This document shows, piece by piece, positions 1 to 64,000 of a stretch of DNA of 64,000 nt. The notes under the pieces were generated by a model. It did no database searches and was not told where the DNA came from. It saw only the letters and a list, made by a program, of their open reading frames with translations. A program made the position numbers and the translations under genes. Origin of the DNA: Salegentibacter salegens (GTDB lineage Bacteria > Bacteroidota > Bacteroidia > Flavobacteriales > Flavobacteriaceae); the NCBI RefSeq assembly GCF_900142975.1, contig NZ_LT670848.1:1674001-1738000 (forward strand), given 5' to 3'. Numbering within the stretch: position 1 is the first letter of the stretch; each line of letters opens with the position of its first letter.

Positions 1-810
1 ATGCCCGAACCTGAAAGCAGCTACAGAAAATTCTACTGGTATAAATGCACTATAGAGGGGTTCATAAAATTTACGGCCATTACCTAAAATATCGGCAACT
101 AAATATTTTCCACACATAATTGGAAGAAATTCATTTACTACAACCCATTGATAATGCCATGTTGTTATTTTTCTGGCCTCTTCATACAAATGCTCGGGAC
201 TATAACCTGAATTAGCGTCTTTAAGCATTTTATAATTGGCATTATAAAATCTAACTAAAGCTAACTGCATTTGAGAAATCACCCTGTTTTCATCGTTTCT
301 GGGATCTCCTATTACAGCAGTTCCCTTTCCATTCCGTTGCAGATCATGCTTTTCAGTAGCCTTATTTTGATCCATATTATTGTTACTCAATGCGGTTAAG
401 AGGTAAAAACCTTCTTCTCTGCGTTGGTAAAGAAAAGGATCATCTTCTGGACCTCCCCCAAATACACTATCCAGGTCCAAATTAGCAGAACGCGAATTTT
501 CAATTTCATTAGGATTATTAATGCTACTAAAACTGGTTGTGGTATCGAAGGTAATATCATGGTCAATAAACTGCCCAAAGAAAACCATCCCTAAAGGAAC
601 TGAATCAGTAAATTTAGGAGTATTGCCGCCATCCATCGGCCCCTTGATCTTTCCCAGCCCAGAGAGTGCTGATGGTGTATTATAAAGCGGGGGCAAATCT
701 CTGAACATTCTGCCAAAACGGCCAAAACTTTCTTTTTCAAAAGAATGATGCGAACAAAGCACATTTTTACCTTCAAAACTGTGCATTCCATGGTGATCTG
801 AATCTGACAT
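1..810 (-). CDS. Animal-type haem peroxidase, N-terminal part (runs off the window)
   Basis: The frame is open from an ATG at 810 to the window edge, giving the first 270 residues. It belongs to the animal haem peroxidase/cyclooxygenase superfamily: GQFIDHD carries the distal haem histidine, GDPRNDEN resembles the conserved GDxRxNEN block, EARKITTWHYQWVVVNEFLP resembles the conserved A-R-x-I...NEFLP helix, and FRFGH at the very edge is the proximal histidine motif. No signal peptide is visible; the protein starts MSDSDHHGMHSFEG. Family members oxidise substrates with hydrogen peroxide; the natural substrate of bacterial members is mostly unknown. The C-terminal half is missing only because the window ends. 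Short reading frames over this stretch in other frames are shadows. Confidence 0.88.
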   Translation of the reverse strand, partial: MSDSDHHGMHSFEGKNVLCSHHSFEKESFGRFGRMFRDLPPLYNTPSALSGLGKIKGPMDGGNTPKFTDSVPLGMVFFGQFIDHDITFDTTTSFSSINNPNEIENSRSANLDLDSVFGGGPEDDPFLYQRREEGFYLLTALSNNNMDQNKATEKHDLQRNGKGTAVIGDPRNDENRVISQMQLALVRFYNANYKMLKDANSGYSPEHLYEEARKITTWHYQWVVVNEFLPIMCGKYLVADILGNGRKFYEPLYSAFIPVEFSVAAFRFGH

Positions 811-1279
811 AATAAATTGGTTTTAAGTGGTTAATAGAATTTGAAAGTTTTATATCCTTATACCAGGAATAAAATATTCAAGAGCACTAGTAATATTTTA
901 AGCCTGAGATGCTAACAAATTTATTTATCGTGACATCACTCATCATCCAAATCACAGTATTGGTGATAATTCACCAAAAACTTAATCATGATGATGGGTT
1001 TAGGGTTTAATAGCAGGGAACTATTAAGTGCCAGGACGCCAATATACAGTAGGGAGGTATAATTTTTATATACTAAGAAAAACCTTTTATTGATTGGTTA
1101 TTTCTATAGTTTTAGCAGAAAAAAAGTTGAAATTATAAATTTACTATTTGCAGTTTAATTCATTCATCGTCATTTAAAACCACCAAAATCTATAAAATTA
1201 TTGTACAACTTTAACGCAAAGTAATAAAAATCATTAATTTATTAACCTTAAAACTAAATATATTTATTAAAATTTACCT
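811..1279. other. Intergenic stretch, no gene seen
   Basis: Very AT-rich DNA upstream of the peroxidase gene. I see no convincing reading frame, RNA fold or repeat in it; it probably includes the peroxidase promoter, but no clean TTG-N19-TAnnTTTG pair stands out. Confidence 0.5.
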
Positions 1280-1414
1280 TTAAAAGCATCTATTACCGCA
1301 AAAACAAGGAGCTTTTTTAGAGTATTTAGAGGAAGGTTTTAAAAGTACACAGGATAATAATACAAAAAGTAGGAGAGAATTAAAGATGACGAATTTTCTC
1401 TTGAGACCTTGCAT
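1280..1414 (-). CDS. Possible small hydrophobic protein (44 aa)
   Basis: A 44-residue frame starting MQGLKRKF with one hydrophobic stretch (residues ~8-26, ending LLSCVLL) and a Cys-containing tail CFCGNRCF. An upstream in-frame ATG at 1486 would run through a terminator hairpin, so the shorter start is preferred. The Leu-Leu-Ser-Cys pattern could be a lipobox. There is no family assignment; it may not be a gene. Confidence 0.3.
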   Translation of the reverse strand: MQGLKRKFVIFNSLLLFVLLSCVLLKPSSKYSKKAPCFCGNRCF

Positions 1415-1435
1415 TCCATTTTTTTTAATAACAAT

Positions 1436-1473
1436 CAAAAACCCCGAAATCCTAAGATTACGGGGTTTTTTGA
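1436..1473 (-). terminator. Intrinsic terminator hairpin
   Basis: AAACCCCG and CGGGGTTT arms enclose a 14-nt loop, with T-runs on both sides, so it could end transcripts from either strand. It lies about 100 bp past the stop of the 73-aa gene on the - strand, its most likely client. Confidence 0.65.
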
Positions 1474-1577
1474 TTTTAAATGACAAAAATGATTGAAAGT
1501 GAAATCTATTCGGCAGGATTAAATTCTTGAATAGATATTACACCCATCAATACTTTTCTATCACGTACGGAAAGCTA

Positions 1578-1799
1578 TTAATCAACTTTAAGATCTGGAA
1601 TCTCTTTCATTTTTCCATTCTCAGATTTTCCTAAAACAATCACTTCTTTGCTTTCTTTATACTCTTCAATAGCGAGAAGTAACTGCTCTTTGGTATCTCT
1701 TCGAATTTTAATCCCGCTTCGTTGGTTCTTATTCCTGACTTCAATATAATAGCCATCTCTCAAATCTTTCGCTTTTGTGGAAGGTCTGCCCATAATCAA
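1578..1799 (-). CDS. Conserved small hypothetical protein (73 aa)
   Basis: Starts MIMGRPSTKAKDLRDGYYIEVRNK; the second Met (MGRPST) is an equally good start. It is basic at the N terminus with an RNKNQRSGIKIRR patch, followed by a predicted helix (TKEQLLLAIEEYKESKE). Small proteins of this type occur in flavobacteria without known function. The basic N terminus would suit nucleic-acid binding, but that is inference. It stands alone, followed by a terminator. Confidence 0.6.
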   Translation of the reverse strand: MIMGRPSTKAKDLRDGYYIEVRNKNQRSGIKIRRDTKEQLLLAIEEYKESKEVIVLGKSENGKMKEIPDLKVD

Positions 1800-2214
1800 T
1801 TTTTAAATATAAAATAGTAAATAATTCTCGTTAATACTTCTTTTTGTTTCCAAAAGTTGGTAAGATAATTAATTTTTACTGAATCGTTCACTACAGGAGT
1901 CTGAAAACTATTTTAACCTCATCAAAAGACTCTTTATTACTGGAAATTTAATAGTATACAATTTTCTTATAGTTCTATATCAATTAATGGCGGGAAGCTC
2001 TCAAATAATATTATCTATATATTTCATCTCTTAATTATCGAGTAACTTTAGGTTTTAAATATGATTTCAATCATTATACATCCTTAATTATAACTGTTAC
2101 TTTGTAGTCTTACAGCATTCTCACAATGAGCCTGGATAAAAATTGAAATTAGAAATAAGCACCAAAAATGTTTTTAATTTAAAGATAGCATTTTTGGCAA
2201 TTAAAAAATGAAAA
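1800..2214. other. Intergenic stretch, no gene seen
   Basis: AT-rich spacer between the 73-aa gene and the lipoate ligase gene. It contains a fragment (near 2030-2050) resembling the end of the short intergenic repeat described at 3235, with a CTCTTAATTATCGAGTAA-like core. Nothing else is recognisable. Confidence 0.45.
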
Positions 2215-3228
2215 ATGGTTTTTATTGACAACGAAGGAATTAACGATCCCAGAATAAATCTCGCACTAGAGGAATATGCACTGCGGAATTTTAATCCCGA
2301 AAAAGATTATTTGCTCTTTTATATAAATGAACCTTCAATAATTATTGGCCGAAACCAGAACACTCTTGAGGAAATTAATTTTGATTATGTAGAAGAAAAG
2401 GGACTTCACGTGGTGAGAAGAGTATCTGGCGGGGGCGCCGTATATCACGATTTTGGGAATCTAAACTTTAGCTTTATCACGAAGCACGATGTAAAAAGCT
2501 TAAACAACTTTGCGAAATTTACCGAACCGGTGATAAAAATTCTGAAAAAAATGGGAGTTCCAGCAGAATTAAAAGGACGGAATGATGTGTTGGCAAACGA
2601 CAAAAAAATTTCGGGAAATGCACAGTTTTCTACGGGAAAAAGAATGTTACACCACGGCACCTTACTTCTGGACTGTGATTTGGAAGAGGTGGTAAAAGCC
2701 TTGAATGTGAAAATGACCAAAATTCAATCTAAGGGTCACAAATCCAGCCGTAGCCGGGTGGCAAATATCAGTGAATTTCTTACAGAAAAAATAAATATCG
2801 AAGATTTTAGAGCTTTAATTCTTAAGGGATTATATCACGAAAATGAAGATTTTGAAACCTATCACCTCTCAGAGGAAGAATGGAAAGCGGTACACGCACT
2901 AAAAGATGAAAAGTATGGAACCTGGGAATGGAACTTCGGCAAATCGCCTAAATTCAATATTCAGCGTAGTAAACGTTTTTCAGTAGGCGAAATTGATCTT
3001 AGAATTTTCGTAGAAAAAGGGGAAATAATTAATTTTAAGATCTATGGAGATTTCTTCGGAAAAGAACCGGTACAGCAACTGGAGGCTCTATTACTGGGAG
3101 CAAGATATGACAGGAAGGAAATCACTAAATTAATGGAACCAATAATAATAGAAGATTATTTTGGTGCGCTGCCAAAAACTGATTTTTTAGAACTCATTTA
3201 TGGAAACGATGAAGTTGAAACTTCATAA
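2215..3228 (+). CDS. lplA: Lipoate--protein ligase A
   Basis: 337 residues, a normal length for LplA with its C-terminal accessory domain. It activates lipoate with ATP and attaches it to the lysine of E2 and H-protein lipoyl domains in the cytosol. The catalytic domain (residues ~1-235) shows the lipoate-binding RRVSGGGAVYHDFGN motif near residue 73, followed by the lysine-containing NDVLANDKKISGNAQ block. ATG at 2215 is chosen because it begins the family-typical MVFIDNEGINDPRINLALEEY; the ATG at 2208 is out of frame. Monocistronic, with a repeat just after the stop. Confidence 0.95.
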   Translation: MVFIDNEGINDPRINLALEEYALRNFNPEKDYLLFYINEPSIIIGRNQNTLEEINFDYVEEKGLHVVRRVSGGGAVYHDFGNLNFSFITKHDVKSLNNFAKFTEPVIKILKKMGVPAELKGRNDVLANDKKISGNAQFSTGKRMLHHGTLLLDCDLEEVVKALNVKMTKIQSKGHKSSRSRVANISEFLTEKINIEDFRALILKGLYHENEDFETYHLSEEEWKAVHALKDEKYGTWEWNFGKSPKFNIQRSKRFSVGEIDLRIFVEKGEIINFKIYGDFFGKEPVQQLEALLLGARYDRKEITKLMEPIIIEDYFGALPKTDFLELIYGNDEVETS

Positions 3229-3234
3229 AGAAGA

Positions 3235-3275
3235 GTAAACTACCTCAGCGCATTAAATCTCGATTATTGAGTAAA
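3235..3275. repeat. Short intergenic repeat, copy A
   Basis: About 40 bp beginning GTAAACTACCTC and ending CTCGATTATTGAGTAAA. It is nearly identical to a copy at 25496-25536 and shares its end with copies at 7531 and 20030. The CTC...GAG end can form a short stem. It lies directly after the lplA stop. Confidence 0.6.
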
Positions 3276-3312
3276 TTTTAAATTGAATAAAATAATTTTA
3301 AAAGTATTAAAA

Positions 3313-3657
3313 ATGAAAAAAGCATCCCTAACCGAAGATCTTGAATATAACGAGAAATCACCCGCGGTAAAAGTATTATTTGAGACAGAAGTAAGCAAAG
3401 AAATAAGAATGGCCTTTAAAACGGGACAGGGCCTTAAAGAACATAAAACTCCCTTCCCTATCGTGGTAGAAATATTTGAAGGAACCATAGATTTTGGGGT
3501 TAATGGAGAAAAACAGGCTTTGAAAAAAGGAGATTTGATAGCACTGGAAGGAAATGTGCCACACGACCTAAAAGCCAGGGAAAATAGTATTGTTCGGCTT
3601 AGCCTTACCAAAGCAGATACTACACAACGCGTAGAGAATGTAGCAAAGAATTCTTAA
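3313..3657 (+). CDS. Small cupin-domain protein
   Basis: 114 residues from ATG 3313 (MKKASLTEDLEYN); an in-frame ATG at 3283 would add ten poorly conserved-looking residues overlapping the intergenic repeat. A single cupin beta-barrel: GQGLKEHKTPFPIVVEIFEG resembles cupin motif 1 and GDLIALEGNVPHDLKARE motif 2. Only some of the usual metal-binding histidines are present (H in EHKTP and PHD). Such single-domain cupins are often stress or metabolic accessory proteins; the substrate cannot be told. Follows lplA in the same direction, with the repeat between them. Confidence 0.75.
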   Translation: MKKASLTEDLEYNEKSPAVKVLFETEVSKEIRMAFKTGQGLKEHKTPFPIVVEIFEGTIDFGVNGEKQALKKGDLIALEGNVPHDLKARENSIVRLSLTKADTTQRVENVAKNS

Positions 3658-3775
3658 TAACTGGATTTCAGTTTTATTAAAGAGAGGAAACCCCGAAATT
3701 TTATATGCTGAAATGATGAAAAATAATTACAGAGAATTCATAAAAATTCTTTGTGATTATTTGATTCATTTTCAA

Positions 3776-4207
3776 TTACCTGCGATGCCATCTTTTAGAA
3801 AACCACCAAATGGCTGCATGTATAAAGGCAGTCATTCCGCAAATAAGTAAAATATTCCTAAGTAACATAAAAGTGACATTTCCTCTAAAGGAATTACCAA
3901 GTGCCCACAATTCAAGTTCTGCTCCTCGATTTACATACACGCCTAAAATGATAAAAGCGGTAATAGCAATAAGATAATCTATTATAAAAAGTATATGATT
4001 AGCATATTTCCATCGAACATAAATAGCGGGACCCGTGATTAAGAGCCATCCTACCCATATACTAATTTGAAAATTTTGAATCGCCTGTTGCGCAGCTTTC
4101 GCCGTTGTTGTTGCTGAAAAAGCTTGTTCGAGTCTAAATAAGAAAAAAGCAATTATACAAAAACCCAGTACTGCAATACCCCAGTTTATTACATTTTTAA
4201 AAGCCAT
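3776..4207 (-). CDS. Four-helix membrane protein, unknown function
   Basis: 143 residues with four hydrophobic segments (roughly 8-25, 47-65, 70-90 and 108-132) and a basic end KRWHRR. No catalytic motif is visible and I do not recognise the family. It lies downstream of the alcohol dehydrogenase on the same strand with an 86-bp gap, so co-transcription is possible. Confidence 0.65.
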   Translation of the reverse strand: MAFKNVINWGIAVLGFCIIAFFLFRLEQAFSATTTAKAAQQAIQNFQISIWVGWLLITGPAIYVRWKYANHILFIIDYLIAITAFIILGVYVNRGAELELWALGNSFRGNVTFMLLRNILLICGMTAFIHAAIWWFSKRWHRR

Positions 4208-4293
4208 AGATTCAAGTTCTCCATAAATATAAAAAAATCAGGCGTTCCGGCCGCAAAATAGCTCCGAAAGAGACCTGATAAAAAGATGATTAA

Positions 4294-5469
4294 TTAAGGT
4301 GTAAGAACAACCTTTACACAATTATCTTCTTTCTTCTTAAAAAGGTCGTAAGCTTTAGGAGCCTCATCCAGCTTCATCCTGTGGGTAATTATAAAACCAG
4401 GATCAATAAGTCCTTCGTCAATTTTATCCAGTAGAGGTTTAAGATAACGCTGAACATGGGTTTGTCCCATTTTAAAAGTGAGGGCTTTATTCATTGCTGC
4501 ACCAAATGGAATCTCATTAACCATCCCTATATATACCCCGGGAATTGAAACTGTTCCTGCTTTTTTACAACTCATCATTATTTGTTGTAGCACATATGGT
4601 CTGGACATAGGCAATTGAAGAACTTCTTTAGTTTTATCTACAGCTTTTCCAATAAAAGTGTCCCCGTGGGCCTCTGCGCCTACTGCATCTATACAGGAAT
4701 CAGGGCCTTTTCCATTGGTCATTTCCATGAGTTTTTCATACACATCATCACGGTCGGTTGTTCTAATAAGCTCAACCCTGGAATGCTGCTTTGCCATATC
4801 CAGTCTTTCTTTAACTGAATCTATAGCGATAACCCTTTCGGCACCCAGCATAAACGCACTTTGAATGGCAAACTGCCCAACAGGACCGCAACCCCAAATA
4901 GCTACTGTATCTCCTCTTTTTATATCGGCATTTTCGGCTGCCATATATCCTGTAGGGAAAATATCAGATAGAAATAGTGACTGGTCATCACTTAAGGTAG
5001 ACGGAACTTTAATAGGTCCTACATCGGCATAAGGAACTCTCACGTATTCGGCCTGCCCGCCATCAAAACCGCCAAGCATATGGGAATATCCAAAAATTCC
5101 TGAAATAGAATGTCCTAAATTTGCCTTTGCTTTTTCTGGATTTGGGTTGGAATTATCACACAAACTGTAAAGAGTATCATCGCAATATTCACAATTTCCA
5201 CAGGCTATTGTAAATGGTACCACTACCCTATCTCCTACTTTAAATTTTTTCACTTCCCGGCCGGCTTCTACAACTTCGCCCATAAATTCATGACCTAAGA
5301 TATCCCCCTTTTCCATGGTGGGAACTATTCCATCTACAATATGAAGATCTGAACCACAAATTGCAGTCGAAGTTATTTTAAGGATTACATCTGTAGGTTC
5401 CTTGATTTTAGGATCGGGGACATTGTCTATTCTAACGTCGTTTCTTCCATGCCAAACTAATGCTTTCAT
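4294..5469 (-). CDS. Zinc-dependent alcohol dehydrogenase (MDR family)
   Basis: 391 residues, typical of glutathione-independent formaldehyde dehydrogenase-like MDR enzymes. Catalytic zinc ligands are in ICGSDLH and LGHEFMGEV; the structural zinc site is [15 protein letters not shown]. The Rossmann motif is GCGPVGQFA near residue 194, followed by D of [11 protein letters not shown], which favours NAD. It would oxidise alcohols or aldehydes in the cytosol; the substrate is not fixed by sequence. The FAD/Rieske gene lies 69 bp upstream on the same strand, so the two may form one operon. Confidence 0.88.
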
Positions 5470-5538
5470 AATTTTAAGTTTTTGTGGGTTATTATTTACA
5501 TTCTATTAATTTTTAAAAGCTTCAGGGCTAATTTTTTA

Positions 5539-7047
5539 TTATTGCTTGTTATTTATCCTGGGGAGGGCATCCATTGCAGGACCCTCAATTACTTCACCCG
5601 ATGGGGTAAACCTGCTACCGTGGCAAGGACAATCCCAGGATTTTTCTAAATCATTCCAATGAATTACGCATCCCAAATGGGTGCAACTGGCCGATACTAT
5701 TTCGTACTTGTTATTTTCATCGCGGGAAATGCCAAATTTTTTACCTTCAATTTCCACTACTCTACCTTCTCCTGCATTTAGTTTTTCAACTTCTTCTGTA
5801 GAACTACCCAGAATATGATCTTTAAAAAATTCTTTCGCAACATTCAGGTTTTCCTGGATAAAAGACTTTGAGGATTTTCCAGGATTAACCCGCAACGGAT
5901 TAAAAATATCCTCGTATTCATTATCCTGATCGGTAATTAAATCTGTAATAATTTTTCCGGCAAGGCTGCCGTAAATTAAACCGTCGGTTGAAAATCCGGT
6001 GGCTATAAATTCATTTTTATGTATATTTTTTCTCCCAATAGATGGTAAAAGGTCTGCAGGCTTATAATTTTGTCCACCCCAAAAATGTGTGATTTCTTCC
6101 ACAGGAAATTTTTCCTTTAAAAACTTTACCAGGGAATCCATTAATTCAGTATTATTTTCTGATTGCCCTACTTTATAAGATTTCCCAACCGCCATTACGT
6201 AAGATTTACCATTCCGTGTATAAGAGCGAAAAGAGTATTTTTCTTTGCCCTTATATTCCCAGAAAATTCCCTGCGGATAATTATCGTCCGTCAGAGTTGC
6301 AGCAATGGCATATTCCCGGTATGGACCCAGGGTCGTATCAAACTTAAGGTCTACGCCCTTAGAACTATGCGTAGCGTGTACCAAATACTTACTTGAAACA
6401 CTAGCCTTGGCAGTTTTTAAATTATAACTGCCATCTTCCAATTCTTCAATTTTCTCAACTTTAGAATCCTGAAAGATTTGACACTCTTTTGAATTGATAC
6501 TGTTTGCTAATTGATTAACGTACAAAAAAGGATTAAACTGTGCCTGACCGGGATATTTGAGGATTTTTGTTGCCTCAAAGGAAAAATTATCTTCTGCGAC
6601 AGCTTCATGCAAAACTCCCAGTTTTAAAGATGCTGAAATTTCCTTTTCAATTTTTTGCGCATTATCATCAGAAAAAAGAAACATTGACTGCCGGGTAAAA
6701 TCGCAATCCAGCTCTTCTTCCTGAATAATATTTTCTATAATTTCCAAAGCTGAAGCCCTGGCTTTCAACACTTTTTTAGTAGTCTCTTTATTATATTTAG
6801 AATCCAGCGAAGACAGTAACTCGGCTATTATTAGATAAAGGTTTCCCGTACTATGCCCGGTTGTTCCCATTCCAATTTTTCCTGCATCAAGAACCGCTAC
6901 TTTTAAACCGGCCTTTTTAAGAAAATAAGCGGTAGAAATACCAGTAATTCCACCACCAATTATACTTACATCTACTTGAAGATTATCTTCCAGAACCGGA
7001 AATTCATAAGCCGTTTCAAAGGAATTCCAAATGGTATTTGAAATCAT
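5539..7047 (-). CDS. FAD-dependent oxidoreductase with C-terminal Rieske [2Fe-2S] domain
   Basis: 502 residues in two parts. Residues ~25-370 are a DAO-type flavoprotein with the dinucleotide motif VSIIGGGITGISTAYFLKKAG and a late ATGFSTDGL block that contacts FAD. Residues ~405-495 are a Rieske domain with CTHLGCVIHWN and CPCHGSRF, so both cysteines and both histidines for the 2Fe-2S cluster are present. No signal peptide. Proteins of this architecture are widespread in bacteria, usually annotated as oxidoreductases of unknown substrate. It probably passes electrons from an amine or similar substrate to the cluster. Confidence 0.9.
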   Translation of the reverse strand: MISNTIWNSFETAYEFPVLEDNLQVDVSIIGGGITGISTAYFLKKAGLKVAVLDAGKIGMGTTGHSTGNLYLIIAELLSSLDSKYNKETTKKVLKARASALEIIENIIQEEELDCDFTRQSMFLFSDDNAQKIEKEISASLKLGVLHEAVAEDNFSFEATKILKYPGQAQFNPFLYVNQLANSINSKECQIFQDSKVEKIEELEDGSYNLKTAKASVSSKYLVHATHSSKGVDLKFDTTLGPYREYAIAATLTDDNYPQGIFWEYKGKEKYSFRSYTRNGKSYVMAVGKSYKVGQSENNTELMDSLVKFLKEKFPVEEITHFWGGQNYKPADLLPSIGRKNIHKNEFIATGFSTDGLIYGSLAGKIITDLITDQDNEYEDIFNPLRVNPGKSSKSFIQENLNVAKEFFKDHILGSSTEEVEKLNAGEGRVVEIEGKKFGISRDENNKYEIVSASCTHLGCVIHWNDLEKSWDCPCHGSRFTPSGEVIEGPAMDALPRINNKQ

Positions 7048-7530
7048 AGTTTTAAAAGTTTTAGAGTTAAATCCCAGACTGGTAATAAGCTTTCACTAGT
7101 TTATTTTACAAGCTGTAAAACCTCGAATTGGGTAGCTAAACAAGGCTTCTTTATAAAATTAGGAAGGCGAAGGAAGATTTTATACTAATTTCTGGTAAAA
7201 CCTTTGTTAATAATCCCAGGGCAGTAGTTAAGCATTGAAACAGGCTTCAAAACCAGTAATAATTAAGCTTGTGTGATTATTTCAACCAAGCCAAATGTTA
7301 AACGGAAACCCGAAATTTAATTATTCCTATTAATTTTTCCTTATAAAGAAAATTGCCGGGAGGTTTTGTTATTTATAACTTATCCAGGATTATTGATTAT
7401 TCAAACAACATGAAGTTTAGAGTTGTTTGAAAAAAACCGCTGAAATTTCTATTTAAAAAATATGGTGATTCCTGACTACCTCAGGCTAAGCAGCTATTCC
7501 TGGAAGATATAATTTGATTTCCAGGCAAGC
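7048..7530. other. Intergenic stretch upstream of the Rieske oxidoreductase
   Basis: About 480 bp with no credible reading frame. It is AT-rich and contains scattered inverted segments, but no clear promoter or RNA. It ends at copy D of the short intergenic repeat. Confidence 0.45.
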
Positions 7531-7563
7531 TCCGGAACATTTAAATCTCAATTATCGAGTAAA
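7531..7563. repeat. Short intergenic repeat, copy D (partial)
   Basis: TCCGGAACATTTAAATCTC followed by AATTATCGAGTAAA, matching the right half of the repeat at 3235 and 25496. The loop bases differ from copies A and B while the CTC/GAG arms are kept. Confidence 0.5.
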
Positions 7564-7577
7564 GATTTGATAATAAT

Positions 7578-7763
7578 TTATTTTTTATTGTTGTTTTCCT
7601 CTTCTTCATCGTTTTCAGGTTTGGATGAAAATTCCGGGTTAAAATCTTCTTTTTTTGCTTTTGTATTATCGGTCTTGGAGTCACGATTAGCATGTCTCTT
7701 TCGCCAAAAAAATACAAGGATAAAAAGAACAATAAAAAATAGAATATACCAGATGGTAATCAT
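7578..7763 (-). CDS. Small single-pass membrane protein (61 aa)
   Basis: MITIWYILFFIVLFILVFFW forms one membrane helix at the N terminus, followed by a positively charged stop (RKRHANR) and a Lys/Glu/Asn-rich cytoplasmic tail ending EEEENNNKK. This layout is typical of real small flavobacterial membrane proteins. Overlapping frames on both strands lack such organisation and are treated as shadows. Function unknown. Confidence 0.55.
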   Translation of the reverse strand: MITIWYILFFIVLFILVFFWRKRHANRDSKTDNTKAKKEDFNPEFSSKPENDEEEENNNKK

Positions 7764-7979
7764 AATATCTTGTGTTTGATTATTATAAAAGTATCAATAG
7801 ATATATGCACCGCGATGTAATCTATAATAAACTTTAGTTAATCTTTAATACTCCACCAAAAGGTTCTATACAGAATTTGATTTACCATTTTACCTAAACT
7901 TAGGTTTTCTATGAATTCTACGGATCCACTTTTTATCCTCTTTTAAACTATATCCTGTAATTTATCTGGCTGGGATTTC

Positions 7980-8357
7980 CTAAATAACCTTCTCAGCAAG
8001 ATATCGCTGTACCGCATAAATATCTATGCTTTTATTAAAGCGTTTGCTTACGCTTGGAGTATTTTCACTGGAAATCCAGATTTTTAATTCGGCGTCTAAA
8101 TCAAAGGTTCCGGCAGTTTCAAGAGAAAATCTAGATATATGCCGGTATGGAAGCGATAAATATTCCTGCTTTTTCCCGGTAAGTCCTTGAATATCTATTA
8201 AGATGAGCCGTTTATTAGTAAACATAAAAATATCGCGCAACAAAGAAAATCCGAGTTCTATATCTTCGGTTTCGGTCAATAATCGGCCATATTTTTTATC
8301 TAATTCTTCTTTAGAAATACTGGCTGCATTGCCTATTAATTTATTCAATAAACTCAT
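7980..8357 (-). CDS. PH-domain protein (bacterial PH, DUF1696-like)
   Basis: 125 residues, matching the small bacterial PH-like family. A central beta-rich core carries FMFTNKRLILIDIQGLTGKKQEYLSLPY, the signature of this family, and the end is a helix (DIYAVQRYLAEKVI) that packs on the barrel. These cytosolic proteins form rings in known structures, but their role is unclear. The pentapeptide-repeat gene lies 44 bp upstream on the same strand. Confidence 0.8.
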   Translation of the reverse strand: MSLLNKLIGNAASISKEELDKKYGRLLTETEDIELGFSLLRDIFMFTNKRLILIDIQGLTGKKQEYLSLPYRHISRFSLETAGTFDLDAELKIWISSENTPSVSKRFNKSIDIYAVQRYLAEKVI

Positions 8358-8401
8358 AACTATCTTCTTTTAAAACTAAGTTTCATAAACTTAGTAATTC
8401 G

Positions 8402-8971
8402 TTAGTGTTCAATTTTAATTTGATATTTATTCAATAAACCACTGACCTGCGAAAGGTGAAATTTAGCACCTTTTAATTTATTATTTTCAGGATCTATATT
8501 ATAATTTTGAGCGCTGCTGAAATCGGCTTTGGTAAGATTTGTATTTTGAAAAACAGCACCAGAGAGATCAGAATTTAGAAATTTTGAATGAGATAAATCG
8601 GCGCCAGAAAAATCTACTTCCTGTAGTTTCGAATTTTTAAAAACGGTTTTATTCAGTTTCATTCCAAAAAAGGAAGAGTGGTTTAAAATACACTCATTCA
8701 CAGAAATAGAGAAAGCGAAAGTTTCACAATTATTAAAAAGCAATCCCATCATTTTACAGGCCTTAAAATTGCAATTTTGAAATGAGGTATGGTCAAGATT
8801 TATATTACTCAGGTCGCATTCTTCAAATTCACAATCTGTAAATAGAACCCCTTTTAGATTTCCCGTAGAGAAATTACAGTTTATAAATTGGCAGGATTCA
8901 TAGCCGTTAGCGAAAGTATAATTTAAAAGATTTTTACTTTTAAAAACCTGCTCTTCAATTTGATTTTCCAT
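8402..8971 (-). CDS. Pentapeptide-repeat protein
   Basis: 189 residues built from A(D/N)LxX-type five-residue repeats: for example CQFINCNFSTGNLKGVLF, VDFSGADLSHSKFLNSDLSG and AVFQNTNLTKADFS. This predicts a right-handed quadrilateral beta-helix. Size and cysteine-rich coils resemble the Qnr/MfpA-like group that can bind DNA gyrase, but the repeats alone do not prove that role. No signal peptide, so cytosolic. Confidence 0.85.
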   Translation of the reverse strand: MENQIEEQVFKSKNLLNYTFANGYESCQFINCNFSTGNLKGVLFTDCEFEECDLSNINLDHTSFQNCNFKACKMMGLLFNNCETFAFSISVNECILNHSSFFGMKLNKTVFKNSKLQEVDFSGADLSHSKFLNSDLSGAVFQNTNLTKADFSSAQNYNIDPENNKLKGAKFHLSQVSGLLNKYQIKIEH

Positions 8972-9109
8972 AGGTTAAAAATACATCTTTTAAATTTCCA
9001 GAAGCTGTACTTTTAGTTTTTTAATTTCTTAAAATATACGCCGGGAATGAGCTATCGCTCACCTTATGGACATTCTATAAAATTAAAAGCTCCTAAGTTC
9101 GGTAATTTT

Positions 9110-9808
9110 TCACCGCTTCTTTTTATCCCAGTAGACATATAAAATAAATAGTGCTAAACTAACCAAAGAGCCCCATAATAAGCCGCTTTTTAGTTGTTGG
9201 GTACTATCCCCAATTAAGGCTATAAAAATTGTAAGTGGTGCTATACCCAATAAGGTGGCGCCAATAAATTTCCAGTAACCAATTTTTAGAATTCCGCCTA
9301 CAAAACTAATAGCATCATTACTTAAAAACGGATTGATCCTGGTCACAATCACAGCCCAAAAACCATAATCTTCTAAAAAATCACTTATCTTATTTTCAGT
9401 CTTCGGTCCCAGTAATTTTTGAACGATTACCGGACCAAAATAACGGCCTATAAAATATCCTACTGAAGAAGCGCAAAATATTGCAACAAAAACTATTAAG
9501 CTGCCAACCACCGGGCCATAAGCCAGAATTGAGACAATCATTAATGCTACTGACGGAATCACTAAAAGAAACATTTGTGCAATCATGGCTAAAATAAGCA
9601 CCAATGGCCCTAACCACCCAAACTTAGAAACCCAGGCTTTTATTTTTTGGTTGTCGTTGCTGGTTAATACCTGCCAGGCTTCATTAAAAAACTCGTTCAT
9701 CCCAGGAATAAAAAAGTAACCGCCTACAAGAACAAGAATTACGATTAATGAAAACAATAAGGGAGCTTTACTTTTTTTTACGCTGGTATTCTCTTCTAAT
9801 TCTTTCAT
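9110..9808 (-). CDS. TVP38/TMEM64 (DedA-like) membrane protein
   Basis: 232 residues with about six hydrophobic segments. The SNARE-associated/VTT signature is visible: the segment ending FCASSVGYFIGRYFG, then TRINPFLSNDAISFVGGI, which contains the conserved Arg-Asn-Pro-Phe-x-(S/P)-N pattern. Family members act as membrane lipid transporters or scramblases. It starts four bases after the SdiA-regulated-like gene, so it is almost surely in the same operon. Confidence 0.88.
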   Translation of the reverse strand: MKELEENTSVKKSKAPLLFSLIVILVLVGGYFFIPGMNEFFNEAWQVLTSNDNQKIKAWVSKFGWLGPLVLILAMIAQMFLLVIPSVALMIVSILAYGPVVGSLIVFVAIFCASSVGYFIGRYFGPVIVQKLLGPKTENKISDFLEDYGFWAVIVTRINPFLSNDAISFVGGILKIGYWKFIGATLLGIAPLTIFIALIGDSTQQLKSGLLWGSLVSLALFILYVYWDKKKR

Positions 9809-9812
9809 AAAT

Positions 9813-10676
9813 CTATTTAAAAATCACTTCCAGGATGTTTGCTTTTCCGCCTTTTCCTTCATTAGAAATAAACAGCCTGCCATTCTCACTAAAAGTAAGA
9901 CCTTCAGCCTGTGCAAAATCATCCTTGTTTAAAGCATAGCGCTTTATTAATTTCATTTCTCTATCGGCAATAATTAGTTGAGGAGCCCTGCCGTCCAGGA
10001 TATAAAAATTGTCATTTTCGGGGTGTATGGAGAGTGCAGAAGGTTGCAGTTTTTTATTGAGTTTGGTGTTTCTATCATTTAGCAACCTGTCTTCCATAAT
10101 TAAACGATATAACGGCTTTTTCTGTAATTCTTTATCGGTTAGAGAAAACTGATAAATTCCTTTATAATTATCATCTTTTGGTTCCTTATCTTTTATGGCC
10201 AGCAGTAAACGCTTATTATTTTTATCCCAGGCCAGGCTCTCCAGGTTTTGTTTTTCGGTTAAAAAATTACTGTAGGTTTTGGTTTTTGAATTGCCCGACA
10301 AAAAATCCTGAACTTCAAAAATTTCGCCGTCACTTCTTAGAATATAGGCGGTTTTCCCTACAATGCGGATATCTTCGTAATCACCCGAACCTGCGAATTC
10401 TATACTTTTCTCTATTTTTGAAGTTTCAAGGTTGAAAATAAAAATGATGCCATCTTCATCCTGAATGCAAGCCACTTTATTATCGCCTAACCAATCTATT
10501 CCTGAAACTTCATCAAGTTCTTTAGGCAACTCCCATTCATTAATTATCTCGTAGGCTACAGGTTGATCCTGAAGTATATCTTTGGTTACAAATTCGTTAT
10601 AACCAAAGAGTATTAAGCCGGCAAGGCTTAATACGCCCAATACAATTAGCGTTACTATTTTATTCACCATTTTCAT
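9813..10676 (-). CDS. SdiA-regulated-like beta-propeller protein
   Basis: 287 residues. An N-terminal membrane anchor or signal (VTLIVLGVLSLAGLILFGYN) is followed by a propeller-like domain with repeated blocks (ELDEVSGIDWLGDNKVACIQDEDG, NLESLAWDKNNKRLLLAIKD, FAQAEGLTFSENGRLFISNEG). These match the SdiA-regulated/phytase-like fold. The domain lies outside the cytoplasm. It sits between the PepSY-like lipoprotein (11 bp) and the TVP38 gene (4 bp), so the three are probably one transcript. Confidence 0.8.
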   Translation of the reverse strand: MKMVNKIVTLIVLGVLSLAGLILFGYNEFVTKDILQDQPVAYEIINEWELPKELDEVSGIDWLGDNKVACIQDEDGIIFIFNLETSKIEKSIEFAGSGDYEDIRIVGKTAYILRSDGEIFEVQDFLSGNSKTKTYSNFLTEKQNLESLAWDKNNKRLLLAIKDKEPKDDNYKGIYQFSLTDKELQKKPLYRLIMEDRLLNDRNTKLNKKLQPSALSIHPENDNFYILDGRAPQLIIADREMKLIKRYALNKDDFAQAEGLTFSENGRLFISNEGKGGKANILEVIFK

Positions 10677-10687
10677 TTTTTTTTATA

Positions 10688-11131
10688 TTACCAGGTGGTA
10701 ATTTCAGTGGTAACCTCTCCTGTTTCTTCAAAAATAACATTAGCATCGGTAGGTTCTTCCTCAAACTCTACCTGGTAATAAGTGTTTTCTGAAATTTTAA
10801 GCAACTCAACTTCATCAATTTTTGTTTTATCATAATCGGTGGTGATTGTAGTTTTTACTGCTGCGGGAAGATCATCATAAACCATATCATACTTATACTT
10901 TATAAGGCTTCCTTCTGTATTTAATACAGCCTCATAATCTACATTCTCAAGAGCGAATTCGGCTTCAAAGAATTCAGCTTTTTTCTCCCATTCTACTCCT
11001 GTAGCATTAGGAAATTCTTCTGTAAACCCATTTAATACTACTGACGGAATATCAGAATTTCGCAAATCATCATCTTCACAAGCGGTAAATCCCATTGCAA
11101 TTGCCAGGATTAAAAAAATTGACTTTTTCAT
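10688..11131 (-). CDS. PepSY-like (beta-lactamase-inhibitor-like) lipoprotein
   Basis: 147 residues with a lipoprotein signal (MKKSIFLILAIAMGFTAC). The mature part has two PepSY-like halves: FTEEFPNATGVEWEKKAEFFEAEF and a related block around TTDYDKTKIDEVELLKISENTYYQVEFE. Bacteroidota use such small periplasmic proteins as cell-envelope sensors or inhibitors, often beside two-component systems, as here (kinase 78 bp upstream). A second PepSY-like gene lies at 14716. Confidence 0.82.
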   Translation of the reverse strand: MKKSIFLILAIAMGFTACEDDDLRNSDIPSVVLNGFTEEFPNATGVEWEKKAEFFEAEFALENVDYEAVLNTEGSLIKYKYDMVYDDLPAAVKTTITTDYDKTKIDEVELLKISENTYYQVEFEEEPTDANVIFEETGEVTTEITTW

Positions 11132-11209
11132 CTTTATTATTTTGAATTTTAAACAAAGTTGAAGTACAATACTGGAAGAAATCTGGAATATTTGGAGGAG
11201 AAATTTTAT

Positions 11210-12496
11210 TTAGGAAATAAATAACAACTTAGCGAGGAAATTAAGTTGAAAAGTGTGTTTTTGTTCGTATTGGTAAGTTAATTGTATTTCGCATTTTTCA
11301 GCAATGGTTTTTGCTATGGCCAGGCCTATCCCCGTAGAAGTTTTAGAAGGAGAATTCTTTTGAAACCGGGAAAATACATTTTCAGGATCTAAAGCTCCGT
11401 TTCTGGCAATATTACTTATTGTAAAGTTTTTTGCTGAAATTATTATTCCTATTTCACTATTTTTTTGCCCGTGAACAATAGCATTTTTAAGCAAATTAGA
11501 AAGTAAAATTCCTGCCAGGCCTTTATTCATTTTATATTTTAAATCTGAAGTACGCTCTATGCTAATTTTCATTTCTTTATGACTGGCCAGGTCTTCAAAA
11601 TTATTTTTTAATTCAGAAATTAAATCATTAAAATCTACTATCTCTTCATCTGGAAATTGCTGATTTTCAATTTTAGAAAGTAAAAGCAGAGCGTTATTCA
11701 TTCGGGTTAAACCTTCCAAATTATTTAAAACGGAAGCGATTAACTCAATTTGCTCATTATTCAGGTCTTCCTTTTCTACTAATAGTTCTAATTTATTGAT
11801 GCTAATAGCCAAAGGAGTTTGTAATTCGTGCGCGGCATTTTCTATAAATTGTTTCTGACTATTGTAACTGGAAATTGATTTTCCCAACATTTGCTCTACC
11901 CGGCTATTTAGCAAATTAAATTCTTCAATATTTGAAGGAGCTGTCTCTATCTTTTGGTCTATACCCAGCCTAAAATCTTTAAGTTGTTGCAACAAAGTAT
12001 AAAATGGGTTCCATATTTTCTTCAGAATTAAATTATTGAGTAAAACAATACTCAAAATCAAACCTACATAAAGAAGAATAAGAGAAAACAGCAAATCTTC
12101 AATAAGGTCGTCTTCTTCGACCATAGAAGTAATAATTTTCAGCTTATAAAATTCATCGTCTTTTTTAAATACGGTTTCCAGCAGCCTTACCGGTTCATAC
12201 TCATCTTCATTTTGCATATACATAAGCGTATCGCGATAAAAATCTTTGAAGCTTACGGCATTATTTTTATCTATAGGCCTAATGGTGTAACTACCATCTT
12301 TAAATTCTGAACGTTGCAGCACTTCAGGGTTTTCCTTTGCCCGGTTAATCACCAACATTTTTTGGTTGTCCAGGCCATCGTCCAGGCTGTCATAAATTTC
12401 ATCCAGCATTTCCAGATAAAAAATCACCGCCCAAATCCCCAAAAGAACTAGCAATATCGCTGCAAAATAACTGGTGGTATAATTTAATAATTTCAT
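11210..12496 (-). CDS. Sensor histidine kinase (OmpR-partner type)
   Basis: 428 residues. Two membrane helices (about 9-29 and 133-155) flank a periplasmic sensor. The phospho-acceptor helix is ENAAHELQTPLAISINKLELL (H near residue 223). The ATPase domain has N-box NLLKNAIVHG and G-box STGIGLAIAKTIAE; the F-box is weak. It overlaps the response-regulator gene by four bases (translational coupling). With the porin and PepSY-like genes around it, it probably responds to envelope or nutrient state. Confidence 0.92.
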   Translation of the reverse strand: MKLLNYTTSYFAAILLVLLGIWAVIFYLEMLDEIYDSLDDGLDNQKMLVINRAKENPEVLQRSEFKDGSYTIRPIDKNNAVSFKDFYRDTLMYMQNEDEYEPVRLLETVFKKDDEFYKLKIITSMVEEDDLIEDLLFSLILLYVGLILSIVLLNNLILKKIWNPFYTLLQQLKDFRLGIDQKIETAPSNIEEFNLLNSRVEQMLGKSISSYNSQKQFIENAAHELQTPLAISINKLELLVEKEDLNNEQIELIASVLNNLEGLTRMNNALLLLSKIENQQFPDEEIVDFNDLISELKNNFEDLASHKEMKISIERTSDLKYKMNKGLAGILLSNLLKNAIVHGQKNSEIGIIISAKNFTISNIARNGALDPENVFSRFQKNSPSKTSTGIGLAIAKTIAEKCEIQLTYQYEQKHTFQLNFLAKLLFIS

Positions 12497-13170
12497 TGGG
12501 TAATTAATTTATAGCCAATGCCATATACCGCCTTAATTTCAATTTCGGCCCCGGCGCTTTTTAGCTTTTTTCGAAGATTTTTAATCTGGGAATAAATAAA
12601 TTCAAAACTATCGGCCTGGTCTATATGATCGCCCCAAACATGCTCTGCCAAAGCCGACTTATTCACCAGCCTGTTTTGGTTTGAAAAAAAGAACAATAAT
12701 ATCTCGTATTCCTTTCGGTTTAAATTTAAGGGTTTATCATCTATACTCGCTTCGTGTTCATCCAGGTCTATACTAAGGTTGCCAATCTTAATTGTGTTAT
12801 TCCCGTTAAACTGGCGTCTTCGCAATACAGCTTTTACACGAGCGTTTAGCTCTGCCATATGAAAAGGCTTCGCAAGATAATCATCGGCGCCCAAATTAAG
12901 TCCCGCTAGCCTATCGTCTAACGAATTTCTTGCTGAAACAATAATAACCCCGTCTTCTATCTTTTTTTGTTTCAATTCTTCTAAAAGCTGGAATCCACTC
13001 CCATCTTTTAAATTAATATCCAGTAAAATGCAGTCGTAGCTATAAACCCCTATTTTATCACGTGCCTCAGTCAAGCTGGTTGCCGTTTCTACCACGAAAT
13101 TTTCCCTTATTAGAAAATCCTTCATGTTTTGCAACATATCCTGTTCGTCTTCGATAATTAGAATTTTCAT
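12493..13170 (-). CDS. OmpR/PhoB-family response regulator
   Basis: 225 residues. The receiver domain (1-118) has the acidic pair in IIEDEQD, phospho-acceptor D in DCILLDINLKDGSG and conserved K in LAKPFHMAEL. A winged-helix DNA-binding domain (~130-225) follows, with LNRKEYEILLFF and YGIGYKL. Its start lies 66 bp downstream of the porin stop and its end overlaps the kinase start. Targets probably include the adjacent porin and PepSY-like genes. Confidence 0.94.
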   Translation of the reverse strand: MKILIIEDEQDMLQNMKDFLIRENFVVETATSLTEARDKIGVYSYDCILLDINLKDGSGFQLLEELKQKKIEDGVIIVSARNSLDDRLAGLNLGADDYLAKPFHMAELNARVKAVLRRRQFNGNNTIKIGNLSIDLDEHEASIDDKPLNLNRKEYEILLFFFSNQNRLVNKSALAEHVWGDHIDQADSFEFIYSQIKNLRKKLKSAGAEIEIKAVYGIGYKLITQ

Positions 13171-13235
13171 GGCAATAGTTTTAAAACACTCAAAAATTCA
13201 CACCAGGCAGAGTTTCCTTCTTTCTTTCTCTAAAA

Positions 13236-14435
13236 TTATAAATGGAAATCTACCTGAAGCCTATACATAAGATTATTCCAATCTGGATCTGGGCTATCCC
13301 TAAAACTTAAATCGGTTTGTACTTTTAATTTGTGTTTAGATAAGTATTTAGAAATACCGAAAGTATATTGTTTTTCATTAGGAAACAGCGACCCCAAAAT
13401 ATCTTCCTGTACCTGGGTAAACCTTCCCACAACCTCTATATTGTTATCAAATAAATATCCACCTTGCAGGTTAATTGAATTTCCAACATTTACAATAGCA
13501 CCGGTAGGCGTTCCATCTTCTTCTACAGCGATGGGATTTTCGGCATCCCGGTGAGCAAATTCCCCAAGCACTGATACTCCTTTGTATTTAAACATAAAAT
13601 CTGCAAAAAATGTAGTGATATCGGTAGAATAAAAACCATTTTCGGTAAACATATAACCGCCCATATTAGAGCGGGTTTTTACTGCATCATTATTATAATC
13701 ATAAGTCACTCCCATGGCTAATTTGGGAGTCTCATACCTTTCTAAAGAAGCCTCACGATAATCCTGAAATTCTCCAAAAGGTAAAGCTTCTAAGCGCCCG
13801 GTATATTGAAAACCGCCAAGATTTCCGGTAACTACATTTCTTCCTTCTCCCTGTGAAAAAGCGAAAATTTCTTTTATTACAAATTGGTTTCCTAAATTGA
13901 TTTTATGGTGCAGTTGCACCCCAAGATCCCTATCTATATTAAATCTACTATTCAATAAAGATCTATCTACAAATTGAAGATCTCCAGAAGAAACTACCCG
14001 CTCCCTATTCCCAGGTAATTTTGCCTGCCCGACCCATAAGATGAAATTTTCATAGAAATTCCACTTCAAAACCGCATCAAGAACATAGCGCGGAGCATTA
14101 TTAGTAAATACGGAAGCTCCCGAAATATCGCGATTAGACAACCCTAACTCCAGTTTATATTCTAATTTGGGAGAATACGCAAATCCACTAAATTTTAGCC
14201 TGGCACGCCGAATAAGAATATTTGAACTTTCAGATTCAAATCCTTCAAATTCAGAATCCCGCCATTCGCTAACAAATAAAGATTGAAATCTCGCACCAAA
14301 CTTCAAGCTAAAAGAACTATCTCTTGCTACCGTGTTAATTATGCCATTACCAAAACTATTTTCAGTTATATCCTGGGCTTGAGTGTTACTAAAAAATAAA
14401 AGTAGACTTAGAATAAGTAAATGTTGAATCTTCAT
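13236..14435 (-). CDS. Outer-membrane porin of the OprO/OprP (porin O and P) family
   Basis: 399 residues with a cleavable signal ending NTQAQD. The rest alternates aromatic and polar residues as in a beta-barrel, contains the family-like KFGARFQSLFVSEW and NILIRRARLKFSGF blocks, and ends with an aromatic strand (LMYRLQVDFHL) as expected for BAM insertion. Known relatives carry phosphate or pyrophosphate, but the residues that set selectivity cannot be judged by eye. First gene of the probable operon with the two-component system. Confidence 0.88.
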   Translation of the reverse strand: MKIQHLLILSLLLFFSNTQAQDITENSFGNGIINTVARDSSFSLKFGARFQSLFVSEWRDSEFEGFESESSNILIRRARLKFSGFAYSPKLEYKLELGLSNRDISGASVFTNNAPRYVLDAVLKWNFYENFILWVGQAKLPGNRERVVSSGDLQFVDRSLLNSRFNIDRDLGVQLHHKINLGNQFVIKEIFAFSQGEGRNVVTGNLGGFQYTGRLEALPFGEFQDYREASLERYETPKLAMGVTYDYNNDAVKTRSNMGGYMFTENGFYSTDITTFFADFMFKYKGVSVLGEFAHRDAENPIAVEEDGTPTGAIVNVGNSINLQGGYLFDNNIEVVGRFTQVQEDILGSLFPNEKQYTFGISKYLSKHKLKVQTDLSFRDSPDPDWNNLMYRLQVDFHL

Positions 14436-14715
14436 GAAAATTTTTTATCTGCTTATGGAAATCTTATTAATTGCAAGAATAACATATAAGTTTCAAATCT
14501 GACACTTTTTTTACAATTCTCCCAAAAAATACAAATATGAAAATCAAAACTGGAAGAAAATGGGAAATGGAAACCAAATTTAATGAGAACTCATTTTATT
14601 AGTAATCCCTATTTACAGAGAAAAATTTAGGAGATTTTTAGGATTTTTGGACTGTAAATTCCAAATTCTTTCCAGTTTTGAAAGTTTACTTCGCACCGAA
14701 TAAAAAACAACTATT

Positions 14716-15147
14716 ATGAAAAAAGTAATTTTATCAGGAATTTTCGCATTGTGCTCTATTGGAATCTTTGCACAAACAAATACTAACAATTTACCATCTA
14801 CAGCCCAGGACTATATTCAGCAGAATTTTTCTTCGGCTAATGTAAAAGAGGTAAAAGAAAACAGTAAATGGCAAATTTGGGAAGATGAAAAATTTGAAGT
14901 AATCCTCTCCAACGGTCTTGAACTGGATTTGGACGAAAATGGAAATATCATCGAAATTGAAAGCCAGAATGATACGGTAATACCAATGTCTGCCCTGCCC
15001 TCTAAAATCGTTTCTTATATAGAAGAAAATTATACTGATGCACAGGTAATTGGATGGGAAAAACAGAAAAAGGAGCAGGAAATAGAACTGGCTGACGGTA
15101 CAGAACTGGAGTTTGATGGCGAAGCTAACTTTAGAAAAATAGACTAA
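14716..15147 (+). CDS. PepSY-like periplasmic protein
   Basis: 143 residues with a signal peptide (MKKVILSGIFALCSIGIFAQ). Two homologous halves follow: LPSTAQDYIQQNFSSANVKEVKE and LPSKIVSYIEENYTDAQVIGWEK, each continued by strands such as FEVILSNGLELDLDENG and QEIELADGTELEFDGEA. It is divergently placed from the porin/two-component operon, so it is a likely regulon member. A strong terminator follows. Confidence 0.85.
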   Translation: MKKVILSGIFALCSIGIFAQTNTNNLPSTAQDYIQQNFSSANVKEVKENSKWQIWEDEKFEVILSNGLELDLDENGNIIEIESQNDTVIPMSALPSKIVSYIEENYTDAQVIGWEKQKKEQEIELADGTELEFDGEANFRKID

Positions 15148-15192
15148 GTTATTTCTGAATCAGATTTTTAAGTAAGTATCTTAATACAAAAT

Positions 15193-15226
15193 GCCCCCAT
15201 TAGTTTTAGCTTTTGGGGGCTTTTTT
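15193..15226 (+). terminator. Strong intrinsic terminator
   Basis: GCCCCC and GGGGGC arms with extra A-T closing pairs, then six T. It ends the PepSY-like gene transcript about 46 bp after its stop. Confidence 0.85.
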
Positions 15227-15453
15227 ATATGAAATATTTTCCATAAAATTTCTTCTCTACCACTACTGAATCCAAAAAAGTAGCTTTTACATTAACTCTT
15301 CTCTTAGCTCAGTTTAAATTTCGAAATATGACCCGTGTCATATTTTAGCAGCTTTCAACTTCTTTCCTTTACAAATTGGAATTTTAATTCCTCATTTTAA
15401 ACAAGCCCGGTAACGCTGCAAATTCTTGCAGTGCCGGTAATAATTCTTAGAAT

Positions 15454-17271
15454 ATGACCAAAACGAACCAAATACACAGTTTTCATATCCCGGTAATGGG
15501 AACAGCTTTTACAATAGACAGTCCTTTGCGGGTCGCTAAATATGGAATATCTTCGGTCATCTCCATTATTGACGATGAACTTATTGAGAAAATGAATGCT
15601 TTTTACAGTAAGAAATTCGATTTGCCTTATAAGGAGATTCCCAAGAAAAGTCCCGATTCCCGCGCAGAAAGGATCACCTCTTATTTAGATCTTGTAAACA
15701 ATATTGTTCAGGATAAGTTTGAGAATTTTAAAAAGGAGCTCACAGAAAGTAAAACAGCTTTAGAAAATTACCTTTCCATACTACCCAATCATTCTGAAAT
15801 CAAACAGGGTTTTCAAAATTTGCTGAATACCGGTGTAGAGACGAAAGAAAAATTAAGCAATTATATTGAAAATCATCTAAGCCCAGGAAGCATAGATGTA
15901 AATATTATGGCGAAAATTGATAAGGACAATTTCGTTAAAAACGAGCAACTGCCTGTAGAATTCAATGATGCCCATGCCGCATTACGCGGATTCGCAAATT
16001 CAAAACTATCTTCTTCTATTGTACTTTCAGCGGGATTAAACCCAAGGCTTTATAGCTATTTTGAAAATTTCAAAGATTTCTTTCCTGACGCAAATGGAAA
16101 TCTTAAAAAGAAAATTATTCTGAAAGTAAGCGATTTTAGATCGGCTTCAATCCAGGGAAATTACCTGGCAAAAAAAGGATTATGGGTTTCAGAATATCGA
16201 ATTGAATCTGGGCTAAACTGCGGCGGCCACGCTTTTGCTACCGACGGTCACCTGCTGGGGCCGATTCTGGAAGAATTTAATGAGAAAAAAGATCAGCTTA
16301 TTCAATCGGCTCACGAATTAATGAGCAAAGCCTTAAACCAGAAAGAAATACCGGTTCCGCAACAACCTCTTGATCTTAAAATCACGGTACAGGGCGGTGT
16401 AGGCACTGCTGAAGAGCATAACTTTTTACTGGATCACTACAAGGTATCATCTGTAGGTTGGGGAACTCCATTTTTACTGGTGCCTGAAGCTACTTCGGTT
16501 GATATTGAAACGCGTAGATTATTGGTGAAAGCGAAAGAAAAAGATCTTTATTTAAGTCATATCTCGCCTTTAGGCATCCCTTTTAATACCGTTAGAGGAA
16601 CCACCAACGAACAACTGAAAGACAAGCGAATTTCTAATAATAAAAGTGGAAGTTCCTGCCCTAAAAAATTCCTGGCTCTAAGTAAAGAATATGACGAAAA
16701 AGGAATTTGTTCTGCCTCTAAAAAATTTCAGGATATAAAACTTAAAGAACTGGAAGAACAAAAAGACAATTTCTCCCAGGAGGTATTAGATAAAAAGAAA
16801 AACAAAATTACCGAAAAAGCCTGTTTATGTGTTGGCCTGGGAAATGCCTCTTTTCTTGAAAACGACATTAGAATAAAGGGGCAGGCCCAGGGGGTTGCTA
16901 TTTGTCCGGGACCAAATATGGCTTACTTTTCTAAAGTAGTTTCTCTTTCAAAAATGGTACAACATATCTACGGAAAATTTTCTGTGATGGAAATGCCTAA
17001 CCGTCCCAATATGTTTCTAAAAGAATTAAAAATATACCTGGATTATTTTAAAAATGAAATTGAAGAATTTATGGAGGAACCTTCTGCAAAACAGAAGAAA
17101 AAATTAGAGAAATTTAAGCTTAATCTTTTAGACGGAATCTCCTATTACCAGGACTTATTCACCAATAAAACCACTATTTTTCAAAATGGCAGAAATAAGC
17201 TACTTGATGAACTGGAAGAACTAAAAAATTCACTAACCGCTATAAATATTGAACCTAAAGTTTCTGTTTAG
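15454..17271 (+). CDS. Conserved hypothetical protein (605 aa), possible TIM-barrel enzyme
   Basis: I do not recognise a named family. No signal peptide or membrane helix is visible. The N-terminal HIPVMGTAFTIDSPLRVAKYG and SSVISIIDDELI look like the first strands of a barrel. The middle has GLNCGGHAFATDGHLLGP and LKITVQGGVGTAEEH, which recall the flavin-phosphate loops of nitronate monooxygenase or glutamate-synthase-like barrels. Cysteines occur as CGGH, SCPK, KGICS, ACLCVG and AICPGP, so an iron-sulfur cluster or redox chemistry is possible. The C terminus is helical. It stands alone between terminators. Confidence 0.85.
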   Translation: MTKTNQIHSFHIPVMGTAFTIDSPLRVAKYGISSVISIIDDELIEKMNAFYSKKFDLPYKEIPKKSPDSRAERITSYLDLVNNIVQDKFENFKKELTESKTALENYLSILPNHSEIKQGFQNLLNTGVETKEKLSNYIENHLSPGSIDVNIMAKIDKDNFVKNEQLPVEFNDAHAALRGFANSKLSSSIVLSAGLNPRLYSYFENFKDFFPDANGNLKKKIILKVSDFRSASIQGNYLAKKGLWVSEYRIESGLNCGGHAFATDGHLLGPILEEFNEKKDQLIQSAHELMSKALNQKEIPVPQQPLDLKITVQGGVGTAEEHNFLLDHYKVSSVGWGTPFLLVPEATSVDIETRRLLVKAKEKDLYLSHISPLGIPFNTVRGTTNEQLKDKRISNNKSGSSCPKKFLALSKEYDEKGICSASKKFQDIKLKELEEQKDNFSQEVLDKKKNKITEKACLCVGLGNASFLENDIRIKGQAQGVAICPGPNMAYFSKVVSLSKMVQHIYGKFSVMEMPNRPNMFLKELKIYLDYFKNEIEEFMEEPSAKQKKKLEKFKLNLLDGISYYQDLFTNKTTIFQNGRNKLLDELEELKNSLTAINIEPKVSV

Positions 17272-17312
17272 AACTTTTTCAATCAAAATATTTTTGACTT
17301 GTATTTAAGGTG

Positions 17313-17437
17313 CTGTCTGAAAAGATTTTTAAGTCGTCATTCTGAAATTTATTTCAGAATCTAAGATGTTATTAATCATAGAAATAAAACAATACTTATG
17401 CTTCGGCAATTTGACGAAATTATATCTTTTCAGACAG
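17313..17437. repeat. Short inverted-repeat element (MITE-like)
   Basis: A 125-bp element bounded by perfect 14-bp inverted ends, CTGTCTGAAAAGAT and its complement. Inside are TCATTCTGAAATTTATTTCAGAAT-like nested inverted sequences. A relative with the same TTTGACGAAATTATA-type right half lies at 26169. It sits between two convergent genes and could also work as a terminator. Confidence 0.65.
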
Positions 17438-17458
17438 TTTCTTTTATTAAACCTTTAT

Positions 17459-19627
17459 TTAAAAAAACAATTTTATCCCTCCATTTACTACAAAACCATC
17501 TACAGGGGCATAAATATCTCTGAATTGTGGATCGGATATTGAACCGGTGTATATAGAGTCGAACCGTGTTTGACGAGTATCGGTGAAGTTTTCGAAATTC
17601 AGGAAAATCGAAAAATCTTCCCATAATTTTTCCATCATTAGACCAAAAATCCAGTATTCCTGTCCGGTGGCGCCGTCGCCTAATTGCTGCGGACTAAAAT
17701 AATAGCCTTCTAATCCAATTTTAAGCTTTTCGTGTAACTCATACATGAGCACATTATTTAAGCGATGTTTTGATACCAGTGGCATTTCGAAAGTATTTCC
17801 GTTTTCAGTACGATCTACATCGGCATAAGTATAACCGGTAAATAATTTAAAATCTTTATAACCAAATTTTAAATTCGCTTCAATTCCTCTACTTTCAATA
17901 AATCCATTAGGTTGCAGGTATTCAAAAACGCCTTCTGATGTATTCTCAAGAATTATGGGATTATCAATTTTGGTGTAAAAGAAAAGCGTATTACTTGTAA
18001 ATTCTATGGTTTCAAAAAGTTCGGTTCGGTAATTAATATCAAAATTTCCTCCTATAGAATTTTCAGCTTCGGTAGTACTCACATCTATCGGTATTACATT
18101 TCTAAACTGAAGTCGCTCGGCATCTTCTGTAAAAACCGAAGGCGTTTTATAGCCCATTCCGCCGCCAATTCGGGTAGTAATAGCATCAGAAATTGTGAAC
18201 ATCGCTGAAATTCTTGGCAAAACAAACCATCCATATTCATTTTGATAATCGGTTCTAAGCCCTGTTTCCAGCTGAAACCAGTTGTTGGCCCTCCAATTAT
18301 TTTGAACAAAAGCCCCGTAGGTAAGATGCTCATAATCTACCACGGGAGCATCAGTTAAAACATCCTGCTCAAAACGATCTACCCATAAATTCAGGCCTCC
18401 AATCCATTCCATATCATCGGTACCTAAAACTACAGAAGCTTCATTATACGAGGCAAATTGATTACCTGCAAAAACATAATCGCCAGTTTGAATTTCACGG
18501 TCAAAAAAGCTGAAACTATTCTTGAGGTTAAGCCGATTATCCTCACTCCAGGAATGTTCAAAACCCGATTGCAAAGTGGTTCTATTTGTATTATTTCTCT
18601 CAAAATAAGGATCTTCTACATCCTCTCCTTCCAGGTAAGCTATATTACCACCGGTGCGTTCTTCAGCCGTCGTATTCACGCCTACATCCAATTTTGTATT
18701 TTCGGTGAATTCGTAAAAAACCCTGGGATTAATAGTATAACGATTAAACTCAGGAATTGCTGTTAAACCAATATCTGCAGGGTCATATGGTGAACCAATA
18801 TTATAGGATGCAAAAATGGTAGTGCTCAGTTTTCCATAGGTATCAGAATAAAATCCGCTAAGATCGAGTCCTAATGCTGAAGTTGCATTTAGCATAAAAT
18901 TGAGTTCTCTTTCTTCGCCAGGGGTTTTAGAAATAAGATTTACCAAACCCGCGATAGCTCCACCGCCGTAAAGCGTGGAAGAAGAACCTTTAATTACCTC
19001 AACCTGTTGCAAATCTAAAGGCACAATTTGCAGTAAACTGAGTCCGCCGGAAAATCCTGAATAAAGCGGGTATCCATCTTTTAGGAGCTGTGTATATTTC
19101 CCATCCAGTCCCTGAATTCTAATGCTCGAATTACCGGATATAGCCGAAGTTTGCTGGGTTTGAATTCCGGTGGTTTCGTTAAGCAACATCCTGATATCAC
19201 CGGGTTTCATATTCCCTTTTTCAGTAAGTTCTTCGCCAGAAATTACTTCTACTCGAGTTGGCAAATCGGCAATACTGCGCCGGGAGCGGGTAGACTGAAT
19301 AATAACTTCTTGCATTTCTTCCCCGCCGGGTTCAAGGAAAATCTCCAGAGTATCTTTTGTGCTCCTGGGGAAATCTAGTGTGATTTCTTTTGTAGTAAAA
19401 CCTACAAAACTAAAAACGATTGTTTGGGGGCCATTTGGGATTTTTTTTAAAGTTACTTCCCCATCTATATTTGCAGTAGCTCCAATTTCAGTCCCGGAAA
19501 CTACGGCGTTGGCCCCAAGTAAAGGTGTATTATCTTCGGCATTTTTTATTACCGTCTCGAGGGAATTTTGTCCCACAGCGTGAAAAGCGATAAGGAAGAT
19601 CGCAAGTTTAAATAAGAGTTTAATCAT
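17459..19627 (-). CDS. TonB-dependent outer-membrane receptor
   Basis: 722 residues with a signal peptide (LFKLAIFLIAFHAVGQ). A carboxypeptidase-like regulatory domain (~20-105, NTPLLGANAVVSGTEIGATANIDGEV) is followed by the plug (~120-230, RVEVISGEELTEKGN...IRIQGLDGKYTQLLKDGYPLYSGFSGGL, KGSSSTLYGGGAIAGLVNLI) and a ~480-residue barrel ending in an aromatic strand GGIKLFF. It resembles metal or siderophore receptors. The small Cys-rich exported protein upstream (19657) points towards metal handling, but the ligand is inferred only. Confidence 0.9.
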   Translation of the reverse strand: MIKLLFKLAIFLIAFHAVGQNSLETVIKNAEDNTPLLGANAVVSGTEIGATANIDGEVTLKKIPNGPQTIVFSFVGFTTKEITLDFPRSTKDTLEIFLEPGGEEMQEVIIQSTRSRRSIADLPTRVEVISGEELTEKGNMKPGDIRMLLNETTGIQTQQTSAISGNSSIRIQGLDGKYTQLLKDGYPLYSGFSGGLSLLQIVPLDLQQVEVIKGSSSTLYGGGAIAGLVNLISKTPGEERELNFMLNATSALGLDLSGFYSDTYGKLSTTIFASYNIGSPYDPADIGLTAIPEFNRYTINPRVFYEFTENTKLDVGVNTTAEERTGGNIAYLEGEDVEDPYFERNNTNRTTLQSGFEHSWSEDNRLNLKNSFSFFDREIQTGDYVFAGNQFASYNEASVVLGTDDMEWIGGLNLWVDRFEQDVLTDAPVVDYEHLTYGAFVQNNWRANNWFQLETGLRTDYQNEYGWFVLPRISAMFTISDAITTRIGGGMGYKTPSVFTEDAERLQFRNVIPIDVSTTEAENSIGGNFDINYRTELFETIEFTSNTLFFYTKIDNPIILENTSEGVFEYLQPNGFIESRGIEANLKFGYKDFKLFTGYTYADVDRTENGNTFEMPLVSKHRLNNVLMYELHEKLKIGLEGYYFSPQQLGDGATGQEYWIFGLMMEKLWEDFSIFLNFENFTDTRQTRFDSIYTGSISDPQFRDIYAPVDGFVVNGGIKLFF

Positions 19628-19656
19628 TGTAAAAATTTAGGTTATTAATTCTGTTT

Positions 19657-19983
19657 TCAAGAAATAATAACCTCTTGGGGCGGTTGCCAAACCCTATCAG
19701 AATATTCAGCTTCAACACTTTTAAAAGTGAGTCCGAATAAATTTGTAAATGGTACGGGTTGAGGGTCAAGGACTGTCACTACTTCATCTGTATTTGGAAT
19801 AAAACCAATACAACTTCCGCAGCTTATAAAAGGAGAGCATAAGCCACAGTCATTTTCCTTCTGGTTTTCTTCATTTTCCGAAATTTTCAATTCGGAAGCT
19901 GATTCGCAATTATCTTCAATACAGCAGGGGTTTGCAGAGATAAGCAAACAAAAAATTCCTAAAAGAACGGCCAGAAGTTTCAT
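19657..19983 (-). CDS. Small Cys-rich exported protein (DUF6660-like)
   Basis: 108 residues, MKLLAVLLGIFCLLISANPCC start, with paired cysteines CCIEDNC and CGLCSPFISCGSCIGF. Such proteins often precede heavy-metal or copper-linked TonB receptors in Bacteroidota, as here (29 bp before the receptor gene). The cysteines could bind metal. Assignment to DUF6660 is from memory of the pattern. Confidence 0.65.
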   Translation of the reverse strand: MKLLAVLLGIFCLLISANPCCIEDNCESASELKISENEENQKENDCGLCSPFISCGSCIGFIPNTDEVVTVLDPQPVPFTNLFGLTFKSVEAEYSDRVWQPPQEVIIS

Positions 19984-20029
19984 AGCTCAAAAGTAACAAA
20001 TTCCTTAAAAGAAAGATAAGCTTTGGTTA

Positions 20030-20095
20030 GTAAACTACCTTTCGAGGCATCCCGAAATGTCGGTGCGGAGCATCAAATTGCGATTATCAAGTAAA
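20030..20095. repeat. Short intergenic repeat, copy C (expanded)
   Basis: Begins GTAAACTACCT like copies A and B and ends with ATTATCAAGTAAA, but carries ~25 extra bases in the middle (CGAGGCATCCCGAAATGTCG), followed by the shared CGGAGCAT. Intergenic, between the small Cys-rich gene and ktrA. Confidence 0.5.
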
Positions 20096-20110
20096 ATCTA
20101 ACTGTCGTGC

Positions 20111-20806
20111 TTAGGATTTTCTGATCTCTTTTAAAAGCTTTTTGATATCCTGATTATTTCCGTATAACACCATGATATCTCCATAATGTAATTCGGTTTT
20201 TGCGGTAGCCACCCCCTGAACACTAGACAAGGTTTTTGCAGAACCGATTTCGTTTTTCCCTTCAGTATATTTAATTGTAGTAAGCACTATAATATTATAC
20301 TTCTTCTTTAAACCAATTTCATCCAGGGTTTTTCCATCAAATTCCTTAGGGATTTCACTTTCAACTATACTGTATTCCCCTGTAACTTCAAAGGAATCTA
20401 CCACTCCTTCCAGGTTTAATTTTTTCGACCATCGCTCTGCGGTTTCCTCTTCAGGATGAATTATTTCCTCTACGTCCATCGCTTCTAAAACCATTTGTTG
20501 TAAAGGTGATACAGCCCGACTAATTAACCGTTTTACCTTTAGTTGTTTCATTAAGGCTGTAGCCATAATATTTGCTCCTTTATCTTCGCCAATTCCAATT
20601 ATTACAATGTCAGTATCTTCAAGGGGTAAATTGTTTACTGCATTAAAATCGGTAGCATCAAGGCTTATTGCGTGGGTGATTTTTTCTTTTATAGCTTCAA
20701 CTTTACCAAGATTACTGTCTACACCAATAACTTCGTTTCCCATAGAGGTTAATTTTTCTGCAAGGGAGGCTCCAAAGTTTCCTAATCCTATGATAATATA
20801 TTTCAT
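20111..20806 (-). CDS. ktrA: TrkA/KtrA-family potassium-uptake regulatory subunit
   Basis: 231 residues. The RCK-N domain has the nucleotide motif IIGLGNFGASLAEKL, D of VIGVDSN and the DATDFNAVNNL block; RCK-C (~140-225) ends in LYGNNQDIKKLLKEI. It binds ATP/ADP or NAD(H) and gates the KtrB/TrkH pore. It follows the transporter gene by 11 bp on the same strand. Confidence 0.93.
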   Translation of the reverse strand: MKYIIIGLGNFGASLAEKLTSMGNEVIGVDSNLGKVEAIKEKITHAISLDATDFNAVNNLPLEDTDIVIIGIGEDKGANIMATALMKQLKVKRLISRAVSPLQQMVLEAMDVEEIIHPEEETAERWSKKLNLEGVVDSFEVTGEYSIVESEIPKEFDGKTLDEIGLKKKYNIIVLTTIKYTEGKNEIGSAKTLSSVQGVATAKTELHYGDIMVLYGNNQDIKKLLKEIRKS

Positions 20807-20817
20807 TCTAAAGTGTT

Positions 20818-22605
20818 TTAGTTGATTAAAATTTCTTCTGAAGGATAGCGATAATTAAGATGTTTAATATTTCGTAGAATGGCTATAAGCAGGGTTAACA
20901 TACTAACCCGGCCAATAAACATTGTAGCAATAATTATTAATTTAGAAGTAGAACTTAAGCCGGCTGTAATTCCCATACTTAAGCCCACTGTACTGTAGGC
21001 CGAAAAAGCTTCAAAAGTAATTGCGATAATATTTTTATCCTGTTCAAGAAATGCTATTAGAAATATAGCCAGGCCAATAACTATAAGAGATAAACTAATA
21101 ATGCCGAAGGCTCTTCTTATAGAGATGTTAGAAACCTCTCTTTTATAAACCTCAATCCTGTCTTTTCCTTTCGCCAGACTCAAAAAATTAAGTGTTGCCA
21201 GGGCAAAAGTACTGGTCTTAATTCCACCACCGGTTGAAGCTGGTGAGGCACCAATCCACATTAAAAGAAATACAAGCATTAAAGTAGAGAAATGCAATGC
21301 CGAGGTATCTACAGAATTAAAACCAGCAGTCCTGGGTGTTGCGGCTCCAAAAAAAGCGGTAACAATTTTACCAAATTCGCTATGCCCGCTTAGTGTATTA
21401 TTATATTCAAAAATATAAAAGAAGACTGTACCGGTTAAAAGCAAAATAAGGGTTGTGGTTAATACAATTCGGGAATTAAGATTTAAAACCCAGGGCATGT
21501 AAGTCGCGCGATGCGGATCTTTTATTTTTTGTAATTTACGTAAAGTATAATATCTCACATATTTATAGAGATTCAACAAAATTGGAAAACCAATACCTCC
21601 CAGAATAAATAAGGCAGCAATAATTAGATGTAAGGGATAATTAAAACGAAAGCCAGGCTCATACAGGCTGTTTTCCAGCGTAGAGAAACCGGCATTGCAG
21701 AATCCTGAAATACTATGAAAAATGGAGAAAAATATACGATCTGGTACAGAATTAATTATTGCACTATCTAAATTGAAATAAATAAAAAGGGCCCCTACCG
21801 CCTCTATTGAAAAGGTTAAAAGCAATATCTTTTTTAAGACCACGAAAACTTCGCCTATTTTTTCGGAATTACTGATATCCTTTAGCATAAGTTGATTGGC
21901 ATAAGAGCTATTGCCTCTAAAGAAATAGCTAAAATAACTGGCAAAGGTCATAATCCCCAGCCCTCCCAATTGAATTAAAACCATAATAACGCTTTGTCCA
22001 AAAGTGGTAAAATAACTTCCGGTATCTACAACGATTAGACCTGTAACACAAACTGCACTGGTGGCGGTAAAAAGTGCATCAATAAGGCCAATCCCGGCAT
22101 GGGTTGCTTTGGGAAGAAGAAGGAAAAAAGTACCTAAGAAAATTATGAGAAGAAAACTGGCAACAAATAATTGGGCAGGATTTAAATAATCTCTCTTAAA
22201 ATTTACTTTAAAAGAAGATATTTCACGTATAAAAAAAAGAAAAAGCCCAAGATAGACCCAACCCATTTGATTGAAAAACTTTAAGAAGCCAAGATTTGCA
22301 ACAATAAAATCTATTCTTAAAAGAAGAAGAATCCCAAACGAAACAGCGAGTAGCCAATCGAATAGCCTTACTTTTTTTGGGGTTTGCGGTCGCGGTAAAA
22401 AACTACGAACTAATACAATTAGAAAGCCCAGGCTTATAATCCCATAATAGAGGTTTTTTAGAAAATTTCTTTCACTCTCAATATGAGTAAAACCTAAATC
22501 AAAAATGAGAAGACATACACCGAAGATGCTTAAAATTGCAGCAATTTTACTTAATCTTCTCTCACGGTATATTTCGGATATAATATTCTTGAAAAATGAC
22601 AACAT
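20818..22605 (-). CDS. ktrB: TrkH/KtrB-family potassium transporter pore
   Basis: 595 residues with ~11-12 membrane helices; the first three form an N-terminal extension (to about residue 130) beyond the standard KtrB core. Selectivity-filter-like turns are present: TATSAVCVTGLIVVDTG, HSISGFCNAGFSTLEN, GAATPRTAGFNSVDT and FSAYSTVGLSMGIT, the four G-containing loops of this family. Imports K+ (or Na+-coupled K+). In an operon with ktrA and a small membrane protein upstream. Confidence 0.93.
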   Translation of the reverse strand: MLSFFKNIISEIYRERRLSKIAAILSIFGVCLLIFDLGFTHIESERNFLKNLYYGIISLGFLIVLVRSFLPRPQTPKKVRLFDWLLAVSFGILLLLRIDFIVANLGFLKFFNQMGWVYLGLFLFFIREISSFKVNFKRDYLNPAQLFVASFLLIIFLGTFFLLLPKATHAGIGLIDALFTATSAVCVTGLIVVDTGSYFTTFGQSVIMVLIQLGGLGIMTFASYFSYFFRGNSSYANQLMLKDISNSEKIGEVFVVLKKILLLTFSIEAVGALFIYFNLDSAIINSVPDRIFFSIFHSISGFCNAGFSTLENSLYEPGFRFNYPLHLIIAALFILGGIGFPILLNLYKYVRYYTLRKLQKIKDPHRATYMPWVLNLNSRIVLTTTLILLLTGTVFFYIFEYNNTLSGHSEFGKIVTAFFGAATPRTAGFNSVDTSALHFSTLMLVFLLMWIGASPASTGGGIKTSTFALATLNFLSLAKGKDRIEVYKREVSNISIRRAFGIISLSLIVIGLAIFLIAFLEQDKNIIAITFEAFSAYSTVGLSMGITAGLSSTSKLIIIATMFIGRVSMLTLLIAILRNIKHLNYRYPSEEILIN

Positions 22606-22615
22606 TTCTCCCTTA

Positions 22616-22756
22616 TTATAAAATACCCTGGCGGCTACAGTAATCGAATGCGACCACTATAATCACTACTAAAATAGCTATTACAATAGCCGGCCATTTT
22701 AGATGGGAATAAGATTGATTTTTTTCGCCAGGTGATCTTTTTGGAGGTTTAGCCAC
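22616..22756 (-). CDS. Small membrane protein before ktrB (46 aa, GTG start)
   Basis: Reads VAKPPKRSPGEKN..., then one helix PAIVIAILVVIIVVAFDY and a short tail CSRQGIL. No ATG is available; GTG at 22756 lies ~20 bases after the expected start of transcription from the TAACTTTG promoter at 22788-22781. It ends 11 bp before the ktrB start. The positive-inside arrangement and tight spacing support a real gene, possibly a transporter accessory peptide. Confidence 0.45.
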   Translation of the reverse strand: MAKPPKRSPGEKNQSYSHLKWPAIVIAILVVIIVVAFDYCSRQGIL

Positions 22757-22780
22757 TCTACTTTGATTAGAATTATAATG

Positions 22781-22788
22781 CAAAGTTA
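22781..22788 (-). promoter_or_regulatory. Putative Bacteroidota -7 promoter element (ktr operon)
   Basis: TAACTTTG on the - strand matches the TAnnTTTG -7 consensus and lies ~25 bases before the GTG of the small membrane protein. The upstream -33 element is not a clean TTG. Confidence 0.4.
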
Positions 22789-22848
22789 GGTTTAAGGCTA
22801 TAAGCAGAATATAAAATTTAAACCGGTACTATAAAGATTTTATAAAGA

Positions 22849-23526
22849 TTACACAAAACGGTAACCCACTCCACTCTCTGTAATTATATGAATAGGGCTA
22901 TTGGGGTTTTCTTCCAACTTCTTCCTAAGTTGAGCTATAAAAACCCGCAGATATTGGGTTTCATTTTGAGAACCAAATCCCCAAATCTCTTTTAATAAAA
23001 ATTGATGTGTTAAAACCCTACCCTGGTTTTTTGCAAGCAAGGCTACTAAATTATACTCGGTAGCAGTTAATTTAACAGGAGTATTATTTTTGCTTACTAT
23101 TCTTGAGCTTAAATCGATCTCTAAATCTCCGGTTGCTATAATGGGTTGTAAATCTGTGTTTTGGTTTATTCTTAATGAAGCTCTTATCCTGGCCAAAAGT
23201 TCGCCGGTTCTAAAAGGTTTGGTAAGGTAATCTGTAGCACCATTATCTAAAGCTTTAATAATATCGGCTTCGCTATCCTGAACGGAAAGTATTATTATAG
23301 ATTTATCATACCATTCCCTTAAATCTTTCAACACTAAATGCCCACTTTTATCAGGTAGTCCTAAATCCAGAATAACAAGATCGGGAGTATGGTTAGCCAC
23401 CAAATGAACACCTTCTGTCCCGGTTTCGGCCAGCACTACTTTATAGTCGTTACTTTCCAACGTGATTTTAAGCAGTTTTCTAATTTGCGGCTCATCGTCT
23501 ATAACAAGTATTTCTGCATTATTCAT
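22849..23526 (-). CDS. kdpE: KdpE-like response regulator
   Basis: 225 residues. Receiver domain with VIDDEPQIRKLL, phospho-acceptor in DLVILDLGLPDKSG and K in YLTKPFRTGELLARIRA, then an OmpR-type winged helix (PVKLTATEYNLVALLAKNQGRVL...SGVGYRFV). Wording of several blocks is KdpE-like. It overlaps the kinase gene by eight bases. No kdpFABC genes are in the window; the neighbouring ktr operon, ~70 bp further along the same strand, is the obvious potential target. Confidence 0.88.
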   Translation of the reverse strand: MNNAEILVIDDEPQIRKLLKITLESNDYKVVLAETGTEGVHLVANHTPDLVILDLGLPDKSGHLVLKDLREWYDKSIIILSVQDSEADIIKALDNGATDYLTKPFRTGELLARIRASLRINQNTDLQPIIATGDLEIDLSSRIVSKNNTPVKLTATEYNLVALLAKNQGRVLTHQFLLKEIWGFGSQNETQYLRVFIAQLRKKLEENPNSPIHIITESGVGYRFV

Positions 23527-24601
23527 TTTGGTAATTTTTAGGGTCGGTCATTTTTGCCGGAATTGTTACCGTAAATTGGGCTCCGCCATTGCTTCTGTTA
23601 CGAACTTTAATTTTTCCATTATGAGCTTCAGCAAATCCCTGTGCAATAGAAAGCCCAAGCCCAGTGCCCCCGGTGGCCGAATTTGGTAACCGATAAAACT
23701 TTTCAAAAACCCGCTCTTTATTTTCCTCTGGAAAACCTTTTCCGTTATCTGAAATTTCAAATACACAGTCTTCACTATTATGAGACACCTTAATTTCAAT
23801 TTTAGAACCTTTAGGTGTATACTGAATAGCATTATGGACAATATTATGTAAAATTTGCTCTACTAAAGTAGCATCAAACAAGAAAAGAGGTAGGTTATCT
23901 TCTGGCTGATAAAGAATTTGGTGCTGATTGCAATCTAACTTATTATTTTCAATAACATTATAGACAATCTCATTTACATCATACCAATTGAGCTGTAAAT
24001 GGATGGAATCACTTTCTAAACGGCTCATATTTAAAAGGTTTTTAACCTGCCTGTTAAGTCTGTTACCAGCTATTTCAATTTCATTATAAAGTTCACTTTT
24101 ATTATCGGCAGAAAGTTTCTTCCTACTTTCTTTTAGCGTATCTACCGAGCCAATAATGGCCGCAATAGGCGTTTTTAATTCGTGTGAAAGCGAATTAAAC
24201 AGTGTGTTATATAATTGTATGGTCTTTTCCCTTTCCTTCCTTTTGCGGGATGCCGCTTCAGCTTTTCTAATTTTAGTTGTAAAAACTGCATTCATTACTG
24301 CAATCACAAAATACATCAGGAATAAAAGTGCATCCTCGGGCGTACTAATTTTAAAGGTTAATTGAGGTTGAATAAATAAAAAGTTCCAGATTAAAGCACT
24401 TAAAACGGCAGCAACTACCACCGGGAGTATCTTAAAAAACATTGCTAATATAGAAACAACAAGAAGTAAAAGTAGCGCTACCACGTGGTAACCTATAATA
24501 TCAATAAAGAGATAGCAGATAAATGAAATAAAAAGAATTGAGCCAATTCCAATAAGATATTGAAGGCCACGATTTTTGTTTATATTTTTAAAAGATTCCA
24601 A
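23519..24601 (-). CDS. Short KdpD-like sensor histidine kinase (DUF4118 type)
   Basis: 360 residues. Four membrane helices (~13-100) in the DUF4118 arrangement of KdpD (VVAAVLSALIWNFLFIQP), a short linker, then HisKA (FNSLSHELKTPIAAIIGSVDTL) and HATPase (N-box ILHNIVHNAIQYTP, GTGLGLSIAQGFAEAHNG). It lacks the large N-terminal KdpD sensor and USP domains, so it corresponds to the membrane-plus-kinase half of KdpD. Expected to sense K+ or turgor and phosphorylate the overlapping KdpE-like partner. Confidence 0.88.
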   Translation of the reverse strand: MESFKNINKNRGLQYLIGIGSILFISFICYLFIDIIGYHVVALLLLLVVSILAMFFKILPVVVAAVLSALIWNFLFIQPQLTFKISTPEDALLFLMYFVIAVMNAVFTTKIRKAEAASRKRKEREKTIQLYNTLFNSLSHELKTPIAAIIGSVDTLKESRKKLSADNKSELYNEIEIAGNRLNRQVKNLLNMSRLESDSIHLQLNWYDVNEIVYNVIENNKLDCNQHQILYQPEDNLPLFLFDATLVEQILHNIVHNAIQYTPKGSKIEIKVSHNSEDCVFEISDNGKGFPEENKERVFEKFYRLPNSATGGTGLGLSIAQGFAEAHNGKIKVRNRSNGGAQFTVTIPAKMTDPKNYQNE

Positions 24602-24891
24602 TTAGTAATATTTCTTTATTCAAATATACAAGGAGAAAATTATTAAGACGCTGTGAAGTCACAATTTTACTTTTATGAGTCAATTTGCGAAGTACTCAAA
24701 ACAATTTTTCGGCATTTTTATTTTCATCTATTTAAAACCCCACCTGCATTTAGTATTTAGTTTACCGAGTAAAATTGAGTTTTAATGATAGCCGTCATAT
24801 TTTATTTAGAGATTCAGCGATAAATTAGACAGGAATTTTAAGCAGAATTTCACCCCCGCGAGCTTTAATTACCTTCTAAATTAAAACTATT

Positions 24892-25338
24892 ATGAGAGCC
24901 ATGACCTTAATTGAAAGTACCCAGCTACTTGCCGAAAATTATATAGGAAGGCTCGGATATCTCTCCAGGGGAAGGGGAGAAATAATTCCCATCACCTATT
25001 ATTATGACCCTGAACAAAATAGCATTTTAAGCTATTCGGGGCAGGGAGGCAAAATAGAAGCAATGCGAAAAAATCCATTAGTCACTTTTCAGGTAGATGA
25101 AATTTCTACATTAGAAAAATGGAAGTCGGTTTTATTGTACGGCAAATTCACAGAATTAGAAGGAACAGATGCTAAATATATGCTGCATTTCTTTTCTGAA
25201 GGAGTAAAAAAAACCATAAAAAATAAAGGAAAATCTATCCCGGATTTTATCGAGAATTTCTCCAGTAAAAGCAACTCAAATTCTCCTATAGTTTACCGCA
25301 TTGATATTGATGAAATTAATGGACGCCAAAGAGATTAA
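24892..25338 (+). CDS. Pyridoxamine 5'-phosphate oxidase-like flavin-binding protein
   Basis: 148 residues of the split-barrel FMN-binding fold (MRAMTLIESTQLLAENYIGRLGYLSRG, PITYYYDPEQNSILSYSGQGGKIEAMRKNPLVTFQVDEI, WKSVLLYGKFTELEG). These small proteins bind FMN, F420 or haem and act on small redox substrates; PNPOx activity itself is unlikely. Monocistronic. Confidence 0.85.
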   Translation: MRAMTLIESTQLLAENYIGRLGYLSRGRGEIIPITYYYDPEQNSILSYSGQGGKIEAMRKNPLVTFQVDEISTLEKWKSVLLYGKFTELEGTDAKYMLHFFSEGVKKTIKNKGKSIPDFIENFSSKSNSNSPIVYRIDIDEINGRQRD

Positions 25339-25495
25339 ATACAATTTTCAGCTTCAAACTCGCTGGTCCCATTGTTGAAATATTCATTACTTCCAGCACT
25401 TCCCTTTTAAGCTCTGCAACAGTGAATCTTTTTTTGTGATCACCCAAACTCATTCATTTTCATATTCTTGTCTTGCACGGCAAAAAATTATAATA

Positions 25496-25536
25496 GTAAA
25501 CTACCTCGGAGCATTAAATCTCGATTATTGAGTAAA
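25496..25536. repeat. Short intergenic repeat, copy B
   Basis: GTAAACTACCTCGGAGCATT followed by AAATCTCGATTATTGAGTAAA, differing from copy A at 3235 by about three bases. It lies in the 5' region of the DUF4494 gene. Confidence 0.6.
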
Positions 25537-25622
25537 GATTAAAATTGTGAATATCTATTAAACATATTTACTAGCTGGCGCTTTTTAAATCCTATTTTTG
25601 GAGCCCTAAAAAAATATAGATT

Positions 25623-26141
25623 ATGAGCGTAACTTGGTTTGAATGTAAGGTGAAATACAAAAAAACACACGAAACCGGAGAGCAGAAAATGACTACAGAT
25701 ACCTATCTTTTAGATGCGGTTTCTTATACTGAAGCAGAAGCAAGGATTAGCGAAGAGATGACTGCCTATACCAGTGAAGATTTTAGAATTATGAATATAA
25801 AAGTCGCTAATTTTGCTGAAGTACACCCTTTTGAAAATTCTGACAGGTGGTTTAAATCGAAAGTTTCTCTCGTAGCTTTAGATGAAGAAAGCGGAAAAGA
25901 GAAAAAGACCAATATTTACTTGTTAGTTCAGGCTAACGATGTAAAAGAAGCCTTTGAGAATACTACCAGCGCAATGGAAGAGACTATGGGAGATTACTCA
26001 ATCCCGTCTATTACTGAATCTCCAATTTTAGATGTTTTCCCATATTTTACCGGGGAAGAAAAACAACTGGAAAAATTTAATGTTCTTGATGCTGATGAAG
26101 CTTCGGAAGCAGAAGTTTCAGAAGAAACAGAAGTGGTATAA
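25623..26141 (+). CDS. DUF4494 protein
   Basis: 172 residues starting MSVTWFECKVKYKKTHETGEQ, the family hallmark. Two related halves (WFECKVKY...TYLLDAVSYTEAEARI and WFKSKVSL...IYLLVQANDVKEAFEN) suggest an internal duplication. Cytosolic; function unknown. Found widely and almost only in Bacteroidota. An inverted-repeat element that can act as a terminator follows. Confidence 0.88.
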   Translation: MSVTWFECKVKYKKTHETGEQKMTTDTYLLDAVSYTEAEARISEEMTAYTSEDFRIMNIKVANFAEVHPFENSDRWFKSKVSLVALDEESGKEKKTNIYLLVQANDVKEAFENTTSAMEETMGDYSIPSITESPILDVFPYFTGEEKQLEKFNVLDADEASEAEVSEETEVV

Positions 26142-26168
26142 AATTTAAAGATTTTCACCCTTAAATAT

Positions 26169-26253
26169 AAAGAGGCTGTCTTAAAAGTTTTTAAATCGTT
26201 ATTCTGAGAAACAAATCAGTTTGACGAAATTATACTTTTGAGCCAGCCTCTTT
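26169..26253. repeat. MITE-like hairpin, second copy (probable terminator)
   Basis: AAAGAGGCTG and CAGCCTCTTT form the outer arms, with TTAAAAGT/ACTTTTGA further in, and the right side is followed by T-run. The interior TTTGACGAAATTATA matches the element at 17313. It lies between the convergent DUF4494 and DUF808 genes. Confidence 0.6.
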
Positions 26254-26294
26254 TTTTAAAACTTCTTCTAAAAAATCTTCAATTTAGATAGCTA

Positions 26295-27170
26295 CTAGCT
26301 TTTAAATTTCTTCCACATTTTAATGCCAATTTTTATAAGGGCAAATACAACGAATCCAACCACCAGGCCTGTAAGAAATTCAACGATAATTCCCGGAATA
26401 CTCTCAAACAAACCGTGGAAAAATTCAAGATTATGTACAAAAATTCCTCCAGAAACTAAGAGCAAAGCTATAGTCCCAATAACCGATAAACTTTTAATTA
26501 CCTTAGGTAATGCACTTACCAAAAACCGACCAATTTTATCGGAAAAACTGTTTTCTTCCTCGTTTAAGCTTATAAGTTTCGCGCCAAACTCATCCATTCT
26601 CACAATTAGGGCCACAATACCATAAACTCCTACAGTGGCTACTATGGCAATTAGGGTAACTACCAGAATTTGCGTAAGTAAAGGCTCCTGTCCTACTGTT
26701 CCTAAGGCTATTATAATTATTTCTACCGAAAGTATAAAATCGGTTAAAATTGCTGATTTTATCTTCTCTTTTTCCCTGCTTAAAACTTCTTCTTCAGAGA
26801 GTTTTTCAAGTTTAGGTTTCTCTTTTTTATGCAAATGCGGAAATAGGTATTCATGTACCTTTTCGGCTCCTTCATAGGCCAGGTAGAGTCCGCCTATAAT
26901 CAAGATTACAGTAATAGCCGACGGCAAAAAAGCACTTAGTAAAAATGCCAGTGGTAAAATAATAAGCTTATTGAGAAAGGACCCTTTGGTAATTGCCCAT
27001 AGCACCGGTAATTCTCTGGAAGACATGAACCCTGATGCTTTCTCTGCATTAACAGCAAGATCATCACCTAAAAGACCCGCTGTTTTTTTCCCTGCCACTT
27101 TTCCCATTACCGCTACATCGTCCATTAGCGCTGCGATATCATCTAAAAGGGCAAAAATTCCTGAAGCCAT
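26295..27170 (-). CDS. DUF808 (YedI-like) membrane protein
   Basis: 291 residues, start MASGIFALLDDIAALMDDVAVM is diagnostic of the family. Several membrane helices follow (residues ~75-110, 150-200, 225-285), with a Lys/Glu-rich loop KHLHKKEKPKLEKLSEEE-like between. Inner-membrane protein of unknown function. Monocistronic. Confidence 0.88.
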   Translation of the reverse strand: MASGIFALLDDIAALMDDVAVMGKVAGKKTAGLLGDDLAVNAEKASGFMSSRELPVLWAITKGSFLNKLIILPLAFLLSAFLPSAITVILIIGGLYLAYEGAEKVHEYLFPHLHKKEKPKLEKLSEEEVLSREKEKIKSAILTDFILSVEIIIIALGTVGQEPLLTQILVVTLIAIVATVGVYGIVALIVRMDEFGAKLISLNEEENSFSDKIGRFLVSALPKVIKSLSVIGTIALLLVSGGIFVHNLEFFHGLFESIPGIIVEFLTGLVVGFVVFALIKIGIKMWKKFKS

Positions 27171-27456
27171 AGTTGTTATTTTAAGCAGGCAAGATAAGTG
27201 TATTTACGAAATTGAAATCTAAATATTATTGTAATAATTTCTTTGAGGTTGTAGCGTAGAAATTGTAAGATCTTCAATAGCTATACATCGATGTAGCAAG
27301 AATGATCTCTTAATCTCTATTTAAAAATATTCTAAATAAAATTTGTGCTTTAAGTAAGAAGATTTTACTTTCGCTCTAATATTTATTTAGACCTATTCTA
27401 TATAGATAGAAATAAACAACTATTTCCGGTAGCGCCCGGATCTTAAAATTCTGGTA

Positions 27457-28641
27457 ATGGATAAAAATAAACCGGGGAAAAAATTCAGAAAATACATTAG
27501 AACCCTGCATTTATACCTTGGGCTGGCAACAGGTTTAGTTGTTTTTATAGTATCTATAACCGGTTGCCTCTGGGTGTTTCAGGAAGAAATAACCGCTTTA
27601 ACTTCTAAGGTCCCAGAAGTTGTTCCGCAAACCAATCCTGAGATAGATCCATTAGAAGCTAAAGATATTGCGCAAAGCGTTTTCCCCGGCAAATATATTC
27701 ACGGTACTTTATACGGTGGTGGTAAAAAACCTATTGAAGTTATTTTTTATGAAGAAAAACCGGAATTCTATCAATCGGTATTTCTTCATCCCTGGACCGG
27801 TGAAATTCTTTATACTGAAAATCACTTATCAGGATTTTTTCATTTTGTTTTAGATGGCCATATGCATTTGTGGTTGCCTAAAGAAATAGGAAGCGAAATT
27901 GTAGCCTGGAGTACCTTTATTTTCTTTCTTATGCTGGTTTCGGGCATTATTCTATGGTGGCCTAAAAACAAAAAAGTTAGAAAACAACGTACCTGGTTTC
28001 AATGGAAATCGAGCACCAAATGGAAACGGAAAAATTATGATCTTCACCAAATTATTGGTTTCTATGCCAGCTTTATTGCAGTAATTTTCATCTTCACAGG
28101 GCTGGTAATGACTTTTGAAACTTTTGCGAAAGTCTTTTATAATGGTATTGGAGGTGAAAAAGAAGTAGTATTCTCTGTTCCTGAGAATCCAGGCGGAAGC
28201 TTCCAAAATTCATCACAGGAAAATGAGCCTATTAGAAAACTAATGCCATTTCTCAAAGAAAAATTTCCGAATGCGAAAGACTATGAAATTCATTATCCCT
28301 ATGATGAAAATCACAGTATATATGTAGAAGTTAGCAATAGTGATGGTATTTATTACGATTCAGATTATAGATTTTACGATCAAAATGACCTCTCTGAAAT
28401 TCCCTCCGAAACTATTTATGGTGTCTACGAAAAAGCGGGGGTAGCCGAGAAAATATTAAGGATGAACTACGATATTCATGTAGGAGCCATCGCCGGTTTG
28501 CCGGGCAAAATTCTTGCTTTTTTAATTAGTTTATTATGTAGCTCCCTACCTGTAACCGGTTTCCTTTTATGGTATGGTAAAAGGCTTAAAGCTAAGGCGC
28601 CTCAAAGCCGGAAAAAACAGGTTTTAGCTACTTCAAATTAG
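27457..28641 (+). CDS. PepSY-associated TM protein (PiuB/iron-uptake-type reductase)
   Basis: 394 residues with four membrane helices, the first being YLGLATGLVVFIVSITGCLWVFQEE, preceded by RTLHLYLG. Conserved histidines in HLYLG, HFVLDGHMHLWLP, DLHQIIGFY and DIHVGAIAG match the haem-binding pattern of the family. Such proteins are thought to reduce ferric siderophores or flavins at the inner membrane. A single gene upstream of an ion-channel gene on the other strand. Confidence 0.85.
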   Translation: MDKNKPGKKFRKYIRTLHLYLGLATGLVVFIVSITGCLWVFQEEITALTSKVPEVVPQTNPEIDPLEAKDIAQSVFPGKYIHGTLYGGGKKPIEVIFYEEKPEFYQSVFLHPWTGEILYTENHLSGFFHFVLDGHMHLWLPKEIGSEIVAWSTFIFFLMLVSGIILWWPKNKKVRKQRTWFQWKSSTKWKRKNYDLHQIIGFYASFIAVIFIFTGLVMTFETFAKVFYNGIGGEKEVVFSVPENPGGSFQNSSQENEPIRKLMPFLKEKFPNAKDYEIHYPYDENHSIYVEVSNSDGIYYDSDYRFYDQNDLSEIPSETIYGVYEKAGVAEKILRMNYDIHVGAIAGLPGKILAFLISLLCSSLPVTGFLLWYGKRLKAKAPQSRKKQVLATSN

Positions 28642-28767
28642 AAACAAGTAAGGTATTTCAGAAAAAAATTGAAGTACAAACCTGTGCTCGAATTCAATGA
28701 AGTAGTTAAATCTAATTACCGCGACAGTTCGTGAGTTAAAAGCTCGGCAGTGGAATTTCTAAAAATC

Positions 28768-29736
28768 TTAACTTTTAGCAAAAATATCTTCCCAGGTATA
28801 GTTTTCACTTCTAAATAAACCTTCCACTATATTCCTGCGACTTCGCAGTTCTTTTTCTTCCTTAGATTTCAAAGAGGGAAAATTATAGGAATCTCCCGTG
28901 TTCTCCCCTATTGAAAGGTTCGAAGCAAAATTCTTTTCCATATCTTCTAAAAAACTAGACAAAGAAGATCGCAAAACATTTAATTCAGTCCTATAATTAT
29001 TCTTTTCTTCTGAATAAAGAAGAATGCTAACTGCTTCATCTAACCTTGCAATGTTAATACTAAAACTATCCTTTTTCTTACTTTGCCTATAAAAATGAAC
29101 TACAGGATATGCGTGATGATTCACTGAATGTTTATCTATTAACTTTTGCAGCTCTGAAAATTGCTGGTAGCTGAATGAGGAATCAAAGCTTAATATATTT
29201 TTTGCAATTTCCTGTGGAGTTTTCCCAAGGTGATAAATACTTTTAGACAGGGTTCTCTTATTGACGAGGGCAGATGAAACCGAAAGAAAATAGGTCATTG
29301 AACTGGTAAAAAAGATAAATCCGAAGAAAGAAAAGGCACCGGTTAACAATTCAAATGCTGCAGTATTTGGCGTGAAATTACCCATCCCAAGTGTGGAGAG
29401 TGTATAACTTGTAAAATAAAGGCGCTCCCAAAAATTTGCTACTTTACCACTACTACTGGTAATAGCATCGGGATTTGAGGAATAAACTAAAAACAGCCCA
29501 ACCCAAATTAAGAGAAGCCAGATAAACAGAATCATAAGATTCACGAACAATCCATTATAATTATAGGCTTTTCTTCCAAAAATCTTCACACAAAACTGAA
29601 TGATCTTATCAGATAAAATAGAAATATTCCTGGATAAGAACCCTGTACCGCTACCCGAAAGGGTTGTGAAAAAAAAGTCGTGAATTGCGAGGAGCAATAA
29701 GACAATTCCAATAAATAATAATATTCCAGACATCAA
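28768..29736 (-). CDS. Two-helix ion channel protein (Ion_trans_2)
   Basis: 322 residues: a membrane segment at 4-24, others at ~68-85 and 132-156, with the pore loop SYTLSTLGMGNFTPN between. The filter TLGMGNF resembles the potassium signature TxGYGD in shape, but Y and D are replaced by M and N, so selectivity is uncertain. The cytosolic part (~180-322) is helical. Probably a K+ or non-selective cation channel. Confidence 0.78.
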   Translation of the reverse strand: MMSGILLFIGIVLLLLAIHDFFFTTLSGSGTGFLSRNISILSDKIIQFCVKIFGRKAYNYNGLFVNLMILFIWLLLIWVGLFLVYSSNPDAITSSSGKVANFWERLYFTSYTLSTLGMGNFTPNTAAFELLTGAFSFFGFIFFTSSMTYFLSVSSALVNKRTLSKSIYHLGKTPQEIAKNILSFDSSFSYQQFSELQKLIDKHSVNHHAYPVVHFYRQSKKKDSFSINIARLDEAVSILLYSEEKNNYRTELNVLRSSLSSFLEDMEKNFASNLSIGENTGDSYNFPSLKSKEEKELRSRRNIVEGLFRSENYTWEDIFAKS

Positions 29737-29816
29737 TTTAGGCTCTTACAAATTTTATTCAGACTTCTAAAGGTAAAAACATTTTGATTAATCTTCTTAT
29801 TCTTATTTCTGTAAAT

Positions 29817-29931
29817 AGTTTAAAACAGATCCTAAAACCAAAGAACTCGCTAAAGAAATTATTGCAGCTCAAAAAAGAGAGATTGCTCAAATGAAAAAAA
29901 TAATTTATCGCCTGGAAAATGAGGAAAACTA
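29817..29931 (+). pseudogene. Remnant of a DUF305 gene (C-terminal stub)
   Basis: The frame reads KTDPKTKELAKEIIAAQKRE, IAQMKKIIYRLENEEN and a stop, the typical end of DUF305 proteins (copper-linked helical proteins). An in-frame stop lies directly upstream and no start exists, so only a stub of ~37 codons remains. Confidence 0.6.
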
Positions 29932-30097
29932 ATATTTGGAAATTTTTCAGGAAACAAGCGCTTGACAAACTTACAGGAAGCATTTTTAGGATTTTTTTTT
30001 GCAAACTTCCCCTAATTAGAACTGCCTGATTTCTATAAATTCTCTTCTCGCAGGATAGCCGAAATTGCGAATATGTGGTGTTTTTGCAGGTATGCTG

Positions 30098-30775
30098 TCA
30101 CGAAATAGTTGTTGTTTCTATTTTATCAATTATCCATAGACCATTGACCTTCTTTATGAAAATTCTTACTCCAAATCCGTTCAATCTTCCCATTGAATAA
30201 TTACTTGTTAGCACTCCAAAAGAATATGTTTTATCAAATTTTATTCTGCTAAATCCAGTAGCTCCATTTAAAAAGAAATCATACTCATTTTTTTGACTCC
30301 ATATTTCTGATCCTTCCGGAAATTCTGATAAATATTTCAATTTTAGCTTTTTATCTGCGTTTAGACTATCTAAAATGATTTTATATCTAGAATCAACTTT
30401 TGTTGAATCTAATTCAATATTCTCCTTCTTATAGAATTTTAGAAAAGCTTTTTTATCATTTTTACTTAATAAATATGTGGAGTCACTAATAGCGATAACC
30501 AATTTTACTGAATCTTTATAATATTTCTTTTTCAGTAATTCATATTCCTCCCATTTTTTTTTAGATTCAATGGTGTCTAATGCTAAAATATCCGCATTAT
30601 TATCACGTATAAAAGGAGGTGGCGGAATTGGAACTCTTACGTCTCTATGAAGTGAATCTATTAATTGAGGAAAAATTTTATATGCTACTTGTTTTTCAAA
30701 CTTAAGAGGCTTGAATTCTTCATCGCAACTATAAAGCAATGTCAAGACTGATATAAAAATGAAAAATTTCTTCAA
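30098..30775 (-). CDS. Hypothetical lipoprotein (225 aa)
   Basis: Lipoprotein signal MKKFFIFISVLTLLYSC followed by Asp-Glu-Glu. The mature part is rich in Lys and Asp with a helical centre (SKKKWEEYELLKKKYYKDS) and a strand-rich end (SRIKFDKTYSFGVLTSNYSMG...GLWIIDKIETT). No family recognised. Base composition is even lower in GC than its neighbours, which may mean recent acquisition. Confidence 0.75.
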   Translation of the reverse strand: MKKFFIFISVLTLLYSCDEEFKPLKFEKQVAYKIFPQLIDSLHRDVRVPIPPPPFIRDNNADILALDTIESKKKWEEYELLKKKYYKDSVKLVIAISDSTYLLSKNDKKAFLKFYKKENIELDSTKVDSRYKIILDSLNADKKLKLKYLSEFPEGSEIWSQKNEYDFFLNGATGFSRIKFDKTYSFGVLTSNYSMGRLNGFGVRIFIKKVNGLWIIDKIETTTIS

Positions 30776-31077
30776 CCTATTTATTTACTACGACTTGTTA
30801 TATCTTATACTTCTCTCAATAATAAAGAGCTAATTACAAGGATAAAAGCAATTGTTATAATTCCTTGTAAAAATATTAAAATTTAGCCGAGTCTGATTAT
30901 GGAAACACATAAAGCACCCATAGTTTAAATTTCCCAAAATTAAAAAGGAACCTTTCTTTAACAAACTAATTTTTTGTATTTCAGTTACTTAAATGATTTA
31001 AACATAATTTTTTTGAAGGGATTGTCGTATATTTCTAATTACTAGAATATTTTTCTTCCCCCAGTTTATTTAGTGAT

Positions 31078-31284
31078 ATGTATAAAATAATTTCCGCCAT
31101 AGTACTGGTTGTATTTGTTCCGGCTTTAGCTTTTCGCAGGCTCAAATTCACGAATCTCTAGCCAACGGGCATTCTTATAATGGGGTGTTTTCACCGAGTT
31201 CTGTTGTGTATCATTTAAAATCTAATGACAAAAGGAATCACTCATATCAATCTAACAAGCAAAGCGATGATCAACTCCTTGTTT
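31078..31284 (+). pseudogene. Frameshifted small exported peptide gene
   Basis: ATG at 31078 begins MYKIISAIVLVVFVPALAF, a clear signal peptide, but this frame stops soon after. Shifting by one base near 31135 continues as QAQIHESLANGHSYNGVFSP and SSVVYHLKSNDKR to a stop near 31284. The join restores a signal peptide with an Ala-x-Ala-like cleavage site, so one indel probably broke the gene. The 3' end overlaps the kinase start region. Confidence 0.45.
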
Positions 31285-33264
31285 AAATCCTTTATATGGT
31301 GTACTGCTTTGCTCTTGCATGTGAGCGGATTTTCCCAAAGTCCCCGGGTTAAAAATAGTGCAAAAACTGCAGTTGAAATAAGTCTTGACCAGGACCTTTC
31401 TTCAGATGAAGTTGCTGCTTTGAGTAGAGCCTACCAGGACAAGGCATTGTGGTTTAAAGAAATGCCCCATTTTAACAGGGACAGTACTGTTTTTTACTTT
31501 GATAGGGCTGCGCTACTACTGCAAAATAGCAAGCCTCTACAATATGAACGTTTGGCTGATTTGTATCGTGATATCACAGATAGAGCTAATAGGTCTCATA
31601 ACTTTAACGTAGTAGATTCGCTGGCACCCATAGGTTGGGCTTATTATGAAAAAATCCCGGAAAACAAAAAAGATAAGGTTTTGGGTTATGATCTATTGAT
31701 TAATTGGGCGTTGATAAAAATTATAAGAGGAGAGCCAAAACCGGGGCTCGAGCTTTTTGTAAAAGCCCTGGACTTGCTAAAAGATGATAATCGGCCTGAG
31801 ATTCAGCTTAAGATATTGAAAGATAGAGGCAGATTTCTTTATCAATATGGGTTGCCGGAAGAGCAAGAAAAATCTTTTCAATTTTTAAAGGAAAGTATGA
31901 TTGGCTATCAGAATTCAGATTATCCGGAAAAGAATGAGGCTCTTGTTGTTGCCTACAAATTGTTATTTTACCATTACGGAGAGTCAGATCCTGATTCAAG
32001 TGACTATTATATGCATCAAATAGAAGAGTTATTACCTCAAATCACTAATCCCTTTCATCATACCTGGCATTCTTATTCAATGGGTAGCAGCCTTATTCAA
32101 AAGGAAAAATACGAAGAGGCTAAACCTTACTTATATAAAACCATAAAATTTTTGGAGGAGTATAACCTACGAACTATTGATGTTTATCAATTCGCGCATG
32201 TTCTGTTAGGCAAGATTGCTAAGGCAGAAGGTAAATACGATAAAGCAATAGAATATTATGAAATTGCCAAGAACTCCTCAATCGCGATAAATACTAAGGT
32301 AAATACAGCCTACTTTATAGAAGAATTATCCAGATTGTATGCCCTCAAAGGAGATTATAAGACCGCTCTTGAATATCATATAGAGTGGTCGGAAGCTAAC
32401 AACGTTATCGAAGTAGAAAGAAACGAAAGAAGCCTTCGTGAAAATGAATTACAGGTGAATGTGCTCAAGCAAGATAAAGAGCTTACTGCTAAGCGGCAAC
32501 AACAAACTATTTATATTGTTGCCTTAATTATTGGTGCTTTATTGCTAGGACTATTATATCGTAATTACAGACTTAAACAAAGGAGTAATCAAAAACTAAA
32601 AGCACTAAATGAAGAGCTAGCCCATAAAAATGTGTTGCTTGATAAACACAACGCAGAAAATGAACTGCTTCTTAAAGAAATACATCATCGTGTGAAGAAC
32701 AATTTAGAAATGGTAAAAAGCCTGATTGCTTTGCAGTCGGCTCAAATAGATGACCCTGCCACTAAAGACGCTATGATCGCCAGCCAAAACAGAGTACAAT
32801 CGATGGGTATTATTCATCAAAAATTATATCAAGGGACAAATCTGGGAAGTATTGAAATGAAGGATTACTTCATCAACCTAAGTGAAGGTATTCTCGACAG
32901 TTTTAATGCAGAAGAGCGTGTAAAAATTGAATGCGCTATGGATAACCTGGAACTGGATGTTGATACAGCCGTTCCCATTGGCCTTATTGTAAACGAGCTG
33001 CTCACTAATGCCCTTAAGTATGCATTTCCAGAACAGCAACAGGGTGTTATACATATAAGTCTGGCAAAGGACAGTAATCAAAATTTAAGACTGGAGGTGA
33101 CAGATAATGGTGTCGGGAAAACAGCAGGTCTTGCTCCCAAAGGCACCGGTTTCGGTTCGCAATTGGTAGAACTATTAACCCTGCAACTAAATGGGAAGAT
33201 GAGAGAACGCAGTGATCAAGGAACTCATATTGAATTTGATTTTCTTCTCCAAAAAAGCGCATAA
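31267..33264 (+). CDS. TPR sensor histidine kinase (HisKA_2 type)
   Basis: 665 residues from ATG 31267, which begins the signal peptide MINSLFKSFIWCTALLLHVS; the ATG at 31225 adds 14 unlikely residues. Residues ~40-400 form periplasmic TPR-like helices (EKYEEAKPYLYKTIKFLEEY, GKYDKAIEYYEIAKNS). One membrane helix (TIYIVALIIGALLLGLLY), a coiled coil, then HisKA_2 with EIHHRVKNNLEMVKSLIALQ and HATPase with NELLTNALKYAFP and GTGFGSQLVELL. Its response-regulator partner directly downstream is broken, so the kinase is orphaned here. Confidence 0.88.
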   Translation: MINSLFKSFIWCTALLLHVSGFSQSPRVKNSAKTAVEISLDQDLSSDEVAALSRAYQDKALWFKEMPHFNRDSTVFYFDRAALLLQNSKPLQYERLADLYRDITDRANRSHNFNVVDSLAPIGWAYYEKIPENKKDKVLGYDLLINWALIKIIRGEPKPGLELFVKALDLLKDDNRPEIQLKILKDRGRFLYQYGLPEEQEKSFQFLKESMIGYQNSDYPEKNEALVVAYKLLFYHYGESDPDSSDYYMHQIEELLPQITNPFHHTWHSYSMGSSLIQKEKYEEAKPYLYKTIKFLEEYNLRTIDVYQFAHVLLGKIAKAEGKYDKAIEYYEIAKNSSIAINTKVNTAYFIEELSRLYALKGDYKTALEYHIEWSEANNVIEVERNERSLRENELQVNVLKQDKELTAKRQQQTIYIVALIIGALLLGLLYRNYRLKQRSNQKLKALNEELAHKNVLLDKHNAENELLLKEIHHRVKNNLEMVKSLIALQSAQIDDPATKDAMIASQNRVQSMGIIHQKLYQGTNLGSIEMKDYFINLSEGILDSFNAEERVKIECAMDNLELDVDTAVPIGLIVNELLTNALKYAFPEQQQGVIHISLAKDSNQNLRLEVTDNGVGKTAGLAPKGTGFGSQLVELLTLQLNGKMRERSDQGTHIEFDFLLQKSA

Positions 33265-33510
33265 TGAGCGAAAGCATTAAGATATTGATTGTGGAAGTTG
33301 AGATGGTTATTGCTACAAATATCTTCTTACAACGTACTAAACTGGGATAAAAAGTTACCGAAATTCTTCCCCGGTTGAAGAAGCTTTAGCACACATAAAT
33401 ATCAACCACCTGATATATTGCTACTGGATATCAACCTTAAAGGTGAGCTGGACGGCATTGAAATTACCCTGGCTCTGCAAAAGACCATGATATTAACCTG
33501 AAGCATGAAT
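33264..33510 (+). pseudogene. Broken response-regulator receiver gene
   Basis: Begins MSESIKILIVEVEMVIATNI, a receiver start in which the phosphate-site acidic pair ED has become EV, then a stop codon replaces the Tyr after KLG. Further on the frame recovers receiver motifs (LLLDINLKGELDGIE with the phospho-acceptor Asp) before ending again near 33500. No output domain remains. The ATG overlaps the kinase stop, as for a normal kinase-regulator pair. Confidence 0.7.
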
Positions 33511-33551
33511 TATCTATTGTAAGGGACACATAACTGTCACAATTAAAAACA

Positions 33552-33597
33552 AAAAAATCCTAACATCTTATAAATAAGCCTATTAGGATTTTATTTT
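33552..33597. terminator. Possible hairpin terminator
   Basis: AAAATCCTAA and TTAGGATTTT arms with an 18-20-base AT-rich loop, T-rich on the right. It could end the kinase transcript or lie in decayed DNA. Confidence 0.4.
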
Positions 33598-33960
33598 GTG
33601 ACCTTGCCAGGATTCACCGATTTCTCAAATAGCCTATAAATACTGATAACTTATTTTCTATGTTGACGATTTGTGAACCTAAATTTTGATGCCATTTGTA
33701 TCGTCTTGGGCAAAGGTACTAATATTCAAGTATTTAGACATTAAAATCAAAGAAATCTTACAGAATTCGGATTATCATTTGTGAGATGAATTTTCAGAAG
33801 AACAAATAAGCCCCTATTCAGACTTAGTAGAATGAATTTCAGATCAATCTAATGAAATCATTTTTGTTCCCAAATCATAAAACAACCAAGTAGGTGAATA
33901 ATCTACCACTGCTAATATTAGAATTTTAAAGCCAAGTGCTTAAAGGTAAATTTTTTTAAT
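33598..33960. other. Decayed intergenic DNA
   Basis: AT-rich with stops in all frames. Short stretches look like worn coding DNA, but I could not name a source. No RNA or promoter is evident. Confidence 0.4.
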
Positions 33961-34172
33961 TTCAAGATTAAAAACAAACTTAAAGGGCCAGGAGGTTCTC
34001 AATCTCTCTTTGCGGTAGCAGCTGAACGTGTAAAGCAAAAATATGATAAAGGAACTTTCTCTGTCGCGAAATCTGAGCTGTCTATAACCTGGAAGAGTTT
34101 CTGAACCTCAAAACCACTCAAAAGAAAGAGGAGGTTAAAAAATCAATAAAAGAGCGAAATCGGGGGTTGTGA
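33961..34172 (+). pseudogene. Gene remnant running into the CRISPR array
   Basis: One frame reads KLKGPGGSQSLFAVAAERVK and QKYDKGTFSVAKSE. After a one-base shift near 34078 it continues AVYNLEEFLNLKTTQKKEEV and KKSIKERNRGL to a stop at 34170-34172, inside the first CRISPR repeat. Coding quality is good on both sides of the shift, and no start is visible. The family is not recognised. The array's upstream flank is therefore old coding DNA. Confidence 0.4.
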
Positions 34173-37100
34173 ATTGCTTTCAGAATTGTATTTTTAATTA
34201 GGATTCACAGGATTCTAAATATCCTAACTCTGAAGAAGTAGGTTGTGAATTGCTTTCAGAATTGTATTTTTAATTAGGATTCACAGGATTTGTTTTTGAT
34301 AATACTAAAACCATAGAGTTGTGAATTGCTTTCAGAATTGTATTTTTAATTAGGATTCACAGGATAAATGGCTTTACCATATCTTCGGGCGCAGTTGTGA
34401 ATTGCTTTCAGAATTGTATTTTTAATTAGGATTCACAGGAGTATGGAAAGAAGAGAATAGAGCTCCTGAGTTGTGAATTGCTTTCAGAATTGTATTTTTA
34501 ATTAGGATTCACAGGTCCAGATATGTCATTATACTTCAAGTATAGTTGTGAATTGCTTTCAGAATTGTATTTTTAATTAGGATTCACAGGGAAATTCTTA
34601 TGAAAGCCTTGCGCTCTTAAGTTGTGAATTGCTTTCAGAATTGTATTTTTAATTAGGATTCACAGGAAGGCTGATAAAAATTATAATGAATATCCTGTTG
34701 TGAATTGCTTTCAGAATTGTATTTTTAATTAGGATTCACAGGCGCGCTTTCTCCATCATTACCACTTAGCAGTTGTGAATTGCTTTCAGAATTGTATTTT
34801 TAATTAGGATTCACAGGTCTTCAACAATTAATACTCACTCATTATGAGTTGTGAATTGCTTTCAGAATTGTATTTTTAATTAGGATTCACAGGTTATGGA
34901 AGACGAAATACAAGAAGGGATCAGTTGTGAATTGCTTTCAGAATTGTATTTTTAATTAGGATTCACAGGCTCTGCTACATCTTCACTGGTACTAAACCAG
35001 TTGTGAATTGCTTTCAGAATTGTATTTTTAATTAGGATTCACAGGGACTTTATTTAGACTATCCATAGCTGCTGCGTTGTGAATTGCTTTCAGAATTGTA
35101 TTTTTAATTAGGATTCACAGGATAAATGGCTTTACCATATCTTCGGGCGCAGTTGTGAATTGCTTTCAGAATTGTATTTTTAATTAGGATTCACAGGAGG
35201 ATTTACGTAAACCAATTTGGTTACAATGTTGTGAATTGCTTTCAGAATTGTATTTTTAATTAGGATTCACAGGCAATTTGCATTTTTAAATTTCCGCCAA
35301 ATAGTTGTGAATTGCTTTCAGAATTGTATTTTTAATTAGGATTCACAGGAGTGACGGCTAAGGGTTGAACCTTTCAAGGGTTGTGAATTGCTTTCAGAAT
35401 TGTATTTTTAATTAGGATTCACAGGAATATCGCCGGGTTACAAGGCCATTCAAAAGTTGTGAATTGCTTTCAGAATTGTATTTTTAATTAGGATTCACAG
35501 GTTCGTTGCGGAACTTCATTCCGGCAACAAGTTGTGAATTGCTTTCAGAATTGTATTTTTAATTAGGATTCACAGGAAATAACGGCCTTATCACCTTAAT
35601 AAGCGAGTTGTGAATTGCTTTCAGAATTGTATTTTTAATTAGGATTCACAGGTGATGTTCTATTTAGGACAAAGCCAGAAGAGTTGTGAATTGCTTTCAG
35701 AATTGTATTTTTAATTAGGATTCACAGGGATATTCCTTTCTTCTTAGAATGGTCTGGGGTTGTGAATTGCTTTCAGAATTGTATTTTTAATTAGGATTCA
35801 CAGGCCAGCGTCGGCGTTTGGCGCGTTGTTTTGGGTTGTGAATTGCTTTCAGAATTGTATTTTTAATTAGGATTCACAGGCCGACAGAGATTTAAAAGAA
35901 GCGATCGAAGTTGTGAATTGCTTTCAGAATTGTATTTTTAATTAGGATTCACAGGGAAGCGATACGCGAAGACCTGGGAAAGATAGTTGTGAATTGCTTT
36001 CAGAATTGTATTTTTAATTAGGATTCACAGGGACTTTTTTTATAATTGAAGCCAACGCAAGTTGTGAATTGCTTTCAGAATTGTATTTTTAATTAGGATT
36101 CACAGGTCTAAACTGGTTATTCCTAAAGGAAGGTAAGTTGTGAATTGCTTTCAGAATTGTATTTTTAATTAGGATTCACAGGAAAGTTCGGCCAGGCTGT
36201 TAAGGTCCGAAGGTTGTGAATTGCTTTCAGAATTGTATTTTTAATTAGGATTCACAGGTTTACCGGGAAGATTATTCACTGGACGCAAGTTGTGAATTGC
36301 TTTCAGAATTGTATTTTTAATTAGGATTCACAGGTTTTGTTTTCCCATCGACGAAGCCGTTAAGGTTGTGAATTGCTTTCAGAATTGTATTTTTAATTAG
36401 GATTCACAGGGAAAATACAAAAAAGAAGTAGGGATTCTTGGTTGTGAATTGCTTTCAGAATTGTATTTTTAATTAGGATTCACAGGCGGTATTCACGCTG
36501 AAACTCCTGAGGACGGGTTGTGAATTGCTTTCAGAATTGTATTTTTAATTAGGATTCACAGGTTTTAACCAGCTATTAATAAAAAGCCAGTAGTTGTGAA
36601 TTGCTTTCAGAATTGTATTTTTAATTAGGATTCACAGGAAGCCAATGAAGAATTACAGGCGGCCGTTAGTTGTGAATTGCTTTCAGAATTGTATTTTTAA
36701 TTAGGATTCACAGGTAATATCGCCGTCGCTAATTTCGACGCCGGGTTGTGAATTGCTTTCAGAATTGTATTTTTAATTAGGATTCACAGGATAATCACAT
36801 TGGCAATTTCGGGATAGTTGGTTGTGAATTGCTTTCAGAATTGTATTTTTAATTAGGATTCACAGGTTTTAGCTCGGTATATTTGTCTAAAACTGAGTTG
36901 TGAATTGCTTTCAGAATTGTATTTTTAATTAGGATTCACAGGAAGCAAAAAAAAAGCACAGCAAGGCTTAGGTTGTGAATTGCTTTCAGAATTGTATTTT
37001 TAATTAGGATTCACAGGTTTTAATTTTTGAAGAAAAGGCTTCGTTAGTTGTGAATTGCTTTCAGAATTGTATTTTTAATTAGGATTCACAGGAAACCTGA

Positions 37101-38230
37101 ATTTGTGAACCAAAATTTAACGGTTGTGAATTGCTTTCAGAATTGTATTTTTAATTAGGATTCACAGGACTTTTGATCCGGGACACGAACACGTGGAAGT
37201 TGTGAATTGCTTTCAGAATTGTATTTTTAATTAGGATTCACAGGATTATCTCCTGCGTGACTTATAATCATCTCGTTGTGAATTGCTTTCAGAATTGTAT
37301 TTTTAATTAGGATTCACAGGGCTAAAAGGAATCCCATAAATGTTACCATTGTTGTGAATTGCTTTCAGAATTGTATTTTTAATTAGGATTCACAGGGCCG
37401 CCTTTCAATTAGGAATTAAAGAACCAGTTGTGAATTGCTTTCAGAATTGTATTTTTAATTAGGATTCACAGGACTTGTAAACGAAATTTTCAAACACTAC
37501 AAGTTGTGAATTGCTTTCAGAATTGTATTTTTAATTAGGATTCACAGGCCAGGTCGCGAATATTAAAGAATTAAAAAGTTGTGAATTGCTTTCAGAATTG
37601 TATTTTTAATTAGGATTCACAGGCTACTAACCAAAACCTAAACTTATTCAGAAGTTGTGAATTGCTTTCAGAATTGTATTTTTAATTAGGATTCACAGGC
37701 AGCGTCCAGGGTGGAAGCTGTCTTGTCAGTTGTGAATTGCTTTCAGAATTGTATTTTTAATTAGGATTCACAGGCATAGCGCTACCCACCTGTTTGCAAC
37801 AGGGGTTGTGAATTGCTTTCAGAATTGTATTTTTAATTAGGATTCACAGGATTTCCTGGATAAAGCCAATCTTGAGTTAAGTTGTGAATTGCTTTCAGAA
37901 TTGTATTTTTAATTAGGATTCACAGGTCAACACATGATTTATGTAGGTAATCATCAGTTGTGAATTGCTTTCAGAATTGTATTTTTAATTAGGATTCACA
38001 GGGTGAATCACAGGCAACCGCGCCAACATACGGTTGTGAATTGCTTTCAGAATTGTATTTTTAATTAGGATTCACAGGAACAAAAACCCCTTTCAACCTG
38101 GGAAGCGAGTTGTGAATTGCTTTCAGAATTGTATTTTTAATTAGGATTCACAGGACGACGACCTTATGTACCCCCTGGCGCCTAGTTGTGAATTGCTTTC
38201 AGAATTGTATTTTTAATTAGGATTCACAGG
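34166..38230 (+). CRISPR. Type II-C CRISPR array, 54 repeats and 53 spacers
   Basis: 54 copies of a 46-bp repeat that begins GTTGTGAATTGCTTTCAG and ends ATTAGGATTCACAGG; by eye all copies are identical, including both terminal ones. Of 53 spacers, 44 are 30 bp and 9 are 29 bp. Spacers 3 (34364-34393) and 13 (35122-35151) are identical. The first 18 bases of the repeat pair with the tracrRNA anti-repeat, which fixes the crRNA strand as +, that is towards cas2 and opposite to the cas genes. Within each repeat, TTG (positions 2-4), 19 bases, then TATTTTTA (24-31) matches the spacing of the Bacteroidota promoter, so each repeat may start its own crRNA. A terminator follows the last repeat. Confidence 0.99.
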
Positions 38231-38264
38231 ATACCCGCTATAAAAGGCTGGTATCCTGTTTTTT
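38227..38264 (+). terminator. Array-end intrinsic terminator using the last repeat
   Basis: CAGGATACC (38227-38235) pairs perfectly with GGTATCCTG (38250-38258), followed by six T. The first four bases are the end of the last CRISPR repeat. It works only for + strand transcripts, supporting the crRNA direction deduced from the tracrRNA, and protects the convergent cas operon from read-through. Confidence 0.85.
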
Positions 38265-38338
38265 AAGTGATCTATTAGAATTAAAAAATAAGAAGCTTTT
38301 GAGATGTCTTGACAGTATTCAGTAGGAGATTTAAAATC

Positions 38339-38701
<363 letters not shown>

Positions 38702-38726
38702 TCAACTTTATCCAAACCGAATATTA

Positions 38727-39623
38727 TTACTGGTAAACTGGATAAAGAATCCTTCGGCTTAGATTAGCAAAACACTCATAAAGTGAATTAGTCGTCCTAC
38801 TAAGGGCTACCATTAGCGGACTCCATTTTCCATCAATAAAAACATCTAAAGCAGGAATTTTTAGAAGTTGGGATTTCAAGTCTGTGGTCAATTCGTCAAT
38901 ATTCTCTTCTGCAACCACTATTTCATAAACCAGGTCATCTACATAAATCCGATAAGGTTCCATAATATCATCGGCCAGAGCAAAGGCATTATATTTATTA
39001 TGATGAAAGATTCCCACACCTGGCAGTAAGCCGGAACTAATTAAGGCTCTTGCAGTAATTGCTCGTAGAATCGCATACCCATAGTTAAGTAAATTGTTAG
39101 GAGGGTCTCCGTGCCGATATCTAGTAAATCCTTCTATTTCAAAAAGATTTTGCCAATAATGAGCGGCTGCAACGGCTTCATGATTTTCGGTATCGCCGCT
39201 TTTGACTTCTCCAGCCCAACGCACCAGTTTTTTATGGTTTTTATTTCTCTTAAAAAGGTGTTGCCCCTGGTTACTAACTTTAGCACTAATGGTTTGCTGC
39301 CATAGATTTTTCTTTAAAGGTAAACTAGCACTGAGTTGCGCCGAAAAGCGTTCTGTTTGTTCAGTATGTCCCACGAGGGGTTGCAAAATAGAGCAGGGTA
39401 AGTGCTGTTTATCGCAATTTACTACCGCAGCCTTGTTCTGAATAAGTTTGGTTATTAGTCCGTTGGTTAGAGTAATCTGCGGGTTTTCTAAAACTACCAT
39501 CCCAATATCTTCAATGGGAACTATTTTATTTTCTTTTCCTTCTTTAGGGAAAGAAACCACTAACTGTTCATTTTTTGTGCTTAAGTAAGCTGGATTGGCG
39601 AAAAAGAGAGTGCGTTTGATCAT
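38727..39623 (-). CDS. cas1: Cas1, CRISPR integrase
   Basis: 298 residues, normal for type II Cas1. The N-terminal beta domain (KRTLFFANPAYLSTKNEQLVVSF) precedes the helical catalytic domain. Metal ligands are visible: Glu in the AAAHYWQNLFEIEGF region, His in GVGIFHHNKYNAFALADDIMEPYR and the Asp of the same block. It inserts new spacers with Cas2. It starts 3 bp after the cas9 stop. Confidence 0.97.
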   Translation of the reverse strand: MIKRTLFFANPAYLSTKNEQLVVSFPKEGKENKIVPIEDIGMVVLENPQITLTNGLITKLIQNKAAVVNCDKQHLPCSILQPLVGHTEQTERFSAQLSASLPLKKNLWQQTISAKVSNQGQHLFKRNKNHKKLVRWAGEVKSGDTENHEAVAAAHYWQNLFEIEGFTRYRHGDPPNNLLNYGYAILRAITARALISSGLLPGVGIFHHNKYNAFALADDIMEPYRIYVDDLVYEIVVAEENIDELTTDLKSQLLKIPALDVFIDGKWSPLMVALSRTTNSLYECFANLSRRILYPVYQ

Positions 39624-39626
39624 AGA

Positions 39627-42600
39627 TTATAAATTCCAATTAATTGAACCATCTAAGTTCATTTCAAAATCTTTTTCTTCTATGGCAAAATTCCAATTTC
39701 CGGCTGTTAGCCGCATCAAAGGTTGCTTTTCGAAGCTTCCAAATGGTGAAGCTTCTTTGTACCCTTTTGGTAATTTTTTAGAAATATCGGTGTTTGGACC
39801 TGATACTAAATGATGTTTAAATTTTATTTTATTAGAATCTCCCTCAAACTGATACATTTTATACATTCGTTCAGAAAGTTCCTTTTCATCAAGTTCTTTT
39901 AATTCCTCTATATTTTCTTTGTAGAAAATAGCTTTTTGTCCAGATTTTAGAACAGCATATAAGGAAATTTCTGAACTCTTCTTTTTAATTAAATTGAACA
40001 GGGGTATTTCAAAAAAGTCACTTTCATTTCCAATGTCCAATTTAGCTAAATCGAAAATACCTACTATATTAATAGCCCGCTCCTCTTTACCTTTTATATC
40101 TCCTTTATAATACAAACAAAATGCATTTTCGCCATTTTGGGCATAAGTAGTTTGCTTGTATTCTTTTTCAGATTTAAAATCGTGTTCGTGTGGTTTTACG
40201 GCTGTTGAGTGTTTTAACCTATCAAAACACCTTATATGCCTTATTTTGTTGACTTTTTCTCCATTTTTATTTAGCATATAGACTCCGTTGGCTAATGCTG
40301 ACTTGAAACTATCAGCTTCATCTACTTGTTCTTTAATCAAACCAAATAATGCTTTATCCACAATAACTTTTTCTATGTCTGCTAAACTTTTAAAGCCTGG
40401 CGATGCAGCATCTTTAGCATACACGAGAGGTTTTCTTATTACTAATTTAATATCCTCGTGTAACTGCATTTTCCCATTATCAAATTTGATCTTATTGTTA
40501 TCGTCCCGCTTTGGTTGTTTAATTGCCCCATAAAAGGATTCTCCGTGCAACTGACCTCGTATAGTATCCCCTTTTGCCCATTTTGGGTTTCCATTTTCTT
40601 TTTTATCTATTTTGCCTCGTTTTCGAACCTTTTTAAAGGTAGCATTTAAAGTTCTATGCTCTTTAAGATTATTAATGAGTATTTCTTCTTCTATGTTTTT
40701 TATATATGAGACTTTAAAGTTATCCCACTCTTTTGGGGCTTCATGATAAACCTCTCCGAAGCCTTCATCCTTTTTTAATTGATATTCTTTAATAATTTTG
40801 TCCCGTTGGGCAGCTTTCGGAATTAATGTGAGAATAGCTCCATCTACTGCGTGATGACTGTGTTTTGAACGATCTTTTTTATCACTTCTTAATTTCACAT
40901 TGTACACTTCTTTAAATATATCAACAACACTTCCTTTTTGAACCTCTACACGATTAAAAACTGTTTTAAGATATGGCACTGCGTATTTGGTCATTATTTG
41001 GGTGTCGCGTAACTGGCTATTACGCCAGCCAGCTTTGAACTCTTCAATAGTAAAAGTTTGTAGTTTTTGCTTTAAATAATCTAATTCGAACTTTAACTTA
41101 TGCCTTTTCTGGATAAGGCTATCCCTTTTATCTTTTGGCTCAACACCTCTTAGACTACTTAATTTACTAAGTTGAAATTCAAGTTCCGCAATCTTGCTCC
41201 ACTTTTCAATAGTAATTTCTTTCTGTATACCTTTTTTCTTTAAAGTCTTTTTCTCTACACTTCTTTTGCCGAATAAGGCTTCAATATTTTTCAGGATAGG
41301 CTGAAGAGGCTTTCCATCAAAATCACATTCTGAATCATAATTATCAAGTTGTGTGGGGAATTTTTTGCCTTTGATATTCGAATTGTAATTTTTGTCGGCC
41401 AGTGTTAGGTTTTTTAATTCATTATCAAAACTAATGCTTGCGGGAATAGTATGCTCAAAATCATAGTATTCGCCATTCAACAAGTCGCATTTATTGATCA
41501 TCGCTCCGGTATACATGCATTTTTTACCTTGTTCTTCCCATAACCTGATTTTTCGAATTAAAGCTTTACTGTTAGGGTCAAAACTTGTGTTACATTCTTG
41601 GTTGATTTCTTCAATAGTATCACTTAACTTTTGGTTTTCCTTTTCTCGTTCATTTTGCCACTGTTCTAGAGCTTTACGGTAATTGGCGTCATTTAGCTCC
41701 CTTGCAATTTCAACAACAATCCTAGTATGAGAATCAATTAGTTGTGTTTGTAATAAAAAGTTTAGCAATTGCTTTAATTTATGTAAGCTTTTTAAAGCCA
41801 TCGGATTTTTAAAACCTTTGCTTATTGGTTCCGGATTTCCTAGAAGTTTTAATGAAATCCCGTCTGCCTCGGCATCAGGGTAGCGGTGTAAAAAAGAATT
41901 GAGTTCGTATTCCTTAATATAAAATACTTTGCCTTTTTGATTTATTTCCTGATAAGTATCTGAATTTGGGTATTTTTCCTGTTCTGAAGGATGCCATAAA
42001 TATTGAATGTTTTTTTTGGGAACCTGTTCTGGATAATATTCCTGCAAATAGTTGAAAATAGCGTCATGAATTCTAGGCTGTTCTACAAAACTCCCTTTCT
42101 TGGCTTGAAATGGTTTTTGAAGAAATCCTTTATATTTTTCTTTTACATAATTTACATATTCCTCTTTCTGGTCTTCATTAATCTCTTCCCAGGTTTTATC
42201 GCCTAATACATCAATTATATTCTGCTTAATCAAATTAATATCTGAGTTATCCAATTCTTCCTGTTCGGCTAAATGATAATCTCCCTCAGCCACCAGCTCT
42301 GTTCTGAATAAACTATTTAAAACATTATTTAACTTACGCTGGGTAGAAACACTTTCGTAAATTTCATCAATTTCAACAGCAAAATGATTAATAAACTCAT
42401 CTGAGATTTCATATGTTCCCAGAACTTTTTGAAGGTTGGCCATATATACAGCCTTGGAATAAGCATAGCCTTTTTGAAGGTAAGGTAGAATCTTTTTTAT
42501 AGCTGATAGACTTAAAGTAGCATAGCCTTGTTGAAGTCTTATTTTAGAAAATTTCTCTGCCTTCGCCTTTTCGAGTTTTAACTTTTCTAACGCGAATTCT

Positions 42601-43886
42601 TTTAATTTTTCTTCACTATCAAAGGTGAATAATACATGCCAAAGGTCTTCAAAAGTATAGTAACTTGAATTTTTCTTTGCTGGTTGAGCATTTCGAACAA
42701 AAGCCTCTTTCCAACCTAAATTTTCTTTCCAGTTTTCACCAAAAACATCTTCAAATTGTTTCAGTAGCTTTGTTGAAAGTACTTTTGTCTTTTCTCTTAT
42801 TGCATAACCGGAAGTAATTGTTGCCTCATCTTTGTCTAATTGATTGAGAATAGATTTAAGGCTGAAATTATTTCCCGTCTTATAAAAAACAGGATAGATC
42901 TTTTCTTTTAAATAATCTTCCTGCTTCCAACCTTCCGGAGCTTCAATCTTTAAATTATTGATAAAAACCCAGGTTCTATATTCTTCATACAACGGGTGGC
43001 TAATGGGGGCGCGTCTTTTGTTTTTTTCATAGGTACACAATCCTACCGAACCTTTTTGGGTACGCAAAGGCCTTTGCCAGATAATTGCTTTCCAAAGTTT
43101 TTCATAAGATGTTTTTTCCAAGCCTTGAACCTGACAGATTTCCTTTAATTCGTTTTCATAATCTTTTCTAAGATTATAGCGCTGACGGATCCTTATTTTT
43201 TCACCATTAGTAGATTTTTCTTTTTGATAATGGTATAATGCTGCTCCTAAGCTTCGGTGTTTTATAATATAATTTTTAATTTCATTTCTGCCAGGCGTGT
43301 CATTATTTTTGCTGCCCTCTAACATAGTTTTAGCTTCCTCTTCATCACGCCCTTTAAAACCACGGCGTTGCACTAAATGATAAAATACCCTTCCTAAGAT
43401 TTGAGGATTCTCCTGAAAGACTTTTTTATCAGCTTCATTTTCACTTATTGCTTTAGCACGGAATAAATAATGGTTTTCGTGTGCATCACCTCCTAGGAGA
43501 TGAAAGTCTGGTTTGCCATCTCCATTAAAATCATATCGCAACCAATTGATGAAGGCTTCAGTCTGGGGATATTTTCTAGGATTGTTTTTGTTATATTTTC
43601 GCCATTCATCTAACTCCCCTATGGTTAAAGGGCACATATTTTTATTAATTAGAAACTCCAGTAATTCCCATTTACGGTATTTTTCGGCTTGATAATTTCT
43701 TCGTTTGCCACGACTTTCTGTACGTTTTTTAACTTTCGGAAACTCTATACCTTTTTCTTCCCCAACTCCTTTATCGAAAATTAATACACCCGATTTTATA
43801 ATTTGATTTTTCAATGCTGATACATCTCGAATAGCCCAGCCAATGCTATTTGTTCCTAAATCAATTCCTAAAGTTAAGTTACTCAT
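39627..43886 (-). CDS. cas9: Cas9, type II-C, large Bacteroidota form
   Basis: 1419 residues; most II-C Cas9s are 1000-1100, but ~1400 is usual in Bacteroidota. Catalytic motifs are intact: RuvC-I LGIDLGTNSIGWA (Asp9), an Arg-rich bridge helix near 55-80 (RTESRGKRRNYQAEKYRKW), RuvC-II VVEIARELND (~720), HNH YDFEHTIPASISFDNELKNL (His ~811) with NYNSNIKG, and RuvC-III SHHAVDGAI (~1011). The C-terminal region is the PAM-interacting part. No Cas4 or Csn2 is present, consistent with II-C. A palindrome and the tracrRNA lie upstream. Confidence 0.98.
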   Translation of the reverse strand: MSNLTLGIDLGTNSIGWAIRDVSALKNQIIKSGVLIFDKGVGEEKGIEFPKVKKRTESRGKRRNYQAEKYRKWELLEFLINKNMCPLTIGELDEWRKYNKNNPRKYPQTEAFINWLRYDFNGDGKPDFHLLGGDAHENHYLFRAKAISENEADKKVFQENPQILGRVFYHLVQRRGFKGRDEEEAKTMLEGSKNNDTPGRNEIKNYIIKHRSLGAALYHYQKEKSTNGEKIRIRQRYNLRKDYENELKEICQVQGLEKTSYEKLWKAIIWQRPLRTQKGSVGLCTYEKNKRRAPISHPLYEEYRTWVFINNLKIEAPEGWKQEDYLKEKIYPVFYKTGNNFSLKSILNQLDKDEATITSGYAIREKTKVLSTKLLKQFEDVFGENWKENLGWKEAFVRNAQPAKKNSSYYTFEDLWHVLFTFDSEEKLKEFALEKLKLEKAKAEKFSKIRLQQGYATLSLSAIKKILPYLQKGYAYSKAVYMANLQKVLGTYEISDEFINHFAVEIDEIYESVSTQRKLNNVLNSLFRTELVAEGDYHLAEQEELDNSDINLIKQNIIDVLGDKTWEEINEDQKEEYVNYVKEKYKGFLQKPFQAKKGSFVEQPRIHDAIFNYLQEYYPEQVPKKNIQYLWHPSEQEKYPNSDTYQEINQKGKVFYIKEYELNSFLHRYPDAEADGISLKLLGNPEPISKGFKNPMALKSLHKLKQLLNFLLQTQLIDSHTRIVVEIARELNDANYRKALEQWQNEREKENQKLSDTIEEINQECNTSFDPNSKALIRKIRLWEEQGKKCMYTGAMINKCDLLNGEYYDFEHTIPASISFDNELKNLTLADKNYNSNIKGKKFPTQLDNYDSECDFDGKPLQPILKNIEALFGKRSVEKKTLKKKGIQKEITIEKWSKIAELEFQLSKLSSLRGVEPKDKRDSLIQKRHKLKFELDYLKQKLQTFTIEEFKAGWRNSQLRDTQIMTKYAVPYLKTVFNRVEVQKGSVVDIFKEVYNVKLRSDKKDRSKHSHHAVDGAILTLIPKAAQRDKIIKEYQLKKDEGFGEVYHEAPKEWDNFKVSYIKNIEEEILINNLKEHRTLNATFKKVRKRGKIDKKENGNPKWAKGDTIRGQLHGESFYGAIKQPKRDDNNKIKFDNGKMQLHEDIKLVIRKPLVYAKDAASPGFKSLADIEKVIVDKALFGLIKEQVDEADSFKSALANGVYMLNKNGEKVNKIRHIRCFDRLKHSTAVKPHEHDFKSEKEYKQTTYAQNGENAFCLYYKGDIKGKEERAINIVGIFDLAKLDIGNESDFFEIPLFNLIKKKSSEISLYAVLKSGQKAIFYKENIEELKELDEKELSERMYKMYQFEGDSNKIKFKHHLVSGPNTDISKKLPKGYKEASPFGSFEKQPLMRLTAGNWNFAIEEKDFEMNLDGSINWNL

Positions 43887-43903
43887 GGTTTGAGTTTTAA
43901 ATT

Positions 43904-43911
43904 CAAATTTA
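43904..43911 (-). promoter_or_regulatory. Putative cas9 -7 promoter element
   Basis: TAAATTTG on the - strand fits TAnnTTTG, ~17 bases before the cas9 ATG, predicting a leader of about 10 bases. The -33 TTG is not clear. Confidence 0.35.
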
Positions 43912-43980
43912 ATAAAAATAGGTTCTATATAACTTGTATCTCTTTTATATTTGCGTTTACTTTGTTCAAAAGAGAGAAAG

Positions 43981-43998
43981 TTATTAGTGCACTAATAA
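43981..43998. promoter_or_regulatory. 18-bp perfect palindrome upstream of cas9
   Basis: TTATTAGTGCACTAATAA lies ~95 bp before the cas9 start, between the cas9 promoter region and the tracrRNA. Length and symmetry suit a dimeric repressor. It differs from the palindrome beside the XRE gene at 44840. Confidence 0.5.
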
Positions 43999-44097
43999 TT
44001 GAATTTGGTGGTCCAAACCCACTTTCTGGTCTTATTAGACTTATCTCCTTTTTTTGTACTCTATGCAGACTTAAATAGCACCTGCACAAGTTGTATG

Positions 44098-44127
44098 TTG
44101 TAAATTGCTTTTTATTTTTTATCTTTG
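44098..44127 (+). promoter_or_regulatory. tracrRNA promoter, a fossil CRISPR repeat
   Basis: TTG at 44098-44100, 19 bases, then TATCTTTG at 44120-44127: a full Bacteroidota promoter. Starting one base earlier, the region matches the CRISPR repeat at 22 of 31 positions (14 of the first 15), with the two promoter boxes in register. Confidence 0.75.
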
Positions 44128-44130
44128 AAA

Positions 44131-44210
44131 TACTGAAAGCTTTTCACAATAAGGCTATAAGCCGAAGAAAAATCTTAAATCCTGCGTACCCCGTGGGATT
44201 TTTATTTTTT
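44131..44210 (+). ncRNA. tracrRNA
   Basis: Starts about six bases after the TATCTTTG box. The anti-repeat CTGAAAGCTTTTCACAAT (44133-44150) pairs with the first 18 bases of the CRISPR repeat: 8 pairs, a 2-base internal bulge, 7 pairs. Then the nexus hairpin GGCT-ATA-AGCC (44153-44163), a linker, and a 10-bp terminator stem (AAATCCTGCG with CGTGGGATTT, 44177-44201) followed by T-run. The order anti-repeat, nexus, terminator is that of known type II tracrRNAs. It is transcribed divergently from cas9. Confidence 0.88.
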
Positions 44211-44549
44211 AATCAGCAAATAAAGGTTCAGAGTTGATTTTATCATTAGGAATGTAGGGTAACCTAAGTATTCTTAACATAATTACTAAAAATAATTATA
44301 ATTTCCTATAAAAAATAAGGGAAAACCCGTAGTTCTTTTTGTAATTGTTTTCTGCAACGGCACGGCTAAGTAAGCTCTCCAGGTCCCAAAGTTCTTTTAC
44401 AAAATCGATAGCTAGCTTTTGCCACGTATCTTATGTTGTTGTTTTAAGCTTATAGTTCTCACTCTATAATTGGCTTAAAATGCTTTATCAGCAAAAACCG
44501 AAAAAGAGAAAAATACGGAAAACCGTAAAGAGAGGCGAATTAAAGGAAT
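44211..44549. other. Intergenic DNA with a possible coding remnant
   Basis: On the - strand from about 44440 to 44305 a frame reads WQKLAIDFVKELWDLESLLS and RAVAENNYKKNYGFSL to a stop. It looks coding but has no start (a stop lies just upstream), so it is probably a gene fragment of unknown family. Elsewhere the DNA is AT-rich with a small TACGGAAAACCGTA hairpin near 44513. Confidence 0.4.
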
Positions 44550-44819
44550 TTATTCAGAAAATAATTCAAAATCAATATCGAGAAGCGTTTTAGGTTCTAC
44601 TTCCAGAGCCTTTGCTAATGCTAATAATGTAGTAAAGGAAAAATTTCTATTACCATTCTCAATAACACTTAAGCTACCTTTTGTAACTCGGCATCTTGCG
44701 GCAATATCATCTTGACTTAAACCTTTTTCTTCTCGAAGCCTCTTAACATGCTTCCCGAAAATTTGTTGTCGTTTTAGGTCTAATTCCTCCATAAAAAATT
44801 CCTTGGAAGGTAAATACAA
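44550..44819 (-). CDS. XRE-family helix-turn-helix regulator
   Basis: 89 residues; an internal ATG at 44792 (MEELDLKRQQIFG) is an equally likely start. The Cro/C1-type domain spans HVKRLREEKGLSQDDIAARC, RVTKGSLSVIENGNRNFSFT and TLLALAKALEVEP. A single small DNA-binding domain with no effector domain. It is divergent from the sigma/dCas12f operon and an 18-bp palindrome lies 20 bp before its start, so it may control itself and that operon. Confidence 0.88.
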   Translation of the reverse strand: MYLPSKEFFMEELDLKRQQIFGKHVKRLREEKGLSQDDIAARCRVTKGSLSVIENGNRNFSFTTLLALAKALEVEPKTLLDIDFELFSE

Positions 44820-44839
44820 GAAATTTTTGAATAAAAAAT

Positions 44840-44857
44840 GTTACAAGTTCTTGTAAC
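44840..44857. promoter_or_regulatory. 18-bp palindrome, candidate XRE operator
   Basis: GTTACAAGTTCTTGTAAC, 8-bp perfect arms with a TT centre, lies 20 bp upstream of the XRE gene and ~55 bp before the promoter-like TATATTTG of the sigma operon. Confidence 0.55.
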
Positions 44858-44911
44858 AAAAAGATATTTTTCATTACTTAGCTGATAGTTAGATCAAAAT
44901 GATTTAATTTT

Positions 44912-44919
44912 TATATTTG
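44912..44919 (+). promoter_or_regulatory. Putative promoter of the leader RNA / sigma operon
   Basis: TATATTTG matches TAnnTTTG exactly. The -33 position has only TAG or TTA, so an activator may be needed. Transcription would begin near 44925, about 300 bases before the sigma gene. Confidence 0.45.
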
Positions 44920-45027
44920 CGATACTTCTTTAAGTAAAACATTAGAAGCATTCGCTTTGAGTCTTGAACAGAAAACTGGTAATTTTCAACAAACCACAAG
45001 ATGATAAGTGTAAATGCTCACGACCCG

Positions 45028-45100
45028 GGCGTGGGCTTACTTGATCGTGGTAAGGTATACCAGTGCCTCTGTTCGATAAGTTGAGTCTCCACGCCTTTTT
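45028..45100 (+). ncRNA. Structured leader RNA or small RNA with terminator
   Basis: Three nested stems can be read: GGCGTGG (45028-45034) with CCACGCC (45089-45095); ACTTGATCG (45039-45047) with CGATAAGT (45074-45081, one bulge); TGGTA (45048-45052) with TACCA (45058-45062). Five T follow the outer stem, as in an intrinsic terminator. It lies between the promoter-like box and the sigma gene, so it may be an attenuator or a free small RNA. Its first 11 bases equal the start of guide 2 of the downstream module. No known RNA family recognised. Confidence 0.55.
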
Positions 45101-45230
45101 GTTTGTAAAAACAGGCTTTCTTCTCAATTGTTCTCAAAGCTACCTTCTCTTTATACCTTATAAGAATTCGCTTTAGCTAAATTCAGTTTAATTCTGGAGG
45201 TAATTACCTCCGGCTAAATAACGACTGCTT

Positions 45231-46010
45231 ATGTTACAGCCTATTTTTGAATTATTACAACAAGGCCATCCCGATGCTTTGAAGATTATCTATACCAGAT
45301 ACCACAGAAGAATCTATTGGTTAGGGAAGCAATTGATAAAGGATGAATTTGTCATAGAAAACATCCTTCAGGATACTTTCTTAAAACTATGGGAGAATAG
45401 GGAAGGGATTGAACACCCGGAACATATTTACTTTTTCCTTCGTTATGTGATGAAAAGGGATTGTACCTTTTATTATTGTCGCCCCCGGCATAATTTTTAC
45501 CGGGGCATAGGCAGGTTAGAATATTACGAGGACTACCAGGAATATATGCACGGCTATGATCCGGAAGAAAAAGATGAGCATCTAATGATGCAGGAAGCCA
45601 ACCAGAAAGCTTTCGATCGGATTCAGAATGTCCTCCCTTTGCTTAGTAGTGAAAGAAAACGACTTATTGAACTCTGTTTAAATTACGGTTTTCAGTATAA
45701 GGCCATTGCCCAGACAATGGGAACCAGCATCACCAAAACCAGTACCGAAGTAAAAAGCGCCATTAATGATATTAAAAATATCATTAACAAAGGGAGTTCG
45801 CTCGAAGCTAAACCACAACCGATGTTGGCGGTAAAGATCCAGGGTACTATGACCTGGGAACAGGAAAAGGTGTTACAGCTGCGTACAGAAAAGCAATATT
45901 CATTTGCGGCTATTGCCAAAGAACTGAACCTTTCCAAAAAGGAAGTGCACAAGGAATTTATGGCTGCCTATAAACTGACACAGCTTAATTACGAACAACA
46001 ATCAGCTTAG
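45231..46010 (+). CDS. ECF-like sigma factor linked to dead Cas12f
   Basis: 259 residues, longer than usual ECF sigma factors (~170-200). Region 2 (~14-80) is seen in YTRYHRRIYWLGKQLIKDEF and QDTFLKLWENREGIEHPEHI; region 4 (~130-185) in LLSSERKRLIELCLNYGFQY and KAIAQTMGTSITKTSTEVKS. A C-terminal extension (~205-255) holds another helix-turn-helix-like block, WEQEKVLQLRTEKQYSFAAI and AKELNLSKKEVHKEF. No FecR-type anti-sigma gene adjoins it. The stop is two bases before the dCas12f ATG, so the two are translationally coupled. It should recruit RNA polymerase core; in this context promoter choice may come from the Cas12f-guide complex. Confidence 0.88.
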   Translation: MLQPIFELLQQGHPDALKIIYTRYHRRIYWLGKQLIKDEFVIENILQDTFLKLWENREGIEHPEHIYFFLRYVMKRDCTFYYCRPRHNFYRGIGRLEYYEDYQEYMHGYDPEEKDEHLMMQEANQKAFDRIQNVLPLLSSERKRLIELCLNYGFQYKAIAQTMGTSITKTSTEVKSAINDIKNIINKGSSLEAKPQPMLAVKIQGTMTWEQEKVLQLRTEKQYSFAAIAKELNLSKKEVHKEFMAAYKLTQLNYEQQSA

Positions 46011-46012
46011 TC

Positions 46013-47113
46013 ATGGGAAAAGATACCATAAAACTCACCCGAAAGATCCAGCTACAGGTGGACGCCCCTACCAAAGAAGAAAAAAAGGAGGCTTATGATG
46101 CCCTGTATCGCTGGCAAAACCGAAGTTTCAGGGCGGCCAACCTTATTGTTTCCCACCTCTACGTGCAGGAAAGGATCAAGGAATTCTTTTATTTATCGGA
46201 AGGAATAAAATATAAGTTAGCGGATGAAAAAAAAGCTGAAGACGGCATACTCAATCGTTCAAAAATCAACTGTACCTACCGGGTGGTTTCCGATCGTTTT
46301 AAAGGGGAAATTCCTACCAACATTTTAGCCAACCTGAACTATAATATAATCAATAACTTTCGTAACAACTTGCTGGAATATAGGAGCGGAGAACGTTCCC
46401 TGGCAAATTTCAGAAGGGATATCGCTTTTCCGTTTGGACCAATATGTATTCTAGGCTTCACTTTTAAAGAGGAAAAAAAAGCCTTTTGTTTTCGTTTGTT
46501 TTCCATCCCCTTTAAAACGTATCTAGGGAAAGATTACACGGATAAACGACGGTTACTGGAACAAGTAGTAGCCGGCAAAATCAAGCTATGTACCTCTAAA
46601 ATTCAACTGAAAGGTCAAAAAATTTATTGGTTGGCCGTATTTGAAATTGAAAAAGAAAAGCATAAACTAAAACCGGAAGTTATTGCAGAAGCTTCTTTAT
46701 CTATTGAGCATCCTATTATAGTGAAATCCGGAAAGAAAACCCTTAGTATTGGCAGTCGAGAAGAGTTTCTATATAGAAGGCTAGCCATACAGGCTGCTCG
46801 CAAAAGGGCACAAAGCGGAGCCACCTATTGCAGACCGGGAAAAGGTCGTAAACGCAAAACAAAAGCTGTGGGAGGATTCCACGAACAGGAAAAAAACTAT
46901 GTAAGTAACCGCTTGCATGTATACAGCCGAAGGCTAATTGATTTTTGCATTAAAAATCAAGCGGGGACACTCATTTTGTTAAACCAGGAAGATAAAATGG
47001 AAATTGCCAAAAAAGAAGACGGATTTCTTTTAAGGAATTGGAATTATTACGAACTGATGACAAAAATAAAATACAAGGCCAAGAAAGCCGGAATTGAACT
47101 TATAGTAGGTTAA
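46013..47113 (+). CDS. Nuclease-dead, C-terminally truncated Cas12f homologue
   Basis: 366 residues. The N-terminal part follows Cas12f/TnpB order, including SLANFRRDIAFPFG and LEQVVAGKIKLCTSKIQLKG, then YWLAVFEIEKE before the RuvC domain. The RuvC-I site reads EASLSIEHPI (~225) where active proteins have VDLGI, so the Asp is gone. RuvC-II reads TLILLNQED (~320) where an I-x-x-E-D-L type Glu is expected. The protein stops at NWNYYELMTKIKYKAKKAGI-E-L, exactly before the zinc finger (CxxC) and the RuvC-III Asp of normal relatives. All three catalytic residues are therefore missing. Expected role: RNA-guided DNA binding without cleavage, in partnership with the sigma factor. The gene end overlaps the guide scaffold repeat. 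Confidence 0.88.
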   Translation: MGKDTIKLTRKIQLQVDAPTKEEKKEAYDALYRWQNRSFRAANLIVSHLYVQERIKEFFYLSEGIKYKLADEKKAEDGILNRSKINCTYRVVSDRFKGEIPTNILANLNYNIINNFRNNLLEYRSGERSLANFRRDIAFPFGPICILGFTFKEEKKAFCFRLFSIPFKTYLGKDYTDKRRLLEQVVAGKIKLCTSKIQLKGQKIYWLAVFEIEKEKHKLKPEVIAEASLSIEHPIIVKSGKKTLSIGSREEFLYRRLAIQAARKRAQSGATYCRPGKGRKRKTKAVGGFHEQEKNYVSNRLHVYSRRLIDFCIKNQAGTLILLNQEDKMEIAKKEDGFLLRNWNYYELMTKIKYKAKKAGIELIVG

Positions 47114-47217
47114 ATTCAATGATGAGGGTGCTTGTACACCCGTAAGGTGAGGTCCCTAATAGCACTCACTAAATGCACGCAGCATATACAACCCTTCCCT
47201 TTAAGATTAGAGGAGCT
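47040..47217 (+). ncRNA. Guide RNA unit 1 (153-bp scaffold unit plus guide 1)
   Basis: The 153-bp unit (47040-47192) contains the last 74 bases of the dCas12f gene and 79 non-coding bases. Hairpins: CACC-CGTAA-GGTG (47137-47149) and ATGC-(5)-GCAT (47173-47185), then ATACAAC. The next 25 bases, up to the second unit, form guide 1, beginning CCTTCCCTTTAAGATTAGAG. As in omega RNAs of TnpB, the scaffold abuts and probably overlaps the protein gene's 3' end. No terminator is seen before unit 2, so processing may occur. Confidence 0.75.
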
Positions 47218-47395
47218 GGAATTATCACGAACTGTTGACCAAAATAAAATACAAGGCCGAGAAAGCCAGTATTGAACTTATAGTAGATTAAATTCAATGA
47301 TGAGGGTACTTGTACACCCGTAAGGTGAGGTCTTGAATAACGCTCACTAAATGCACGAAGCATATACAACGGCGTGGGCTTTCTTATTTTAATTG
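47218..47395 (+). ncRNA. Guide RNA unit 2 (153-bp scaffold unit plus guide 2)
   Basis: The unit 47218-47370 repeats 47040-47192 at a 178-bp spacing with about 19 differences; both hairpins and the ending GCATATACAAC are kept. Guide 2 starts GGCGTGGGCTTTCTTATTTT and shares nothing with guide 1. Thus the scaffold is conserved and the sequence after it is free, the layout expected of guide RNAs. Confidence 0.75.
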
Positions 47396-47473
47396 CACGA
47401 ATTGGATTCAGCTCACATCAACTGTTAAAAAGTTTTTAGACTAGGAATAGAATTATTTAGAAGAATAAAATTT

Positions 47474-47562
47474 GGTATTTATACACCTTCGAGGTGTTCT
47501 TTTATTTAGCTTCTCTGAATGCATAGGCATATCGAAGCGTGAATTCTTTTAATTGGAAAAAA
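47474..47562 (+). ncRNA. Diverged third guide RNA
   Basis: GGTATTTATACACC matches GGTACTTGTACACC of unit 2 at 12 of 14 positions. The hairpin ACACC-TTCGA-GGTGT keeps the stem with a different loop, and ATGC-ATAG-GCAT lies at the same distance (36 versus 37 bases), followed by AT and five bases. The guide would begin CGTGAATTCTTTTAATTGGA at 47538. The rest is strongly diverged, so this copy is old. Confidence 0.55.
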
Positions 47563-47613
47563 GCTATTCCAAAGAACAATTGCTAAAGGGAGTGTTAGCT
47601 CAACTCTGTCTGC

Positions 47614-47645
47614 TTCTTCTCCCGGGGGTACCCCCGGGAGAAGAA
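47614..47645. terminator. 32-bp perfect palindrome inside the IS end
   Basis: TTCTTCTCCCGGGGGT and its exact complement, GC-rich in the middle, with AT-rich sides. It directly follows the transposase stop and probably ends that transcript or blocks read-through from the guide RNA side. Confidence 0.65.
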
Positions 47646-47649
47646 AATT

Positions 47650-48888
47650 TTAGTTTTTCGTTTCATTGGTGGCTAAGTCCAACTCTAGCCGACCTTCAAA
47701 TTTAATAGCTAATTGTTGAACTACCAAACCCCAGTTCTGCAGTGGGGCGTTCCATTTCTTTTCAATTCTTCTGGTAGCTAGGTAAACCAGCTTCAATAGT
47801 GCCATATCATTGGTAAAAGCGCCTTTGGTCTTGGTTACTTTTCTTACCTGCCGGTGAAAAGCCTCTACGGCATTTGTGGTGTATATGAGTTTTCTAATGG
47901 GTGCGGTATATTCAAAATAAGCACTCAATCGGTCCCAGTTATCATTCCAGGAACGGATCACTATGGGATATCTTTTGCCCCATTTTTCTTCCAGATCCAG
48001 TAAAGCCGATTCAGCCTGGTCTTTGGTGTCAGCCTTGTACACCAGTTTAAGGTCTTTCATAAAATCTTTTTGATCCTTACTGGCCACATACTTCATACTA
48101 TTGCGGATCTGGTGGACAATACATAGCTGAATATCAGTCTTGGGATAAACAGAATGAATGGCTTCACTAAAGCCCGTAAGATTATCCGTACAGGCAATCA
48201 GAATATCTTTTAAGCCACGGTTGTTTAATTGGGTCAGCACCTGAAGCCAAAAATTGGCCCCTTCACTTTCCGAGATATACATACCCAGCACTTCCTTTCT
48301 TCCAGCTTTATTTATTCCTAAAATATTATACAAGGCCTTGTGCTTTACTTTGCCTTCTTCGCGTACCTTGAAGTGCATCGCGTCGAGCCATAGGATGCAA
48401 TATACCGGCTCCAAGGGGCGATCCTGCCATTCCTTAACCTTGGGAATCACCCGGTCCGTAATATCACTTAGAACGTGTGTGGATATCTTGGAATCATACA
48501 TTTCCTCTATATGAGCTGAGATATCCCGCAGGCTATTGCCCATCCCGTACATGCCTATAATCTGCTTTTCTAAATTATCGGCCAGGATACGCTGGCGTTT
48601 CGCTACGATCTCCGGCTCAAAGGTACTGTTACGATCCTGGGGCGTGTTAATGGTGACGTCCCCTTGGCTGCTCTTTAGGGTCTTTTTGCCTTTGCCATTA
48701 CGCTTATTACCTGCTTTTGAGCCTTTTTCTTCATCGGAAAGGTGCGAAGACATTTCTGCTTCCAGGGCCTCTTCCATAAACTCCCTAAGCATTGGAGCAA
48801 AAGCGCCGTTTTTGCCGGTTAGGGATTCTCCTGATAAAAATTGTTTTAATGCTTTTTCCTTTAATTCCTTAATCTCTTCTTGTGTCAT
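47650..48888 (-). CDS. IS256-family (Mutator-type) transposase
   Basis: 412 residues, normal length. DDE residues lie in LWLDAMHFKVREEGK (D1), ACTDNLTGFSEAI (D2) and TTNAVEAFHRQVRKVTK (E). The conserved QLCIVHQIRNSMKYV C/H block is present. The frame is intact, so the element may be active. It cuts and pastes or copies the IS using the 24-bp ends. Confidence 0.95.
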   Translation of the reverse strand: MTQEEIKELKEKALKQFLSGESLTGKNGAFAPMLREFMEEALEAEMSSHLSDEEKGSKAGNKRNGKGKKTLKSSQGDVTINTPQDRNSTFEPEIVAKRQRILADNLEKQIIGMYGMGNSLRDISAHIEEMYDSKISTHVLSDITDRVIPKVKEWQDRPLEPVYCILWLDAMHFKVREEGKVKHKALYNILGINKAGRKEVLGMYISESEGANFWLQVLTQLNNRGLKDILIACTDNLTGFSEAIHSVYPKTDIQLCIVHQIRNSMKYVASKDQKDFMKDLKLVYKADTKDQAESALLDLEEKWGKRYPIVIRSWNDNWDRLSAYFEYTAPIRKLIYTTNAVEAFHRQVRKVTKTKGAFTNDMALLKLVYLATRRIEKKWNAPLQNWGLVVQQLAIKFEGRLELDLATNETKN

Positions 48889-48974
48889 AATCTAGTCTAA
48901 AAATTTTAATTTAATTTTCAAAGTCTAGACAGACTTGAGATTACACCCTCTTGCTAAAATTCAATCGGTGATTT

Positions 48975-49973
48975 TTAGTCAATTTTATTTATACGTTTAT
49001 TTAATTGATTTAACTTATCAATTAAATCCTCGAATGGTTCAGTTTTACCATAGAACATACTTTCCTCCATTGCAGAATAATCCCTTTTGTATTCTTCCAT
49101 AATACTTTCTGGTGGCGTGAATTTTAAGGTTTCATAATTATGTTTAGAATAATCTACCCAAGAAATTTTGGTGAGCTTACTTCGGTGATCAACAATTGTA
49201 GTGTACAAATCTTTGTCTTCTAAAGCTTGATCTAAGTATTTTGTTTCCATTAATTTAGAAATATCATATAAATGTCTTGTCATACGAGCACTTCTTATTT
49301 TTCGATCTTTTGGTTTTTGAAATTCTTCGTGAAGCAAGAACATTTTTTCTAATAGCGTTCGAGATGGAAGAACCGTAGGAATTTCGATTTTATCACCACT
49401 AAATTTTTGATCTGGATAAACCATACTAATTAAAGATTTTAATTCTCTCAACTCATAAGGTTCGATCAAGGATCTTGAACTAATTTCGATCAATATTCTG
49501 GGATGAAGGTATTCCTGCTTTTCTACTAGCGACTTATACCGTAATTCAATTGCTAGCGGATCAGTATCTGACTCTTCGAATTCTGTAATGCTTATTTCAA
49601 ATTCTTTCACACCCTGTTTTAACAAGGCTTCATTCAATTGTTCTTCAAACTTTTCACTTACATATTTACAGGATGCTTTTCTTAATTTTTTTACTTGAGT
49701 TCTACTTAAATCTCCTTCAAAACCAAAAAATGATCTATCGATTGCTAAATCAATATCTTCTGAAAACCTTTCAATTATACTCCACGCCTTGCTTAATGAA
49801 GTTCCACCTTTAAAAACCAAATAGTCTTTTAATTCAGTGCTAAAAATTGCTTTCAAAGCAATCATTACCCATAGATCTTTTTCGATAGCCACAGGGAGTA
49901 AACCTTTTTTCGAACTAACTTGATCTATAATTAATTTTCGATCCTTTTCACTCAGATTAAACCATTCTTCCAT
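48975..49973 (-). CDS. AbiEii-type nucleotidyltransferase toxin
   Basis: 332 residues with the AbiEii/AbiGii nucleotidyltransferase motif: KGGTSLSKAWSIIERFSEDIDLAID (G-S then D-x-D near residues 60-82). The N-terminal KDLWVMIALKAIF helix is typical. Family toxins block growth by modifying tRNA ends or similar targets and give phage abortive infection. The ATG follows immediately after the antitoxin stop. The IS256 element inserted 24 bp past its stop. Confidence 0.88.
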   Translation of the reverse strand: MEEWFNLSEKDRKLIIDQVSSKKGLLPVAIEKDLWVMIALKAIFSTELKDYLVFKGGTSLSKAWSIIERFSEDIDLAIDRSFFGFEGDLSRTQVKKLRKASCKYVSEKFEEQLNEALLKQGVKEFEISITEFEESDTDPLAIELRYKSLVEKQEYLHPRILIEISSRSLIEPYELRELKSLISMVYPDQKFSGDKIEIPTVLPSRTLLEKMFLLHEEFQKPKDRKIRSARMTRHLYDISKLMETKYLDQALEDKDLYTTIVDHRSKLTKISWVDYSKHNYETLKFTPPESIMEEYKRDYSAMEESMFYGKTEPFEDLIDKLNQLNKRINKID

Positions 49974-50585
49974 TTATTCATCGCTATTTTCAACAGACTC
50001 CTTAATTATCTGATTGATCCATACCGGCACTAATTGAATGTCTTTTTGGATCACCTCAGAGTCAACTTGTTTTAATACTTCTTTTATTTTTTCTTTGACT
50101 TTAGGTGTAATGTTTTCCTTACCTAATTGTTTCAATGCCTGTATTATAAGAATGATCTTATCGCTTTTTACTGAAAATATTTTGGGAGAAGCTGTTTTAA
50201 ATTTAATACTACCATTATTAATCTTGATTGATCGGGAAGAGCCATCGGTTAGATAGACTATGTTCATAGGTACTTGAGTTGAAAGACCGAGTTTATTAAG
50301 GGCTTGATTTCCTGTAGGAATTATCCGAGCCTTATCTCTTTTTGCAATAGCTAATGCAATCTCTTCTGTTGTAGGTATTAATTCACCTAAAATAGGATGT
50401 TTTTTAGGATATAAATAAATTCCATGAGCTAGTCTTGTCAAAAACCCATCTTCTTCTAATCTATTTAAGGCTTGTCTAATAGCTGTAGAGGAACCTAATT
50501 TAGTAAAGTCAGACGGGAAAAAAATTTTTCCTCTCTTATAATTACTAATCTTATTTTTCACTCTATTTTCAATGGATTCAGGCAT
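49974..50585 (-). CDS. AbiEi-type antitoxin (DUF6088 family)
   Basis: 203 residues. A winged-helix N terminus (GKIFFPSDFTKLGSSTAIRQ, ALNRLEEDGFLTRLAHGIYL) with the family's YPKKHPILGELIPTTEEIA, then an antitoxin domain (IPTGNQALNKLGLSTQVP, IVYLTDGSSRSIKI). It should repress its own promoter and neutralise the adjacent toxin; stop and ATG abut. Confidence 0.85.
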   Translation of the reverse strand: MPESIENRVKNKISNYKRGKIFFPSDFTKLGSSTAIRQALNRLEEDGFLTRLAHGIYLYPKKHPILGELIPTTEEIALAIAKRDKARIIPTGNQALNKLGLSTQVPMNIVYLTDGSSRSIKINNGSIKFKTASPKIFSVKSDKIILIIQALKQLGKENITPKVKEKIKEVLKQVDSEVIQKDIQLVPVWINQIIKESVENSDE

Positions 50586-50669
50586 TTTTTATGTAAAATT
50601 CTGTCACAAATATCTTAAAAATTTGTGACAAAATAACTATTAAAGATGAGTAATTTAAATTGAAGAAAT

Positions 50670-50716
50670 GTAAAGGGCAGTTAAAAAGTGTTTCACACTT
50701 TTTAACTGCCCTTTAC
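50670..50716. repeat. 21-bp perfect hairpin upstream of abiEi
   Basis: GTAAAGGGCAGTTAAAAAGT-G pairs perfectly with its complement around the loop TTTCA. It lies 85 bp before the AbiEi start. It could be a bidirectional terminator or part of a small mobile element. Confidence 0.7.
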
Positions 50717-50729
50717 TATCTTGTTTATT

Positions 50730-50782
50730 GCTTACACCTTGTAATCTTTTTAGCGATTTCATCGCGATTACAAGGTGTAAGC
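50730..50782. repeat. Second palindrome with an inner hairpin
   Basis: GCTTACACCTTGTAATC (50730-50746) pairs perfectly with GATTACAAGGTGTAAGC (50766-50782). Between them GCGAT-TTC-ATCGC forms a smaller stem. Only 13 bp separate it from the preceding hairpin. Confidence 0.7.
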
Positions 50783-51041
50783 GAAGTTAGTTGTTTTTTT
50801 CAACAAAAGCAACCTTAAAATTACAGTCTTATTAAAAGATTTCCTAAATCGAATGGGGTTCACAAATACCGATGGCGAAAAGCTTACTACTTATATTCCC
50901 ACTACCCATCAACACAACCTTTACATGGGAAATGGTATCTGTAGCCGGGTATTTACTTATACAAAAACTGGAAATTATAAAGTAAGGTTTACCTTTGAAA
51001 GCCACTTTGTAGGAGAAAAAACCTTGGAGCTTTTAAATTGA
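50783..51041 (+). pseudogene. 3' fragment of an unknown gene
   Basis: An open frame without a good start reads FFNKSNLKITVLLKDFLNRM and continues GFTNTDGEKLTTYIPTTHQH through RVFTYTKTGNYKVRFTFESH to a stop after EKTLELLN. The end looks like a beta-sandwich domain. ATG at 50853 would give 62 residues. It is probably the tail of a larger protein cut by the palindromic DNA upstream. Confidence 0.4.
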
Positions 51042-51121
51042 ATTTTTTTAATTGTTCAGCTTTTTACTTTTAATAAAGGTTAGAAGAAAAAGCTTATCCT
51101 TCTATTCGTATACGGATGATT

Positions 51122-51530
51122 AGCGAAATATTTTAATACCCGTTCAGCCCATTGCCACTACATTTCGCAAAAGCTTCATTCCGGGAAAAGCGCCTCTCTA
51201 TAAAGATCTTGGACACCATCGAAGAAATTGCGACTTCCTTTACGCTAACCCGATGAAAAATCGGAACGCTTCATTTCCGTTCGAAATTTTTCGATGAAGT
51301 CCGCTAAATTGAACTCCAAATCATAGTCCTTCCTTCATAACAAAGTGGTGGTGTTTCCTAAACCATATCGAAATATCATCCTTAATCCCCTCCCCTTTTT
51401 AGGATGCAAATAAAAACATCCTTTCCTGAACAGCGGCATAAAGCCGCTTCAGCTTTGCCTACTCTTTCTATACGCTTTACCAGGCCAGAATGTTGTAAAA
51501 CTAAAGCATCGAAAAAGGTAATGTGACGGC
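51122..51530. repeat. ~400-bp direct repeat, copy 1
   Basis: Begins near TTTTAATACCCGTTCAGCCC and ends near GCATCGAAAAAGGTAATGTG. By eye ~85% identical to 53088-53493 throughout, including AAGATCTTGGACACCATC and GCGGCATAAAGCCGCTTC. All frames carry stops in both copies. Origin not recognised. Confidence 0.75.
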
Positions 51531-51543
51531 AACGTCACCATTT

Positions 51544-51590
51544 AAAAAGGGAGTTTGAACTTTAATAATTAAAGTCAAAACTCCCTTTTT
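51544..51590 (-). terminator. Two-tier terminator hairpin
   Basis: AAAAAGGGAGTTT and AAACTCCCTTTTT (13 bp) with an inner ACTTTAAT/ATTAAAGT stem. It lies 64 bp past the stop of the DUF4382 lipoprotein gene on the - strand. Confidence 0.75.
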
Positions 51591-51653
51591 ATTTACACAC
51601 TTAATGAGATAGTGTCTAATAAGTATTTATTAAACTTTTATAAATAAAATTAT

Positions 51654-52592
51654 TTATAAATCTAATATACCTTTAAAAGTAACTTCAAGGTTTACTGTAG
51701 TATTAGCATCTACAGAAACTCCATTGAGGTTAAGCCCGCCAATAGCTTCAGCCCTGATTAAACCAGAAAATTCTAATTTCCCATCCTGATCATCGTCTGA
51801 ATAGGAAGCAAAATACATCTCGTAGTCACCTTCTTCCAGAAAATGTATTTCAAAATCACCATTAGATTCTGAAACTACCGAACTACTTACAGCATTATTA
51901 AACCTTACCCCCTGGTCACCATCCTTTTCTGATTCATTAAACTCACCTTTCCTATATGCATAAGCAATTACTGTTTCAGCATTAGCATCAGAACTATTTT
52001 CAACATTACCTTCAATTACCCCAACATTAGAAGTATTTACCGCCCTTAAACTTTTTTGAAGTGAACCATCAGATACAAATGTATACTGATCACCCTCTTG
52101 TTTAATGCTTTTTCTAAGATCAAAATCAAGTACAATATCATTTGGCCCATCCTCTTTGATCTCAACTTGATCGTTAAGCTGAATCTGAGTAACACCTGAA
52201 AGTTCTTGTTTTGTACCACTTTTAGTAACTAAATAGTTCCCAGGAGCATTATTGTCATCATCGGAATCTGCTAACACCAATTCTATACTTGAAGTTGTTC
52301 CAGCATCTAGATTCAATTTTCCCAACATTTCTGTACTTCCGTTAGTTAAGCTACTAATTTCGATTGTAGATTTCTGGAAACCTTCAATAGCTTTACCGTT
52401 TAATTTAACTTCTGATACCGTGATAAAAACAGCTTCAACATTAGCCTGATCAACTGGTGAGTCAGTAATATAAACTGAAGTTTCTTCACCAGTATTGTTA
52501 TCTGGGTTGTCAATACTATCATCTTCTGAACAAGAAGCAAATAATACAACTCCTAATACTAAAGCCAATTTGTTTAAATTCTTTTTTAACAT
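51654..52592 (-). CDS. DUF4382 lipoprotein
   Basis: 312 residues with a lipoprotein signal ending LFASCSEDDS. The DUF4382 domain (~35-175) begins SVYITDSPVDQANVEAVFIT and VSEVKLNG, a transthyretin-like beta fold; a second beta domain (~190-305, VGVIEGNVENSSDANAETVI) resembles a carboxypeptidase-regulatory sandwich. Surface lipoprotein of unknown role. It stands alone, flanked by the two ~400-bp repeats. Confidence 0.85.
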   Translation of the reverse strand: MLKKNLNKLALVLGVVLFASCSEDDSIDNPDNNTGEETSVYITDSPVDQANVEAVFITVSEVKLNGKAIEGFQKSTIEISSLTNGSTEMLGKLNLDAGTTSSIELVLADSDDDNNAPGNYLVTKSGTKQELSGVTQIQLNDQVEIKEDGPNDIVLDFDLRKSIKQEGDQYTFVSDGSLQKSLRAVNTSNVGVIEGNVENSSDANAETVIAYAYRKGEFNESEKDGDQGVRFNNAVSSSVVSESNGDFEIHFLEEGDYEMYFASYSDDDQDGKLEFSGLIRAEAIGGLNLNGVSVDANTTVNLEVTFKGILDL

Positions 52593-52820
52593 AGTTTAAT
52601 CATTTAATTATTAATTCAATTTGAAGCGCGGTAGCTTAGACTTTTTGACTACCAATTTTCGTAGGCATTAACGCACGAAACGATCCAAAATTTCTTAATT
52701 TTTTATTAAAAGCATTAACCACGCTATATTACCCTGATAAATAGATTTTGGCGTTTAAGAACTAATCTCCATCATTCAAAATTTGAAGAAATGCATAAGA
52801 CTAATAAAATCATTGTTAAA

Positions 52821-52853
52821 ATATTCTACAACAATTGTAGAATATTGTAGAAT
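52821..52853. promoter_or_regulatory. Triple TTGTAGAAT motif, candidate operator
   Basis: ATTCTACAA-CAA-TTGTAGAAT is a perfect inverted repeat (52823-52843), and a third TTGTAGAAT follows at 52845-52853. It lies ~230 bp upstream of the DUF4382 gene. Confidence 0.4.
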
Positions 52854-53087
52854 AATCAAGGTTTAAAAAGTAGCGGTAAAGGAATTTGATATTTAGTATA
52901 GATATTTTTAATTTTTTGATAGGGTATTATATAGTTTTTGCGAAACCAAAAAATACTCTTTTTTCAGAACAGGTTAGAAGACTCCTCTCTATCTCATATT
53001 TAGTTTTCATTGCAGTAAAATTATAAATTGAACAATTGTAAATTTGAAATAAGAAGTTGAAGAATGCTATTAATTTGTGAAATGCTT

Positions 53088-53493
53088 AGCGACTAAATTA
53101 ATACACGTTTAGCCCGTTCCCACTACATTTCGCAAGAGCTTCATTTCGGGAAAAGCGCTTCTATAAAAAGATCTTGGACACCATCAAAGAAATTGCGACT
53201 TCCCTTACGCTAACCCGATGAAAAATCGGAACGCTTCATTCCACTCGGAATTTTTCAATGAAGTCCGCTAAATTGAACTTCAAATCCTAGTTTTTCTTTC
53301 CCAACAAAATAGTGGTATTTCCTAAACCATACCTAAACGTCAACCATAAGCCCTCCCCTTTTTAAGATGCAAATAACAACATCCTTTCCTGGACAGCGGC
53401 ATAAAGCCGCTTCGGCTTTGCCTACTCTTTTTATACCCTTCACCAGGCAAGGATGTTGTAAAATAAATGCATCGAAAAAGGGAATGTGAGGGC
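53088..53493. repeat. ~400-bp direct repeat, copy 2
   Basis: Same sequence family and orientation as 51122-51530. The two copies flank the DUF4382 gene, about 1.55 kb apart, so recombination between them would delete that gene. A short frame on the - strand is not preserved in the other copy and is not called. Confidence 0.75.
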
Positions 53494-53620
53494 GCTGAAA
53501 GAAGTAAATGAAATAAAGGAGCAAAACTATTATATTTCTCTGTTTTCTCTTTATTTCACTTCTTTTCGACGTGAAAAAGGAAAATGCTCTAGATGAAAAA
53601 AGTAAATTGACAATATAAAT

Positions 53621-55099
53621 CTATCTGCTAATCCTGGTACTATCTCCAATAAATTCTTCTATTAAATTATAAGTAAAGGGAAGTTGGAATTCCAATCGGG
53701 CAAAAATATCCGCCGAGATGCTTCTTCTGCTAAACGGTACAACTTTTACGTATTCCTGAATTTCTCCTTCAGACCGGCCGTATTTATACTCATAAGTAAA
53801 ATCTCCTTTTTCATTGGTTATATTATTTGAATTATCCTGATTGGGGACACTAATGTAAAATTCACTGTTATTTATATTTCCTTTCTCATTGAAAAGTTTT
53901 TCCTCCTTTAAATGCTGAAATAATTCCAGGGCAGTATTTAATGCAGGATCAATAAGGTTGATGTCTTTAGCCATAAACCTGCGGTAACGGTAGCTCCCAT
54001 CTTCTTCTTGGTAGTTATACAATTCATTTAGTACACGATCGATTTCCCTGGTTAAATAAGGATAATGAGTACAGCCCAGAATTATAGATTTTAAAGGTTG
54101 TTGAACATCTGCTTTTCTAATCCTTTCCATTAAAGAAACAAGGTGATAGCGCACATAATTCTCTGCATCGTTAATCTGTAGAATATTACAATCATCACTG
54201 CCTTGGGCATCGCAAAGCATTTTGAAATCCTCATAATCGAAGTTATATATATCCATTAGAGCTTTATCAATCCTTAAATTCCCATGTAAATCCGGCCCCT
54301 TATAACTTTCCCGTGGTTTGGTTAAATTCTTGTCGAAATAATCCGAATCCTCATCCACTGCTTCAGCGATGCCTATCCCTCCCTGCTGAAATACTTCAAT
54401 GTTACCAGTGTACCCCAATTTGTCTTTTTGCTCATAGATAGTATTGACATAACCTTTAGATGAAACAGTGCCGGCTGTAGCCATTACGGCGATGGTAGCA
54501 TCTTCATTGAGAGCGAGCTTTTCCAAAGTACCCCTAACCCCCGCATCAATAACACCAATTACTTTAATGTCTAATTCAGCCTGTCTCAAAAAAGCTTGAA
54601 TATTCTCCTTACCATAGGCAGTTGCCGTATTACAGGCAATAACCAGAGCTTTAATAGGCGATTTATCGGTTTTGAAGGTTTCGGTTTCAGGAGAAGGATA
54701 ATACTTGTTCCCAAGAAGAAACTGTACATCTTTAAGGATATGCTCTAGTAATAGCTCATCCTTTTTTTCTGCTGAATAATTACCGTAAGGCATATTGGCC
54801 TGATCCGCCAGGTAAACAAATTCTTCTATTTTGAAATCGATTTCACCATCGGCACCTTCATCAAGGGATTCATTGTTGAAACCATCAAAATTAACGATGG
54901 CATCAAGAACCGTTAACCCGCCAATCCCGGAATCAAATACGCCTATCGGGAGACTTTTTTCGCCTTCAGGATAATCCTTAGTATTTATATAATAAAAACT
55001 ATCCTTATCATTTAAAATGCTATTAGTTATGGTTTCCTGAGCCCAAATGAGGCTGGGCAAAAAAAGGAATACTATGAAAAATGAGTTGTATGATCTCAT
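53621..55099 (-). CDS. Exported glutamate (Asp/Glu) racemase homologue
   Basis: 492 residues; cytosolic MurI is ~270. A signal peptide (FFIVFLFLPSLIWAQE) directs it to the periplasm. Racemase motifs are intact: GVFDSGIGGLTVLDA, YLADQANMPYG, VIACNTATAYG (first catalytic Cys) and ILGCTHYPYL (second Cys). Insertions between motifs explain the length. It would interconvert D- and L-glutamate (or aspartate) outside the cytosol. Last gene of the SusCD operon, 4 bp after the deacylase gene. Peptidoglycan supply is unlikely for an exported enzyme; catabolism fits better. Confidence 0.85.
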   Translation of the reverse strand: MRSYNSFFIVFLFLPSLIWAQETITNSILNDKDSFYYINTKDYPEGEKSLPIGVFDSGIGGLTVLDAIVNFDGFNNESLDEGADGEIDFKIEEFVYLADQANMPYGNYSAEKKDELLLEHILKDVQFLLGNKYYPSPETETFKTDKSPIKALVIACNTATAYGKENIQAFLRQAELDIKVIGVIDAGVRGTLEKLALNEDATIAVMATAGTVSSKGYVNTIYEQKDKLGYTGNIEVFQQGGIGIAEAVDEDSDYFDKNLTKPRESYKGPDLHGNLRIDKALMDIYNFDYEDFKMLCDAQGSDDCNILQINDAENYVRYHLVSLMERIRKADVQQPLKSIILGCTHYPYLTREIDRVLNELYNYQEEDGSYRYRRFMAKDINLIDPALNTALELFQHLKEEKLFNEKGNINNSEFYISVPNQDNSNNITNEKGDFTYEYKYGRSEGEIQEYVKVVPFSRRSISADIFARLEFQLPFTYNLIEEFIGDSTRISR

Positions 55100-55103
55100 G
55101 ATT

Positions 55104-56696
55104 TTAAAGTTTTATATTTTTTGAGGTAATAAGTTTCCCTGCAGTAGTTCCTGTAAGCTCACTACCTTCCAGGCTTATCTGTCCGTTTATAATAACAGTT
55201 TCAATACCTAATGGATATTGATGAGGCTCTTCAAAAGTGGCCATATCTTTAATTTTTTCAGGGTCAAAGATTACCAAATCGGCTACACAACCCTCCATTA
55301 TTCTTCCCCGGTTATGGAGTCCGAGAAGATCAGCGGGCATCGAAGTCATTTTTTTTATAGCCTCAGAAAGACTTAGCACCTTCTTATCTCTTGCATACAC
55401 CCCTAAAACTCTTGGGAAGCTACCGTATGACCTGGGATGAGGATGATTTTCGCCCGGTTGGGATAATTTCCCATCTGAAGCTATCATGGTTTTAGGATGT
55501 TTCATGATTCGGTTTACGTCCTCTCCATGCATTACATGATAGATCATTTGCGCTCCACCGTTTTTTTGAGCCTGAATGATTAGGTTTACAGCATTGGCGG
55601 GGGTAGGCTCGAGATTTTCCATTTCCAGCCAATCTACCATGGTTTTTCCCTGTAATTCCGGTTTCCAGTCGAACTTTCTGAATTGTAGACGTTCCAATTC
55701 GTCCCCAACCCTCACGTGGATTATATTATAAAGAATTCCTTTTTCAATACTGTCTCTTAGTTTCTTATCCTGAAGTCGGTCCTTAAACTTATCACTTCCT
55801 CCTGCGCGTGCCCAGGAAGGGATTAAAGCTGATATTCCTGTAGAACTGGCTGTATATGGGTATTGATCTAATCTCACATCTAAACCGGCTGCATTGGCAG
55901 AATCCACCATTTTCAGCGTTTTTTCACTTGCGCCCCACATCCCGGCCCCCAGGGCTTTATGGTGACTGAGTACTACCGTGATATCGGCCTTTTCGGCTAT
56001 TTCAATAGTTTCTGAGACAGCTTCGATCAAGCCCAGGCTTTCATCGCGAATATGGGAAGAATAAAAACCTCCATGTTTTGTTGCAACTTTGGCCAGGGCA
56101 ATTACCTCTTCGGTTTCAGAATATGTCCCTGGCACATAGGTTAGCCCGGTACTTAGACCAAAGGCGCCGTGATTCATGGCTTGAGCTACCAATTCCTGCA
56201 TTTGCAATAATTCTTCTTCGCTTGGGTTACGGTTCTCTGTGCCCAAAACCCTCTCGCGAACCGAATTATGACCTACCTGGTAACCCACATTAACCCCTAA
56301 CTTCAGCTCGCTTACTTTGTCAACATAGCTTGGGAAATCATCGGGACCACCCCCGTCTGCACCGCCAATGAGAAGACTTACGCCCTGGCGCATAGCACTT
56401 TCAGCAGTGGGTAACTGCCTGATGTTTTCTATATGTGCGTGAGTGTCTATAAAACCGGGAGTCACAGCTTTAAAATTAGCATCAATGTTCGTGACCGCCG
56501 TTTTATCTGTGAGGTCTCCCAACTTTACAATTTTATCCTGGTTAATTCCGATATCCTGTATCCTTGGCTTATCTCCTAATCCATTATAGACAGTGCCATT
56601 TCTTATAATGAGGTCATAATCCTGCGCTTTAGTATACTGCCCAAGGAAAAGCAGGAAGCTGAGGGGAATTATTAATCTGAATTTCAAATTGTTCAT
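55104..56696 (-). CDS. N-acyl-D-amino-acid deacylase (D-aminoacylase), exported
   Basis: 530 residues with a signal peptide (LSFLLFLGQYTKAQ). Amidohydrolase fold: metal site GFIDTHAHIEN, GLSTGLTYVPGTYSETEE, SSHIRDES, VVLSHHKALG and the family's late SDGKLSQPGENHPHPRSYGS-F-PRVLG block. It releases D-amino acids from N-acyl-D-amino acids or D-residues from short peptides. Nine bp after the serine hydrolase gene. Confidence 0.9.
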   Translation of the reverse strand: MNNLKFRLIIPLSFLLFLGQYTKAQDYDLIIRNGTVYNGLGDKPRIQDIGINQDKIVKLGDLTDKTAVTNIDANFKAVTPGFIDTHAHIENIRQLPTAESAMRQGVSLLIGGADGGGPDDFPSYVDKVSELKLGVNVGYQVGHNSVRERVLGTENRNPSEEELLQMQELVAQAMNHGAFGLSTGLTYVPGTYSETEEVIALAKVATKHGGFYSSHIRDESLGLIEAVSETIEIAEKADITVVLSHHKALGAGMWGASEKTLKMVDSANAAGLDVRLDQYPYTASSTGISALIPSWARAGGSDKFKDRLQDKKLRDSIEKGILYNIIHVRVGDELERLQFRKFDWKPELQGKTMVDWLEMENLEPTPANAVNLIIQAQKNGGAQMIYHVMHGEDVNRIMKHPKTMIASDGKLSQPGENHPHPRSYGSFPRVLGVYARDKKVLSLSEAIKKMTSMPADLLGLHNRGRIMEGCVADLVIFDPEKIKDMATFEEPHQYPLGIETVIINGQISLEGSELTGTTAGKLITSKNIKL

Positions 56697-56705
56697 TTCT
56701 ATATG

Positions 56706-58061
56706 TTAGTTTGTAGTTGTAATAAAAGAGCTTAGGTCCTTTGCCAGATCTGCCTTTCGGGGCTCATCTATTTCCCGGTATTCCCTTTCCATATCTGCTA
56801 AAGCTTCAAGAGAGATCTCCACTTCGTTTGCAATACTTTCATACCAGGAATACAGGTTTTCTTTATTTAAATTACAGATCTCTTTTGGTAAGAGATGTTC
56901 TATTTTCTGTTTAGGCACTTCCAGAGTTTGTCCCTTTAAATAACCTTCAACCTGCTTCCGGATATCTTTTAAGTAAGCGGTATTATACCTGTTATTTAGA
57001 ACAATTATCAGACTCCTATCATCGATATATCTTTTAATAGAAGTGAGATTTCCAGCCCAACTCCCGGTGTGATAAACTACCTTACCCAGGCTATCATCAT
57101 TATAAATATGCCATCCAAATCCGTAATCGGAGCTGTCCTTTTCTGGCTTATAAACCTGGAAAATTTTATCTTTGCTTTTTTTACTGAATATAGCATTGGT
57201 ATTTAAAATGCTGTCCCATTTAATGAGATCATTTACACTTGAAGATAATCTGCCCGGGCCTAATCTGCCACTTAAGAATGTATAGTAATATTTTCCCGGA
57301 AGATTCTCCGGCTTCGTATATTCACAGGTTTTAAGATCCAGCATATACGCAGGAGCATAACCTTTCATTTTCCAAATAGTGTCTCGTTCATAGAAAGCAC
57401 TCGCTTTCATATCTGCAGGTTGAAAGATTTTTTTTTGCAGAAATTCATCTAATGGCTCCCCACTTACTCTCGCAATTATTTCTGCCAATACTACATATCC
57501 CGAATTGGAATAGCTATATTTCTCCCCTGGAACACTTTCCAGATCTGGTTTCTCAGTTTTAAAATAGGTAAATATGTCTTTATTGTATGCGACCTTCGTA
57601 GTGTCCCAGTTTTGTCTAAAATGACTGGCATAATTTACCAGGCCTGAAGTATGAGTTAACAGATGTTTTATGGTAATTTCAGAGTAGGGAAAATCATCTA
57701 AATAAGCTTGAACATTATTTTCAATATTTAATTTACTCTGTTGTTCCAATAAAACTATTGCTGCTGCTGTAAATTGTTTGGAAACGGAGGCTACCTCCAT
57801 AGGAGTATTAGCTTTAAAATCCTTATCAAACTGAAAATTTGCCTTACCGTATCCTTTTTTCAACAGAATTTTACCATTCTTCTTTACGGCCACAGCACCA
57901 CTAAACATGTCTTTTTCCTGAAGTTCCTGAAAAAAGCTATCCAGCGTCTTATCATTTATAATTTCATCTGAATCCTGTGAAACGGGGTTTGGTTTGGTTC
58001 CGCAGGAAAGAGTTACCAACAAGCTTAAAAGTAGTATGAAAGGTAATAGGTTTTTAGTCAT
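56706..58061 (-). CDS. Beta-lactamase-family serine hydrolase, lipoprotein
   Basis: 451 residues with a lipobox (LLVTLSCGTKP). Class C beta-lactamase/DD-peptidase motifs: SVSK (EVASVSKQFTAAAIVL), YSNSGYVVLAEII and HTGSWAG. Relatives include D-aminopeptidases and esterases. With the deacylase and racemase it probably trims D-residue-containing peptides. In the operon, 100 bp after susD. Confidence 0.88.
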   Translation of the reverse strand: MTKNLLPFILLLSLLVTLSCGTKPNPVSQDSDEIINDKTLDSFFQELQEKDMFSGAVAVKKNGKILLKKGYGKANFQFDKDFKANTPMEVASVSKQFTAAAIVLLEQQSKLNIENNVQAYLDDFPYSEITIKHLLTHTSGLVNYASHFRQNWDTTKVAYNKDIFTYFKTEKPDLESVPGEKYSYSNSGYVVLAEIIARVSGEPLDEFLQKKIFQPADMKASAFYERDTIWKMKGYAPAYMLDLKTCEYTKPENLPGKYYYTFLSGRLGPGRLSSSVNDLIKWDSILNTNAIFSKKSKDKIFQVYKPEKDSSDYGFGWHIYNDDSLGKVVYHTGSWAGNLTSIKRYIDDRSLIIVLNNRYNTAYLKDIRKQVEGYLKGQTLEVPKQKIEHLLPKEICNLNKENLYSWYESIANEVEISLEALADMEREYREIDEPRKADLAKDLSSFITTTN

Positions 58062-58161
58062 TGTTAAAGTGCTTGGTTAATAATTATAAAATCTAAATGC
58101 GGAAAAACATAATGCCTTCCCGCGATTTAGATTAAATACCTATTGAATTATGGCTAATTCA

Positions 58162-59574
58162 TTAGTAACCCGGATTTTGTTCGATGTTTGTGTTTGCATT
58201 TATTTCACTTAAAGGAATTGGTAATATGAATTTCTCATTGGGATACGAAGCTTCAATCACATTTCCTTCTCCCTGATCAATACTCACTCCTCTTTTGTTT
58301 CTGTTTAAATCAAATAATCTATGACCCTCAAAAGCGAGCTCCTTTCTTCTTTCTAATAGGATTCTATCAATTAATTCATTCCCGACTTCACCAACTTCCT
58401 CAGCACCTGGATTTGCTCTGCTCATCACTACCTGTAAATCCTGTTGGGCAAGCTCGTTTTGCCCGGTCTTTGCATAAGCTTCAGCTCTTATTAGATACTG
58501 CTCTGCTAGTCTTAAAATTTTAATATTATCATCATGCAAAGTCCCATTGGGGAACTTATTCACGAAATAAGCTTCCTCTTCTGCTCCCGGTTTAGAACCT
58601 TCTAAAATGGCATGCAAGCGAACATCACTTTCATCATAAGTAGCAACAAGATCCTCTGTAACCAAGGCATCTGCATATCCAGTCACGTCAAAAAAGTGCC
58701 CCAAACCATTGGTCCCAGCATTATCTGCTATAGTATTGATAACTTCCATAAGGGTTTCTTCGTTGAAATCCACCGACCATAGTTCCATATACCTTTCATT
58801 TGGAATAAGTGAAAAAACACTACTTTCAATAACATTTGTACTATAAGTTATGGCCTTCTCGTTTTCTTCTTCATATAAGGCCACTCTTGCGGCTAAGGCG
58901 TATGCCGCATTCACGGAAAACCTGCCGTCCTGATTGGCCTCCGTCATTAATGAAACCGCTGTACTGAGATCTGAGTTTATATGTTGATAAACTTCATTTA
59001 CCGAATTTCTGGATGGGGAAACTTCATTTTCATTAATTTCGGTGATTAGGGGTATACCAGGGTGGCTAGCATCTGCAGTAAAATTATAAGGTTGCGCAAA
59101 TAAACGTACGAGGTCAAAATGAGCCAAACTTCTTAAAGTGTAAGCTTCTCCAAGTAATTGCTTTATTTGAGCTTCCTGACCGGGAAATTGCTCCAGTAAA
59201 TTTTCGCCCCCCTCAATTACTCGTGTAGCATTTACCGCCACTTCATATATTGAATTCCAGGCACTTTCTACATAAGAATCCTCTTCACTCACAACGAAGT
59301 TATTGAAATCAAGATATCTACCCGTATTTCTCAAACTTAGGTAAAGATTATCAGCCATAAGTTCAGGCATAACATATAAATTCCTTCCATAGTACCCATT
59401 GCTTTGTAAATTACTATATACACCATTTACCGCAGTTTGAAGGGTACTAAGGTCTATTACTGCATTTTCTGCAGCTACATTTTGTTCCGGATCTATTTCT
59501 AGGAAATCCTCGCTACAAGAGATGGATAAAAAAGTCCAGAAAATAACTAATATAAATTTTATACTTTTTTTCAT
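58162..59574 (-). CDS. susD: SusD/RagB-family outer-membrane lipoprotein
   Basis: 470 residues, lipobox FLSISCSEDFLEIDP, TPR-like helices (AQIKQLLGEAYTLRSLAHFD, RLFAQPYNF) and C-terminal ILRLAEQYLIRAEAYAKTGQ, LLERRKELAFEGHRLFDLNR, all classical SusD blocks. It forms the lid of the SusC channel and captures ligand. It follows susC by 11 bp. Glycan is the usual ligand, but peptide-binding versions exist and fit this operon better. Confidence 0.95.
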   Translation of the reverse strand: MKKSIKFILVIFWTFLSISCSEDFLEIDPEQNVAAENAVIDLSTLQTAVNGVYSNLQSNGYYGRNLYVMPELMADNLYLSLRNTGRYLDFNNFVVSEEDSYVESAWNSIYEVAVNATRVIEGGENLLEQFPGQEAQIKQLLGEAYTLRSLAHFDLVRLFAQPYNFTADASHPGIPLITEINENEVSPSRNSVNEVYQHINSDLSTAVSLMTEANQDGRFSVNAAYALAARVALYEEENEKAITYSTNVIESSVFSLIPNERYMELWSVDFNEETLMEVINTIADNAGTNGLGHFFDVTGYADALVTEDLVATYDESDVRLHAILEGSKPGAEEEAYFVNKFPNGTLHDDNIKILRLAEQYLIRAEAYAKTGQNELAQQDLQVVMSRANPGAEEVGEVGNELIDRILLERRKELAFEGHRLFDLNRNKRGVSIDQGEGNVIEASYPNEKFILPIPLSEINANTNIEQNPGY

Positions 59575-59585
59575 TGTGCTTATTT

Positions 59586-62500
59586 TTAAAATGAAAGATC
59601 TAATCCAACTAAAAGCTGTCTTGAAATAGGAATTCTGAGATCAGATTGACCTGTAATTCCAACTTCTGGATCCAATTCTATTTTATCGTCTTTCACCCAG
59701 GTTAAAAGATTATTCCCTTTCAGATATAACCTAAGATTATTTACTCTTATACGTTCTATGAAACTTTCAGGCAGATCATAAGATAGGGTGACATCCCGTA
59801 ATCTTAAATAAGTACCATCATACAGAAATCTTGTGGAATGTTGGCTTGAAAGTCCTGATTGGGAATTACCCCAAACCACTTTAGGTACATCAGTGATATC
59901 ACCAGGGTTTTGCCACCTATTCTCATAGATGTTTTGTGTCATATTGCCTCTGTCATTTAGCCTTGCACTCCCGTCACTGTTTGTATACCTACCCCAATAA
60001 TCGTAAACTTTATTTCCGTAGTTTAGATATAGCATAAAAGAAAAACTTAGGTTTTTGTAAGTTAGGGTATTGGTTAGTCCTGAATAGAAATCGGGTAAAC
60101 CGCTTCCCTGTTTGTAAGGTTGAGCTTCACTATATTGATTCGTAGTGGTCGTTTCACTTTCGTCTGTGTACCATAAAGCGTCTCCGTTTTCAGGATCGGC
60201 ACCTGCAAAACCAGGCATGTAGAAAGTGTAAAAATCTTCCCCGATTTCCCTTATAAAATATCCGTCTACAATTGATTCATCATCCTGTAATTTGGTGATC
60301 TCATTGGCATTAGTCGTAAAGTTGAAATTGGTGATCCAATTCAAACCATCCGGGTTATCAATATTTACGGTGTTGAGGGCAAACTCCCAGCCTGAATTCT
60401 TCATCTCTCCGATGTTTGTCAGAAAATTGGTGATTCCGTTGGTAGCCGAGATAGGTACTCTGAATAACAGATCGGTGGTTGTCCTATTGTAATATTCTAC
60501 AGTACCGGTAATGCGGTGATTAAAATTAAAATCAAATCCCACATTAAAAGGCTTGTTCTTTTCCCAGGTTAGACTGGGATTGGATTGTTGACTATAAACA
60601 TACCCAGGTTCTCCGTTATAATCTGCTCCTGTGGAATATAAGCCACGGGAAGCGAAATTTCCAATTTCCTGGTTTCCGTTAACTCCATAACTGGAACGCA
60701 ATTTTAGCTCCTTAACCATCTCTGCATCCTCCATGAAATCTTCAGCAGCAATATTCCAGGCGGCACCCACCGACCCAAAGTTTGCATACCTTACGTCTGA
60801 ACCAAAGCGAGAAGAACCATCCCTACGGGCAGTGGCGTTCAAATAATATTTATTCCCGAAAGCATAACTTGCATTAATAAAGTAAGAGGAAATTGAGGAG
60901 GCTGTTCTGCTGTTTGTAGCATTTCGATAAACCGACGCATTTTCCAGGGTTGTAAGGCCCGGAGCTCCATAATTACTAACAAAAGCATAAACTGAACTCC
61001 TCTCTATCTTCTGGGCTTCTTGTCCTAAAGTGAAATCGAGATTGTGATCCTCATTAATTCGCCAGTTGTATTTTAGGAGATTGGTGATGTTATAATTGAT
61101 GATTTTATTGTTATAGGCGCGGCCTCTTCCACCGTCATTTCTACCCTCACCAAAAACAGGGTTGTCAAAACGGAATTCATCTGCTAGATTGAAATCAACA
61201 TTGCCTTTTGTTTGAAAACTAAAGTTTTCTGTAAAATCGTAGGTTAAACTTAAATTACCCAGAATTCCATAAATTTTTGTTTCCCGTACATTCTGCTCTA
61301 CTAGACCAACAGGGTTATAGGTGAGAAGAATATCTGTATTATAACTACCATCCTCATTATAAACGGGCTCCCAAGGCACAACCCGTGCTAAGGCCCGAAC
61401 CGGATTATGGGCACTCCCGCCATCACTATTTGTATTAAGTTTCTGATTGTTAGCGGCAATCCCAAAGTCAATTTTTAATTTATCGGTCGCTTGATGATTA
61501 ACATTTAATCGGGCATTGAGCTTGTTATAACCAATTCCAATAATTACCCCTTCCTGCTCATAAAGACCTAAGGAAGCAAAAAATTGGGTTTTTTCTGAAC
61601 CACCACTCGCGCTTATATTATATTGCTCGTAACTACCATTACGGGTAATAACGTCTTCCCAGTCCGTGTCAATATTTCTATCTACATTACCATATATAAA
61701 GTCTTCTGCTTCCTGTTGGGTATCCCCGGCATTTACCCTACTTTCAATAAGTAATTCTAAATGCTGAGCAGTATTAAGAGGTTTATTTCGGTCCGGTAAG
61801 AGCATTTGGCTAATTCCGCGTTGAACACCTACTTCAAAGGTGGTTTTCCCTTCTTTCCCCTGTTTGGTGGTAATGAGGATAACCCCATTCGCCCCTCTGG
61901 ACCCGTAGATAGAAGTGGCTGAAGCATCTTTTAAAACCGTGATGTTTTCTATATCTTTTGGATTAATACCTGCAATGGTATTAGAGCTTGTAGCTATCTG
62001 GGAAATATTTCCCGATACAACCGGAATTCCATCTACTACATATAATGGGTCTGAACTGGCATTGATAGAACCAATTCCCCTTATACGGATATCCGGCGCT
62101 GCCCCAGGTTGTCCACTCTGCGCAGACATTTGTAAACCGGCAACATTACCCTGGAGGCTTTCCTGAAATGATGCTAACGGGGATTCGTCAATTTTACTAA
62201 CATCTACATCAACTGCAGCTCCTGTAAATGATGCTCGACTTTGTTTTCCATAAGCAACTACTAATACTTCACTTAGCTGATCAGCATCTTGCAACATCAC
62301 TACTTCTATTGGGGATTCCAAGTCAGTTATTCGGTAGGTGAGTGATTCCATTCCCAAATAACTAAACTCCAACACATCCCCCTCCTCGGCCTCGATACTA
62401 AAAACGCCATCAAAATCAGTTTGCGTTCCTGTATTGGTATTTTGAATTATTACATTTACTCCCGGCAAAGGAAGCCCATTGTCGTCCATTACTTTTCCTT

Positions 62501-62972
62501 CCACTACCTGCTGAAAATCGTAAGTATCTATAATACCCTGTGAGGTTAATCTCCTACCTGATGGATGGTTTGATATATATTCAGAAGCCTCTGAAAAATC
62601 ATCTTTGTATAAGACGATATTATTATTAATAATTTTAAAATTAATGTTCGTTGATTTTAAAATTTGGAACATCACTTCCTGAACATTCTCACTGGAAAAA
62701 CTGATATTAATTCTCACCTTCTCATTAACTAACTTATTGTTATAGAAAAAATTATAATCGGTTTGCTCTTCAAGATCATACAAGATAGCTCTCAATTCTG
62801 TATCCTGATAATTCAACTCAATGTTTTGCCCGTATACCGTTAAGCTAGAAGCTGATATTTTTACAATCGTGAGACATAATATTAAGGAATAGATCTTCAT
62901 AATCCTGATTAACTTTTTAGAAAAATCGTCGGTGGTACAAATAGGCAGAGGGCCATTTAACTTTTTTTTCAT
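59586..62972 (-). CDS. susC: SusC/RagA-family TonB receptor with STN signalling domain
   Basis: 1128 residues. N-terminal signal, STN domain (~50-120, NIELNYQDTELRAILYDLEE), carboxypeptidase-regulatory domain (~155-230, GLPLPGVNVIIQNTNTGTQT), plug (~245-370, with SusC-type ASATSIYGSRGANGVILITT) and barrel ending GLDLSF. The STN domain shows that uptake is coupled to the FecR anti-sigma factor encoded just upstream. Imports the operon's substrate with TonB energy. Confidence 0.96.
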   Translation of the reverse strand: MKKKLNGPLPICTTDDFSKKLIRIMKIYSLILCLTIVKISASSLTVYGQNIELNYQDTELRAILYDLEEQTDYNFFYNNKLVNEKVRINISFSSENVQEVMFQILKSTNINFKIINNNIVLYKDDFSEASEYISNHPSGRRLTSQGIIDTYDFQQVVEGKVMDDNGLPLPGVNVIIQNTNTGTQTDFDGVFSIEAEEGDVLEFSYLGMESLTYRITDLESPIEVVMLQDADQLSEVLVVAYGKQSRASFTGAAVDVDVSKIDESPLASFQESLQGNVAGLQMSAQSGQPGAAPDIRIRGIGSINASSDPLYVVDGIPVVSGNISQIATSSNTIAGINPKDIENITVLKDASATSIYGSRGANGVILITTKQGKEGKTTFEVGVQRGISQMLLPDRNKPLNTAQHLELLIESRVNAGDTQQEAEDFIYGNVDRNIDTDWEDVITRNGSYEQYNISASGGSEKTQFFASLGLYEQEGVIIGIGYNKLNARLNVNHQATDKLKIDFGIAANNQKLNTNSDGGSAHNPVRALARVVPWEPVYNEDGSYNTDILLTYNPVGLVEQNVRETKIYGILGNLSLTYDFTENFSFQTKGNVDFNLADEFRFDNPVFGEGRNDGGRGRAYNNKIINYNITNLLKYNWRINEDHNLDFTLGQEAQKIERSSVYAFVSNYGAPGLTTLENASVYRNATNSRTASSISSYFINASYAFGNKYYLNATARRDGSSRFGSDVRYANFGSVGAAWNIAAEDFMEDAEMVKELKLRSSYGVNGNQEIGNFASRGLYSTGADYNGEPGYVYSQQSNPSLTWEKNKPFNVGFDFNFNHRITGTVEYYNRTTTDLLFRVPISATNGITNFLTNIGEMKNSGWEFALNTVNIDNPDGLNWITNFNFTTNANEITKLQDDESIVDGYFIREIGEDFYTFYMPGFAGADPENGDALWYTDESETTTTNQYSEAQPYKQGSGLPDFYSGLTNTLTYKNLSFSFMLYLNYGNKVYDYWGRYTNSDGSARLNDRGNMTQNIYENRWQNPGDITDVPKVVWGNSQSGLSSQHSTRFLYDGTYLRLRDVTLSYDLPESFIERIRVNNLRLYLKGNNLLTWVKDDKIELDPEVGITGQSDLRIPISRQLLVGLDLSF

Positions 62973-63062
62973 AGTTTTGAAGGTTTAGTTATTATTCTGG
63001 TTCATTCAAAAAGAAACAATGCTAAACAGTAAGGGGAGTGTTGCTGCACTTCCCTTACCTTT

Positions 63063-64000
63063 TTAATTGCTCTCACTTAATATAAAGATCTTTTGTTTTT
63101 TATCTAACTGATATTTTATAGGAGAAGAAGCTTCAATTAACTCCAAGACTTCCTCTATACTCGTTTTATGCTTTACTTTACCCGAAAATGTATATGTACT
63201 AATCACACTATCTTTAATTTCAATTTCCACATCATACCAGCGTTCCAGACTAGTAAGTACTTTTTGGATAGGCTCATTATCAAATATGAGAATCCCCTCC
63301 TTCCAGGATATGATTTCAGCAGTAGAAACCAGCTCTATATTTATTTTATCTTCTGCCTTATAAAAGGTGGCCTTCTGATTTGGATAAAGCCCTATACCAG
63401 GCAGGTTTTTACTGTTTTGAAGTAGTTCTACTTTTCCACTTACTAAGGTTGTTTCAATTGTTTGATCAGATTTATATGACTTAACATTAAAACTGGTTCC
63501 CAATACTTTAACTTGTAAATTGCTTTCGGTGTTTACAATAAAAGGTTTGGCCGTGTCCCGTTCAATTTCAAAAAAGGCTTCACCTTCCAGATAAATGTTA
63601 CGGTCTGATTTGTTAAAGTCTGAGGCTATTTCTATAATGCTACCTGAATTTAATAAAACCTTACTCCCGTCGGGCAGAATGTGCTCTTCCATAATACTGG
63701 GTTGCGCTTCATAAATAGCCAGGGGCGCAGAGGACAGTTCTCTATCCGTTAAATACCAACCACCACCGGCTAAAAGAGCAAAAATGATTACCGATGCGAT
63801 CTTAAGGACTAAGCTCCGATTGAATCCTTGCTTTTTTCTTAAAAGGAATCGATCAAATTCCTTATCTATATCCACGTTTTGGTCAATATGAAACTTACTT
63901 ACATACTCAGCTTTTACTCTATTGTAATACCTGCGGTTCTCAGGAGAGGCCTTCACCCAATCAATTACTGATTCCTGAAAATTTCTGTCTCCCGAACCCT
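63063..64000 (-). CDS. FecR-family anti-sigma factor (5' end outside the window)
   Basis: The frame stays open to the window edge (ending ...DRNFQESVIDWVKASPENR upstream), so the GTG at 63956 is not the true start. A cytosolic sigma-binding N terminus, one membrane helix (~37-58 from that GTG, ASVIIFALLAGGGWYL), a FecR domain (EEHILPDGSKVLLNSGSIIE, EGEAFFEIERDTAKPFIVNT) and a C-terminal STN-interacting domain (FDNEPIQKVLTSLERWYDVE). It passes the signal from SusC's STN domain to an ECF sigma factor, expected just beyond the window. Confidence 0.93.
   Translation of the reverse strand, partial: GSGDRNFQESVIDWVKASPENRRYYNRVKAEYVSKFHIDQNVDIDKEFDRFLLRKKQGFNRSLVLKIASVIIFALLAGGGWYLTDRELSSAPLAIYEAQPSIMEEHILPDGSKVLLNSGSIIEIASDFNKSDRNIYLEGEAFFEIERDTAKPFIVNTESNLQVKVLGTSFNVKSYKSDQTIETTLVSGKVELLQNSKNLPGIGLYPNQKATFYKAEDKINIELVSTAEIISWKEGILIFDNEPIQKVLTSLERWYDVEIEIKDSVISTYTFSGKVKHKTSIEEVLELIEASSPIKYQLDKKQKIFILSESN

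What the first reader, a model, noticed from the sequence alone, without database searches (positions are those of the whole stretch)
45231..47562. Sigma factor plus dead Cas12f plus guide RNAs: a likely RNA-guided transcription module
An ECF-like sigma gene ends two bases before a Cas12f homologue without nuclease residues, and guide-like RNAs follow. Seen: gene coupling, lost catalytic motifs, duplicated scaffolds with different following sequences. Known: Cas12f/TnpB proteins bind guide RNAs encoded at or past their 3' end; sigma factors recruit RNA polymerase. As I recall, dCas12f-sigmaE pairs from Bacteroidota were recently reported to start transcription at guide-chosen sites with a minimal 5'-G motif. 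Inference: this locus is such a system, with several guides. It sits beside a type II-C CRISPR locus.
Basis: partly seen in the sequence, partly recalled or inferred. Interest (0 to 1): 0.97.

Follow-up and report, generated by a model that had tools for sequence, protein, structure and literature searches.

The report
Guide RNA targets its own leader
A sigma-factor gene and a nuclease-dead Cas12f gene are followed by predicted guide RNAs, one of which matches 14 of 15 bases of a conserved, predicted-structured leader in front of the same genes, so the pair would likely switch on its own operon by RNA guidance, as relatives would likely do for nutrient-uptake (SusCD) operons.

Summary
A 259-aa sigma ORF ends 2 bp before a 366-aa Cas12f homologue that lacks the RuvC residues and C-terminus. 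Two intact guide scaffolds and a decayed third follow. Both proteins match a solved dCas12f-RpoE complex (9n9c/9n9q) over nearly full length, so the proteins are a member of a known kind.

The new part lies upstream. Guide 2 matches, 14/15 and after a 5'-G, the DNA of the operon's own leader, 203 bp before the sigma start. That leader is a conserved element without an Rfam match and with two mutually exclusive covarying folds; the guide copies the switching strand. The same leader precedes SusC/SusD operons, and the same guide class matches it in relatives. All 9 dCas12f-bearing genomes among 199 family genomes carry the leader, but so do 29 of the other 190: it looks like an independent RNA class that guides exploit.

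Inferred: guided initiation past an attenuator, giving positive feedback. In this genome only the self-target was found; guides 1 and 3 have none.

The parts
44912..44919 (+). TAnnTTTG box (TATATTTG), a possible default promoter of the leader
   Evidence: TAnnTTTG 30-80 nt upstream of the leader in 66 of 84 distinct copies, 4 in the control stretch; that this is the Bacteroidota -7 consensus is recalled
44975..45103 (+). Conserved leader element (model R1); helices P1-P4, enclosed by P0 (44964-44972 with 45068-45076)
   Evidence: no Rfam match
45027..45042 (+). Predicted guide-2 target: G at 45027, then 45028-45042 identical to guide 2 in 14 of 15; also the strand shared by P3/P4 and hairpin T
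45078..45100 (+). 3' arm of the alternative hairpin T (45078-45095) and T-run: predicted terminator
   Evidence: at least 5 T in the next 8 nt in 66 of 85 copies. Termination untested
45231..46010 (+). ECF-like sigma factor, 259 aa
   Evidence: 9n9q_C RpoE, E 2.1e-86
46013..47113 (+). Nuclease-dead Cas12f homologue, 366 aa
   Evidence: 9n9c_A, E 1.5e-174
47033..47370 (+). Tandem duplication: 47033-47192 and 47211-47370, 90% identical
47124..47192 (+). Guide scaffold 1
47193..47212 (+). Guide 1 (no target found in this genome)
47302..47370 (+). Guide scaffold 2
47371..47390 (+). Guide 2 (matches the operon's own leader)
47473..47560 (+). Decayed third scaffold and following sequence (guide 3), by eye
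   Evidence: not found by the motif search; no target

Best explanation
This is a sigma factor-dCas12f gene pair, homologous to a solved complex, whose second predicted guide RNA likely directs the pair to the DNA of its own operon's predicted-structured leader, where the sigma factor would start transcription beyond the guide-DNA hybrid. Shown here: the gene pair, its homology, the lost RuvC residues, the scaffolds, the in-register guide-leader match after 5'-G, and the conservation and covariation of the leader. Inferred: a default promoter makes a leader RNA that either folds as P0-P4 or ends at hairpin T. A transcript started downstream of the target would lack the 5' arm of T (45028-45042), could not form that terminator, and would read into the sigma and dCas12f genes: positive feedback. 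In relatives the same guide class matches the same leader in front of SusC/SusD operons, so one guide would serve both target operons and feedback. In this genome only the feedback site was found.
For: Homology to the solved complex. Guide 2 matches 14 of 15 in register after G; genome-wide at most 2 mismatches of 16 gave 7 places, the self-site and the guide itself being the best, and the other five lie inside ORFs of 273-607 aa. In 17 of 76 loci tested a guide has at most 2 mismatches of 14 to a site 145-215 nt before the sigma start on the + strand after G, and 0 of 76 on the minus strand. Of 36 GCGTG-type guides with a leader known in the genome, 28 match one at 12 or more of 15, and 0 of 59 reversed guides do. 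Both leader folds covary. SusC/SusD follow the leader. dCas12f and leader co-occur (9 of 9 against 29 of 190).
Against: No RNA, binding or transcription data. The direction of the effect and the start site are inferred; the distance rule is recalled. Leaders and their target strand occur equally in genomes without detected dCas12f, so the leader has another role. Same-genome guides match leaders no better than other genomes' guides in most cases. 39 of 81 sources show no leader in the fetched stretch, and 2 of 35 genomes none at all; guides of L067 and L072 match their genome's only leader copy at 9 and 10 of 15. The free fold of the window leader is P0-P4 (-59.4), not T (-53.4 kcal/mol). Decayed parts (third scaffold, second dCas12f copy) could mean a system in decline.
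Confidence: 0.6

Rival explanations
1. The same complex binds its own leader DNA but acts as a roadblock to transcription from the upstream promoter: negative feedback.
For: The target lies downstream of a conserved TAnnTTTG box, and nuclease-dead TnpB relatives (TldR) repress (abstract and passages of PMC13418256).
Against: The partner is a sigma factor, solved with dCas12f in 9n9q; the same guides match SusCD leaders, where a dedicated sigma suggests activation (inference).
Confidence: 0.18
2. Guide 2 acts on RNA: it pairs with the T arm of the leader transcript and prevents the terminator, without DNA targeting.
For: Guide 2 can pair with the T arm, which the guide-like strand of the leader itself pairs with.
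Against: Pairing with the template-strand copy is more stable in 33 of 36 guides (RNA parameters). A 5'-G precedes the sites. A guide with a TCATCC block matches a leader with the same block in the same genome, 14 of 15, although by eye the T arm of that leader does not complement the block.
Confidence: 0.1
3. The system is in decay here: the self-match is a relic of a guide whose SusCD target operon has been lost, with no present function.
For: One leader in the genome, no match for the SusC-upstream block, a decayed third scaffold and a dCas12f pseudogene elsewhere.
Against: Both main ORFs are intact, and self-sites recur in 16 other loci.
Confidence: 0.1
4. An ordinary ECF sigma gene that happens to lie beside a transposon-derived TnpB-like remnant.
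For: Some sources name relatives transposase.
Against: Pairing with 1-2 bp gaps in 71 of 80 loci and a structure with both proteins.
Confidence: 0.02

Closest known systems
dCas12f-sigmaE RNA-guided transcription of Allomuricauda (Flagellimonas) taeanensis, PDB 9n9c, 9n9m, 9n9o, 9n9q (the 2025 preprint by Hoffmann and colleagues is recalled, not read)
   Same: Same two proteins at nearly full length, same gene order, scaffold past the 3' end, target after 5'-G
   Different: Two intact scaffolds plus a decayed one; the guide class differs (L043 has TTGTGGGATATACGC); the target found is the operon's own leader. Whether the preprint describes leaders or self-targets is not known to me
TldR, TnpB-like nuclease-dead repressors (PMC13418256: abstract and passages seen)
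   Same: RuvC-dead TnpB/Cas12-type protein with a guide, acting on transcription
   Different: TldR represses flagellin genes and comes from TnpB; here a sigma factor is the partner
Attenuators and riboswitches with alternative terminator hairpins
   Same: Two exclusive covarying folds, one followed by a T-run
   Different: No Rfam match; signal unknown; the switching strand is copied in guide RNAs
CRISPR-Cas type V-F (Cas12f nucleases)
   Same: Sequence relationship (9nzo, 8hr5, 9i8y and others)
   Different: RuvC residues and C-terminus lost; guides are tandem scaffold units with no CRISPR repeat array among the features found there

Membership tests
dCas12f-sigmaE RNA-guided transcription | Cas12f homologue without RuvC catalytic residues | tested here: met
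   alignment to 9nzo; the labels of the residues are recalled
dCas12f-sigmaE RNA-guided transcription | Sigma factor gene directly upstream, homologous to the solved RpoE | tested here: met
dCas12f-sigmaE RNA-guided transcription | Guide scaffold past the 3' end of dCas12f | tested here: met
   (by sequence; no RNA data)
dCas12f-sigmaE RNA-guided transcription | Guide with a genomic target after 5'-G | tested here: met
   Guide 2 only; not met for guides 1 and 3
dCas12f-sigmaE RNA-guided transcription | Guide RNA bound, sigma and RNA polymerase recruited, transcription started | not testable with these tools
   Needs experiments
TldR | No sigma partner; flagellin gene as target | tested here: not met
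   Sigma partner present; target is a leader
CRISPR-Cas type V-F | Active RuvC nuclease | tested here: not met
Attenuator | Two mutually exclusive conserved folds, one terminator-like | tested here: met
Attenuator | Signal-dependent change of termination | not testable with these tools
   Needs experiments
Any described Rfam leader or riboswitch | Match to an Rfam 15 family | tested here: not met

The most novel reading that the evidence does not exclude
A widespread, undescribed RNA attenuator of Flavobacteriaceae SusCD operons has been captured by an RNA-guided sigma factor: guide RNAs carry a copy of the attenuator's switching strand, dCas12f-sigma starts transcription just past it so that the new transcript cannot terminate, and the sigma-dCas12f operon bears the same attenuator in front of itself, which wires targets and regulator into one RNA-guided positive-feedback regulon.
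Probability: 0.42. Interest if true: 0.9.

Novelty: new variant of a known kind. Interest (0 to 1): 0.8.

Why it matters
It says what many natural dCas12f-sigma guides match: a conserved structured leader shared by SusCD operons and by the regulator's own operon. That makes the biological role of RNA-guided transcription testable by changing one 16-bp site. It also puts forward a leader RNA class that occurs without detected dCas12f and whose signal is unknown. If right, an RNA-guided system evolved by copying the switching strand of an existing RNA switch.

Tried and rejected
Guide 1 and guide 3 targets: guide 1 (19-mer, up to 3 mismatches; 16-mer, up to 2) and guide 3 gave only the guides themselves or hits that lie inside ORFs of 212-589 aa; none was accepted. 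Guides of related Salegentibacter loci come within 3-4 mismatches of 16 of sites just upstream of SusC in their own genomes, but a 122-nt block with these sites has no significant match in the window's genome (best E 0.23).

The idea that the leader is conserved only because dCas12f targets it was dropped: 29 of 190 family genomes without detected dCas12f carry it, and the target strand is as well kept in 20 leaders from 11 of them (15.70 of 17 against 14.92 in 91 others). Limits: stricter Infernal filters were used, and dCas12f was called at E up to 1e-30.

The idea that guides match leaders of their own genome better than those of other genomes was mostly not borne out; the clear case is L037/L134. 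Scaffold covariation is weak because the scaffold hardly varies; a mis-registered structure was discarded. One search stopped half-way with a script error; one search did the work anew. The first in-locus guide search missed the window's own site through its matching mode and was replaced. Of 42 hits six (L025, L028, L030, L031, L033, L076) were dropped as false; five of these do have a leader further upstream. Of the 36 leaders, five (L044, L046, L047, L051, L065) were left out of A2 as near-duplicates. One search kept 65 distinct P0 pairs out of 91 copies (motif misses and repeats dropped).

Literature: searches for the dCas12f-sigma work and for a SusCD leader RNA found neither. The library lacks bioRxiv and most subscription papers. 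PMC12908284, PMC12385481, PMC13418256 and PMC13186708 were seen as passages only, the others as search listings. No structure was predicted, since a solved relative exists.

Full report
Observation. The window holds a sigma ORF (45231-46010, 259 aa) two bases before a Cas12f-like ORF (46013-47113, 366 aa). The sigma protein has two region 4 matches above cut-off and a region 2 match just below it; the Cas12f protein has no Pfam match. phmmer aligns all 366 residues of the latter to PDB chain 9n9c_A, named Nuclease-deactivated Cas12f (E 1.5e-174; the same sequence occurs in 9n9m, 9n9o and 9n9q), and residues 1-257 of the sigma protein to 9n9q_C, RpoE (E 2.1e-86). The first 102 residues of 9n9c equal those of locus L043, Allomuricauda taeanensis. 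Against 9nzo the RuvC-I Asp is Ser, the second acidic position is Leu and the C-terminal part is missing (labels recalled). Of 81 loci, 80 encode a protein of 364-366 aa.

Guides. A 160-nt tandem duplication (47033-47192 and 47211-47370, 90%) holds the 3' end of the Cas12f gene and a scaffold. A scaffold motif was found in 78 of 81 loci and two or more in 20 of the 77 related loci that have any. On 31 sequences three scaffold helices are kept in 99.8% of cells, with little covariation because little varies. Of 106 guides read in the 78 loci, 60 carry GCGTG within the first 8 nt (50 of 78 loci); GCGTGGGCTCTC is the commonest 12-nt start (24 guides).

Target. Guide 2 matches 45028-45042, 14 of 15, preceded by G at 45027. 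In the 4.01-Mb genome the 16-nt pattern with up to 2 mismatches gave 7 places; the two with one mismatch are this site and the guide itself, and the other five lie inside ORFs of 273-607 aa. By a simple count about 0.07 such matches after G are expected in the whole genome and 7e-6 in the intergenic stretch. In 17 of 76 loci tested a guide has at most 2 mismatches of 14 to a site 145-215 nt before the sigma start, on the + strand after G; on the minus strand 0 of 76.

Leader. The site lies in a conserved element. Thirty-one copies (A2) support a long hairpin P1-P4 (95.6% of cells paired, 8 pairs changed on both sides, 36 double-change cells against 8.8 in shuffles) and an alternative hairpin T that takes the target strand away to pair with ATAAGTTGAGT..CCACGCC (98.7%, 4 pairs, 11 against 2.6). 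A helix P0 encloses P1: 65 distinct pairs have mean helix length 7.80 against 4.28 (sd 0.14) in 500 shuffles; P2 gives 6.34 against 4.35 in 83 distinct pairs. A T-run follows T in 66 of 85 copies, and a TAnnTTTG box lies upstream in 66 of 84 (4 in a control stretch). The free fold of the window leader is P0-P4 at -59.4 kcal/mol; T-forced -53.4. Rfam 15 has no match for it or for SusCD leaders.

Distribution. Model R1 hits 42 of 81 sources, the own genome once (E up to 1), and 33 of 35 genomes reached through loci (a 36th locus, L068, was not held). Of 49 leader regions fetched (L133-L181), 24 are followed by an ORF pair of about 990-1020 and 460-500 aa (counted by hand). Pfam was run on 5 of these pairs, and all 5 are SusC and SusD. 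One region (L135) is a further sigma-dCas12f operon. Three in Sinomicrobium precede HEPN-domain genes. The pattern GGCGTGGGCTCTCTTAT gave 70 places against 6 for the reversed control in 23 genomes; the places include the guides themselves. Of 36 GCGTG-type guides with a leader known in the genome, 28 match one at 12 or more of 15 after G; of all 59 guides 30 do, and of 59 reversed guides none.

Independence. In 199 family genomes the leader was found in 38 and dCas12f in 9. All 9 have the leader; so do 29 of the other 190 (Fisher p 1.5e-7, relatedness not corrected). Twenty leader regions from 11 of the 29 were read; 12 show the 1000/470-aa pair (by hand), and Pfam confirmed SusC and SusD in L198 and L204, SusD in L211, SusC in L203. 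The six of G054 do not precede SusC. So the leader has its own role, and the guides likely copy it.

DNA or RNA. The guide equals the sense strand of the leader and would pair with its template strand. It could also pair with the T arm of the RNA, but the first duplex is more stable in 33 of 36 guides. A guide with a TCATCC block (L037) matches a leader with that block in the same genome (L134), 14 of 15. A second guide class, TTGTGGGATACACGC, matches another site downstream of the leader after G: one mismatch of 16 in L146 and L147, whose contigs end before a gene, and three in the SusC upstream regions L148 and L159.

Mechanism. Recalled, not read here: dCas12f-sigmaE complexes set start sites by distance from the R-loop. 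Starts downstream of 45042 would give transcripts without the 5' arm of T, so the terminator could not form: bypass of attenuation and positive feedback. The direction of the effect is inferred; a roadblock is the main rival.

Limits. This genome shows only the self-target; guides 1 and 3 and a SusC-upstream block have no match. A second dCas12f copy at C1:2825612-2826099 is a pseudogene whose scaffold and GGCGTGGGCTATTTATTTT guide remain. G016 and G020 have the guide class without a leader hit.

Verdict. The protein system is a member of a known kind. The coupling of its guides to a structured leader, and to its own leader, appears new as far as reach; the recalled preprint could not be read and may describe part of it.

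Noticed in passing
G000:C1:2825612-2826204 (L182:3613-4205): A second, broken dCas12f copy without a leader nearby keeps a scaffold (79% identical) and a guide that begins GGCGTGGGCT like guide 2.
   Followed up: partly
L146:1291, L147:1281, L148, L159:1283: A second guide class (TTGTGGGATACACGC, also in the A. taeanensis locus) matches a further site downstream of the leader; by eye the site opens an inverted repeat TTGTGGGA..TCCCACAA.
   Followed up: partly
L134:1521 and L136-L139 upstream of SusC: Salegentibacter SusC upstream regions share a CCTTCCCC..GGGGAAGG inverted repeat about 80 nt before SusC that resembles the CCTTCCC guides.
   Followed up: partly
L194, L195, L180 (also L192, L193, L197): Several leaders precede an ORF of about 110 aa instead of SusC; the three that were scanned have no Pfam match.
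   Followed up: partly
L142, L144, L150: In Sinomicrobium the leader precedes genes with a HEPN domain, in one case followed by a leucine-rich repeat protein.
   Followed up: no
window 34166-43886: CRISPR locus with 54 repeat matches, Cas2, Cas1 and a 1419-aa Cas9-like protein with an HNH domain; spacers not analysed.
   Followed up: no
window 47650-50585: A Mutator-family transposase gene and an AbiEii/DUF6088 pair, which looks like a type IV toxin-antitoxin system, follow the guides.
   Followed up: no
window 44939-44958 and 45155-45174: A 20-nt direct repeat, 85% identical, lies on both sides of the leader; its first copy is in the conserved stretch upstream of the leader.
   Followed up: no
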